Source of the DNA: a virus
IMG/VR virus record: IMGVR_UViG_3300021356_000060
Span: 1-37,990 of that record
DNA length: 37,990 nucleotides
Strand: one strand, 5' to 3'
The notes beneath the pieces are model-generated. The model searched no databases, had not been told where the DNA came from, and was given only the letters and a program-made list of their open reading frames with translations. Position numbers and translations under genes: made by a program. This document shows positions 1-37,990 of the stretch, one piece after another (the stretch's first letter is position 1; every line of letters begins with the position of its first letter).

Positions 1-133
1 AACTTCTCACGATCCGCTTGAAGCATTCCGTCAAACTCAGAACGACTCATTTCTCTAAAGCCCACATCAGCCCTGCCTTGTGAACGAGTGGCCCCGCCAC
101 CAGTTGCTTGGATTCCATCAACTAAAAACGGGA
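1..133. repeat. Left copy of terminal redundancy (133 bp)
   Basis: These bases recur at 37858-37990 with one mismatch (T at 7, G at 37864). The scaffold reading frame continues unbroken from one copy into the other, so the window is a complete circular or terminally redundant phage genome cut inside that gene. The mismatch changes a scaffold codon, GAG (Glu) here and GCG (Ala) at the right end. Confidence 0.93.
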
Positions 134-641
134 AATCCGTCTTCACTGACCCTACCAAGTCTTCAATGCTACTGACAGTCAGTTGACCTGAATCATCAGT
201 AACACGAATCTCTCCTTCCATCAGCGTAAGTCTTTGACTTAGCTTCTCTTCCAACAATTTTGCCTTCGCCACATCTTTTGTCAACGAGTTGGCTAATTTA
301 GTTGCCTCAGACTTTACTTGTTGCCTGAGAGCGTGTTGGTTCATTTCTTCGATTTTTTTCCGTAAGCCATCCGCTTCTTGCTTTTGACTTTCATAGAGTT
401 CTTGATATTGCCCGTTTTCTTGAGCATACCTTTCTTTTTCAGCTCTTGCCTTGGCATCTAACTCTTCCTTCGCTCGTTGTGCGGCTTTTTTCTCAGCCAG
501 CAGTTCATCGTTTTTTGCCTTGAGTCCTGCGACTTCTTCAGCAACCTTTTCTTCCAGCGTCTTGTCCAAAGTCTCTTTGAACTTTTCCGCTAACTGCTGT
601 TTTACAGCATCATCTAACTCAGTTTCGTTTAGAAATTCCAT
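1..641 (-). CDS. Capsid scaffold protein, N-terminal part (split by the window ends)
   Basis: This is the first 213 codons of a protein of about 224 aa whose last codons lie at 37824-37990. The start ATG at 641 follows AGAGGTGACGC, a good ribosome-binding site. The protein is acidic and charged, with a long predicted coiled coil (roughly residues 20-140) rich in Glu, Lys, Gln and Ala. It lies directly upstream of the coat gene, the usual place and composition of head scaffold proteins (GP20/DUF4355-like). Its role would be to direct coat assembly into the prohead and then leave. The family assignment is inferred from composition and position, as no catalytic motif exists to confirm it. Confidence 0.75.
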   Translation of the reverse strand, partial: MEFLNETELDDAVKQQLAEKFKETLDKTLEEKVAEEVAGLKAKNDELLAEKKAAQRAKEELDAKARAEKERYAQENGQYQELYESQKQEADGLRKKIEEMNQHALRQQVKSEATKLANSLTKDVAKAKLLEEKLSQRLTLMEGEIRVTDDSGQLTVSSIEDLVGSVKTDFPFLVDGIQATGGGATRSQGRADVGFREMSRSEFDGMLQADREK

Positions 642-681
642 GCGTCACCTCTAGCGTTGCACGATCAGCCTCTGGCTGTTG

Positions 682-1725
682 TTACAATTTTAACCTATTA
701 AATACTTCAGGTTCGACTTTTCTTAACTCGTCGAGCGTCAATGTTTTGCCTTTCCGATCAACAAATTTAGAAATTGGTAGCTTGCCCCTGCGGAATAATG
801 CTCCACGGGTCTTGCCTAATACTTCATCTTGAAACGATGCAGGTTGCCGCTTCAACCATGTCTGGTACGTCGTTGTCTGCCGCACCTTTGTTTTGCCTTT
901 CGCGCCATCTGCGATTCGCTGAATCTTCTTTTCTCGTCTCTGCTCAAACTGCGCTTTGACTACTGGTGTAATGGTAGACCTGCAAGAGAAGTGAGCTGGC
1001 GGCTTCGGTGACCTTTCTGGATCATCAGAGAATGGATACACCGTCCCATCCCGACTCGCACAGATTATTGACGTTCTTGAATCCAGCACAGCTACCCATT
1101 CATATCCATCAAACAGCGATTCATTCTGCCGCATCATCAAATCTCTTGATTGCACTGACGTATGGTTTGTAATCGTGCGGATCAAGCTACCAACTTGTTT
1201 CTTCTGCAACCCAGAGACTCGCTGTACTCTTGTTGAAATTTGCTCATTTCTTTCTCTCAGGGTAACCCCATCTGTTACATTCTGAACGATCTGCGCCACC
1301 TTGGTCTGTCGAAATCGATCAATCAGGTTACGTATATTTCCCGAAAGCCCGCCAAACAAGCCTCCAGCAAAGATTGCAAGCTGTGCATCCAAAGCAGACG
1401 GGCTTATAACATTTTCTTCTATAAACCGTGCAAAGGCTGACCCGTTCCATTCTATCTCTTGATCTAAGAAACTAGACAAATCCTCGACAATTTTCTCCCC
1501 GAGATCGCCATAGGTATCGTTTGCGAACTCAGTGATTTCATCGTAGAACTTGCGGAGCCGCATCATATCCATTGTGGACAGCTCTTCTTTCTCCAGTTCC
1601 TTCTCGATCATCTCTTGGATGCGGGTGACATACTCGCTGGCTTCCTGTTCACGCCCAGCAGAGTACCGTAAGACGTAGATTTGATGCCTTGTTATAGCAT
1701 CCTGTATCTCTTCAGAGAGTGCCAT
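682..1725 (-). CDS. MuF-like minor capsid / head morphogenesis protein
   Basis: A 347-aa protein placed between portal and scaffold, the standard position of Mu F / SPP1 gp7 family proteins, which sit inside the head near the portal. The C-terminal half carries the family pattern: LDSRTSIICASRDG, then PPAHFSCRSTITPV about 25 residues later, with paired Cys and His. The N-terminal half is helical and charged, with a Gly-rich hydrophobic stretch (AIFAGGLFGGLSG). The start lies two bases after the stop of the preceding gene, indicating translational coupling. Family assignment is firm; the exact role (capsid assembly or DNA delivery) is inferred. Confidence 0.85.
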   Translation of the reverse strand: MALSEEIQDAITRHQIYVLRYSAGREQEASEYVTRIQEMIEKELEKEELSTMDMMRLRKFYDEITEFANDTYGDLGEKIVEDLSSFLDQEIEWNGSAFARFIEENVISPSALDAQLAIFAGGLFGGLSGNIRNLIDRFRQTKVAQIVQNVTDGVTLRERNEQISTRVQRVSGLQKKQVGSLIRTITNHTSVQSRDLMMRQNESLFDGYEWVAVLDSRTSIICASRDGTVYPFSDDPERSPKPPAHFSCRSTITPVVKAQFEQRREKKIQRIADGAKGKTKVRQTTTYQTWLKRQPASFQDEVLGKTRGALFRRGKLPISKFVDRKGKTLTLDELRKVEPEVFNRLKL

Positions 1726-1728
1726 TGA

Positions 1729-2016
1729 TTACCATTTGACTTTATCAGCCCAGTAAGCCGCAGACATTTTGCCCTTTGCGATGTTCTTTGCGTGACGAGC
1801 TTTGAATGAAGCGCGTTTCTTTTTCATGCGGTCTGACTCGCCAGCCTTGGGCTTCCCTGCCGTACTAGCTCCTTGCTCTCCAAATCGGATTGTTTTTATT
1901 TTATCCCCGACCTTGGCTACAACAACGTGAGATTTCTTAGGATGACTAGGGGTTCTCTTTGGCTTGTTGAATCCAGATACCCCTGCACGAGCAAGCCTTG
2001 GGTCTTTCTTAGCCAC
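1729..2016 (-). CDS. Small basic protein, DUF6321-like
   Basis: A 95-aa, strongly basic protein. It opens with DPRLARAGVSGFNKPKRTP and ends with SFKARHAKNIAKGKMSAAYW, a pattern I recognise from small proteins in marine phage head operons (DUF6321). The function is not known. Lysine richness and position between portal and MuF suggest a DNA- or capsid-associated role, which is inference. It overlaps the end of the preceding gene by 8 bases and ends three bases before the MuF start. Confidence 0.7.
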   Translation of the reverse strand: MAKKDPRLARAGVSGFNKPKRTPSHPKKSHVVVAKVGDKIKTIRFGEQGASTAGKPKAGESDRMKKKRASFKARHAKNIAKGKMSAAYWADKVKW

Positions 2017-2380
2017 GAGTTGCTCTCCTTACTGCTTTTCTTTCTGCTGGGGTGTACTTGGCTGTTTGCTTTCCTGCTTTGGTGGCTTTGTTTTTGGCTC
2101 TGCTTCCTGCGGCTTTTTGACCGGACGATAATGATTTCCGTGCCGCCTTCGGTAGATAGCGAGACTTACCTTCCTTGCCAGCATATCCCCAATCTTCTTT
2201 AGTCCACTTAGACAGTTTATTTTTAGAGGATTTTGCTCCCACATACGTACCGCCCTTACCCTTGTAGATCTTGGTAGCCAGTTGCATGGCCCTTGCAGAA
2301 TGCTTGCCGCCCATTTTAGCTTTGGCTTGCGCCTTTGCCTTTTCCCAGAGTTTCGGATTAGCCTTCTTTGCAGTCGCCAT
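2009..2380 (-). CDS. Small basic protein, DUF5872-like
   Basis: A 123-aa Lys/Ala-rich protein. Its core pattern SARAMQLATKIYKGKGGTY, followed by SKWTKEDWGYAG and RYLPKAAR, matches what I know as DUF5872, found in phages and large DNA viruses. The tail is a low-complexity basic segment (residues about 80-123) typical of nucleic-acid binding. It sits eight bases after the portal gene. No function is established; a DNA-packaging or capsid-internal role is a guess from context and charge. Confidence 0.68.
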   Translation of the reverse strand: MATAKKANPKLWEKAKAQAKAKMGGKHSARAMQLATKIYKGKGGTYVGAKSSKNKLSKWTKEDWGYAGKEGKSRYLPKAARKSLSSGQKAAGSRAKNKATKAGKQTAKYTPAERKAVRRATRG

Positions 2381-2388
2381 ACTTGCCT

Positions 2389-3789
2389 CTATTCAACCGG
2401 ATTTGTCATACCTGCTTCATCCCTGACATCATCTAATGATCTTTCAGGGTTCACGAGCCCACCTGATTTCAACCGATCAAAGATATCTTTTTCTGCGATG
2501 ATATCTCGATCCAGTAACGTAACCATTGACATCAGCATCTGCGGATCAACGTCTCTATCGTAGAACTCACGATTCACAATGAATCTGGAGTCCCCTGCGT
2601 CAACGCCCATGAATTCACCAACCCATTCAACACACTTGGTTAAGGCATCTGACAGGTTTCCTACGACATCGCCTAGGACAGAGTTTTCACTTGCAAACCG
2701 AATACGTGCCGCTTCTGCTGTTTCACGATCAGCTCTATCGGTGATGATTCTGGCTCCAATGGCTACCATTTGTTGCTCTTTGGCTTCCATCGCTCTCATG
2801 ACAAGCTGATTCTCATTAGCCTGAAGGAGCGTAGCTGAACCTGTTTCACCCAAAACATGACCTGCGCGAGAACCTAGCTTGATACCTTGCGGGTTAAACT
2901 GTTTGAACTGCTCAACGCTCAGTGAGTGTGTGATGAAGAGAGTTGGTTGTCCTACAAGGAAGCATGACTCTTCGTAGTCTGCCGAGTTTCTGAAATGAGC
3001 TAGATTGACCTCTGCGATATCTGACAAAGGAGCGTCATCAATCGTCGAGTCGTTATTTTTTGACCCGATAAACATCAAAGGGATCTCTTGCCAGTTCGAT
3101 CCGTCTGCACGTTTCGGGTAGAACTCAGTCGTGAATGGCTCTTCCTCGCGATAGATCTGCTGAGTATATCCGTCTGGCCTGAGTCGTAGGACGCGATATT
3201 GTATTTTCTTAGTGTGGTCAAACTCGTCCAGAGGCTCTAAGTAATTCTCTGCAATCGTACAAGCAACCAGTTTCCTTTGGCCTTCAACGACATCTGACTT
3301 CCAGTTGATAACCTGTTCAGCGGTATACGGAATAATTGACGCACGGAGATTCATCCTGCGTACATCTTCAATCGTTACGTTTTCATCAGTCTGCGGATAA
3401 TCGACTAACAGAATAGACCGTCCGGTTTCCAGAAGGTTTGATAGTTCATCTTTCGCCAGTTGTGTCAGACTCAACCCGTCTCCGGTTGCGTCCTCTACTA
3501 AATAATTAAGATCATCAGATAATTCGATGATGGGGTCTTTTCGGAATGCCGCCCCGACTAAAGCGTTTTTCGTCCGTCCAGTAAAATTAGTAAACAGGGC
3601 TCGTTTCATATACTGGCGATAACGAACCGTTTCTGTACCCTTTCGCTCGTCTCCAGAGTCATTATCTGGAACAGGGAGGTACTGGTGTTTCTTCTCTTTG
3701 ATAGCGACTGAGCCGCGCACAGCGTCACGGGTCTGCGTCCAAATCGGTAAATACTTGGAATACTCTGGATGTTGGGTGCTTACTGGCAT
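2389..3789 (-). CDS. Portal protein (DUF4055 family)
   Basis: A 466-aa protein directly after the large terminase. The N-terminal motif HPEYSKYLPIW and the segment YMKRALFTNFTGRTKNALVG followed by FRKDP are characteristic of DUF4055 proteins, which are phage portals. It would form the dodecameric ring at the packaging vertex through which TerL drives DNA and to which connectors attach. The start follows AAAGGGTTAAGCC, a good ribosome-binding site. Length fits the family. Confidence 0.88.
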   Translation of the reverse strand: MPVSTQHPEYSKYLPIWTQTRDAVRGSVAIKEKKHQYLPVPDNDSGDERKGTETVRYRQYMKRALFTNFTGRTKNALVGAAFRKDPIIELSDDLNYLVEDATGDGLSLTQLAKDELSNLLETGRSILLVDYPQTDENVTIEDVRRMNLRASIIPYTAEQVINWKSDVVEGQRKLVACTIAENYLEPLDEFDHTKKIQYRVLRLRPDGYTQQIYREEEPFTTEFYPKRADGSNWQEIPLMFIGSKNNDSTIDDAPLSDIAEVNLAHFRNSADYEESCFLVGQPTLFITHSLSVEQFKQFNPQGIKLGSRAGHVLGETGSATLLQANENQLVMRAMEAKEQQMVAIGARIITDRADRETAEAARIRFASENSVLGDVVGNLSDALTKCVEWVGEFMGVDAGDSRFIVNREFYDRDVDPQMLMSMVTLLDRDIIAEKDIFDRLKSGGLVNPERSLDDVRDEAGMTNPVE

Positions 3790-3835
3790 GGCTTAACCCT
3801 TTGAGACGTTTGGAATATTGTATCCCCAACCATAA

Positions 3836-5113
3836 TCATACCGCAAAAGCAAAGTTTATATCAGAAATGCGCTTACGTATCGGGAACTCATACGCAATCG
3901 GATAAGTCGTCGCATCGTTTTGGTGATCGTGACCGCTGGATTTATCTGGCTCGCCATTCTTGTACGTCTGTTGCTCTAGGCAGTCAGCAGTATTCGGACA
4001 GGTTATCGGATTGATTTTCACATTCCCATGCTCTAGTGCGGCGTTCATAGCGGCGACTCGATCTCTGATTCTTGGGTTTGCTTTGTTTGCTCGTACAGTA
4101 AACCCAGCCTGTTCCAATAGAGCGAGGTCAGAAATACTGGCATTCACAGTCTTGGTTGCCGCACCACTGGCATCAGGGTAGATGTAAATCGCATGGCCTT
4201 TCGATTGCCATTTCTCCTGAATCTCTTCAATCATACGAGGAGTGTCCCGCATCTTGGATAACTCGGCTACACCATGCCAGATCCCTTGCCGCTGTACAAA
4301 AACTGTAGCGGCCTGATTCATCACGTTGAAGTCACATCCAATGTATAATGGTTCTCCAGCACGTATCGTTTCGTCGCTACGGCATACTTTCCGGTCATAG
4401 GACGAGTAGACCGAACCGGATTGCAGGTTGACGAATTGACCGTACAGGTAAGCATCTAACAGATTGGACGGGTACATCTGTCTTAAAGAGTCGATGTAGT
4501 CATCGGGTAGATAGGGGTTTGATTCTGTCGGGGCTTGGATAATTTCATATCCGGTTTTCGGGTTCTGCTTCCAAGTCTGGTACACAAACCTGAACCCTTC
4601 AGGAGTGGTAGTCGTCCCGATACTATTTTGCGAACCGTCTGGTTTGTATTGACGATTACGGGCTAGGATCATTCTCCATACGTCAGCGGCATCATCTGGT
4701 TTCAAAGTGTCTAATTCGTCCACATCCGCATCACAATGCTCATAACCAATGATACGAGACGGATTTTCCATACTACGGAACAGTATTTCGCCTATCCCTT
4801 CAATGATGATCCGATTTAACGGTGATTTCTGTAGCTTATAAGAAATACCCAGTTTTTCGAGTATCGTTTCAAACCTCGGCCAAGCAATGACACGTATCAA
4901 GTCAAAAGTCGGCGCATAGAACCCACGTACAGGCCAGAACTTTTCGCCGTTCTTTCCGGTATAACAAGAATTAGCCGTATTGATTAAGCCAAAAATCGAT
5001 CTAAATACAGCCGCCTCAGTCTTGCCAGCACCAAAACCAGCAACCATCGCAGGATACTTGCAATCAGCCTCAATATACTCAATCTGCGGTTCAGTTAGCT
5101 CTATATGCACCAA
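3836..5113 (-). CDS. Terminase large subunit (packaging ATPase/nuclease)
   Basis: A 425-aa terminase. The Walker A motif GFGAGKT is at residues 26-32 and a Walker B-type acidic motif DVDELD at 130-135. The RNase H-like nuclease half shows the expected acidic residues in GCDFNVMNQA, YPDASG and the C-terminal GHDHQNDATTY. It pumps DNA into the prohead and cuts concatemers. The reading frame begins with non-ATG codons, TTG at 5113 or GTG at 5110; the AGGA upstream is better spaced from the GTG. Packaging type (headful or cos) cannot be told from this sequence alone. Confidence 0.93.
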   Translation of the reverse strand: MVHIELTEPQIEYIEADCKYPAMVAGFGAGKTEAAVFRSIFGLINTANSCYTGKNGEKFWPVRGFYAPTFDLIRVIAWPRFETILEKLGISYKLQKSPLNRIIIEGIGEILFRSMENPSRIIGYEHCDADVDELDTLKPDDAADVWRMILARNRQYKPDGSQNSIGTTTTPEGFRFVYQTWKQNPKTGYEIIQAPTESNPYLPDDYIDSLRQMYPSNLLDAYLYGQFVNLQSGSVYSSYDRKVCRSDETIRAGEPLYIGCDFNVMNQAATVFVQRQGIWHGVAELSKMRDTPRMIEEIQEKWQSKGHAIYIYPDASGAATKTVNASISDLALLEQAGFTVRANKANPRIRDRVAAMNAALEHGNVKINPITCPNTADCLEQQTYKNGEPDKSSGHDHQNDATTYPIAYEFPIRKRISDINFAFAV

Positions 5114-5284
5114 TCAATCCTATCGCGTTTATCGGCTCGGATGCAAAAGACTATTTATTAACATATTTGTTTACCCCTTTTAGGCTCCCAGATTTTGGGG
5201 ACTGGGTTAAAGCCACTTGTCTGGGTGCTGTTATTGGTGGATGTCGGGTGCGTAAAAATTTTTTTTGGGGGGCTGTACCCCTTG
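5114..5284. other. Non-coding gap between terminase subunits
   Basis: 171 bases with no convincing gene. Right after the TerS stop the transcribed strand has a GGGG-TACAG-CCCC hairpin, then a run of eight A and five T. This could be a weak terminator or an accessible site for packaging initiation. A frame continues through from inside TerS, but it starts within TerS and looks like a shadow. No repeat array is visible. Confidence 0.5.
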
Positions 5285-5713
5285 TCAGTCGGCATCGGGG
5301 CTGTCCAGCCGCGAGGTTTGCGGCGTAATATCTCGCTCGCTTCTGCCCTGCGCGGGTGAGTATTGGATGTTTATCGTCTGGCGTTCTTGCTCCGGTTGGT
5401 TCTCGATCCACTGAGCCCCGCCCCTAGCTTTCAAGAAATAAATAGCCGCGATGACGTTCGGGTTTTTCTCAGCGGTAGCCATGCGGAACAGGCTCTCGCC
5501 CACCAGCGCAACCTTAGAAGCCCGTCCCTTTTTATATGCGGCATCAATAGCTTCGTTCTCCCTACAAAGTCGAGTAAACGTGTTTTCCGCTATCCCAAGA
5601 CACGCCGCTATCTGAGCCTTATTGAGATATGCGGCCATTCTTTCGACTTGCTCTATTTGTTGAGGATTTAAGACCACGAACGGGCGGCCTCTTTTCTTTG
5701 GTGTGTTTGACAT
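5285..5713 (-). CDS. Terminase small subunit
   Basis: A 142-aa DNA-recognition subunit. After a basic KKRGRPF start there is a helix-turn-helix at about residues 26-50 (KAQIAACLGIAENTFTRLC), then a helical oligomerisation segment containing FRMATAEKNPNVIAAIYFLK, a common small-terminase pattern. It is followed by a polar tail that probably contacts TerL. It selects the packaging start and loads TerL. The ribosome-binding site is AGGGGC about nine bases before ATG. It is the first gene of the head operon on the transcribed strand, preceded by the unknown high-GC block. Confidence 0.85.
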   Translation of the reverse strand: MSNTPKKRGRPFVVLNPQQIEQVERMAAYLNKAQIAACLGIAENTFTRLCRENEAIDAAYKKGRASKVALVGESLFRMATAEKNPNVIAAIYFLKARGGAQWIENQPEQERQTINIQYSPAQGRSERDITPQTSRLDSPDAD

Positions 5714-5778
5714 GAGTAAAAGCCCCTAGCTAGTACGTTATAGCGAGAGACTTTACCCAGTGCGCGTGAGATTAGCAA

Positions 5779-6231
5779 TTACCTCAGGCCAGCTCTACGC
5801 TCGACTTCTGCCCTAGCTTGCCCCATACCTAAAGACCCTAGAACATCCGCGAGCAATACTACCCCGTTGTGCTTAGCGGCCCGCTTGAGGTTTCCGAACC
5901 ATTTGGTCTTGAGTACCTCACAGTCGTCGCCCCTTATTTTCCCACCCGTTAAGGTTAGACCTTCAACCCAGACCGGCTCCGATACGTGCGTACCCAAGTG
6001 GACACCATCTACCCAAGCCTCCAGCGTGACGACAAATAAATTCAAATCGCCATCCTGATAGGCTTGCAATTCGGACGGCTTCAAACGCTGATATGCCGCG
6101 CTGTATTCGTCCTGCGTCGCTTGATCTACCTGAACTGAGAACGTCCAAGGCTCCAGCCCATCATGTTTAAACGACTCAACAGCTTCCCGTGTCTCACTAA
6201 AGCCCTTTAATTTTACCACGTTTTGCATCAT
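5779..6231 (-). CDS. Hypothetical protein, last gene of the unknown GC-rich block
   Basis: A 150-aa protein I do not recognise. It looks soluble and mixed alpha/beta, with no Cys clusters, signal peptide or membrane segment. A Gly/Thr-rich middle (VEGLTLTGGKIRGDD) precedes a basic stretch (KTKWFGNLKRAAKHNG). It overlaps the preceding membrane-protein gene by four bases, so the two are translationally coupled. Two adjacent Met codons could serve as start. It lies 65 bases before TerS. No function is proposed. Confidence 0.7.
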   Translation of the reverse strand: MMQNVVKLKGFSETREAVESFKHDGLEPWTFSVQVDQATQDEYSAAYQRLKPSELQAYQDGDLNLFVVTLEAWVDGVHLGTHVSEPVWVEGLTLTGGKIRGDDCEVLKTKWFGNLKRAAKHNGVVLLADVLGSLGMGQARAEVERRAGLR

Positions 6232-6413
6232 AACCCCTTCATTTTGTTAGTATCTAGCGCGACTGAAACAGCCGCGCAGACGAACATAAAAACGGCCAGC
6301 GGCAATAGAAATTGCGTAGCCCCAAGAATGAGACAGGCGAACATAAAGCCAAGCCCCATAACGGATAAATAACCCGCGATTAATTGCCCCCAATACCTCA
6401 CAGCGTCACCCAT
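6228..6413 (-). CDS. Small membrane protein (two TM helices)
   Basis: A 61-aa protein, almost entirely hydrophobic from about residue 10 to 54, forming two probable membrane helices (LIAGYLSVMGLGFMFACLIL and FLLPLAVFMFVCAAVSVAL). It overlaps both neighbours (16 and 4 bases), as a coupled operon gene would. It has the size of a small holin or superinfection-exclusion protein, but it lies far from the lysis cassette and I do not recognise it. Confidence 0.6.
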   Translation of the reverse strand: MGDAVRYWGQLIAGYLSVMGLGFMFACLILGATQFLLPLAVFMFVCAAVSVALDTNKMKGL

Positions 6414-6781
6414 TCAGTGTCGTCAATTAAGCGATCATCGAATATCTGGCGGTGCTTACGTTGCCCAAACCGCGAAGCCATGCCAAGCCCCCGACAAATC
6501 GCGTTGAGCCGCGATCTGGTGGTGACGGTGGGCCAACCTGCCAACGTACACCGCACGGAGTCGAGCGAGTAGCTGGAACGGTCAAAAAGCCCTTTCTTAT
6601 GATGCGTCCAGTTGAATACCGCGATCAAATTGCCGTGCAAATAGGCCGCTGATTGATGACTAACGGCCTCGCCGCCCAACAACGCACCGACTCTTTGAAT
6701 AGCAGTAACTCGCGTATTCGCCAGACTGAAGGTTTTACCCTCTTTGATGGCCTCAACCATGCGTTCTTCAATTTTTCTCAT
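6398..6781 (-). CDS. Hypothetical protein
   Basis: 127 aa from the chosen ATG at 6781, which follows a GGGGGGAAT ribosome-binding site and overlaps the previous stop as ATGA; the frame is open further upstream but inside the previous gene. A recognisable pattern is an N-terminal segment FSLANTRV, then YLHGNLIAVF, then SLDSVRCTLAGWPTVTTRSR near residue 85, then a basic C-terminus. I have an impression of similar phage and plasmid hypothetical proteins but cannot name a family. It may be a small nucleic-acid-binding protein, judging by Arg content; this is a weak inference. Confidence 0.65.
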   Translation of the reverse strand: MRKIEERMVEAIKEGKTFSLANTRVTAIQRVGALLGGEAVSHQSAAYLHGNLIAVFNWTHHKKGLFDRSSYSLDSVRCTLAGWPTVTTRSRLNAICRGLGMASRFGQRKHRQIFDDRLIDDTEWVTL

Positions 6782-7032
6782 ATTCCCCCCACTTTTATAG
6801 ACTCGATTGTGCGCGAATTTTTGCGCGGCCCTACGGTAACGAAAGCCGTTAAGCCTTCGTACCATTGCCAGCTTTTGCCATACACCCATCCCGCATCGAT
6901 CGGAGTGACAAAGCGATGCAATGCACCGTCACCCAACAATAACGACAAAGACCAGCGAGGATTCCCGTTGACTGAATTTTGAAGCCGTGAAACACGGATA
7001 ACCCGCCCGTGAAAATTTCTATAATTTAACAT
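6778..7032 (-). CDS. Hypothetical protein
   Basis: An 84-aa protein, mostly beta-strand-like (RVIRVSRLQNSVNGNPRWSL then AFVTVGPRKNSRTIESIKV), basic and rich in aromatics. AAGGAG lies five bases before ATG, the clearest ribosome-binding site in this block. It ends in an ATGA overlap with the next gene. The fold could be a small OB or SH3-like barrel, but this cannot be shown from sequence reading. Not recognised. Confidence 0.65.
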   Translation of the reverse strand: MLNYRNFHGRVIRVSRLQNSVNGNPRWSLSLLLGDGALHRFVTPIDAGWVYGKSWQWYEGLTAFVTVGPRKNSRTIESIKVGGI

Positions 7033-7041
7033 GGTTACTCC

Positions 7042-7425
7042 TTATGGGTGGCTCATTTCAGCCGCGCCCTGCGCCCAGCCTTCAAGCGTCTCGCGGTGGT
7101 AAGCTGGCGCGAAGTCCTTAATTGAATCTCGCGCCTCTTCAAGTTGCTTCTGGATCAAGTCAAGTAGTTCCTGCTCCGTATGCTCCGGTGCTTGTCTGTG
7201 TTTAATCTCACATTGGCGTTTAATAACCGTGTTTAACGCCGTCTCGAAACCTTCCCATGACGCATACAAAGCCATTTTTATATCATCAGGCTCACCAAAA
7301 CAGTTAGGCACATAACGACGCTTTACAGTGTCGGGCCGTTTCCGGTTCTGGAACTGTTCAGCGTCCCCCTCGTTATCAAAAGCGGCTACCAACTGGCCCG
7401 CGCTATCAAATAGACCGAATTTCAT
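7042..7425 (-). CDS. Hypothetical protein
   Basis: A 127-aa protein with a beta-rich start (MKFGLFDSAGQLVAAFDNEG) and a helical, charged second half (LLDLIQKQLEEARDSIKDF). GGAGGGG precedes the ATG by five bases. The start lies two bases after the preceding stop, so it belongs to the same operon. No known family recognised and no membrane or catalytic motif. Confidence 0.62.
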   Translation of the reverse strand: MKFGLFDSAGQLVAAFDNEGDAEQFQNRKRPDTVKRRYVPNCFGEPDDIKMALYASWEGFETALNTVIKRQCEIKHRQAPEHTEQELLDLIQKQLEEARDSIKDFAPAYHRETLEGWAQGAAEMSHP

Positions 7426-7427
7426 TT

Positions 7428-7661
7428 TTACCCCTCCATGCCCAGCAATTCGCGGGCGATTGTGTTTGCCATTTGTTCGCCCGTGTATGGGCTAACTGAT
7501 TCAAAGATAGCGTTCCATATTTGCAACCGTGGAACGTCCAGCTTGATTGCCGACTCAACATGAATCCGAAGGTTCGACTTGATCCGTTCGATATTCTCCA
7601 GCGTGTTTTCGACTGTCTCGCCGTTAGGACTGACCCAGCGGCTAGTGACTAGCTTTTCCAT
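7428..7661 (-). CDS. Hypothetical protein
   Basis: 77 aa from the ATG at 7661, chosen because AGGGAGAAAC stands just before it; a longer open frame upstream runs into the previous gene and is probably untranslated. The N-terminal half has a beta-hairpin-like start (TSRWVSPNGETVENTLENIE), the rest is helical. The preceding intergenic space holds a perfect hairpin (7674-7691). Not recognised. Confidence 0.6.
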   Translation of the reverse strand: MEKLVTSRWVSPNGETVENTLENIERIKSNLRIHVESAIKLDVPRLQIWNAIFESVSPYTGEQMANTIARELLGMEG

Positions 7662-7673
7662 GTTTCTCCCTAG

Positions 7674-7691
7674 GGGCCGCACTAGCGGCCC
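7674..7691 (-). other. Perfect intercistronic hairpin
   Basis: GGGCCGC-TAGT-GCGGCCC on the transcribed strand: a 7-bp GC stem with a four-base loop, overlapping the stop codon of the upstream gene. There is no T-run, so it is more likely an RNA stability or processing element than a terminator. Confidence 0.55.
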
Positions 7692-7975
7692 GCCAGCTCT
7701 TTTATGCGTTCCATTGGAACCCCGATTAAGTCGTCGCGCTGACCCTCCCACCATGCGGCAGGGCGGAGCACTACGGCCCCATCCTTTTTGTAAATCCGAT
7801 AGGTGCGAACATAGCAACGCTTACGCTTACCCTTTGTCAGGATGCACGGCTCGCTAAAATCAACCGTCTTGTCACGTTGATATTGACGGGTTAGCCGTTC
7901 TTCCATATCGGCGACGGCTTGCTTGATGGTCGGGGCTACGCGCCCCATACCGTGACGAAACAGAATATATCCCAT
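7682..7975 (-). CDS. Hypothetical protein
   Basis: 97 aa from the ATG at 7975 (AAGGGG about eight bases upstream); an alternative start at 7999 would overlap the previous gene by 22 bases. It is basic, with an Arg/Lys/Tyr-rich centre (KGKRKRCYVRTYRIYKKDG) that could bind nucleic acid. The C-terminal segment is amphipathic. I do not recognise a family. Its stop lies within the hairpin at 7674-7691. Confidence 0.6.
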   Translation of the reverse strand: MGYILFRHGMGRVAPTIKQAVADMEERLTRQYQRDKTVDFSEPCILTKGKRKRCYVRTYRIYKKDGAVVLRPAAWWEGQRDDLIGVPMERIKELAGR

Positions 7976-7977
7976 GA

Positions 7978-8436
7978 TTAAAACCCCCTTGAGTCGCAAT
8001 ATTGATTCACCTGATTAAAAGCCTTGTCTCGCTCGAAGTAGACAAGATTTGAAGCGGCGGGCAATTCGTCCACCTGTACGCAAACCGAAGGCCGGACAAA
8101 TACGCCGGACTCAGGCGATACACCCGCCGGACTGACTAGCGAGTCAGTCGGACGGCATAGCATGTACTTGGCCTCGAAGTGGAACAGGTCGGCGCGAATG
8201 GTTGCGCGATAGCTGTCGATTGACTGATAAGCCTCATTTGCCGCCATTGCGTCCATCTCGAAAGCCGAAGCCGTGAAGCTGGCAAAGTCTTTGGTCATAC
8301 GCTGAAACATAATGTCCATCTGTTCCCGTGCGTCCTCTTTGGTTAGCCCGTTGGCCTCCCATTCTTTAATGGTGCGCTCGTAACGGCTCACCTTAGTTTG
8401 TAGTTCTGATTTGATCTTCTGCACTTGATAACTCAT
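7978..8436 (-). CDS. Hypothetical protein, first gene after the structured leader
   Basis: 152 aa from the ATG at 8436, preceded by AATGAGGAATCGATCA (AGGA, 8-base spacing). The open frame continues 55 codons further upstream, but that part is leader RNA. Residues 1-75 are helical and charged (KSELQTKVSRYERTIKEWE), and the second half has Pro/Gly and beta character. Not recognised. It opens the operon 8436-5779 and would be the first product controlled by the leader and the SOS-type promoter upstream. Confidence 0.65.
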   Translation of the reverse strand: MSYQVQKIKSELQTKVSRYERTIKEWEANGLTKEDAREQMDIMFQRMTKDFASFTASAFEMDAMAANEAYQSIDSYRATIRADLFHFEAKYMLCRPTDSLVSPAGVSPESGVFVRPSVCVQVDELPAASNLVYFERDKAFNQVNQYCDSRGF

Positions 8437-8734
8437 TGATCGATTCCTCATTGTTTCGTGGTAACTCTTCACGGTTAACCGGACGGCTAACCTTGGCATG
8501 GGTACCAATCCCATACGACAATAAGGCAGGAAAACAACCGGACAGCGCACCGCATGAGGCGGGGCGGGTGTCCCTGTGTATCGCGTGACGGGCTGGGCCA
8601 AAAGGCCGTCGGAGCCGTGCGCCGGATTCGCACCGGAGGCGGTGACACTGAAGTCGGGGGTCGCATTTTAAGGCCAACCGGCCCCCCACACCTGATACCG
8701 ACACTCTAAACGATGTCGGGCCCAGAATAAACAC
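8393..8734 (-). CDS. Possible Icd/Ash-like leader ORF inside the structured region
   Basis: A 113-codon frame running through the GC-rich leader and overlapping the start of the next gene by 44 bases. Its centre (CESGARLRRPFGPARHA) and tail (YGIGTHAKVSRPVNREELP) look like the short, Cys/Arg-rich Icd-like or Ash-like frames that overlie C4-type antisense RNA in P1, P4 and enterobacterial prophages. That resemblance is from memory. No strong ribosome-binding site is seen, and translation may be secondary to the RNA function. Confidence 0.35.
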   Translation of the reverse strand: MFILGPTSFRVSVSGVGGRLALKCDPRLQCHRLRCESGARLRRPFGPARHAIHRDTRPASCGALSGCFPALLSYGIGTHAKVSRPVNREELPRNNEESINELSSAEDQIRTTN

Positions 8735-8735
8735 C
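8440..8735 (-). ncRNA. GC-rich, hairpin-dense leader RNA; candidate C4/CI-type immunity region
   Basis: On the transcribed strand this stretch holds many perfect stems in a row: CCGACA/TGTCGG, GGCC-GGTT-GGCC inside GGGGG/CCCCC, GTGCG-AATCCGG-CGCAC, GGCC-TTTT-GGCC, GGACA/TGTCC enclosing CCGC-CTCAT-GCGG, and ATGGG-ATTGGTA-CCCAT, then CGGTTAACCG just before the ribosome-binding site of the 8436 gene. Density of stems and higher GC than the surroundings argue for a functional RNA. Layout and encoded frame resemble the C4/Icd and P4 CI regions, where a processed antisense RNA blocks translation of the next gene. That comparison is inference. Confidence 0.5.
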
Positions 8736-8741
8736 GAAGAG

Positions 8742-8759
8742 ATTAGACATTGGTCTAAT
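8742..8759. promoter_or_regulatory. Operator-like inverted repeat, copy 1
   Basis: ATTAGAC-ATTG-GTCTAAT, a perfect 7-bp inverted repeat with a four-base spacer. A near-identical element lies at 8838-8855. Probably a binding site for a dimeric regulator acting on the leader promoter. Confidence 0.55.
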
Positions 8760-8764
8760 GATAA

Positions 8765-8796
8765 TTTATACAGTATTTAGGACTACCCCGTATAAA
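8765..8796. promoter_or_regulatory. Inverted repeat TTTATAC...GTATAAA
   Basis: Perfect 7-bp arms, TTTATAC and GTATAAA, separated by 18 bases, between the two operator copies. On the transcribed strand the left arm overlaps a sequence with half of a LexA-type box (CTGT only) and a possible -10. It may be a second promoter/operator. Confidence 0.4.
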
Positions 8797-8837
8797 GGAA
8801 CGGGCGCGGATGTGTGCGCGTAGCAATAAGCGTGCCA

Positions 8838-8855
8838 ATAAGACTTTAGTCTAAT
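8838..8855. promoter_or_regulatory. Operator-like inverted repeat, copy 2
   Basis: ATAAGAC-TTTA-GTCTAAT has the same architecture as 8742-8759, with one mismatch in the left arm. The two centres are 96 bp apart, a spacing compatible with looping. Confidence 0.5.
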
Positions 8856-8955
8856 ACGTAAGTCATTGATTTATAAGAGATTTCTGCAGGTGCGATTTTC
8901 TCGATGTAACCTATACCACGGTATCACTTTTGGGGTAAGTGCCGACAGAGGGCTT

Positions 8956-8984
8956 TATATGAGCTGTCAGGGGCATACTGTAAA
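8956..8984 (-). promoter_or_regulatory. Candidate promoter overlapped by a LexA-type box
   Basis: On the minus strand TTTACA (8984-8979) and CATATA (8961-8956) are separated by exactly 17 bases, a plausible sigma-70 promoter. It would drive the structured leader and the 8436-5779 operon. The -35 lies inside the palindrome at 8976-8995, so a repressor bound there would block it. Confidence 0.45.
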
Positions 8985-8995
8985 CATTTACAGCA
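8976..8995. promoter_or_regulatory. LexA-type (SOS) box
   Basis: TACTGTAAACATTTACAGCA contains CTGT-N8-ACAG in full and matches 16 of 20 positions of the gammaproteobacterial LexA consensus TACTGTATATATATACAGTA. It overlaps the -35 of a candidate promoter for the GC-rich block. LexA binding is inferred from the match. Confidence 0.65.
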
Positions 8996-9014
8996 ATTAT
9001 TTGCCTTGGTTAGT

Positions 9015-9201
9015 TTGTGCAGTGCACCAAGAAATCGGAATTTAACATAATATAAATTATGCGACAGTCGACAATTTTTGTGCAGTGCGATAGATCGGGA
9101 TTGTACAAATTTTGACCATTTAACATAATATAAATTACGCGCCATTTAACATAATATTGATTATGCGCTGTTGCACTGCACCATCGTGTTGCACTGCACA
9201 A
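9015..9201. repeat. Four GTGCAGTGC elements, two in each orientation
   Basis: TTGTGCAGTGC occurs at 9015-9025 and 9078-9088. Its reverse complement core GCACTGCAC occurs at 9173-9181 and as the perfect GCACTGCACAA at 9191-9201. They surround the AT-rich repeats and could fold back or bind a replication or partition protein. Confidence 0.6.
9041..9167. repeat. Three AT-rich 23-bp palindromic repeats
   Basis: TTTAACATAATATAAATTAT and three more bases (GCG) occur at 9041-9063, with close copies at 9119-9141 and 9145-9167. Each contains CATAAT-N4-ATTATG or a one-base variant. AT richness next to iterons suggests a DNA-unwinding element or operator set. Confidence 0.65.
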
Positions 9202-9215
9202 CTGTACAAAATCTA

Positions 9216-9321
9216 GTCAATATAGTTTCTGACGTACTGAATATAGTTTCTGACGTAGTCAATATAGTTTCAAAGATACTAAATATAGTTTCTGACGGGC
9301 TAGTGAATATAGTTTCAAAAG
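9216..9321. repeat. Five phased iterons
   Basis: A 19-bp unit (GTCAATATAGTTTCTGACG and variants around the core AATATAGTTTC) starts at 9216, 9237, 9258, 9279 and 9303. The period is 21, 21, 21 and 24 bp, two helical turns, so sites face one side of the helix as replication iterons do. The last unit abuts the stop codon of the CHC2 protein gene. Further copies lie inside and between the replication genes. Confidence 0.75.
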
Positions 9322-9861
9322 CTACATAATTTTGAGACTGACTCGATATTTTTCTGCGATGCCGTCCCAAAAATTGTTCACGATTTCATCTCTAAGAGCT
9401 GGTGATTCTTGTATCGCTGTACCGAATATAGTTTCAAAAGGCTTCAGCGCAGGATGATTAGGATAGATGAAGCTGACCAGCGCATTCTCTGCCTTAACTT
9501 TGAAGCCCTTGGCTCTCTCTCTGGATTTATTGACAGTCCTACGATCATCGAGGGTTTCGGCTTGCTCTGCCATCTGGAGCACAATCCCATCGAATATATT
9601 TTCCAAACGCATAGCCTTCGTGATTGTTGGAGGGATGTAGTTATCTTCAGGAAAAAGAATAGAAATAGGCAACCCTAAAGCATTAACCAGCTCCACCCCT
9701 CCTGCCCCGCATGAAAAGCAGTGAGCAACAATGTACCCTCCGTCCTTCTCAGTGACTGAAAGCGTCTGACCTTTTGATCCGTGAACAGGGCATCGAGAAC
9801 GATAACCTTGTCCTGTTTTTTTTACCGAATCTAGTTTCTGAATGATCTGATCGACTTTCAT
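9322..9861 (-). CDS. CHC2 zinc-finger (primase-type) protein
   Basis: A 179-aa protein whose first 60 residues form a CHC2 zinc finger of DnaG/phage primases: C24, H27, C48, C51 in RCPVHG and AHCFSCGAG. The TOPRIM catalytic domain of full primases is absent; the remainder is helical. It could guide primer synthesis or helicase loading at the neighbouring iterons. It follows the helicase by 18 bases, and that gap itself holds an iteron copy (9868-9886). Two more copies lie inside the gene (9422-9440, 9825-9843), so coding and origin sequence overlap. Confidence 0.78.
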   Translation of the reverse strand: MKVDQIIQKLDSVKKTGQGYRSRCPVHGSKGQTLSVTEKDGGYIVAHCFSCGAGGVELVNALGLPISILFPEDNYIPPTITKAMRLENIFDGIVLQMAEQAETLDDRRTVNKSRERAKGFKVKAENALVSFIYPNHPALKPFETIFGTAIQESPALRDEIVNNFWDGIAEKYRVSLKIM

Positions 9862-9879
9862 TTTCTACTCAATATAGTT

Positions 9880-11364
9880 TCAAGAAGCCCGCCGCATACC
9901 AAAACCATGCATTCTTCTAATGTTGTTGTACTGAATATATTTTCTGACGGACTCGCTGATCTCTGTGGCTGGCTTTGCTTTGATACCGTCAGGCCATGCT
10001 CCAAACTTCTGTTTGTAAATGTGACCAGCCCAACCCTCTTTAAATCCTTTATTCCTAGCGTGTAGCTGTAATTCTCCTAAAAACTGAGCCTTTTCGTCTG
10101 CTGTATGCGTAGCGTTAGCTCTCTCTACAGCCGTCATGCGTTTAAGCATTTGCTGGTCATTCTTGAGCTGTTCCATTCTAGGAATCTCGTACCCGCATGG
10201 GCATTTCACGCCTGTACGCTGTTGATAACATTCGGGGCATTCCCAAACCTTTGATTCTTTCTTCTCCTTAACCTGTTTAGTTTCAGAGAATGCACGATCA
10301 GCCGTATCTAGTTCTAAAGGCACTACGTGCTCTGCAAATCCGTGACGGGACACGTTGCCCGAATGATCTAAATAAATCGCATACGGCTTGTTTGAGGCCG
10401 TTCTAGCGATACGTCCTGCCCGCTGTACGTAAGCGATCAACGAGGTAGTGGGGTAGCAATCAATCAAACACCGAACATTAGGTGCGTCATACCCTACGTT
10501 GAGTAGTTTCGAGCATGACAAAATCTTGAACTCACCTCGATCATGCGCTCTAAACATTACCTCCCGTAAGTCAGGATCTGTGTATCCATCAATATGCTCT
10601 GCGCTTATCCCATTCTGCTGAAATAGCTCTACCATGTACTTTGAATGCTTGATTGAAGGACTGAAGGCAATGGTCTGGCTATTCTCCCCGTGCTTCATCC
10701 AGTTTTTGACGATATCACCTGCAAGCAGAACATCTTTTTCGATCTTATGACTCAGCGACTTCGGATCATAATCTGTGCCGCCTGTTGTCAGCGGCTTGCG
10801 TCGAACGTCCTGTAAATTGACTTTAGTGCCGCCGTAATAGTGAATTGGGCATAAATAATTCTGCTCCAATAGCTCTACAGGCGTGATAGGTACGATCAAA
10901 TCGTCATAGACGTTGCCTAAGCCTTTGCTGAATGGCGTGGCAGACAAGCCAATAAACGGAATGTTGTTGTAGGCTTCCATCATCTTTAACAGGTGTTTAT
11001 GCACCGCATGACATTCATCAACTATCGCAAAGTCGAATACTGGCATCCGGTTTCTACGTGCAAGCGTTTGGATACTAGCGATCTGTACTGGCTGGAAATG
11101 ATCTGATCTCCGGTGATTACCTTGCATCACTCCGGTTTCAATACCTTGTACATCGAAAGCGTCTAGGCTCTGTTCTACCAGCTTAATTCGATCACAGATG
11201 AAAATACCCCGTTTGCCCCGTTTCACAGCCTCTTCAAAGATGTACGCCGCTGTTATCGTCTTCCCGAATGAACATGGTGCGGCAAGGATTGGCCGTCTTT
11301 TACCCCGCGATAAGGAGTGTCTGAGCATTTGTACTGCTTTTTCTTGATGTGGTCTTAGCTCCAT
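9880..11364 (-). CDS. Superfamily 2 DECH-box helicase with C-terminal zinc motif
   Basis: A 494-aa helicase of the ResIII/DEAD-like group that uses ATP to move on or open DNA. Walker A is APCSFGKT (29-36), with Cys-Ser where Thr-Gly is usual. The Walker B box is DECH (116-119), motif III is SATP from 141, and motif VI is QRAGRIAR (314-321). A zinc-ribbon-like CxxC...CxC lies at 376-390, followed by a helical tail. Phage proteins of this kind act as replicative or origin helicases. The start overlaps the nuclease-like gene by ten bases, suggesting a functional pair. An iteron copy is embedded near its 3' end (9931-9949). Confidence 0.88.
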   Translation of the reverse strand: MELRPHQEKAVQMLRHSLSRGKRRPILAAPCSFGKTITAAYIFEEAVKRGKRGIFICDRIKLVEQSLDAFDVQGIETGVMQGNHRRSDHFQPVQIASIQTLARRNRMPVFDFAIVDECHAVHKHLLKMMEAYNNIPFIGLSATPFSKGLGNVYDDLIVPITPVELLEQNYLCPIHYYGGTKVNLQDVRRKPLTTGGTDYDPKSLSHKIEKDVLLAGDIVKNWMKHGENSQTIAFSPSIKHSKYMVELFQQNGISAEHIDGYTDPDLREVMFRAHDRGEFKILSCSKLLNVGYDAPNVRCLIDCYPTTSLIAYVQRAGRIARTASNKPYAIYLDHSGNVSRHGFAEHVVPLELDTADRAFSETKQVKEKKESKVWECPECYQQRTGVKCPCGYEIPRMEQLKNDQQMLKRMTAVERANATHTADEKAQFLGELQLHARNKGFKEGWAGHIYKQKFGAWPDGIKAKPATEISESVRKYIQYNNIRRMHGFGMRRAS

Positions 11365-11777
11365 TTTTGAAGTCTTCCTGTTTTATAATGAAATACGATT
11401 TCTATATCCTGCCAATCTCTGACTTGGTTTCTTCCTCCGATGCTGGCGTAATCTGGTTGCTTGCTCAAATCAATAGAGTAAATTCCGTCATCATAATGAA
11501 TCGCAAAAATGACCGGAACATCCAAAGATTGAGCTAGTGCTAAACAATCCATCCTTTTGTGTACGGAAAGCATGATCGTCTCATAATCACTAAATTTCAC
11601 ATTACGACATCGGACTTCGACAAGACCAACTACTTTGCCATCTCGCAAAAATGCATAGTCTGCTTTGTAAGCTATCGGTAACTTAAAATATTCGCAGTTG
11701 AATTTTTCCGCTAAAAACTTTGCTACTAGCTCTTCATTATCTCTATCTTTCTGAGTTTCGTATAACGGTCTTGCCAT
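11355..11777 (-). CDS. PD-(D/E)XK-like nuclease-fold protein with altered catalytic Lys
   Basis: 140 aa from the ATG at 11777 (GGAAG upstream); a TTG start at 11822 would add 15 residues. The layout matches small Holliday-junction or restriction-like nucleases: E15/E16 in the first helix, D40 in KADYAFL, then VEVRCR with E54. The residue expected to be the catalytic Lys is Arg 56. It overlaps the helicase by ten bases, so the two may form a complex. Either a nuclease with Lys-to-Arg replacement or an inactive DNA-binding derivative. Confidence 0.6.
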   Translation of the reverse strand: MARPLYETQKDRDNEELVAKFLAEKFNCEYFKLPIAYKADYAFLRDGKVVGLVEVRCRNVKFSDYETIMLSVHKRMDCLALAQSLDVPVIFAIHYDDGIYSIDLSKQPDYASIGGRNQVRDWQDIEIVFHYKTGRLQKWS

Positions 11778-11842
11778 CACCTTCTTCCAGCCATAGTTGT
11801 CCTTTGGAGGGCTATTAGGCAACCCCCTGTAAGTTTTTAGCG

Positions 11843-12135
11843 TTAGTCCAGTAGCATCCGGTCATCAGCAACGATATTTGGCGGCATTAGCCAAGGCTCG
11901 TAACACCTCACCCACCCGTAGGTTGCCTATTACGCTGTTTGTCCCGCCCTCAAAGGTTGGACGCTACATCTGGCTTTTGCGTACTACTGCACCATGCGAC
12001 AGTTTGAACGGACGGGGATGGACTAAAGAGGAGAATGTTTGATAAACTGAACCCGTGTTCCGGAGTGCGGCGCAGGGTATTCTCACTGTCTTCAATCCGG
12101 TCTGCTAGGGGTATTCCCACACCCCGTCCGGAACA
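11843..12135 (-). ncRNA. Structured pseudoknotted RNA, previously unrecognised class (candidate)
   Basis: A 369-base gap in an otherwise overlapping operon, with strong nested complementarity on the transcribed strand. TTAGTCCA (12026-12019) pairs with TGGACTAA (11850-11843). Stacked directly inside, GTAGCGTCC (11967-11959) pairs with GGATGCTAC (11859-11851) using one G-U pair. Within that, GGCGG/CCGCC (11948/11884) and CGTAA/TTACG (11934/11903) enclose hairpins TAGG-CAA-CCTA and AGC-CTTG-GCT. CGGACGGGG (12130-12122) pairs with CCCCGTCCG (12017-12009), making a pseudoknot, and competes with TGTTCCGGA/TCCGGAACA (12135-12127/12064-12056). The G-U pair would be an A-C mismatch on the other strand, so the RNA is most likely minus-strand. 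Class unknown. Confidence 0.6.
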
Positions 12136-12146
12136 TCTTTTTCTTT

Positions 12147-12338
12147 TTACGTTGGAATTCCGTGCTTGTCAAATATCGCTGGAATCGGATCAGTCGGATC
12201 AGGGTCTTCCCAGAGATTCAAAATCAAAGACACCTTATAGCCATCACATACAGGGCAACGTAACCCGATATCATCGATGTCGTCAGACCCGAAAGTGCTG
12301 TCGCAGTGATTGCACATAAATTTGCCATCAATCTTCAC
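12147..12338 (-). CDS. Small zinc-ribbon protein
   Basis: A 63-aa protein with two CxxC knuckles (C9/C12 and C28/C31), a typical minimal zinc ribbon, followed by an acidic Pro-rich tail. The start is GTG at 12338, eight bases after AAGGGG; an internal ATG would leave too little before the first Cys. It overlaps the previous gene by 11 bases. Such proteins bind nucleic acid or act as adaptors; the specific role is unknown. It is the last gene before the structured RNA. Confidence 0.68.
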   Translation of the reverse strand: MKIDGKFMCNHCDSTFGSDDIDDIGLRCPVCDGYKVSLILNLWEDPDPTDPIPAIFDKHGIPT

Positions 12339-12597
12339 GAGAAATCCCCTTCACAACATCGTATGTCTGTTTAAGACTTTCATGCCCCAGCGACATCTGA
12401 GCTTTATTTAACAGCCTTGCCAAACGAACCATTTCTGGCGTATGAGTGTGGCCCCGATCCATGTGGTAAATCAAGGTGTCAATTTCCTCTACTGTTAAAT
12501 TGACCTGCACTTTCTCCATGCCGCCATCGAATTGATTCATATCCACAAAATCGCTTGCCCACTTCTCAAACACTTCAGCTAACTTTATTTCTGACAT
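12328..12597 (-). CDS. Hypothetical protein
   Basis: An 89-aa acidic, helical protein with no motif I recognise. The central segment (NLTVEEIDTLIYHMDRGHTH) is predicted helical, with a His cluster that might bind metal. It overlaps NinG by 23 bases and the zinc-ribbon gene by 11, so it is surely part of the operon. AAAGGG lies about nine bases before ATG. Confidence 0.62.
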   Translation of the reverse strand: MSEIKLAEVFEKWASDFVDMNQFDGGMEKVQVNLTVEEIDTLIYHMDRGHTHTPEMVRLARLLNKAQMSLGHESLKQTYDVVKGISRED

Positions 12598-13174
12598 CTC
12601 TATTTTCCCTTTGTTTCAACAATCGCGTAAAAATACTTTTGATACGCTTGAGGTAGACAATATCGTGATGTGCGATATTTTGTAAACTTTCTAAGGCTAA
12701 TACTTTAGTCGAACCTATTTTCTGAATCAGGGCGGTACGATATTCAGCAGTGTTGCCTGACATAAATCTGTTACATCTTGCGCACTGCTTATGACAGTTC
12801 CATAAATGGAATCGGAGATGCGGTGCTGATCCTCGTGAACGATAGTGACCAGCGTCCCAGTTACCGCCATATTTGTTCTGAACGTGCTTGCCACATGAAA
12901 TGCACCCATCATCCCTATCGCGCCAGCGAACATATCTATTAAATGCACTCTGAGCCTCTGAGAGCCACTGTGAGCGAGTTTTCTGCTTTTCGCGTACCCT
13001 AGCCTTATCTTCACGATTATGTCGCGCTACGGTCTTCTGAACGGCTTTCCTGCCCTTTTCAGACTTTGCGAACGCCATCAGGCAGTCCATTGAGCAAAAA
13101 GCCCGCAAATTGCTAGTCAATATATTTTCTGACGGGCATTTCTTGCGGCAGTGTGAGCAACGGCGAGACTTCAT
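12575..13174 (-). CDS. ninG: NinG (Rap-like) recombination protein
   Basis: 199 aa from the ATG at 13174, chosen for the TAAGG six bases upstream and because it directly follows the small ORF ending at 13182. The N-terminal Cys motif RRCSHCRKKC is followed by FCSMDC. The C-terminal half holds the HNH-like signature: CISCGK, GHYRSRG and NCHKQCARCN. This is the lambda NinG/Rap family, structure-specific endonucleases that resolve recombination branches in phage DNA. An iteron-like sequence (13116-13134) is embedded at codons about 14-20. Confidence 0.85.
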   Translation of the reverse strand: MKSRRCSHCRKKCPSENILTSNLRAFCSMDCLMAFAKSEKGRKAVQKTVARHNREDKARVREKQKTRSQWLSEAQSAFNRYVRWRDRDDGCISCGKHVQNKYGGNWDAGHYRSRGSAPHLRFHLWNCHKQCARCNRFMSGNTAEYRTALIQKIGSTKVLALESLQNIAHHDIVYLKRIKSIFTRLLKQRENRDVRNKVS

Positions 13175-13181
13175 TTTGACC

Positions 13182-13346
13182 TTACAACTTGACTTGAACG
13201 GCCTTGAAATCATGTCTGCCATTGCCAGTGTATCGACTCGCAGAGCCATGCTTCATGTATGCCTGTTGTTCAGCATCGCTTTCGCAAGTTGCTTTGACAC
13301 AACATAAATATTGCCCACGACAATAAACCCAAAAATATTTGAACAT
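13182..13346 (-). CDS. Small Cys-containing hypothetical protein
   Basis: A 54-codon ORF filling the gap between NinB and NinG. Its start ATG overlaps the NinB stop (a second in-frame ATG lies at 13349), and its TAA is seven bases before the NinG start, so it fits the operon exactly. It begins MFKYFWVYCRGQYLCC, aromatic and with three Cys in the first 16 residues, then a polar, basic tail ending KAVQVKL. Not recognised; it might bind a metal or be membrane-associated. Position argues that it is real despite its size. Confidence 0.55.
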   Translation of the reverse strand: MFKYFWVYCRGQYLCCVKATCESDAEQQAYMKHGSASRYTGNGRHDFKAVQVKL

Positions 13347-13792
13347 CATTGATTTTCTTTTTGCTTCAGTTTGGTGTATTCGGAATCGTCTGGAATTGTC
13401 AGTTTAAATCCTTTTGAGTGAGCAAATGCGTCTACCTGTTGCATATAAAAATACATCTCACCCTTCAATAGTTTGGATGTGCCTTTCAGTACAGTGATCT
13501 CTTTTCTGCCCACAGTACGTGTTTCATACCCAAGAAATTCTTCACAAAGCCACTCATGCATTTCTTCTTTGATGAATGGATCTGTGCCTTCTGGTAAACG
13601 TGAATTGGTTTGATTGACTATCTCTCCAACCCACATCCAGTATAGATCGTTTTGATTGATGCTCCGGTTACTGCCAGCTTTCCATTCTAGTTTTATAAAG
13701 CCGTGATCCTCGATGCCCCGTAGGGCATCTTGGTAGACCTGATCTAACATCTGCTGGGATGTAACCGTGTACTTAGCCTTCTGCACCGCCAA
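13346..13792 (-). CDS. ninB: NinB recombination protein
   Basis: A 148-aa NinB-like protein. The core NRSINQNDLYWMWVGEI followed by MHEWLCEEFLG and TSKLLKGEM is the family's recognisable pattern; family length is about 145. Lambda NinB (Orf) binds single-stranded DNA and SSB and loads the annealing protein during phage recombination, replacing RecFOR. Here it sits in one operon with ERF, YqaJ and NinG, a coherent recombination set. It overlaps the preceding HTH gene by 20 bases. Confidence 0.85.
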   Translation of the reverse strand: MAVQKAKYTVTSQQMLDQVYQDALRGIEDHGFIKLEWKAGSNRSINQNDLYWMWVGEIVNQTNSRLPEGTDPFIKEEMHEWLCEEFLGYETRTVGRKEITVLKGTSKLLKGEMYFYMQQVDAFAHSKGFKLTIPDDSEYTKLKQKENQ

Positions 13793-13994
13793 GCCTCACG
13801 AATTCATCGACAGACATTTTAAAGAACGCACAGAAGTCCTGTACGCGATGAAAGCTATGATCTTTCATGCCCTTCCATCGAATGACCTGTTGAGGCAGGA
13901 CGTTGAAGTGTTCTGCCAGCTCAATGTTTTTGATATCTCTCATTGCTAACGCAACTTTAATGCTCTTACCGATGTTGGCGTGGTAGTAACTCAT
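13773..13994 (-). CDS. Small HTH (Cro/CI-type) DNA-binding protein
   Basis: A 73-aa protein with a helix-turn-helix of the Cro/CI type at about residues 20-50 (NIELAEHFNVLPQQVIRWKG), preceded by GKSIKVALAM. AAGGAG stands six bases before ATG. It is the only recognisable transcription-factor-like protein in the genome. Its place within the recombination operon, not next to a divergent promoter, argues for a Cro-like or accessory regulator rather than a lysogeny repressor. It is a candidate binder of the ATTAGAC-N4-GTCTAAT sites; this is untested. Confidence 0.7.
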   Translation of the reverse strand: MSYYHANIGKSIKVALAMRDIKNIELAEHFNVLPQQVIRWKGMKDHSFHRVQDFCAFFKMSVDEFVRLGGAEG

Positions 13995-14003
13995 GCTATC
14001 TCC

Positions 14004-14294
14004 TTAAAATGGAATTTGTTTATCAATGTCTTTCTCACCTTCACCTTCACCTTTGGATGGCGTAACAGGCTTTGGCTCTGGATTTTCTGGCTTAACAGGC
14101 TCTGGATTTATAGCCTCAAACGTAAATCCAAAATATTTTTGACCGTTTTTATCGGTATTGATCCACGCTCCAATATCGAATTCCTTGCCATCGATCTTTG
14201 CAGTTCCCTTATGGTCAGGCTGGTTGTCCTTAGTTTTATACTGATTCCTAAACAAACTTCCTGTGTTGTTTTTATGTTCAAATCTATCGCTCAC
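14004..14294 (-). CDS. Small protein with SSB-like C-terminal tip
   Basis: A 96-aa protein. The N-terminal half (GSLFRNQYKTKDNQPDHKG followed by KYFGFTFE) resembles small single-domain phage proteins of the DUF736 kind, beta-rich. A Pro/Glu/Lys linker follows, then the end EKDIDKQIPF, which mimics the acidic DDDIPF tip of bacterial SSB used to recruit replication and repair enzymes. Encoded between YqaJ and NinB, it is likely the phage's ssDNA-binding or SSB-mimic factor. ATGA overlap with the YqaJ stop. Confidence 0.6.
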   Translation of the reverse strand: MSDRFEHKNNTGSLFRNQYKTKDNQPDHKGTAKIDGKEFDIGAWINTDKNGQKYFGFTFEAINPEPVKPENPEPKPVTPSKGEGEGEKDIDKQIPF

Positions 14295-14896
14295 AGATAT
14301 TTCTCCAAATTCTTAGTTTCAACTTCTATTTCCTTGCACACATCGATCACGATGCGCTCAAGCTCTTTAATGAAATCCTCGTCACGCTCGACACGGATTA
14401 ACATTGGTGGAAGGGATGGGTGATAGGACAGAAAGTCCCACCACTTACGTTTTGTGATCCACAAGCATCCCTGTACTTGTGCCTTGTACTCTGCTGGCAA
14501 CTTGTTCGCACGAAAGTATTTAACGTGCGTTGCAGGAGCTGGGCATTTGATTTCCAAACCCCCTACAGCATCGATCAAGCCATCAGGGCTAATCCCGCAC
14601 TCATATTCATCATGCTTGCAGAACCCCACCTCTTGTACGGTGCAACGACGCTCAAACTCAAAGAATGCTCTCGCATCCGGTTCTAACTCCCGCCCACGGA
14701 TCATCCATTCGTTTTCCCATACAGGTGGCGGCTCACCTATGACCTTCTCAGCAATTAAGCCGTTTACATAAGTTGCACGGCTAGTAGACTCTTTGCCTTG
14801 TGCGGTAATTAGTTTCGAGAAGCCTGATCCTGACGGACAGCCCAGACGGGCCATCAACCATTCATCAGTTCCTTGCTCTGCTTCGACGATTCTCAT
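14291..14896 (-). CDS. YqaJ-type exonuclease
   Basis: A 201-aa protein of the lambda Exo/YqaJ family that digests double-stranded DNA 5' to 3', leaving ssDNA for annealing. Motifs are QGTDEWLMARLG near the N-terminus, E70 in GRELEPDA, catalytic D105 in GISPDGLI, E115 and K117 in LEIKCP, and QVQGCLW. All key PD-(D/E)XK residues are present. It overlaps the ERF gene by four bases, so exonuclease and annealing protein are co-translated as a two-component recombination system. Confidence 0.92.
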   Translation of the reverse strand: MRIVEAEQGTDEWLMARLGCPSGSGFSKLITAQGKESTSRATYVNGLIAEKVIGEPPPVWENEWMIRGRELEPDARAFFEFERRCTVQEVGFCKHDEYECGISPDGLIDAVGGLEIKCPAPATHVKYFRANKLPAEYKAQVQGCLWITKRKWWDFLSYHPSLPPMLIRVERDEDFIKELERIVIDVCKEIEVETKNLEKYL

Positions 14897-15498
14897 TTGG
14901 ACTTCCTCTTCAAAGCCCCAATGAGGTTCTCAAACTGATCTGAATCAATTTCATGCAGGTCTTCGACTTTCTGCCATTTATAAAGAGCATTCATGTCTTC
15001 ATCAGATAGTTTTGCTTTCTCAACTAGCTCATCGATCTTGTCTTTTTGCTCTTGAGTCAGAGTCGAGAAGTCTTCTTGCTTCAGCATATCGGCATCGTCT
15101 TTCTCGCCTGAATCAATCTTGAAGATCGTTCGCATGGCAATCTTCTCGACATACGACAGAGCCGAACCAGCGGATTGCGCTCCAGTAAACGGAAGTGTGA
15201 TTGATCTGCGGATAGGAAAGTTCCATACAGCCCCATCTTTGTGAATGATGGTGAACTGATAGACCGCACGATATAGTTTTCTATCATCGGTGATACTACT
15301 TTCCAGTTCATCAGGAATAATCATAATCCCTGCTTCATTCATAAGTGGACGCATCTTCTCGTAGTATTTGTCGATAGACACATACTTATAATTTGCGTAC
15401 CCGTTATCAGAGTCATAGCCCAATGTGCCGATCTGCGACTGTATTTCAAACAGCGCATTGGCAATTATCTTTGGGCAGTCGGATGTTTGATGATTCAT
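14893..15498 (-). CDS. erf: ERF-type single-strand annealing protein
   Basis: 201 aa from the ATG at 15498, preceded by AAAGGGGGACAAACT; an upstream ATG at 15531 would lie inside the promoter -10. The ERF core is clear: YANYKYVSIDKYYEKMRPL, the variable middle, then SITLPFTGAQSAGSALSYVEK before RTIFKI. A charged helical tail follows. ERF proteins (P22 Erf) anneal ssDNA to circularise and recombine phage genomes. It is the first gene of the early/middle operon. Confidence 0.88.
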   Translation of the reverse strand: MNHQTSDCPKIIANALFEIQSQIGTLGYDSDNGYANYKYVSIDKYYEKMRPLMNEAGIMIIPDELESSITDDRKLYRAVYQFTIIHKDGAVWNFPIRRSITLPFTGAQSAGSALSYVEKIAMRTIFKIDSGEKDDADMLKQEDFSTLTQEQKDKIDELVEKAKLSDEDMNALYKWQKVEDLHEIDSDQFENLIGALKRKSK

Positions 15499-15688
15499 AG
15501 TTTGTCCCCCTTTATTAACCATCGAGGACAAATATAAATCTGATTGCGAAATGTAGTCAACCTATTATGATAGTTTTTTATCGAATTGACTTTTACTGTG
15601 GATACAGTAGCTTATGAATTTAGTTTCATCGAGATTCCCTCATCAGATGCGACTATTGGCCCGTGACCTCCCCCCTATCGGGCCTTTT
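15499..15688. other. Regulatory gap between lysis and recombination operons
   Basis: 190 bases without a gene. They hold the ERF promoter (15531-15560), an iteron-like sequence TGAATTTAGTTTCATCGA near 15615, a second AT-rich stretch (15565-15585) and a GC hairpin at the lysozyme end. No reading frame of interest was seen. Confidence 0.6.
15531..15560 (-). promoter_or_regulatory. Promoter for the recombination/replication operon
   Basis: On the minus strand TTGACT (15560-15555) and TATATT (15536-15531) are separated by 18 bases, the best sigma-70 promoter I see. Transcription would begin near 15524, just upstream of the ERF ribosome-binding site, which also fixes the ERF start at 15498. Confidence 0.6.
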
Positions 15689-15690
15689 TT
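15658..15690 (+). terminator. Hairpin at the end of the lysis operon, T-run on plus strand
   Basis: GGCCCG and CGGGCC pair across a 15-base loop and are followed on the plus strand by TTTTTT. As a rho-independent terminator it reads best for plus-strand transcription. On the minus strand the same hairpin directly follows the lysozyme stop and may mark the end of the late transcript. Confidence 0.45.
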
Positions 15691-16135
15691 ATGCGACGTT
15701 CCGCATCCTCTGCACCAGACGATCCGCACGATTGGTGACCTGCTGATACCATTTTGAGTCAATCATTTCGTCTGCGGCTCTGTCCCAATCCCTTTCGTCT
15801 ACAGCGGCTTTCATATTCTTGAACTGACTGAGCCTAGGACGGCCCATGTTGAACATCATATTTGCGAGGATCAGTTGCACTTCGTCTGGGAAGTCGATCC
15901 AGTCTTCATAAAGTCGCTGGCATTCGTCTACTGTGATCTCAATATCGCTTTCAAACGCTTGTCTGACTCTATCTTCCGGTACAGCCGTGCCAACCTCAAG
16001 GCCATGTTCTTCATCGTCTTCGGTCACAAGATGCCCAATACCGAATGTAGGGAGCCCTAAGTGATCTAAGTAAATCTCATACTCACAGCCTTCGTCGTAC
16101 TCCAGCTCCATGCGTAATTGTTCCAGATTCATCAT
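15689..16135 (-). CDS. Endolysin, T4-type lysozyme (GH24)
   Basis: A 148-aa muramidase that cuts the glycan strands of peptidoglycan. The N-terminus YDEGCEYEIYLDHLGLPTFG is followed by IGHLVT and places the catalytic triad at E15, D24 and T30, with exactly the spacing of T4 lysozyme (11, 20, 26). The helical C-terminal lobe has MMFNMG and a final NRADRLVQRM. There is no signal peptide or SAR segment, so release needs the upstream holin. It overlaps the holin gene by four bases. Confidence 0.93.
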   Translation of the reverse strand: MMNLEQLRMELEYDEGCEYEIYLDHLGLPTFGIGHLVTEDDEEHGLEVGTAVPEDRVRQAFESDIEITVDECQRLYEDWIDFPDEVQLILANMMFNMGRPRLSQFKNMKAAVDERDWDRAADEMIDSKWYQQVTNRADRLVQRMRNVA

Positions 16136-16527
16136 TTCGTCAGTCCTTTCTGCTTTTCATAAGTACGGAGGCCACCCAACCCGAGCATCCCCAGTAGTAC
16201 CGTCATTAACGAGTCCATATCGAACGCAGGGAGTTCAGGTATCGCCGCGCCAGCCCAAGTAGCTCCAAACGTAATGCATGGAGCAAGCACAAAGTGATAT
16301 GCAAGCGCGACCGCACAGACCCATCCGACGCATGGCCTCCATCCGCTGACCCAGATTGATTTGTGTTTTGCTTCTTCACGGTTAGTAAGAATCTGCGCCA
16401 TCGACGCTTCATGCGCTTGCCGTTCAGCAAGAGTTGCAATTTCGTGGGCAAGTTTCGCTTTTTGGTCTTTGTCTTCAATTACTTTGTCCAATAGTCCTGT
16501 AACGGGGCCAATCAATGCTTGTATCAT
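16132..16527 (-). CDS. Holin, 3-TM family
   Basis: A 131-aa protein with an N-terminal amphipathic helix (residues 15-50), then KHKSIWVSGWRPCVGWVCAV starting the first membrane helix, a second hydrophobic segment (FVLAPCITFGATWAGAAI) and a third (SLMTVLLGMLGLGGL). The KSIWVSGWRP pattern is typical of the 3-TM holin family also seen in gene-transfer agents. It forms membrane holes that release the lysozyme encoded next to it. Confidence 0.85.
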   Translation of the reverse strand: MIQALIGPVTGLLDKVIEDKDQKAKLAHEIATLAERQAHEASMAQILTNREEAKHKSIWVSGWRPCVGWVCAVALAYHFVLAPCITFGATWAGAAIPELPAFDMDSLMTVLLGMLGLGGLRTYEKQKGLTK

Positions 16528-16530
16528 AAG

Positions 16531-16848
16531 CTACTCCTTGGATTTTGCTTGATAAGCTGAAGCACCAAAAAAACTGGCGACAAGGGCAGACACCGCTATG
16601 AAATACGTTCCCGCGATGTCAGTAATGAGACTAGCCGCTTTGTCGAGTCCAACAAGGCTACATATAAAAATACCACTGGGATAAAGAAGTAAGCCAAATA
16701 ACGCAAACCATGCCATCTTCCTGATCGAATCGCGCTGTGCGTCTTCATCCTCCATCTTGCGACGACGATCCTCAAGTTCAATAAGAGTAAGCTCATTCGG
16801 ATCGATAATGCCGTTGCCATTCGTGTCATATTTTTCTAACTCCGTCAT
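16531..16848 (-). CDS. EF-hand membrane protein of the lysis cassette
   Basis: 105 aa from the ATG at 16848 (GGGAG upstream, ATGA overlap with the previous stop). Residues 8-19, DTNGNGIIDPNE, form a canonical EF-hand loop with D1, N3, N5, G6, I8 and E12 in the calcium-binding positions. A highly charged helix follows (residues 25-45), then two membrane helices (WFALFGLLLYPSGIFICSLV; TYFIAVSALVASFFGASAY). I have seen comparable proteins in marine myoviruses. Encoded beside the holin, it may sense or bind calcium at the membrane; role unknown. Confidence 0.72.
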   Translation of the reverse strand: MTELEKYDTNGNGIIDPNELTLIELEDRRRKMEDEDAQRDSIRKMAWFALFGLLLYPSGIFICSLVGLDKAASLITDIAGTYFIAVSALVASFFGASAYQAKSKE

Positions 16849-17033
16849 AGGATATCTCCCTGTATCTGATCCGTTGGGACGCACACTACATTATAGTTTC
16901 TGAGGGGCTTTCCGATCTTCTGCACCATCGCTTCTCCTGCGTACAGGCATTCCATGTGCGTAGGGTGTATTTCAAGAATCCTAAAGTAAAACGTCATATC
17001 TGCGACAAAGATTCCCAGAAGCACCCAAGCCAT
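16845..17033 (-). CDS. Small hypothetical protein with N-terminal hydrophobic segment
   Basis: 62 aa from the ATG at 17033 (TAATG overlap, GGA upstream); longer open frame upstream is inside the previous gene. Residues 2-18 (AWVLLGIFVADMTFYF) form a signal-like or membrane segment, followed by a short Cys-containing domain (C30, C51). It could be an outer spanin-like or periplasmic lysis accessory, but no lipobox is visible. An iteron-like sequence (16886-16905) falls in its 3' half. Confidence 0.58.
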   Translation of the reverse strand: MAWVLLGIFVADMTFYFRILEIHPTHMECLYAGEAMVQKIGKPLRNYNVVCVPTDQIQGDIL

Positions 17034-17482
17034 TACCGTCCTTTCATAGCAATGATAGCAAGTAGGAGCCAAATGCCACCAGCGACGACCAAGCAACCAG
17101 CAAATATAACAGCAGTATAGATAAGTCCGTCCTTAATCGCTTTCTTCCTACGTTTTCGAGCTTTTTCTTCACGCTCTTTCTGCTTCTTTCTCAGTTCTTT
17201 GCGATTTCTGATAAAGGTCTGATAATCATCCCATAGGCGCGGGCGACCAGCGTAGATGAATAACTGCTTGATTTCATACTCTTTTTTTCTAATATCTTCA
17301 AGAGCCCAGAACGCTTCCATGTCTCCATCAGCGGCATCTTTTTCTAGTTCTTCGTGTGCATCGGCAAGGTTGGTCAGATGCTTCCCCATTTGGCCCACGG
17401 ATGTCACATGCCCCGCCAGCTCTTTTATGCCATTGATTGCAGAATTGGCTAATTCAATGGCGGCTATGGCCTCGAAAATCAT
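17033..17482 (-). CDS. Coiled-coil protein with C-terminal membrane anchor
   Basis: A 149-aa protein. The first 100 residues are helical (ELANSAINGIKELAGHV onward). A very basic stretch (RNRKELRKKQKEREEKARKR) precedes one membrane helix (LIYTAVIFAGCLVVAGGIWL) and a short tail. The basic side should face the cytoplasm. Position among the lysis genes suggests a lysis accessory or membrane-disrupting factor; it does not look like a classical spanin. Not recognised as a family. Confidence 0.65.
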   Translation of the reverse strand: MIFEAIAAIELANSAINGIKELAGHVTSVGQMGKHLTNLADAHEELEKDAADGDMEAFWALEDIRKKEYEIKQLFIYAGRPRLWDDYQTFIRNRKELRKKQKEREEKARKRRKKAIKDGLIYTAVIFAGCLVVAGGIWLLLAIIAMKGR

Positions 17483-17484
17483 GA

Positions 17485-17679
17485 CTAGGGCATCTTGGCG
17501 AGCACCGTCAGAGTGACAATGAGGATGGCACCCGTGGCGGCTATCAGGATTGCTTCCAAACGCTTCACACGCCCAAACAGATCCTTGAACTGGATTTTCA
17601 CCTCAGTCTTAATCATCACAACCTCTTTTTCTAGGTTGTCTATACGACTGTGTGCTGACTCAACTGTACGGCTACCCAT
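17485..17679 (-). CDS. XhlA-like holin accessory protein
   Basis: 64 aa from the ATG at 17679, preceded by AAGGGAAAAGAA. The first 40 residues form a heptad-patterned coiled coil (RIDNLEKEVVMIKTEVK) leading through FGRVKRLEAIL into one membrane helix (AILIAATGAILIVTLTVLA). This matches the XhlA haemolysin family, small proteins that work with holins in lysis. It opens the lysis cassette after the tail-tip genes. Confidence 0.68.
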   Translation of the reverse strand: MGSRTVESAHSRIDNLEKEVVMIKTEVKIQFKDLFGRVKRLEAILIAATGAILIVTLTVLAKMP

Positions 17680-17689
17680 TTCTTTTCCC

Positions 17690-18499
17690 TTACGTAATGT
17701 AAATTGCAGATACTTGCTGAAACGCTGACGCATCTGTGGTGTATTGACTCGTAGTGTTTAAGTAATGAGCTACTTTGATAGTATATGTGTTCGATGTAGA
17801 GAATGTCGTGGAAAATGTTTTTCTAGCCCAAACTCTCATGCCGCCTGTTGCTCCAGATGTTTCAACATACAAATAAGCCGCGCCACTTGTTTGACCCATC
17901 GAGCCACCTCCCGCTGGGAAAGTGTTTGTGCTGATCCCATTTCTCATGCCCGTTCTTGAAGATCCCGTGCCGTTTGTATCAATATTAAATCTAGCGGCGG
18001 TAGTTCCAGTGGCTATATTGATAAATGAATTAGTAGTTGGAAGTGTTGTTAGAGAAATAGAGCTATTGGTGCTGGTAGTTTGAAAGCCCGTCCAAGTAGT
18101 GTTGCGATAGGTTTCTAAAACGCTTCCACCTTGCGCCAGTTGTACTCCTGCGATTGTGTAATCATGATAAAAAGTGCTGATCCCAGTTCCTAAAGGAATT
18201 CTATAGCCAATGTAAAAGGTTTTAGACCCGTTTGAAGAAGGAGTGAAACTTATTTCTAAAACTCGGTAATTAGAAAGCACGTTGCTAGAGGTATTTCTTT
18301 CTCCATAAATATTTATTAATTGTGGGGTTGCATCTTCTACGAGAGTTGTTGTCGCAGTAGGTTCAAATGGCTCCAAAGGCCACAAATTTTTTTCTTGATA
18401 ATATGTTTGCGATGCGAGATCGAACATCCCACTCGCGGCATTCTGTGATATAGCGACATCTTGACCTATAACCCCACCATTGAACCTGACTCGACTCAT
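17690..18499 (-). CDS. Putative tail/tail-tip protein
   Basis: A 269-aa, Ser/Thr/Gly-rich, beta-strand-rich protein with few charged residues, typical of surface-exposed tail or fibre domains. It starts MSRVRFNGGVIGQDVAIS, a mode of opening I associate with virion proteins of marine phages. No catalytic motif. Start overlaps the preceding gene's stop by one base. It is the last gene of the tail-tip cluster. Function inferred from composition and position. Confidence 0.6.
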   Translation of the reverse strand: MSRVRFNGGVIGQDVAISQNAASGMFDLASQTYYQEKNLWPLEPFEPTATTTLVEDATPQLINIYGERNTSSNVLSNYRVLEISFTPSSNGSKTFYIGYRIPLGTGISTFYHDYTIAGVQLAQGGSVLETYRNTTWTGFQTTSTNSSISLTTLPTTNSFINIATGTTAARFNIDTNGTGSSRTGMRNGISTNTFPAGGGSMGQTSGAAYLYVETSGATGGMRVWARKTFSTTFSTSNTYTIKVAHYLNTTSQYTTDASAFQQVSAIYIT

Positions 18500-18858
18500 C
18501 AGCTAATATCCTCATAGGAACAGAGAGCCTGTAAGTCCCCGTTCACACTGGCTTGTAGCTGTATGGAGCTGTTTTCTTCAAGGTAGATAGGGTTATCCTT
18601 GCCAATCAGTATTAAACTGCCGTCTGCTGGCACAGTGATTGTATGCGCTAATTTAAAAGACGAACCCGCTAAGTTAACTGTGCAAGTAATCAATGCGGTG
18701 TTGGCACCATCGACGTTTGCGATTACCAGACTGTTGATTTTATAAACTTTACCTGACGATGCAGAGTTTGTAACGATAGCCGTATTGACGGTTGTGACGA
18801 CAAGCCCCTCTGTCTTGCCAAAAATATTCGATACGTTGACGATATTAGGGTTTGCCAT
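18499..18858 (-). CDS. Small virion protein, tail-tip cluster
   Basis: A 119-aa beta-rich protein with alternating hydrophobic strands (KINSLVIANVDGANTALIT then SFKLAHTITVPADGSLILI), consistent with a small jelly-roll or Ig-like fold. Proteins with this opening and size occur in marine phage tail regions. It probably decorates the tail tip or forms a fibre base. No more specific family named. Confidence 0.6.
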   Translation of the reverse strand: MANPNIVNVSNIFGKTEGLVVTTVNTAIVTNSASSGKVYKINSLVIANVDGANTALITCTVNLAGSSFKLAHTITVPADGSLILIGKDNPIYLEENSSIQLQASVNGDLQALCSYEDIS

Positions 18859-18867
18859 GATGAATCC

Positions 18868-19605
18868 TTATCCAAACACAATCGCCATAGCAATCGCTTT
18901 GCCTGTTGTAATGCCACCGCCACCACCACCTGACACAGTAGCAAATGAAAGCGTCCCACTGCCATCTGTTTGCAAGACTTGATTAGCACTACCGTCTGCC
19001 GTAGGGAATGTATACGCACCGTTAATATCTAAGTTTGCAAGTCTGACCTCGCCTGTCCCAAGCAGACTTATTTTGGTAGTGCCGTTTTTCTGGAAATATG
19101 CGTGATTTGATGAATTACTATAATTGGTAGTAATTGTACCGCCTGTGCTATTTCCTTCGATATCAATGTTCCACCCACCTGCGCCAGTAGGTGCTTTAAG
19201 TTTGAACCCGTGACCACCACTCTGTGGATCGAACTCCCATCCGCTATTGGAGTTTGCTTGAAATCTCAAGACATCATCTGCGGTAACATAACTAATGTTG
19301 TGTACATCTGGATCAGTTGAGTCACCGAAATATATTTTTTCATTAGCATCTAGTTTTATATCATTGCCGTTGGCATCAAGATCACCGCCTAGTTGTGGAG
19401 ATGTGTCATCTACGACGGCATCTATAGCGTTGGGATTGGCTGTAGCAGACGTAGCGATACCGTCCAATTTGGTTTTATCGCCATTAGCAAACGACCCTTC
19501 TGAAAGGACTTCCTGCTTATCGGTATTCAGAGAGGTGAAGTTTGAGTCCACCTCCGTTGAGGTCAACGGACTCCCTTTACCTGCCCTAGTAGTGATCGTG
19601 GTCAT
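18868..19605 (-). CDS. Tail fibre-like protein
   Basis: A 245-aa protein opening with MTTITTRAGKGSPLTSTEVD and containing GDKTKLDGIATSA, a common pattern of phage tail fibre stalks, then repeating beta segments (LGGDLDANGNDIKLDANEKI) and a Gly6 run before a hydrophobic end GKAIAMAIVFG. The last part is a hallmark I know from small marine phage structural proteins. It likely forms a trimeric fibre segment. Host-binding role is inferred. Confidence 0.68.
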   Translation of the reverse strand: MTTITTRAGKGSPLTSTEVDSNFTSLNTDKQEVLSEGSFANGDKTKLDGIATSATANPNAIDAVVDDTSPQLGGDLDANGNDIKLDANEKIYFGDSTDPDVHNISYVTADDVLRFQANSNSGWEFDPQSGGHGFKLKAPTGAGGWNIDIEGNSTGGTITTNYSNSSNHAYFQKNGTTKISLLGTGEVRLANLDINGAYTFPTADGSANQVLQTDGSGTLSFATVSGGGGGGITTGKAIAMAIVFG

Positions 19606-19613
19606 AAATCACC

Positions 19614-20063
19614 TTATGAAGCCGAGATCGTCACCGTCCATGTTACGGTCATACTATCGTCAGCCAATTTATTGACTACGGAAAAAACCGTCCTACATAG
19701 CATCGTACCGCCAGATGCGGCGTTGAAAAGTCCTGCCTCAGTGACCGCACCCGTAGCATCACCTGCCTCAAATGACGCGACATAAGCAACAGCATTGCTA
19801 GTAACAGTCGTTGAGTCTAAGGCTTCTCTCGATCCTAGCTGAGAGCCTAGCGCAGTATCATTGTGTGCCGCCGCCTGAGAATTAGAACCTAATGCCATGT
19901 GAGTCATCGCAGTAGCTGTCGCGTCTTTCATACGAGAAGCGATAAAGTCTAGCCCTGCATCGACAACCAAGTTATCGATTTCGCGTGTCTCTTTGACTTT
20001 ACCGTCTTTGTCTTTCAGGACAATTCCTACACGCCCTTTGAGTTTGAGTGAGTCTTTCAACAT
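19614..20063 (-). CDS. Tail-associated protein
   Basis: A 149-aa protein that begins LKLKGRVGIVLKDKDGKVKE, with a beta-hairpin, then IDNLVVDAGLDFIASRMKD and a beta-rich Ala/Thr region. I recognise this arrangement from tail or fibre-associated phage proteins that carry the NLVVDAG motif; the function is not defined. Ends MTVTWTVTISAS. It sits nine bases from the next gene. Confidence 0.65.
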   Translation of the reverse strand: MLKDSLKLKGRVGIVLKDKDGKVKETREIDNLVVDAGLDFIASRMKDATATAMTHMALGSNSQAAAHNDTALGSQLGSREALDSTTVTSNAVAYVASFEAGDATGAVTEAGLFNAASGGTMLCRTVFSVVNKLADDSMTVTWTVTISAS

Positions 20064-20072
20064 GGGTATCTC

Positions 20073-21518
20073 CTAGAATGTCCCCGAAAAGCCAACATAG
20101 TCGTCAGCAAAATAATCAAAGTCACAATAACCCTGACCTCTGAATGATCCAGCGTCACTTACGAGCCCGCTATCACTGACTGCTTTACCTGATGATTTTA
20201 CAGCGGTTTCAGCAACCAACGCAATTTCAGACCTAACCTTCGTGAACTGCATCTCTTGATCGTCTTGTATCGACGCTTCTCCATCAACGTCATCTGTGGC
20301 GAATGCAGAATCACTGAAAGACCGAATAAACGTAGTTTCTAAAGATATGGATTCGCTTGCTGACGGATCATCACTCAGCGGCTTGCCGATTGCTAATGAT
20401 TGGCTCTCTGCCGCAAAAGATCGATTCAGCAGTATTTTTGAAACATCAGCGACATAGTTTTCAGCGATAAGAGATGTATCTGTATTGGCTTTGCCTACTG
20501 CGAGTTGATTATCTTCCGATATGAATGCTCGATCACCTTCTATCTTACCGACTCCCAAGGACGGACTATCTGCCGCAGAAGATTGATTGACGATTGATCT
20601 TGCCAGCTCATAGGCTTTTAGCTCAGAAATGCTTGGTGTGTCTGTCACTCCTTTGCCAACAGATTTTGTATCTTCTTCAGCTACTGTCGGCTTATCTGAC
20701 GCTCCCTTAAAGAATGACAACACATCTGTGTCCGATACCGCTGTTGCATCAGATTGTGCCTTCCCTACGTTTTTAACTTCTGCATCACCTGCGTCCGATG
20801 AATCTGTCAGTGACCGCACAAAGCTCATAGCCCGTGCAAATACCTCAGAGATTCGCGGTACTTCTTGCAGTGATTTGAAGAACTGCATTTCCTGATCGTC
20901 TAAAACAGATGCTTCGCCATCTACATCATCTGTGACGGATACTACGTCAGATATATTTTTCCCTACGGATAGAACTTCATCGTCAGATAGCAGTGACGTA
21001 TCTGATGCCACTTTACCCACTTGCAGTGATTCGCTATCAGATGCAGACGCAGAATCTTGTCTGATTTTCGATATAGTTTTTGCTAGAAGCTCAGTAATCT
21101 GAGAGCTATCGCCAAGACTCTTGCCGTAATCGAATGCAGGGCTGTCAGTCGCCAAATAGCTGTCGCTGATCGTCTTACCGATATCAAACGTATGAGCCTC
21201 ATTAACCGCAGATGAATCGGTGGGCTGTAAGAAAACGATAAACTCTCCGAGCACCAGCTCTGCTTTGAGCCGTGCAAACGCAATAGTAGTTTTGATCCTT
21301 GGCAGGACTGTCGATTGCTTTATGCGCGAAAAATCAACAGAGGATTTTAAGGTAGAAAACGCGATTGCAGATTTGATTCGTGCAAAATTGACGGAGGACT
21401 TGATACGAGGAAAGGAAACGGATGATTTGATCCGTGCGAATGTAATTGCTGATTTAAGCCTTTTGACCGTCGTATTTGATAGTAACCTGCCAAATACGAA
21501 CGATCTTTTTATGGTCAC
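20073..21518 (-). CDS. Repetitive tail protein (9-residue and 18-residue repeats)
   Basis: A 481-aa protein made almost wholly of repeats. Residues about 18-90 are eight consecutive nonapeptides (RIKSSVSFP, RIKSSVNFA, RIKSAIAFS and variants). The rest is about 18 units of 18 residues of the type GKVASDTSLLSDDEVLSV, two of them expanded by an almost identical insert with DDVDGEAS and DDQEMQF. It ends with an aromatic segment CDFDYFADDYVGF. Such regular repeats imply a solenoid or long fibrous rod at the tail tip, with an acidic surface. No enzymatic motif. It overlaps the previous gene by four bases. Confidence 0.72.
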   Translation of the reverse strand: MTIKRSFVFGRLLSNTTVKRLKSAITFARIKSSVSFPRIKSSVNFARIKSAIAFSTLKSSVDFSRIKQSTVLPRIKTTIAFARLKAELVLGEFIVFLQPTDSSAVNEAHTFDIGKTISDSYLATDSPAFDYGKSLGDSSQITELLAKTISKIRQDSASASDSESLQVGKVASDTSLLSDDEVLSVGKNISDVVSVTDDVDGEASVLDDQEMQFFKSLQEVPRISEVFARAMSFVRSLTDSSDAGDAEVKNVGKAQSDATAVSDTDVLSFFKGASDKPTVAEEDTKSVGKGVTDTPSISELKAYELARSIVNQSSAADSPSLGVGKIEGDRAFISEDNQLAVGKANTDTSLIAENYVADVSKILLNRSFAAESQSLAIGKPLSDDPSASESISLETTFIRSFSDSAFATDDVDGEASIQDDQEMQFTKVRSEIALVAETAVKSSGKAVSDSGLVSDAGSFRGQGYCDFDYFADDYVGFSGTF

Positions 21519-21850
21519 GAGAAGTCTTCTCTGAGCGTGAAGTCTATAGTTTCAAATACAGTTTCGCGTGTGCCGTCATTGAAAACGATTTCAATTTCAG
21601 CCTCGTACTCGCCTGATCCGATATTAAGCTGACCAGATGTAAATACGAATATAGCGATACCATTACCTTGATCGTCAGCGTTGCTAGAATTCGTATTACT
21701 GAATAACACGGTAGAGGTAAATTTTTCTCTGAAATGCATGGTGACAGAGCTGGCCGTAGTCAGATCGACAGCATTGCCAGTATCTGATCGTGTCAGAGTG
21801 GCTTTTACTTGCGGGCCAGTGTCGCCCTGAACTAATTGCAATGCCGACAT
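21515..21850 (-). CDS. Small beta-rich tail protein (BppU N-terminal-like)
   Basis: A 111-aa protein. QGDTGPQVKATLTRSDTGNA opens an Ig-like beta domain similar to the N-terminal domain of baseplate upper proteins, which anchor receptor-binding parts to the tail tip. The pattern continues with VTMHFREKFTSTVLF and EIEIVFNDGTRETV. Family similarity is suggestive only. Overlaps the repetitive protein gene. Confidence 0.6.
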   Translation of the reverse strand: MSALQLVQGDTGPQVKATLTRSDTGNAVDLTTASSVTMHFREKFTSTVLFSNTNSSNADDQGNGIAIFVFTSGQLNIGSGEYEAEIEIVFNDGTRETVFETIDFTLREDFS

Positions 21851-21852
21851 AA

Positions 21853-22305
21853 TTAAATCTCTTCAGGCCAATCGTCTATCGGAGCGTTCCCGTTGGGACT
21901 GCCATTATCATCGACAGGTGCTACGCCTAAAGCATCGAAAGCCTCTTGATCCGACGCACCTGTTATTGCCGCCTCTATCGTATTAGACGCAGTACGTACT
22001 GCCGCACGATAAGTTGAAACCTCAGAAGGCACAGAGTAGTCAGACACTTCAGTTGCTTTGATTACCTGCCAGTCTGTTTCTTTCAGAAGCTCTCTGGCCG
22101 TCTTTTTCGTAAATGCTATAGCATTTGCTTTTTGAGTGTCGAGATCGATGACCGGAGCTGATACTACTGGATCATCTACCCACACCAATCCTGCTTCTAC
22201 TTTCTGCTCGTCCGTCCATATATTCCAGTTTGTAGGGTGTTGAATGCCATCGCTTGAAGTCCAAGATTTTCCTTCTCGTACATTAATATCCTGATAAGTC
22301 CACAT
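21853..22305 (-). CDS. Tail fibre assembly-like protein
   Basis: A 150-aa protein with an N-terminal small domain (SWTSSDGIQHPTNWNIWTDE, Trp-rich) and a helical second half with ARELLKETDWQVIKATEV, a pattern of DUF4376-like and fibre-assembly proteins. It ends in an acidic, Pro-rich tail. Located right after the large adhesin, it is likely its chaperone or a cap. Confidence in the role is moderate. Confidence 0.6.
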   Translation of the reverse strand: MWTYQDINVREGKSWTSSDGIQHPTNWNIWTDEQKVEAGLVWVDDPVVSAPVIDLDTQKANAIAFTKKTARELLKETDWQVIKATEVSDYSVPSEVSTYRAAVRTASNTIEAAITGASDQEAFDALGVAPVDDNGSPNGNAPIDDWPEEI

Positions 22306-22311
22306 TATAAA

Positions 22312-25300
22312 TTACCTCGCTGTTGCATATTTGAATGGAGTTTCAGCAAACGCCAAGTAGAAGTAGTCATTGTTATTGTTGTTGAAACTGTTCGATCCAG
22401 ATGCCACTGTAAAACCGTTTGAGTAAAAATTACCCCTGAAAGTTGTATCAGTCTGCTCGGCAATGTCTAAATCCGCAAATAGACCAGATGCTGTCGTGAA
22501 ATAATTTGTAGGCGTTCGACTGATATCGTGAATGACCCAGTTACCCGCAACATCGATGTTTTTAAACATCACGAAAGAAGGTTTGAATCCGGTATGTATA
22601 AACGGCCCCGCCGTGGCAGATTCATTACCTATATATGAGCCAATTTTGCAGTAGCCTTCTACGCTATGAAAACAATACGCGATATAGTCTTTCAGGTTTT
22701 CATTAGAACCAGAACTGACTCCGATAGAAAACACTCCTGTCCCATTTGATCCACCTGTTGGCACAGTGTTATTCCATAAGTTCGTGCTCGCTGTTTCCGT
22801 ATCGGTTGAATGCAATCGCAAGTATTGTCCTGCACCCGTAATGCTAGTGTAAACAAACCACCCTGAAGTACCGTTTAATTCTTTGACTATTATAAGTTCT
22901 GGCGCGGTACTCAAGCCATGTCCTATTGTCGTGGCACTGCCAGTACCCGTATACTTTACAATACTAAATCCACTTTCTGTGTTCGCGGAAACTGTTGACG
23001 CTGTCGATCCATTTGTATTGGATACAGCAGTTCCACCTGCCTTCCAGCACCATGCAACATAATCTTCGCCATCAGTGTTTACTTCATTTTGAGAGCCGAT
23101 TGTGAACCCGTTTTTGTTAAAATCAATGAGCCCGTTTACCTCTGTTATTTCTTGACCAACAGAGTCGGGATCAGTTTCTAATACCTTCTGTATACCACGT
23201 ACAGTGTCGTATAACTGATGACTATCTGCCGCACTGCGATTCTTGATCCATACAAAGTTAGGTGACTCAAGGTTTTCTTCATCAACTGTGACATTGTTCT
23301 CAAACAGTCCTACAAAGCCTGTTGGAGGGGTGTGGGCGAAACTACGTTGACCCAAATTAATTTCAGCAACACCGCTAGTAGTAGTAGCACTGACCCCAAT
23401 AGCCCAAGTAGCCGCATCTGATATATTTTCTTGTATGACCAGTGTGCCATTTTTATACCAAGCGACGGTATGATTATCTAAATCAAGGGCCATGCCAATT
23501 AAATCAGCGGCAGATGATTCGTATATGCTCTGCGTGGACGTTTTAACATTGTCATAATACACAGCACCATTATTAAAGTAGCCGTGACTATCGAGGTTGC
23601 CAACGTAAGTGTTGTAGTTGAAGTCTGTTGATACGTCTGCTATCCCAAGCGCAAGTTGTGCGGAATTGCTGGTAGAAGTTGCTGTAGAAGTGATGACATT
23701 CATTTCGCAGTACCATTTCCCAGACTTTGGTACAATCGTAGAAGTCGCCGTATCCCAGTTGCTGGATCGCCCAGTAATTCTCAAGTTGCCTTCACTTAAA
23801 GGCGCAAGTTTTGAATATAACGTCGGGTGATTATTCGTAGGACTATCTACAGTCTGCGAATCCGCAAAACTCATACTGTTCAAAGTCCAATCATTAGACC
23901 CCGCTTGATCTTCTATCGTAGTAATTACAGGAGAGCCAGTAGCAGTGATTGATCCGAGGCTATTTGGAGAGTAAGTGTAGCCAGACAGCCTCTCTACTGT
24001 TAAAACAATTCTATCTACTGGATTCATGTTCGCAGACAAGACAATTCGGTTCGTAAAGCCCTGCATATCGAACGTAATTACTCTGCCCGTTCTTGCAATT
24101 CTGAAGTCTGCTGACTGTAGCGTGTACGTTCTAGCCGCTGTGCCTAGTGGTGCTAATAGGTTTTCAATAATATTACTGCCGTTGTAAACATATAACACGC
24201 TTTCAGTACCAGTGTTTGTGTTTACGTAAGCATCATTAAAATAGAATCCCGCAACAAGGCTGTTGTTTGAATCTCTTAGCCATATTTGATACTTAATTAA
24301 ATCACTACTGACATTTGTTATTGTCCAGTCGTTAAAGGTGATATCGAAATCCTGATAATCAGCGGATAAGGTATGCGTCAAAGTACGCCCACCCCAACTA
24401 CTGCTACTTGTGGGGGCAAAAGAAACCGTTCCATTAGAAACGGCAGTGCTACCACTGCCACTTTCTACCCAGCTATTCTTGTCTGACCAATTTTCTGTAA
24501 AGGACAGGCTTTGAGTGGCGGGGGTTGCACTAGAAAAATCCAGATGAAATCCGTTAGTGCCGTAGTTACTGACTGCCGTGACCGCTTTAGGAATCCAAAT
24601 TCCGTTCGCGTCAAAGTTGCCAAAGTCTGTTGGCTCATGTGCAGTTCCATCTACAAAATGAATTTCTGCTAGGTATCCGTCAAAATAGTTAGCCGCATTG
24701 TAAGATCCAATTATCGCGTCTGTAGTTACCGTCCCTGCGGTTGCAGTGCCTAATTGAAGACCGTCCAAATAAACAGTTGCAGAATTAGAAGATACTTTCA
24801 TAACAACGTGATACCACCGACTGGTATCTTTAATTTTTCTTCCAGACCCTAAATATTGAACATCCCCATTACCTTGATTATAGACATACAACTCATCTAC
24901 TTGGCCCAAAGTTGAGCCTATGGCAAGCCCGCCATTTGAGTGTGTATAAAACAGATATTGATAGGCACTAGATGTTATCGTTGCTCTCTTAAACCACATA
25001 GATAACGTATATGTAGAAGAAGAAGTTTGTGAAACTCCACCGCTTAGGTAGGAGCTATTATCATCAAGAAATAGCAACGAGTTACTGATTGTCGTCGTAT
25101 CAGCAGGTTTCTTGATAACGTCACCAACCTGTAGCCCTGTGCCGTTACCTTTATATAAAAACGTCTCAAAATAGTCTCTTGGCTCTTCTTCTTGTGCAGG
25201 ATCAATGTCAGGATTCGGCAGATTCGATGCCTTGAGAGGCAAAAATCCTGATGGTGGGCTGTACTCAAAATCGAGTTGACCAAAGTTGACAGTTAAAAAT

Positions 25301-26550
25301 GAAAGATTAGTTGTATTGCCTGACCCGACTTGCGGTTGCCACCTTGTCACTCCTGAAATGCTGTTGAGCAGAATGGTTCCCTGACCTGTATTATCTACGA
25401 AAAACTCTACTGTCCCATTGTCCACATCCAAAGCGACACCGACTGTGTTGCTATTAGAAAAAGGATCTCCGTAAGAACTGACGACTGTATCTATAATTTT
25501 GTTGCCATCATTCCCTCGATAAACAATCGACTTATCATTGAAAGCTGTGTCCATAGAAAAATCTGCGTCTGCTACAGAAACACTAATATGAGCGTTAGTA
25601 CCAGTGGCAATATCTTTTACTTCCCAATACCACTTACCGCTACTTACAGCGAACGAACCCCTAATCCCCGATCTATGTCCAGAATACCGCATATTGCCGT
25701 CGGACATTGTTATGGCTCCGGTGATTCCCACAGCATTTGGATTCAAGATACAGTGATTGTCAGTTGGACTGTCTGCTCTAAAATCATCGGCATCAATTAA
25801 GTTAGCCGTAAAGTTGTTACCGTTGCCACTAGCATCATTTGTGTTACTGGTAAATGGCATATAAAACCCGCCTGTACCATAATTAACACCAGTAACTTCT
25901 TTCGGTATCCAGATGCCGTTTTTGAACTCTCCGAAATACTCTGGCCCATATGCTTGTCCATCCATGAAGTGGAACTCAGTCATATAGCCACGGAATCTTC
26001 TACGGCTACCGCCACCCGTGTAGCCCAAGTCTCCAAATTCCCATTGTCCATAACCAGTTGTGAATCTATGAGATGCGCCTTGTGCTGGATAAGTAGTCTC
26101 TCGAAAATCAGTAACTCTTTCGCCGTTCAGATACAATTTGACTCTATCGTCTTCTTGCAAATCGGAAGTCGCAGATGTATCCCAGACCCATAAAATATGA
26201 ATCCATGCAGATTGATCTTTAAACACCGCCTGAGTCGTTAAGGTGCATCCGGTATTAACGACAAGATAGATAGTCCCATCTGTACTAACTCTTCCTACGC
26301 CGAATCTAGTTCCTAAGTTGGTGGAATTATTAATGTTGTGGAGGAAGTAATGCCCTTCAGTTCCTGTATAGCTAGTGTCTGCTCTTTTCCACCACCAAGA
26401 CCAAGTGCCTTTTTCATCATTGTCAACTTCTATTGCACTGCGATATGCGTAAGCGTTGTTTTCTCCATCAAGAAACAACGAGCCGTCGATTTGGTGATCG
26501 TAGAAAACGCCAGAACCACCACTGCCAAACAGTTGAGAACTACCAAACAT
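22312..26550 (-). CDS. Large tail adhesin with lectin (LamG-like) and SPRY-like domains
   Basis: The 1,412-aa largest protein of the genome, a likely receptor-binding protein. At least two LamG/concanavalin-like domains start near residues 25 and 480, each with GTWSWWWKRAD or YTLSMWFKRA and a later LYLNGERV or VYLDGLQLG strand. Two SPRY-like domains lie near 285-430 and 940-1100 (KWYWEVKD, KWYCEMNV, FFVDNTGQG). The C-terminal part (residues 1110-1412) contains NFVWIKNR, YVAWCWKAGG and IAYCFHSVEG, repeating elements seen in marine phage tail proteins. Multiple carbohydrate-binding modules suggest recognition of a surface glycan. Confidence 0.75.
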   Translation of the reverse strand: MFGSSQLFGSGGSGVFYDHQIDGSLFLDGENNAYAYRSAIEVDNDEKGTWSWWWKRADTSYTGTEGHYFLHNINNSTNLGTRFGVGRVSTDGTIYLVVNTGCTLTTQAVFKDQSAWIHILWVWDTSATSDLQEDDRVKLYLNGERVTDFRETTYPAQGASHRFTTGYGQWEFGDLGYTGGGSRRRFRGYMTEFHFMDGQAYGPEYFGEFKNGIWIPKEVTGVNYGTGGFYMPFTSNTNDASGNGNNFTANLIDADDFRADSPTDNHCILNPNAVGITGAITMSDGNMRYSGHRSGIRGSFAVSSGKWYWEVKDIATGTNAHISVSVADADFSMDTAFNDKSIVYRGNDGNKIIDTVVSSYGDPFSNSNTVGVALDVDNGTVEFFVDNTGQGTILLNSISGVTRWQPQVGSGNTTNLSFLTVNFGQLDFEYSPPSGFLPLKASNLPNPDIDPAQEEEPRDYFETFLYKGNGTGLQVGDVIKKPADTTTISNSLLFLDDNSSYLSGGVSQTSSSTYTLSMWFKRATITSSAYQYLFYTHSNGGLAIGSTLGQVDELYVYNQGNGDVQYLGSGRKIKDTSRWYHVVMKVSSNSATVYLDGLQLGTATAGTVTTDAIIGSYNAANYFDGYLAEIHFVDGTAHEPTDFGNFDANGIWIPKAVTAVSNYGTNGFHLDFSSATPATQSLSFTENWSDKNSWVESGSGSTAVSNGTVSFAPTSSSSWGGRTLTHTLSADYQDFDITFNDWTITNVSSDLIKYQIWLRDSNNSLVAGFYFNDAYVNTNTGTESVLYVYNGSNIIENLLAPLGTAARTYTLQSADFRIARTGRVITFDMQGFTNRIVLSANMNPVDRIVLTVERLSGYTYSPNSLGSITATGSPVITTIEDQAGSNDWTLNSMSFADSQTVDSPTNNHPTLYSKLAPLSEGNLRITGRSSNWDTATSTIVPKSGKWYCEMNVITSTATSTSNSAQLALGIADVSTDFNYNTYVGNLDSHGYFNNGAVYYDNVKTSTQSIYESSAADLIGMALDLDNHTVAWYKNGTLVIQENISDAATWAIGVSATTTSGVAEINLGQRSFAHTPPTGFVGLFENNVTVDEENLESPNFVWIKNRSAADSHQLYDTVRGIQKVLETDPDSVGQEITEVNGLIDFNKNGFTIGSQNEVNTDGEDYVAWCWKAGGTAVSNTNGSTASTVSANTESGFSIVKYTGTGSATTIGHGLSTAPELIIVKELNGTSGWFVYTSITGAGQYLRLHSTDTETASTNLWNNTVPTGGSNGTGVFSIGVSSGSNENLKDYIAYCFHSVEGYCKIGSYIGNESATAGPFIHTGFKPSFVMFKNIDVAGNWVIHDISRTPTNYFTTASGLFADLDIAEQTDTTFRGNFYSNGFTVASGSNSFNNNNNDYFYLAFAETPFKYATAR

Positions 26551-27242
26551 TATGCAAACGCCAGTTGAGGTGTGCCAAGAAGAATGCGTCCTGATGCGGC
26601 AACAATATATGGAACAATATCAGTTGCGCTTGCGGCAGTAGACAATGTTATTCCAGCTCCACCTGCCGTTTCATAATCTGTTCCACTCGGTGACACTGTT
26701 CTGCTCCCTGTAGAATCCTGAATGAATACAATAAAACCAGATTGACCAACAGCTTCTGTTGTCGGGTTGGAAAGCACTACTGGTGAATGTGCCAGTGTGA
26801 TGACAAAGTTTTGATACGTAGCAAAATCCAGTTGCAGTGTCGTCCCCGTAGTTGTGAATGTATTTGTGTCACCAATACCTCTGGCGGCTGTGATCGTACC
26901 TACAACATCCACGGCACCAGCATCTGATATTGTGAGCCTCGATGTACCTTCATCTGTTTTAAGGGCTATACCTGCGCTATCGATGGCCTGTATACACGCT
27001 GTCCTAAACTCTACCTCGTCTGCTGACTGATCTAGATAAGCGATTGTTATCCATGCGTCATCAGCCTCATTTCTCATTTTCAGGAAGTTGTTGGCCGTGT
27101 CGTACCACATTTGGTTTGCAAAAGTAGTTGACGGTGCTGTCGCGCCCGAACTCATTGTGACCAATGCACCCAATGCATTATTCAGATCAGCTCTGAATGC
27201 TGGGAAGCCTTGGTTGGCGATGTTCATATCATGTTGGCTCAT
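26550..27242 (-). CDS. Tail fibre / tip-attachment protein
   Basis: A 230-aa protein opening with FPAFRADLNNALGALVTMSS and FANQMWYDTANNFLKMRN, a common anchor region of phage tail fibres, followed by a beta-rich C-terminal domain (VSPSGTDYETAGGAGITLS). It starts within the stop of the J-like protein and is followed by the large adhesin, so it probably links the adhesin to the tail tip. Confidence 0.68.
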   Translation of the reverse strand: MSQHDMNIANQGFPAFRADLNNALGALVTMSSGATAPSTTFANQMWYDTANNFLKMRNEADDAWITIAYLDQSADEVEFRTACIQAIDSAGIALKTDEGTSRLTISDAGAVDVVGTITAARGIGDTNTFTTTGTTLQLDFATYQNFVITLAHSPVVLSNPTTEAVGQSGFIVFIQDSTGSRTVSPSGTDYETAGGAGITLSTAASATDIVPYIVAASGRILLGTPQLAFA

Positions 27243-30010
27243 GCCGCTACTTCTCCATATCCTTTCGCAACGTAATCGAATGTACGATCTATTGCTACGT
27301 CACTACTATTATAAAACGTAATTGTAAAGCCTGTCTCTGATTTGCTTGTGATCTGATAATAATCCCCTGACTGTAAATTTTGTGCCGCGATACCAACACC
27401 CTGCAAACCTCTGAACGCAGGACTGAACGTAATCACTTTAGCACCAGCTCCTGATTGTACGTCTGATTCAGCCACAGACCTATCGGGCATATCAACCGTC
27501 ACTTTCAGCGCAGTAATGATTGGGCTGGCTTCTGCGTCACTTGATGTCAGGATAGCCCTGAACCGCAAAGCCCTCGCTTTGTAATCTCCAGCAATGAATC
27601 TCCTGTAATCAGTGAACGTCGGTGATCCAGAGGGATCACCCTCTGTCGTACTGATTTGCAACTCGACATCTGTGTTGTCAAACGACTGTACATCGCCGTC
27701 AAAATTACCCTCTCGGTCATCAAACAATCCTGTTGTTTCATCGAATGTGTTTGCATATTGACGACGACTTATCGTCACTTCTGCGATGACATGGGATGTA
27801 AACACTTGCCCTAGATCAATCACATTATCGAAATCATACGTTCCAGATGTTGCTACGGTTCCAAATCCACCATCAAAATCACCAGATGCGTCATCGAAAT
27901 CACCAGATACATCATCAAAATTGACTGTGGTATCAAGGAATAACTCTCCACCTGTAGCCGCTAAATTAGTTTTTGTGCCGTTGAAATCTGGATGCTGTAT
28001 CGATGTCTGTACAAAGTTGTAACCTTTCAACTCTTCGATGATTGCAACAGACGTTGCTGGAGTAAGAGATGATAGTCCTAGTTTATCGACAGCCTTAATA
28101 AAGTAAGTTCCTGTCAATGCAGGGACGACAATATTATTTGCTGGGCGTGATAGTTTGTCATATATCGTCCGTGAGTCGGAATATATAGCTCCCGTTGTCG
28201 CAGAGGAGTGTCGGATCACGTAGTGCGATAGATCTGCATCTGCAACAGGAGTCCAAGATAGATGCGCTTCGTCGCGGATTATGTTTACTGAGAAATTTGT
28301 TACATCTGATGGTGGGGCCGTCTTACCAATGACCTCATGCTCGACTGTTGTAAAATCAGATCGCACACCTAGTGAATTGAACGCCCTTGCCCTAACACTG
28401 TATGTTTCGCCATCCTCTACGTTATGTAACTCAAACTGGCCACTGGAAGCCTGACCCATATTAATAAAAACTGTTTCACCGCTTTTCTGCGCTTGTACCT
28501 CGATACGTTCCACAAACTGATCTGCGGAAGTCACTTCTGCCACCAGAACAGAAATCGCTTCCTGATTGAACGATCTCAGCTCGTCCGTCACCGTCAGATC
28601 TACAGGCTCGATGTTGAGAGGATCTGGCAAACTTGTCTGAACTGCCGCTGGCTGTTCTTTATCGTCTACCCAAGGATAGATAGTTGCATCATGCTCTGCG
28701 GCTACGATTTCTACTGTGGCATCAAACCCAATACTCATTCGCATGATTCTGTATTTTTTATCAGTCCATGCTGGCGTAGGATGCGTCACTGTAACGATAT
28801 CCCCTACAGCGCACTTGATTGCACTTGAGTCGGCAGTAAACCCTATCTTCATTCCCGCTTTACGGGACTCCAGACATAGAGTTTTTGCTAGATTGCGAGC
28901 CTGATAGTAGTTTGTAACGAACGGCAAATCTGCCTGTTTTTCAAGAACGATGTTGTTGTCCTCGGACAAAAAGGTAGCTTCGTCTGTCGAACCCGATTCA
29001 GGCCAGATGACAGTATCCGCTTGATAGTTAGCATCTGGATTAATAAACTTCGCTACTACTTTGTTATATCGAGACTTTTTGCTTACGCCAGATATATCAA
29101 TGCCGCCGATTATGTTGTCGGTGTTGAAGCTGAATGTACTTGCGTAGTCATCATCAATGATTAACTTATACTTTCCGTCTTGAAAGGGCATCATGCCCTG
29201 CATTGAGTTAAGTAACATTTTAACGTTATCGAACAGTGTTCTTCCTGTATCGACTAATCCATTACACTCAAACCGATCAATATTGACTCCTGATCCAGCA
29301 TAAGTTTCATACTCTTCTTCGCAAGCAGTTGCCGCAGAGTTGAAGCTAGTGTCGTCAATCAATGCAGTATCCAAGCCCTTTCCATATCGAGTATTGGTCA
29401 GGTAGTCCCGTAAGCACAATGCTGGATTTTTTGAAAACCCTGTCGTGCTGGTTCTGGGATCAAAGACTTTGCGGCCATTAACGATAGCGGTAATCTGCGG
29501 AATGCGACTGAATGCATCTTGATTGAACGTCAATCGCAATCCTAAATAAGCTATACCTGATAGCGTATCTGTCGCAGACCACGAGGGAGCGTCTAGGAGC
29601 ACCGCAGAGGCCGTCTGATTGTCTGTGCCTACCTTCCTATCCACTGACACATAAGGAGCGTATACAGAGCCTGTGAGAGCCGTGTCATCAATAAATATCT
29701 CACCTATGGACTCCACTTCGCCTTCGCATAGGACAATAGCGATATATAAGTAAGTGTTGTTGCTACCAGATGACTCTACAAATACTCTCGTACCGCCAAC
29801 TCTTCGTGTTCCATAAATGACTGGTATTGGCTCAACATTGCTTTCTTTGTTGACCATCGAGCCACGAGCGAGATCATCCAGATCAGGCATCTCAAGGTCT
29901 GGTATATCCAAAGCCCAAGATATGACATCACCAAGCACATCTCCGACATAATCAAAAGCGTCTTTAGTCGCCTTAATAGGGTTGGTAAAAAACGACTTGA
30001 ACCAGCTCAT
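27239..30010 (-). CDS. J-like tail tip protein (central hub)
   Basis: A 923-aa tip protein. The N-terminus has an amphipathic, acidic region, then VEPIPVIYGTRRVGGTRVFV, the classic entry to the gpJ-type hub. Residues about 470-620 contain fibronectin III-like repeats (SVRARAFNSLGV, PPSDVTNFSV, LSWTPVADADLSHYVIRHS). A later beta domain carries FDD repeats: FDDVSGDFDDASGDFDGGFG and FDETTGLFDDREGNFDG. It caps the tail, opens upon contact and probably penetrates the envelope. It follows the DUF2163-like gene directly. Confidence 0.85.
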   Translation of the reverse strand: MSWFKSFFTNPIKATKDAFDYVGDVLGDVISWALDIPDLEMPDLDDLARGSMVNKESNVEPIPVIYGTRRVGGTRVFVESSGSNNTYLYIAIVLCEGEVESIGEIFIDDTALTGSVYAPYVSVDRKVGTDNQTASAVLLDAPSWSATDTLSGIAYLGLRLTFNQDAFSRIPQITAIVNGRKVFDPRTSTTGFSKNPALCLRDYLTNTRYGKGLDTALIDDTSFNSAATACEEEYETYAGSGVNIDRFECNGLVDTGRTLFDNVKMLLNSMQGMMPFQDGKYKLIIDDDYASTFSFNTDNIIGGIDISGVSKKSRYNKVVAKFINPDANYQADTVIWPESGSTDEATFLSEDNNIVLEKQADLPFVTNYYQARNLAKTLCLESRKAGMKIGFTADSSAIKCAVGDIVTVTHPTPAWTDKKYRIMRMSIGFDATVEIVAAEHDATIYPWVDDKEQPAAVQTSLPDPLNIEPVDLTVTDELRSFNQEAISVLVAEVTSADQFVERIEVQAQKSGETVFINMGQASSGQFELHNVEDGETYSVRARAFNSLGVRSDFTTVEHEVIGKTAPPSDVTNFSVNIIRDEAHLSWTPVADADLSHYVIRHSSATTGAIYSDSRTIYDKLSRPANNIVVPALTGTYFIKAVDKLGLSSLTPATSVAIIEELKGYNFVQTSIQHPDFNGTKTNLAATGGELFLDTTVNFDDVSGDFDDASGDFDGGFGTVATSGTYDFDNVIDLGQVFTSHVIAEVTISRRQYANTFDETTGLFDDREGNFDGDVQSFDNTDVELQISTTEGDPSGSPTFTDYRRFIAGDYKARALRFRAILTSSDAEASPIITALKVTVDMPDRSVAESDVQSGAGAKVITFSPAFRGLQGVGIAAQNLQSGDYYQITSKSETGFTITFYNSSDVAIDRTFDYVAKGYGEVAA

Positions 30011-30564
30011 TAGCTTTTACCCCATTTGATATCTCTGATAGATTCAGCGGCAAATCGCATTCCTGTATCAGAAGAGAAAAAATATTGCTGGCTATTATTG
30101 TTAGTCAATCGTCCAGATTTCCGTTCAAAGTCAGACCAGTGAGATGATACTTTCAGAGAGATTGAGCTACTTGTCTCTCGGTCATTAAGACTGAATGAAT
30201 CGATGATGCCTTCATACGTCTTAATGGCATCTCCAGTGACGGCTCCAGAAGCATCCAAAATGGCTAGATAAATTTGTACCTTTCGATTGATATAGGCTTG
30301 ATTGAGCAAGATAGCTACGTACTGTTGATTTACGCCTGATAGCTCAATCGACATTGTGCCAACCCTAAGATCTTGGGTTTCTGACGATCCAGATATTTGC
30401 AATAAATGACCTGCTGGCAAATACGTTTCATCGTCATAACTGACAGCATAATCGGAGTCTGTAATGTAAAGGCTTTCTGAGAAATCGATTTGAAGTAAAT
30501 GACACATCCTGAATGCACCGCTTTCTAAGACCGTTTGTGTTGCTGAGTCTACGGTGCGAGGCAT
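30010..30564 (-). CDS. Tail tip assembly protein (DUF2163-like)
   Basis: A 184-aa protein of the kind encoded before the hub in many siphophages and gene-transfer agents. MCHLLQIDFSESLYITDSDY and YLPAGHLLQISG lead into the strand-rich core SIELSGVNQQYVAILLNQAY and KTYEGIIDSFSL. It probably forms part of the ring connecting the distal tail to the hub. Overlaps both neighbours by one base. Confidence 0.68.
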   Translation of the reverse strand: MPRTVDSATQTVLESGAFRMCHLLQIDFSESLYITDSDYAVSYDDETYLPAGHLLQISGSSETQDLRVGTMSIELSGVNQQYVAILLNQAYINRKVQIYLAILDASGAVTGDAIKTYEGIIDSFSLNDRETSSSISLKVSSHWSDFERKSGRLTNNNSQQYFFSSDTGMRFAAESIRDIKWGKS

Positions 30565-31142
30565 TACAGCACCTCAATCATATCTAATTCAAATTCGTAA
30601 TATTCGTTAGACGCAAGGCTGTACGCCTGTAAATCGTTATTCAACCTGCAAGTGAATGGAACGCTGTTGTATGTAATGACCTCGTTATCTGCGACATCGC
30701 TGACTAATGCTGGCTCGATACTTATATCTCCTGCCCCGCTACGATCAGCAGTGACCATGTAAACTTTGGTATGGTTCGCGAACTTAATGACATCACCCGC
30801 TTTGATATCACCTGTTATCCCGTCAATCGATACAGTGCCAGTACCTGCACCTGTTGCTCCGTTGACAAGCATTGTTCCGGTTGCAGAGCCTGTAGTAGAG
30901 CTGATGACCGGAGGAACGATAGTAAATGTCCCTTTCATGCCCTGCTGACTAATAACAAAAGCATACACAGGATTGAACTCGGCTCGGGTCATCGGATTGT
31001 ATTTTGCTGTGAACGCCCACTTCTGACCACCGATTGCTCTAACTTGAACCTTGCCAGATATGGACTCAGACATGAGATTAGAATGCCTAGATTCAAGATT
31101 GATTGCTTGAAACTCTGGTGTAGTCGGATACGTACCTGACAT
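30564..31142 (-). CDS. Minor tail protein with coat-shared beta domain
   Basis: A 192-aa protein directly after the tape measure, the position of the distal tail protein. Residues 103-158 (KAGDVIKFANHTKVYMV to NEVITY) resemble residues 241-301 of the coat protein of the same genome (LAGDIVTFAGTSDKYVV to NDAITV). The remaining part has AINLESRHSNLMSESISGKV and a C-terminal FELDMIEV. Tail role inferred from position. Start overlaps the tape-measure stop. Confidence 0.65.
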   Translation of the reverse strand: MSGTYPTTPEFQAINLESRHSNLMSESISGKVQVRAIGGQKWAFTAKYNPMTRAEFNPVYAFVISQQGMKGTFTIVPPVISSTTGSATGTMLVNGATGAGTGTVSIDGITGDIKAGDVIKFANHTKVYMVTADRSGAGDISIEPALVSDVADNEVITYNSVPFTCRLNNDLQAYSLASNEYYEFELDMIEVL

Positions 31143-33169
31143 TACGCTATAGCCCTTTTGCCTTGATCGTTCAACGCACTGTTAATCATACCAACAATCT
31201 GACCCCTGCGAGACTGTAATAACTGATCGAATCCTGACGCATCGACTGCTGTAATCTGGAATGTAACATTGGCCGTTTTATTGACTACCTGTTGAGCTGA
31301 ACCTATTTTTTCATTTGGCGTAATTCTGCCGCCAGAACCCATAGTTAATACTTCTGGCCCACGCTCTCCCACCAAATAAGATTCGCCAGCTCTAACTTGA
31401 CCACCCAACGCTCTACCTGCTAATGATTGCGTAGCATAGGACGCTCCTGCGGCGATGATAACTCCCGCCGCCGCCGCACCTAATGCTGGGCCAATGATCG
31501 GGATTGGCGCGAGTGATTTGTATGCGCTCATTGCCGCCGCATAAGAGTCTGAGATTATTTTTGCGGCGTTTTCTCTCTTTTCGATACTTAAAAGATTTGC
31601 ACCTATTCGGAAAGCGGCTTTCTGTTTCTCTGTTTTGCCTTTCATCAATTTATCTTCAATAGCTAATAAAGCGTTCGAATAGTTTGCTGTGCGCTCAATA
31701 TCTTTCTTTCTCATTTCCTCTTTGTGCTGTTCTTCCGCTTCACGCTCTAAATTTCTTAGTTTTCTTTGTTCGTCTGCCAAAATTCTCTTAGCTTCTTCGT
31801 GTTCTTCTTGAGCCTTAATTTCGTCTTCCAGATCTTTCCTGAATGTTTCTCCTCGTTCTCTCTGATCTTGTAACTCAGCATCACGAGCCTCATCCCTTGC
31901 CTTGGCTTCTTCGTCCACCATCTTCCTGAACGCCGCCATTTCTTTTATTCGCTCTTCTATTGCTCGTTTTCTTTCTCTAGCGGCTTCTCGCTCTCTTTGC
32001 AGTCTCTCTCTTTCAGCTTTTTCGCTATCTTTGATGGCTTGCTTTCTGTTGTCTTCGTCTATAAGTGCTTGTGCGGCGGCTTTTGCTCTCTCTCTGAGTC
32101 CTTCGTCTTGTATTTCTTCAGCACGTAACAACATCAACTCAGCGCGAGTTTTACCAATAGCGGCGGCTTGCTCTTCTAATCGCTTAACAAAATCGATTGT
32201 TGATTGCGATGTTGTATTCGTAGCCAGACCGAGGTCAGCCATTGTTTGCTCAAGTAATCTGGCTTTCTCTGCGTTCCCTTCTGCTTCCAAAGCTGTACGA
32301 GCGAAATCTAACGCTAATTGCAGGAACGCTGGATCACCTGCTGTAAGAGCAATTTCGCCTAACTTATCAGAGAACTCTGTTAATGCTTTTGCGTCAGAAT
32401 TAGGGTCAACAGCTTTTACAAAACTTGCTCCTAGTTCACGTATTTGCTCAATGCTAATACCAAGTTCTTCAGACGCTCTTTTCATCACAGAAAGATTGGC
32501 CGCTGTATTTCCAGCTCCGTGATTTATGTTGTCCAGAGCTATCAATAAATCTCTGGAACCTTGTTCAGCATCTTTAAGCCCCTTGAATAAACCAGCTCCG
32601 CTTAATCCCAATTCTTCAAATTGTGTCCGTGCATTCTTGGCCGCTAATTCAGCGGCTTCCAGAGCTAATGCAATCTGTAACTTTGCGGCGTTTTCGCTTT
32701 TTTTAGCTAAATCGACTAATGATTCTGACAATCCATAAAAATCATCTGTAAGTGATAAAACTGAATCACCTACTGTTTTTGTGTTTTTCGCAAATTCCTT
32801 GATCGCATCTTCACCCAAACCAAACGCTTCAACGATGGTTTTTCCGACAACCAGACCAATAGCTAAGAGCGCACCAGCAACTGCCCCCTGTGGGCCAAAG
32901 ACGGATAAAATTTGTGGCCCCTGTTGCGAAAAGATACGAACCGCATCAGTACCTGCCTCTGCTTGTACTGCAACGTCCTGAAATTGAACACCTAGTTGAC
33001 CTGCGGTAGTGGATAGTGCAGATGTCGGCCCCTTGGTCATCCGCATATTGGAGCCAAGAGATTTGACTTTCTTGCTGGTTCTTTGAGCCTCTTCTCCGAC
33101 CTTTTTTACTTGCTGTTCTGCCCCCTTCATTTGAGAGGTGTCAGCGAGGAATCTGGTTACGATATCCAT
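31142..33169 (-). CDS. Tape measure protein
   Basis: A 675-aa protein that sets tail length; at about 1.5 angstrom per residue the tail would be near 100 nm. The start opens FLADTSQMKGAEQQVKKV with coiled coil, then GQLGVQFQDVAVQAEAGTDA and a hydrophobic helix (VAGALLAIGLVV, about 97-108), as in lambda H-type tape measures. A very long charged coiled coil (about 360-510) and a second hydrophobic region (IIGPALGAAAAGVIIAAGAS) precede the common ending GGQVRAGESYLVGERGPEVL. AGGAG lies five bases before ATG. Confidence 0.9.
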   Translation of the reverse strand: MDIVTRFLADTSQMKGAEQQVKKVGEEAQRTSKKVKSLGSNMRMTKGPTSALSTTAGQLGVQFQDVAVQAEAGTDAVRIFSQQGPQILSVFGPQGAVAGALLAIGLVVGKTIVEAFGLGEDAIKEFAKNTKTVGDSVLSLTDDFYGLSESLVDLAKKSENAAKLQIALALEAAELAAKNARTQFEELGLSGAGLFKGLKDAEQGSRDLLIALDNINHGAGNTAANLSVMKRASEELGISIEQIRELGASFVKAVDPNSDAKALTEFSDKLGEIALTAGDPAFLQLALDFARTALEAEGNAEKARLLEQTMADLGLATNTTSQSTIDFVKRLEEQAAAIGKTRAELMLLRAEEIQDEGLRERAKAAAQALIDEDNRKQAIKDSEKAERERLQREREAARERKRAIEERIKEMAAFRKMVDEEAKARDEARDAELQDQRERGETFRKDLEDEIKAQEEHEEAKRILADEQRKLRNLEREAEEQHKEEMRKKDIERTANYSNALLAIEDKLMKGKTEKQKAAFRIGANLLSIEKRENAAKIISDSYAAAMSAYKSLAPIPIIGPALGAAAAGVIIAAGASYATQSLAGRALGGQVRAGESYLVGERGPEVLTMGSGGRITPNEKIGSAQQVVNKTANVTFQITAVDASGFDQLLQSRRGQIVGMINSALNDQGKRAIA

Positions 33170-33462
33170 GTAGGCTCCTGATCTTTGTACTTAGCCAGCG
33201 TCATCACAGCTTCTATCTCCCAAGGCTCTAAGACAGTCCCTGTGACATTGATGTAGCTTTCAAGTTCAGACCACGTATGCTCTCGTAGTGCTATGTAAAC
33301 CTTCCAGCAATCATCATGTTGCCATGATAACTTAGGCGCGTTAATAAGTTCAGGTGGCGTGACTCCACGGCTCTTTTCAACTTGTTTGAGAGTTTCTAAC
33401 CGACTGATTTTCGAGCCTTCGGGTTTGGCGTTGATCCAAAAACACCACCTCCCATACGTCAC
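33157..33462 (-). CDS. Tail assembly chaperone, downstream (gpT-like) frame
   Basis: A 101-codon frame between the first chaperone and the tape measure, with the WQHDDCWKVYIALREHTWSE and LEPWEIEAVMTLAKYKDQEP patterns of GT-type chaperone tails. Its only plausible start is GTG at 33462, with GGAG 16 bases away, too far for normal initiation. The frame is open, in -1 relation, back into the last codons of the upstream gene. Production through -1 frameshifting, as in lambda G/GT, is therefore likely, although the site is not classical. Confidence 0.65.
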   Translation of the reverse strand: MTYGRWCFWINAKPEGSKISRLETLKQVEKSRGVTPPELINAPKLSWQHDDCWKVYIALREHTWSELESYINVTGTVLEPWEIEAVMTLAKYKDQEPTWIS

Positions 33463-33473
33463 GAAACTGTCAA

Positions 33474-33845
33474 TCAGTCTCCGGTAAAATTCTCTCTATT
33501 GATAACGAACGAGAATAATTGCGTAACTAACGTCGGTGAATTCTCACACAACCAAAGCGCATTCTCTTCGCTATATTCAAACTTCTCTTTACCCTTTTTG
33601 AGATTTTGCCAACCAGTGATACACGCCGCAATGATAGGATATAGATATTCGTGATCGAACAAATCTATCTCGTCTTCATCCTTATTTTTGCGTCTCTGTT
33701 TTTTCTGTGCATCTCTCCATGCTTTTGAGTCCACTCCCTGAATTATGATGACTCCATCATCAGGTTTTCCAGTTTGCGGATCATGAAGCTGACACTCTGC
33801 GCCAGCCTCATGTTGCTCAACTGTTGCCAGTCGATTTAAGTCCAT
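33474..33845 (-). CDS. Tail assembly chaperone, upstream (gpG-like)
   Basis: A 123-aa protein between the tube protein and the tape measure. It has the features of the tail chaperone: a small N-terminal beta segment (DDGVIIIQGVDSKAWRDA), basic linker, then FDHEYLYPIIAACITGWQNL and the helix around PTLVTQLFSFVINREN. It holds the tape measure soluble and recruits tube subunits. The last codons overlap the -1 frame of the next ORF. Confidence 0.78.
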   Translation of the reverse strand: MDLNRLATVEQHEAGAECQLHDPQTGKPDDGVIIIQGVDSKAWRDAQKKQRRKNKDEDEIDLFDHEYLYPIIAACITGWQNLKKGKEKFEYSEENALWLCENSPTLVTQLFSFVINRENFTGD

Positions 33846-33867
33846 AAAACCCCCTAGGTTTTATTGA

Positions 33868-34782
33868 TTAAGGTTGTCTAGTAATTACGAGCTGTGACGC
33901 ATCACTTGAGTTGTACAGTGCTACAAAATCCATCGATATAGTTACAGCACCTTCACCAGAGACATCTGGCTGTCCTGTGTTGTATTTGATATTAGGGATA
34001 TCGATCACATAGTCCTTGCCAGCAACATCCGTCAGCGTACAAACGATCTCTGATGATGTTTCATTAATGAACTTTTCGTACAACGTCTTGCTATCAAAAT
34101 ATGTGGTCAGGGATCCTGTTACTCGTGACTTACCGATTGACGGGCGGTTTGTTGTTGCAGACCCTACAGAGAACAGCGGCTCTAAACCGTTCTCAACCGT
34201 AATGTCCAGACTAGTCACTGTGGCAATAGAACTGCCGCCCTCTGTGATCGAGCCCGTAAACGAGTCAAACGGAGTATTCCCCACATCAGCCGAATAGGTT
34301 GATGAACCAATTTCGGATGTTGCCAACGCTATATCTTTTCCGACGACACCAAAAGTTGCGGTGACCATAGCATTTGGAGCTATAGACAGACTAAATGTGT
34401 TGAACTCAACTCCGGTATATCGATGAAACTCAGGCGTGGTGAGATCAGCGAACTTACGCTCTAAAGTAAAAGACCTGCGTGTTGATCCTGATTTGAGGAC
34501 ATTGGTACTCCACGTACCGCACATGACCGCCTCAAGTATGTCGTCAAACGCTCCGTACTCCAGTTCCGCAGTTACGTCACCGCCGACTGTCTTGTTTCCA
34601 TGTCTGAAATCTTCGACTTGCCGATCACCACGCAACTTCTCTGACTCAATGGCATCTTTACTAAGAGCCAAGCTGACCGCTGTGTGCGGGAATGGAGTCC
34701 AAGTTGGTGTTGAAGGAGTCGTCCCATAAGTACTCTCTGCGATGTAATGCAGTGAGTGTTGTGCGCCGTTTGCGATAGCCAT
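33868..34782 (-). CDS. Major tail (tube) protein
   Basis: A 304-aa protein with the pattern of siphophage tube proteins: HYIAESTYGTTPSTPTWTPF near the start, then GDVTAELEYGAFDDILEAVM and repeated beta strands. The C-terminal half (TSLDITVENGLEPLFSVGSA, ISMDFVALYNS) is also beta-rich. Subunits stack as hexameric rings to form the tail tube. The next gene upstream is the tail terminator, and the chaperone follows, the canonical order. Confidence 0.85.
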   Translation of the reverse strand: MAIANGAQHSLHYIAESTYGTTPSTPTWTPFPHTAVSLALSKDAIESEKLRGDRQVEDFRHGNKTVGGDVTAELEYGAFDDILEAVMCGTWSTNVLKSGSTRRSFTLERKFADLTTPEFHRYTGVEFNTFSLSIAPNAMVTATFGVVGKDIALATSEIGSSTYSADVGNTPFDSFTGSITEGGSSIATVTSLDITVENGLEPLFSVGSATTNRPSIGKSRVTGSLTTYFDSKTLYEKFINETSSEIVCTLTDVAGKDYVIDIPNIKYNTGQPDVSGEGAVTISMDFVALYNSSDASQLVITRQP

Positions 34783-34788
34783 TTTGCC

Positions 34789-35199
34789 TTACCTCGCGTC
34801 TGTATATGATTGAAAACTAACAGAAACAGGCACAAAGTGATACGCTCCTTCTGTTATCGCCTGTGCTACAGAAACTGATCGAACACGGACGTTAATACTA
34901 TTATAAGTCATAACAGTACCGCGCTTGAAATGATCTGCCACAGAATCTGGCACTGACGAACGCCCCTGCCCTGCAGGGTACACAACATCTATCTGATAAA
35001 TGCCGTTTGTTTCATCTTTACCATTAGCTCCCAAACCGACCTGCAAGGTTTCCTCTGGAATGAAGTTTGGAGATAAAAAGGTTGCCGTACCTGACGGCTC
35101 GTAACGGATGTTAGGCCAAGCAACATCGTAGCCGCCAGACAAAGAGTTAAGGCGATTATCGAGTGCGGCTTGTATGTCATTGAAATGTGTTGCCATCAC
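34789..35199 (-). CDS. Tail terminator (DUF4128-like)
   Basis: A 136-aa protein starting ATHFNDIQAALDNRLNSL, with PNIRYEPSGTATFLSPNF and IYQIDVVYPAGQG following. This is the DUF4128/tail-completion pattern. It caps the tail at the head-proximal end and stops tube growth. Overlaps the preceding gene by four bases and ends six bases before the tube gene. Confidence 0.78.
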   Translation of the reverse strand: MMATHFNDIQAALDNRLNSLSGGYDVAWPNIRYEPSGTATFLSPNFIPEETLQVGLGANGKDETNGIYQIDVVYPAGQGRSSVPDSVADHFKRGTVMTYNSINVRVRSVSVAQAITEGAYHFVPVSVSFQSYTDAR

Positions 35200-35639
35200 T
35201 TGACCTTAATCTTGTTCATTATGTTGGCGAATCCATCGGCGTTGATTCGCAACATTCCTTGTGGAGCTTTTTTTGAGAAGCCATTGATTGTCTTCCCTTT
35301 GCCCTTTTTGGGTGGGTTTGGATATAGACCGAATTCCACTACTCGTGCATAAGGTAAATTATTGAAGAAATGAAACCTCTGACCCACCTTTAGCCTACTG
35401 AGAGCTTTATCAACTCTAGCCATTGACTTCTTGCCGCTAGGATCAGTCTGCTTGTTAGTTCTGACCCCTACTCTGCGATTACTGGCATACCAATTATTTT
35501 TCAATCGCCCAGTGTCAACTGGCGTTTGCTTGATAATTTTCTTGCAGGTTCTTTTCAATTGAGACCTGACTTCTCTGTTGACCCGCCGCATCAGCTCAGT
35601 AGTCGCGGCAACAGCATCTTCAGCTAGGAATACACTCAT
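35196..35639 (-). CDS. HK97 gp10-like neck/tail completion protein
   Basis: A 147-aa basic protein. The section IIKQTPVDTGRLKNNWYAS is the signature of gp10-like minor tail components, and PYARVVEFGLYPNPPKKGKG with KAPQGMLR completes it. It acts at the head-tail joint during tail completion. Overlaps both neighbours by four bases. Confidence 0.82.
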   Translation of the reverse strand: MSVFLAEDAVAATTELMRRVNREVRSQLKRTCKKIIKQTPVDTGRLKNNWYASNRRVGVRTNKQTDPSGKKSMARVDKALSRLKVGQRFHFFNNLPYARVVEFGLYPNPPKKGKGKTINGFSKKAPQGMLRINADGFANIMNKIKVK

Positions 35640-35986
35640 TTTCTCACCTGCAAATTACAAGCCATAATTGTATCGGCTGGCTGGAGATTAGAAATTGATA
35701 TTATTCTGTAAGTTTCGTTTTCAATCGAAACCGTGTCTCCGATTTTATACGTGTGTCCTTGAGCAAGTAGCCTTCTATCTCCTTGCTCGATATTTTCATC
35801 CGCCAGCTCACTTTCATTGTAATCAAACACGCAAGCAAATTTTTTGTAAGTCGATGACGTAGTAGTTACCGTCCCTGTATTTGGAGAATACGTTCCATCT
35901 GTCGTTCGTGTGAACGTCAGCTCCCGCCCGAAACGCTGTAGGAGCTTTTCGGCACTACTTTCGAGGGCGGTATAATTGAAGCTCAT
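35636..35986 (-). CDS. Head-tail stopper/connector protein
   Basis: A 116-aa, beta-rich protein: RFGRELTFTRTTDGTYSPNT, KFACVFDYNESELADENIEQ and IGDTVSIENETYRIISI, the pattern of the small head-closure proteins encoded after the connector. It seals the portal after packaging and provides the site for tail docking. Overlaps both neighbouring genes by four bases. Confidence 0.75.
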   Translation of the reverse strand: MSFNYTALESSAEKLLQRFGRELTFTRTTDGTYSPNTGTVTTTSSTYKKFACVFDYNESELADENIEQGDRRLLAQGHTYKIGDTVSIENETYRIISISNLQPADTIMACNLQVRK

Positions 35987-36456
35987 ACCCTGCCTACTTG
36001 TCCTGCTGGCCTAACGATACGATTCATTGCAAACGATAGGGATGGGGTGGATGTTCGGTTTTCGCTGTTTTCTGCGTACTCGACTTCGATCTCTCCCACA
36101 CGTTCGCGCAAAGTCTTTCTCGTCTGGTTTTCAAGTTCGCTGTTACCATCGAGTTGGACTTTCGTTGCTTCGTACAAGGCATTTTTGACCTGCGTAGGTA
36201 TCTCTGTAGCGTCGGCATAATAGCCATCAATAAGAGCTTCAGTACGAGGCCACTGAAGAAGTTGGTTTTCATTTGCTTTGTTTCCAATAAAGAACTGTCT
36301 CTCAAACCAATCCATCGCTCTATAGATCGCGTTTTCTATCTTGGTATCTGTTAAGTAATGGATACCTCGATCATCAGCCCACGATTTATAGTTTGCGACA
36401 GTAATGTATGAGTTAGCCCCAGATACAATCGATCCGTCTTCAATGACCAGAGCCAT
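35983..36456 (-). CDS. Head-tail connector (DnaT-like domain family)
   Basis: A 157-aa helical protein whose opening (VIEDGSIVSGANSYITVANY, then AIYRAMDWFERQFF and LLQWPRTEAL) is typical of the phage connector proteins annotated with a DnaT-like domain. It binds below the portal as the first neck ring. AGAGG lies about seven bases before ATG. The assignment to DnaT replication function is not intended; context fixes it as a connector. Confidence 0.8.
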   Translation of the reverse strand: MALVIEDGSIVSGANSYITVANYKSWADDRGIHYLTDTKIENAIYRAMDWFERQFFIGNKANENQLLQWPRTEALIDGYYADATEIPTQVKNALYEATKVQLDGNSELENQTRKTLRERVGEIEVEYAENSENRTSTPSLSFAMNRIVRPAGQVGRV

Positions 36457-36458
36457 GC

Positions 36459-36620
36459 TTATGCCTCTCTATAACCGCCTGATTTGTAAGCATCAACCAT
36501 CGATGGATGAACGTCAGCAGTGCGTCCGTCTTCGTGAACCATCTTTATGGTGCTCGGTGCTTTCGGAGCCGCTTTCTTGGCGGCTGGCTTTTTAGCAGTA
36601 GCCTTTTTAGTTTCTGCCAT
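36459..36620 (-). CDS. Small Lys/Ala-rich protein, probable head accessory
   Basis: A 53-aa ORF between the coat terminator and the connector. Residues 1-25 are Lys/Ala/Pro repeats (KKATAKKPAAKKAAPKAP), like a histone-tail or head-decoration linker. The rest is a compact domain: MVHEDGRTADVHPSMVDAYK followed by SGGY, as seen in small phage head proteins. It uses GAGG nine bases before ATG and ends two bases before the connector start. Function inferred from position. Confidence 0.7.
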   Translation of the reverse strand: MAETKKATAKKPAAKKAAPKAPSTIKMVHEDGRTADVHPSMVDAYKSGGYREA

Positions 36621-36635
36621 TTTAAGAATCCTCAG

Positions 36636-36661
36636 TAAAAACGGGGGCCGAAACCCCCGTT
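36636..36661 (-). terminator. Rho-independent terminator after the coat gene
   Basis: On the transcribed strand AACGGGGG-TTTCGG-CCCCCGTT is followed by TTT, five bases after the coat stop. The perfect 8-bp stem plus T-run makes this the strongest terminator seen. It would raise coat expression relative to the neck and tail genes downstream by partial termination. Confidence 0.82.
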
Positions 36662-36666
36662 ATGCT

Positions 36667-37812
36667 TTAGCCAAGCAGTGTAGCAATGAAGTCAGACTTC
36701 CAAGCTCTTACACCCCAAGTCGCCGCAACTTCGATCATTGTCTTGCGATAGCCCTTATAGACACGGACTTCAAAGACTAGACCTGATGTTGGGTCTTGAA
36801 CTGTCAGAGCATCGTCTGCACTGTCACCACCTGAAGGTACTGCTGGAGCGCGAACCGCAAGCTCCAAAGCACGGCGATGGAACGCTACGTTCGCTGTGTA
36901 GTTGTTACCAACAGTGATCGCGTCGTTGTCAGCCTCTGCCGCTACCAGACCAGTTCCACCGATAGTGAACGAACCGCCAGACAACGCAGTGTTGACAACA
37001 TACTTGTCAGACGTACCTGCGAAAGTAACGATGTCACCAGCAAGGATCGTACCTGAACCAGTGTCAGTATTGATCGTAGTGTCGCCAATAGCAGATGAAG
37101 CATCGTTCAACAGGTAGCCTGTACCAGTTCCCTTAGTGTGTGCTTGCACTTGGGCTGACTCGCGGATCGCCATGCCTTGCAGATCAAGCAATACACCCTG
37201 ACGGAGCAAGTTGGTTCCACCAGCCTCGTTCGCCTTCTGGAGTTGAGCAAGCTGACGCAGGTTTGTTCCAGCGACAGTGTTCAGTACCAAAGATACCTGA
37301 CCATCATTTGCTGGCATACCGTTGTCTACAAGAATCTGACGCACTTCTGCGACTTCATCAAAGTTGCTTCCAAACGGAGTAGTACCTGCTGTACCGAATG
37401 CACGAGAAGCGTTCTGATATGCGGCTTCTGCCAAATCTTCTTCCATCTCGTTAGTCAGTGTACGCATTGCTTGAGCAATCTGGTCACCGTAGACAGTCTC
37501 ATATCCGATACCGTTATTCAGGTGCAGAATGTCTTCACCAGTGTACGGAATCTGTACCGCACGAGCATTCGTGATGCTCAATGTCTTGTTGTCAACCGTC
37601 TGATCTGTACCCTCTGGGGTAGTCATAGACTCTGTGACATCGACAGCAGTTGCGGCGCGAGTGAATGACGCACGAACTACGTCACCTTTAGCGGCTCGCT
37701 CTGAACCGTTAGCGTTAATTGTAGAAGCAGGGATAAAGCCTACCAGCTCTCGCCCTACAACATCAGCGGCTTTGTAGATATCTGCCGCGAGATCAGTTAA
37801 TACGTTAGCCAT
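36667..37812 (-). CDS. Major capsid protein (P22-type coat, HK97 fold)
   Basis: A 381-aa coat protein between scaffold and terminator, with AAGGAGAAGCC before ATG. The N-terminal helix region (NVLTDLAADIYKAADVVGRE), the long spine helix around YGDQIAQAMRTLTNEMEEDL and the ending RKTMIEVAATWGVRAWKSDF follow coat proteins of the P22 gp5 group. Residues 241-301 form a beta domain like the P22-type insertion domain and recur in the minor tail protein at 30564-31142. P22-type placement is by pattern, not alignment score. Confidence 0.82.
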   Translation of the reverse strand: MANVLTDLAADIYKAADVVGRELVGFIPASTINANGSERAAKGDVVRASFTRAATAVDVTESMTTPEGTDQTVDNKTLSITNARAVQIPYTGEDILHLNNGIGYETVYGDQIAQAMRTLTNEMEEDLAEAAYQNASRAFGTAGTTPFGSNFDEVAEVRQILVDNGMPANDGQVSLVLNTVAGTNLRQLAQLQKANEAGGTNLLRQGVLLDLQGMAIRESAQVQAHTKGTGTGYLLNDASSAIGDTTINTDTGSGTILAGDIVTFAGTSDKYVVNTALSGGSFTIGGTGLVAAEADNDAITVGNNYTANVAFHRRALELAVRAPAVPSGGDSADDALTVQDPTSGLVFEVRVYKGYRKTMIEVAATWGVRAWKSDFIATLLG

Positions 37813-37823
37813 GTGGCTTCTCC

Positions 37824-37990
37824 TTACGTGTCAAAAATTTTGCCGCCATCTCTTAGGAACTTCGCACGATCCGCTTGAAGCATTCCGTCAAACTCAGAAC
37901 GACTCATTTCTCTAAAGCCCACATCAGCCCTGCCTTGTGAACGAGTGGCCCCGCCACCAGTTGCTTGGATTCCATCAACTAAAAACGGGA
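37824..37990 (-). CDS. Capsid scaffold protein, C-terminal part
   Basis: The continuation of the gene at 1-641, read across the genome junction; the first 133 bases duplicate window bases 1-133. The reading frame goes on through FREMSRSEFDGMLQADRAKF to FLRDGGKIFDT and a TAA at 37824-37826, eleven bases before the coat start. The conserved-looking charged C-terminus (helix-turn-helix type, RAKFLRDGGK) is the part of scaffold proteins that binds coat. Confidence 0.75.
   Translation of the reverse strand, partial: PFLVDGIQATGGGATRSQGRADVGFREMSRSEFDGMLQADRAKFLRDGGKIFDT
37858..37990. repeat. Right copy of terminal redundancy
   Basis: Same 133 bases as 1-133, differing only at 37864 (G here, T at 7). 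It closes the genome into a circle and carries the Ala variant of the scaffold codon. Confidence 0.93.

Follow-up and report, generated by a model that had tools for sequence, protein, structure and literature searches.

The locus and its relatives

The stretch of DNA analysed here (the window; 37,990 nucleotides) is a viral contig of 38 kb whose genes lie on the minus strand, along which, by PHROG and Pfam assignment, tail and lysis genes are followed by genes for Erf, a YqaJ exonuclease, NinB and NinG, then by a small zinc-ribbon ORF, a gap, a PDDEXK_14 nuclease (PF24579; 11355..11777, minus strand, likely start ATG 11777) and an SF2 helicase (phrog_16; 9880..11364, minus strand), and finally by a CHC2 zinc-ribbon primase domain, TerS, TerL, portal and head genes. 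The gap, correctly described in the initial annotation as 369 nt without a gene, runs from 12146 to 11778 on the minus strand, between the stop of the zinc-ribbon ORF (12147) and the ATG of the nuclease, and it appears untranslated, no forward frame being open throughout in any of 56 loci compared. Apart from the helicase and the CHC2 primase, no initiator was recognised in the window, and a tRNA/tmRNA search returned none. At about 52% identity to its counterpart in Kagunavirus phages (e.g., Escherichia phage ST20), the window TerL hints at a gammaproteobacterial host without proving one. A promoter-like TTGACT-18-TATATT sequence lies directly before the Erf gene (15560-15531, minus strand) and is a candidate early promoter.

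With the helicase gene as bait, 36 viral loci were retrieved, most of which carry DNA similar to the gap. A search motif taken from the most conserved stretch, CTTTGAGGRCGGGN(1-4)AAACAGCGT, matched 64 stretches in IMG/VR (70 in relaxed form), and the homologues now comprise about 70 uncultured viral contigs (individual loci are given below by L numbers). The same motif had no match in 84,980 GTDB genomes, nor did the helicase in a scan of GTDB; blastn gave two chance-level matches but no relative among GenBank phages, and none among PLSDB plasmids, and isolated phages with a related helicase or terminase lack the RNA by covariance search. At gathering score, no family of the Rfam 15 covariance models matched the whole window; the gap region gave only a chance match at E<=10, with group I introns, GOLLD and ROOL, all raised in the initial annotation, giving none even at that level, and seven relatives gave nothing beyond chance at E<=1. 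No described equivalent was found in a partial literature search. The family is counted as new because Rfam 15, GenBank phages, plasmids and GTDB genomes yielded no relative, and the gap almost certainly encodes a new class of transcribed structured RNA of marine phages; this novelty is at the level of the RNA family, and a new mechanism is not thereby proven.

Comparative fold of the RNA

Folded alone, the coding strand reaches a z score of -0.84, with 22 of 100 shuffles at least as stable, and the opposite strand one of +0.76; the window sequence being no stabler than its shuffles, only comparative evidence carries the claim of a structured RNA. That claim, a pseudoknotted RNA on the coding strand of the replication region, is strongly supported by covariation among the homologues, which also show the element to be larger than first proposed, about 12137-11791 on the minus strand (~347 nt, from homologues and alignments). 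Its 3' end is provisionally placed where conservation stops, after ACTATGG, at the end of a conserved tail of nearly invariant columns (AAAGGACAACTATGG, consensus AATGACNACTATKG; 11791..11805, minus strand).

The core was examined in an alignment of 44 non-redundant copies, in which the covariation score over the 25 pairs counted is 0.370, against 0.152 after shuffling (0/500 as high) and 0.06-0.12 with slid partners. Helix a (GTAGCGTCC/GGATGCTAC; 11967-11959/11859-11851; this and all following helices on the minus strand), already listed in the initial annotation, proved real: 45 distinct segment pairs have a mean pairing score of 7.84, which falls to 4.72 when strands are re-paired among loci, with 0/1000 re-pairings as high, a count that gives no formal probability, here or below, as the loci are related. 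Helix b (GAGGGC/GCCCTC; 11951-11946/11812-11807) is 98.9% paired, with AU changed to GC in 11 rows. Nested in it is helix c (TAGGCAACC/GGTTGCCTA; 11929-11921/11824-11816), which scores poorly in the core alignment because two subtypes are offset by one column; among its 33 distinct segment pairs, 0/1000 re-pairings are as good, and read sequence by sequence it takes 18 distinct forms, including TAGGCAACC/GGTTGCCTA, GGTGATCC/GGATCACC, AGGTGACC/GGTCACCT, AGGCTACC/GGTAGCCT and GTTGCC/GGCAAC. As the 5' strands come in the order a, b, c and the 3' strands in the order a', c', b', helix a crosses both b and c, forming a pseudoknot. On these comparative grounds, covariation proves the fold of the core, with helices a, b and c in a pseudoknot.

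Smaller elements complete the core. Hairpin H1 (ACTG/CAGT; 12003-12000/11989-11986) is paired in 97% of cells, with two-sided changes at all four pairs and 0/1000 re-pairings as good, and its loop forms a further pseudoknot (TGG/CCA; 11994-11992/11973-11971; 96% paired) whose middle pair alternates among UA, CG and GC. A hairpin GAGG/CCTT with the conserved loop TGTTACGAG (11909-11906/11896-11893) is scored as paired in only 63%, because columns shift between subtypes, and its support is limited to a subtype. The core contains 36 invariant columns, many of the invariant bases being unpaired. Helices b and c, hairpin H1 and its loop pseudoknot were absent from the initial reading, as was the RNA's own predicted promoter.

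The 5' domain begins with P1 (TGTTCCGG/CCGGAACA; 12135-12128/12063-12056), which had been taken for an alternative helix and is in fact real, with 98.1% of cells paired, changes on both sides and compensatory changes at two pairs. It is followed by a hairpin GGGG/CCCC (12125-12122/12111-12108; 100% paired), in which GC changes to AU and UA on both sides. The helix CGGACGGGG/CCCCGTCCG (12130-12122/12017-12009), which closes the 5' domain and was first read as the second helix of the pseudoknot, does form the nine pairs first reported in the window, but only 5-7 in most relatives, is weak or absent in some and has little covariation. Because it shares bases with P1 and the GGGG hairpin and is often of only 5-7 pairs, it may be an alternative to them or a shorter helix closing the domain. 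Both it and P1, the two helices of the putative two-state switch in the initial annotation, are conserved, P1 more so, and in shortened form the two could coexist. Crossing P1 is the helix GGATTGAAGA/TCTTTAGTCC (12098-12089/12029-12020), extended by GAGAAT/ATTCTC (12084-12079/12036-12031), with per-sequence pairings that include GGATTGA/TCAATC and CTGAAACAA/TTGTTTCAG. Its scores (own 7.9, cross-paired 7.7, shuffled 6.1) lend this putative helix and its extension moderate support only, because cross-paired strands score almost as well. The helix TTAGTCCA/TGGACTAA, placed first in the initial annotation, was rejected (5.15 with its own partners, 5.02 with mismatched ones), its 5' strand pairing instead with GGATTGAAGA (12098-12089) in the 5' domain. 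Two further helices of the initial annotation, GGCGG/CCGCC and CGTAA/TTACG, do not persist in the alignment when it is inspected by eye.

The 5' domain is not uniform across the family. In L098, L099, L111, L115 and L156-L161 it is a different one, in which a short hairpin around TCGAGC (TCGCGC in L099) replaces the closing helix; L156-L161, although left out of the set from which the covariance model was built, still score E = 1e-25 to 1e-29 with it, which supports the fold model. In L024, L028 and L080, the promoter region and 5' domain are kept and are then followed, in place of the core, by an unrelated second module (L024, 2860-3155; L028, 3382-3700; L080, the last 284 nt, minus strand). 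Compensatory changes among the three copies are seen in its first hairpin, and the module seems itself to be structured; it had no Rfam match in L024 and L028. A 16-base pattern from it gave 39 matches, mostly those expected by chance, and a longer pattern three; only three contigs with this module are known.

The likeness to group I introns drawn initially, namely a P3/P7-like crossing of two long-range helices, does not extend further. The helix order is another one, the 5' strands of the crossing helices adjoining directly and enclosing no P4-P6-like domain; there is no Rfam match (RF00028) even at E<=10; and there are no exons and no split gene, the RNA filling the space between complete ORFs.

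Predicted promoter and strand of the RNA

In the window, a sigma-70-type promoter (12144..12172, minus strand) consists of TTGACA (12172-12167), a 17-nt spacer and TAAAAA (12149-12144), the -10 box sharing bases with the zinc-ribbon stop codon, and transcription is expected to start near 12137. Taken alone, this site is not significant, and a generic promoter scan did not report it, since the scan requires a T ending the -10 box. Among the 34 loci with the common 5' domain and sufficient upstream sequence, however, the -10 box of a sigma-70-type site ends 4-7 nt before P1 in every one. The median promoter score is 10.1, against 1.35 at control positions, with 31 of the 34 above the 95th and 26 above the 99th control percentile, an excess that is somewhat overstated, the controls being mostly coding DNA and the loci related, so that the counts are not independent. 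The -35 boxes sit in different upstream genes in different lineages, and inspection by eye shows similar promoter sites ahead of the differing 5' ends in L104, L111 and the L097 group. A conserved promoter site just before P1 implies a transcription start belonging to the RNA itself. Comparison shows the fold and the conservation of the promoter site, and from these we infer that the RNA gene is transcribed.

The wobble pairs indicate the strand. In helices a and c, 624 pairs (51 of them wobbles) are counted when G-T is allowed on the coding strand, versus 553 (25) when A-C is allowed, a surplus that fits an RNA of that strand. Shortly before the RNA promoter region lies an A-run followed by a G+C-rich hairpin, resembling an intrinsic terminator of the opposite strand, which recurs in L097, L098, L099, L111, L115 and L156-L161; such recurrence would be explained by an antisense transcript across the RNA.

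Position among phage genes and possible roles

Across the relatives, the neighbours of the RNA are genes of recombination and replication (Erf, YqaJ, NinB, NinG, helicase, primase), although L098, L099, L111 and L115 are not clearly replication modules. The gene that follows varies: it may encode a PDDEXK_14 nuclease, another nuclease-like protein, a Mom-type DNA modification protein, an HNH endonuclease, a small protein of no assigned function or the helicase itself. In L072, L076, L085 and L094, terminase genes come next and no helicase follows the RNA; L085 has the order lysis genes, Erf, YqaJ, SSB, NinB, NinG, RNA, TerS and TerL, and in this complete lysis-to-TerL stretch neither a helicase nor a primase nor an initiator could be recognised. 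In L104, the RNA is flanked by divergent operons, with a helicase gene reading leftward on one side and genes for an annealing protein and YqaJ reading rightward on the other. Isolated Vibrio and Pseudoalteromonas phages with a related helicase have a replication protein or RepL directly before it.

Several further features of these neighbourhoods were seen. The slot after the RNA (11822-11355 in the window) is a spot of turnover, occupied by a Mom-like protein in L012 and an HNH_3 endonuclease in L098. Directly before the RNA there is often a winged-helix HTH_39 protein (PF14090) or a relative of it (L064, L067, L071-L073, L076, L079, L085, L091, L094, L099, L115). Downstream of the RNA, L099, L159 and L160 encode a protein of 122-124 aa, which we take to resemble phage replication organiser proteins in their C-terminal part; for the copy in L159, there was no Pfam or PHROG match.

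As a whole, these observations are best explained by an RNA gene of a new class with its own promoter, to which we tentatively assign a role in the initiation of phage DNA replication. As for mechanism, we speculate, with some doubt, that it acts as an origin or primer RNA in the manner of lactococcal c2 phages. Host RNA polymerase would start at the sigma-70 promoter overlapping the end of the zinc-ribbon gene, and the transcript, beginning at P1, would fold into the 5' domain and a compact core held by pseudoknots, stay at or be cut at its own locus, and supply the primer or R-loop from which the fork starts. ColE1 RNA II is a transcript that primes replication at its own locus. In c2-type phages, a non-coding early transcript is thought to be crucial for origin function, the PE1 transcript having a proposed primer or R-loop role at the origin, and three unrelated origin types occur (PMC7150918). 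As a non-coding, predicted transcript of the early region with its own predicted promoter at a conserved site, the window RNA would be like the c2-type (Ceduovirus) PE1/origin, and in both cases mutually unrelated versions occupy the same site. The c2 origin, however, sits between early and late gene blocks, the probable host group differs, and no sequence relation was found, blastn in the GenBank phage collection showing no homology to the Ceduovirus origin.

The origin reading draws on the constant place of the RNA in the recombination/replication region together with the divergent arrangement in L104, on the failure to recognise an initiator in either the window or L085, on the initiator gene that some isolated relatives carry in the equivalent place, and on the exchange of whole modules, recalling the three c2 origin types. 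Against it, GC skew as an origin marker shows no turn at the RNA locus, the invariant bases of the core seem more than a primer needs, the small proteins of no assigned function could be initiators, and the four loci mentioned above are not clearly replication modules.

The rigid multi-pseudoknot core with its many invariant unpaired bases would suit instead a trans-acting phage RNA, one that is processed from the transcript and works, free or within an RNP, by binding the ribosome or a host protein, for instance, or through an RNA-only assembly like GOLLD/ROOL. The RNA's own predicted promoter with a start at P1, the differing downstream genes and a separate promoter-like site seen by eye after the RNA in L104 and L111 agree with such a role, a good alternative that we consider somewhat less likely than the origin reading. 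Against it, the RNA keeps its place in the early recombination/replication region and, at the loci examined, has the same reading direction as the next gene; only in L111 might it end at a clear terminator belonging to the RNA itself. GOLLD and ROOL occur in phages and prophages as large, ornate RNAs with pseudoknots, to which no function has been assigned (PMC12286853). The window RNA shares this general character, but they measure ~660 to >800 nt and often lie near tRNA islands, whereas it has ~350 nt and lies among recombination/replication genes; neither the window nor seven relatives matched the GOLLD, ROOL or HEARO covariance models. HEARO/omega RNAs (IscB-type) are comparable in that a structured RNA precedes a nuclease gene at some loci; here, in contrast, nucleases of unrelated families or none follow, and no variable guide segment was noticed.

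Given that the RNA begins at the predicted start and that the next start codon usually comes 15-30 nt past the conserved tail, it might also be a cis-acting leader of the transcript for helicase, primase and late genes, governing antitermination as put does, or expression of the next gene. In L085 it lies between the NinG and terminase genes, the place of the late promoter region in lambda-like phages. The HK022 put RNA, of about 70 nt with two stems, acts in antitermination and by itself changes RNA polymerase (PMC9378689). Both are phage RNAs near the start of a long transcript, but put is far shorter and lacks a comparable pseudoknotted core. The region has no excess of terminator-like sites (9 found versus 16 expected), which speaks against a leader in general and is neutral for put-type antitermination. 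With, in addition, a next gene that varies widely, start codons about 100 nt or more away in L103, L104, L110 and L111 and no conserved Shine-Dalgarno sequestering or terminator seen, a leader, though still a good alternative, is rather unlikely; nor does a riboswitch or attenuator fit, there being no fixed gene or pathway beside which an expression platform would stand.

The pseudoknotted core with its 36 invariant columns and the conserved 3' tail, which might be part of a reaction site, could also belong to a new ribozyme cutting or splicing its own transcript, and endonuclease genes of different families (PDDEXK, HNH) often follow, as with mobile introns. There is, however, no split gene and no match to a ribozyme or intron family, and we know of no catalytic motif in the RNA core, making this reading improbable. 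There is a similarly slight chance that phages without an initiator protein start replication by means of the core, which would then be a large new natural ribozyme or RNA machine working from its own folded transcript. A DNA element made of repeats or hairpins in single-stranded DNA, although it too would be at home in the replication region, is already disfavored to the point of being very improbable, since the wobble pairs fit RNA of the coding strand and the promoter keeps a constant spacing to the 5' end.

Few classes of large structured RNA have a fold proven by comparison, and most of those from phages have no known job. Structure, expression and function of the present RNA can be tested together, since ~70 copies, a covariance model, a promoter and a predicted 5' end are available; if it does prime replication, it would reveal how a family of phages that have no recognised initiator begins to copy its DNA.
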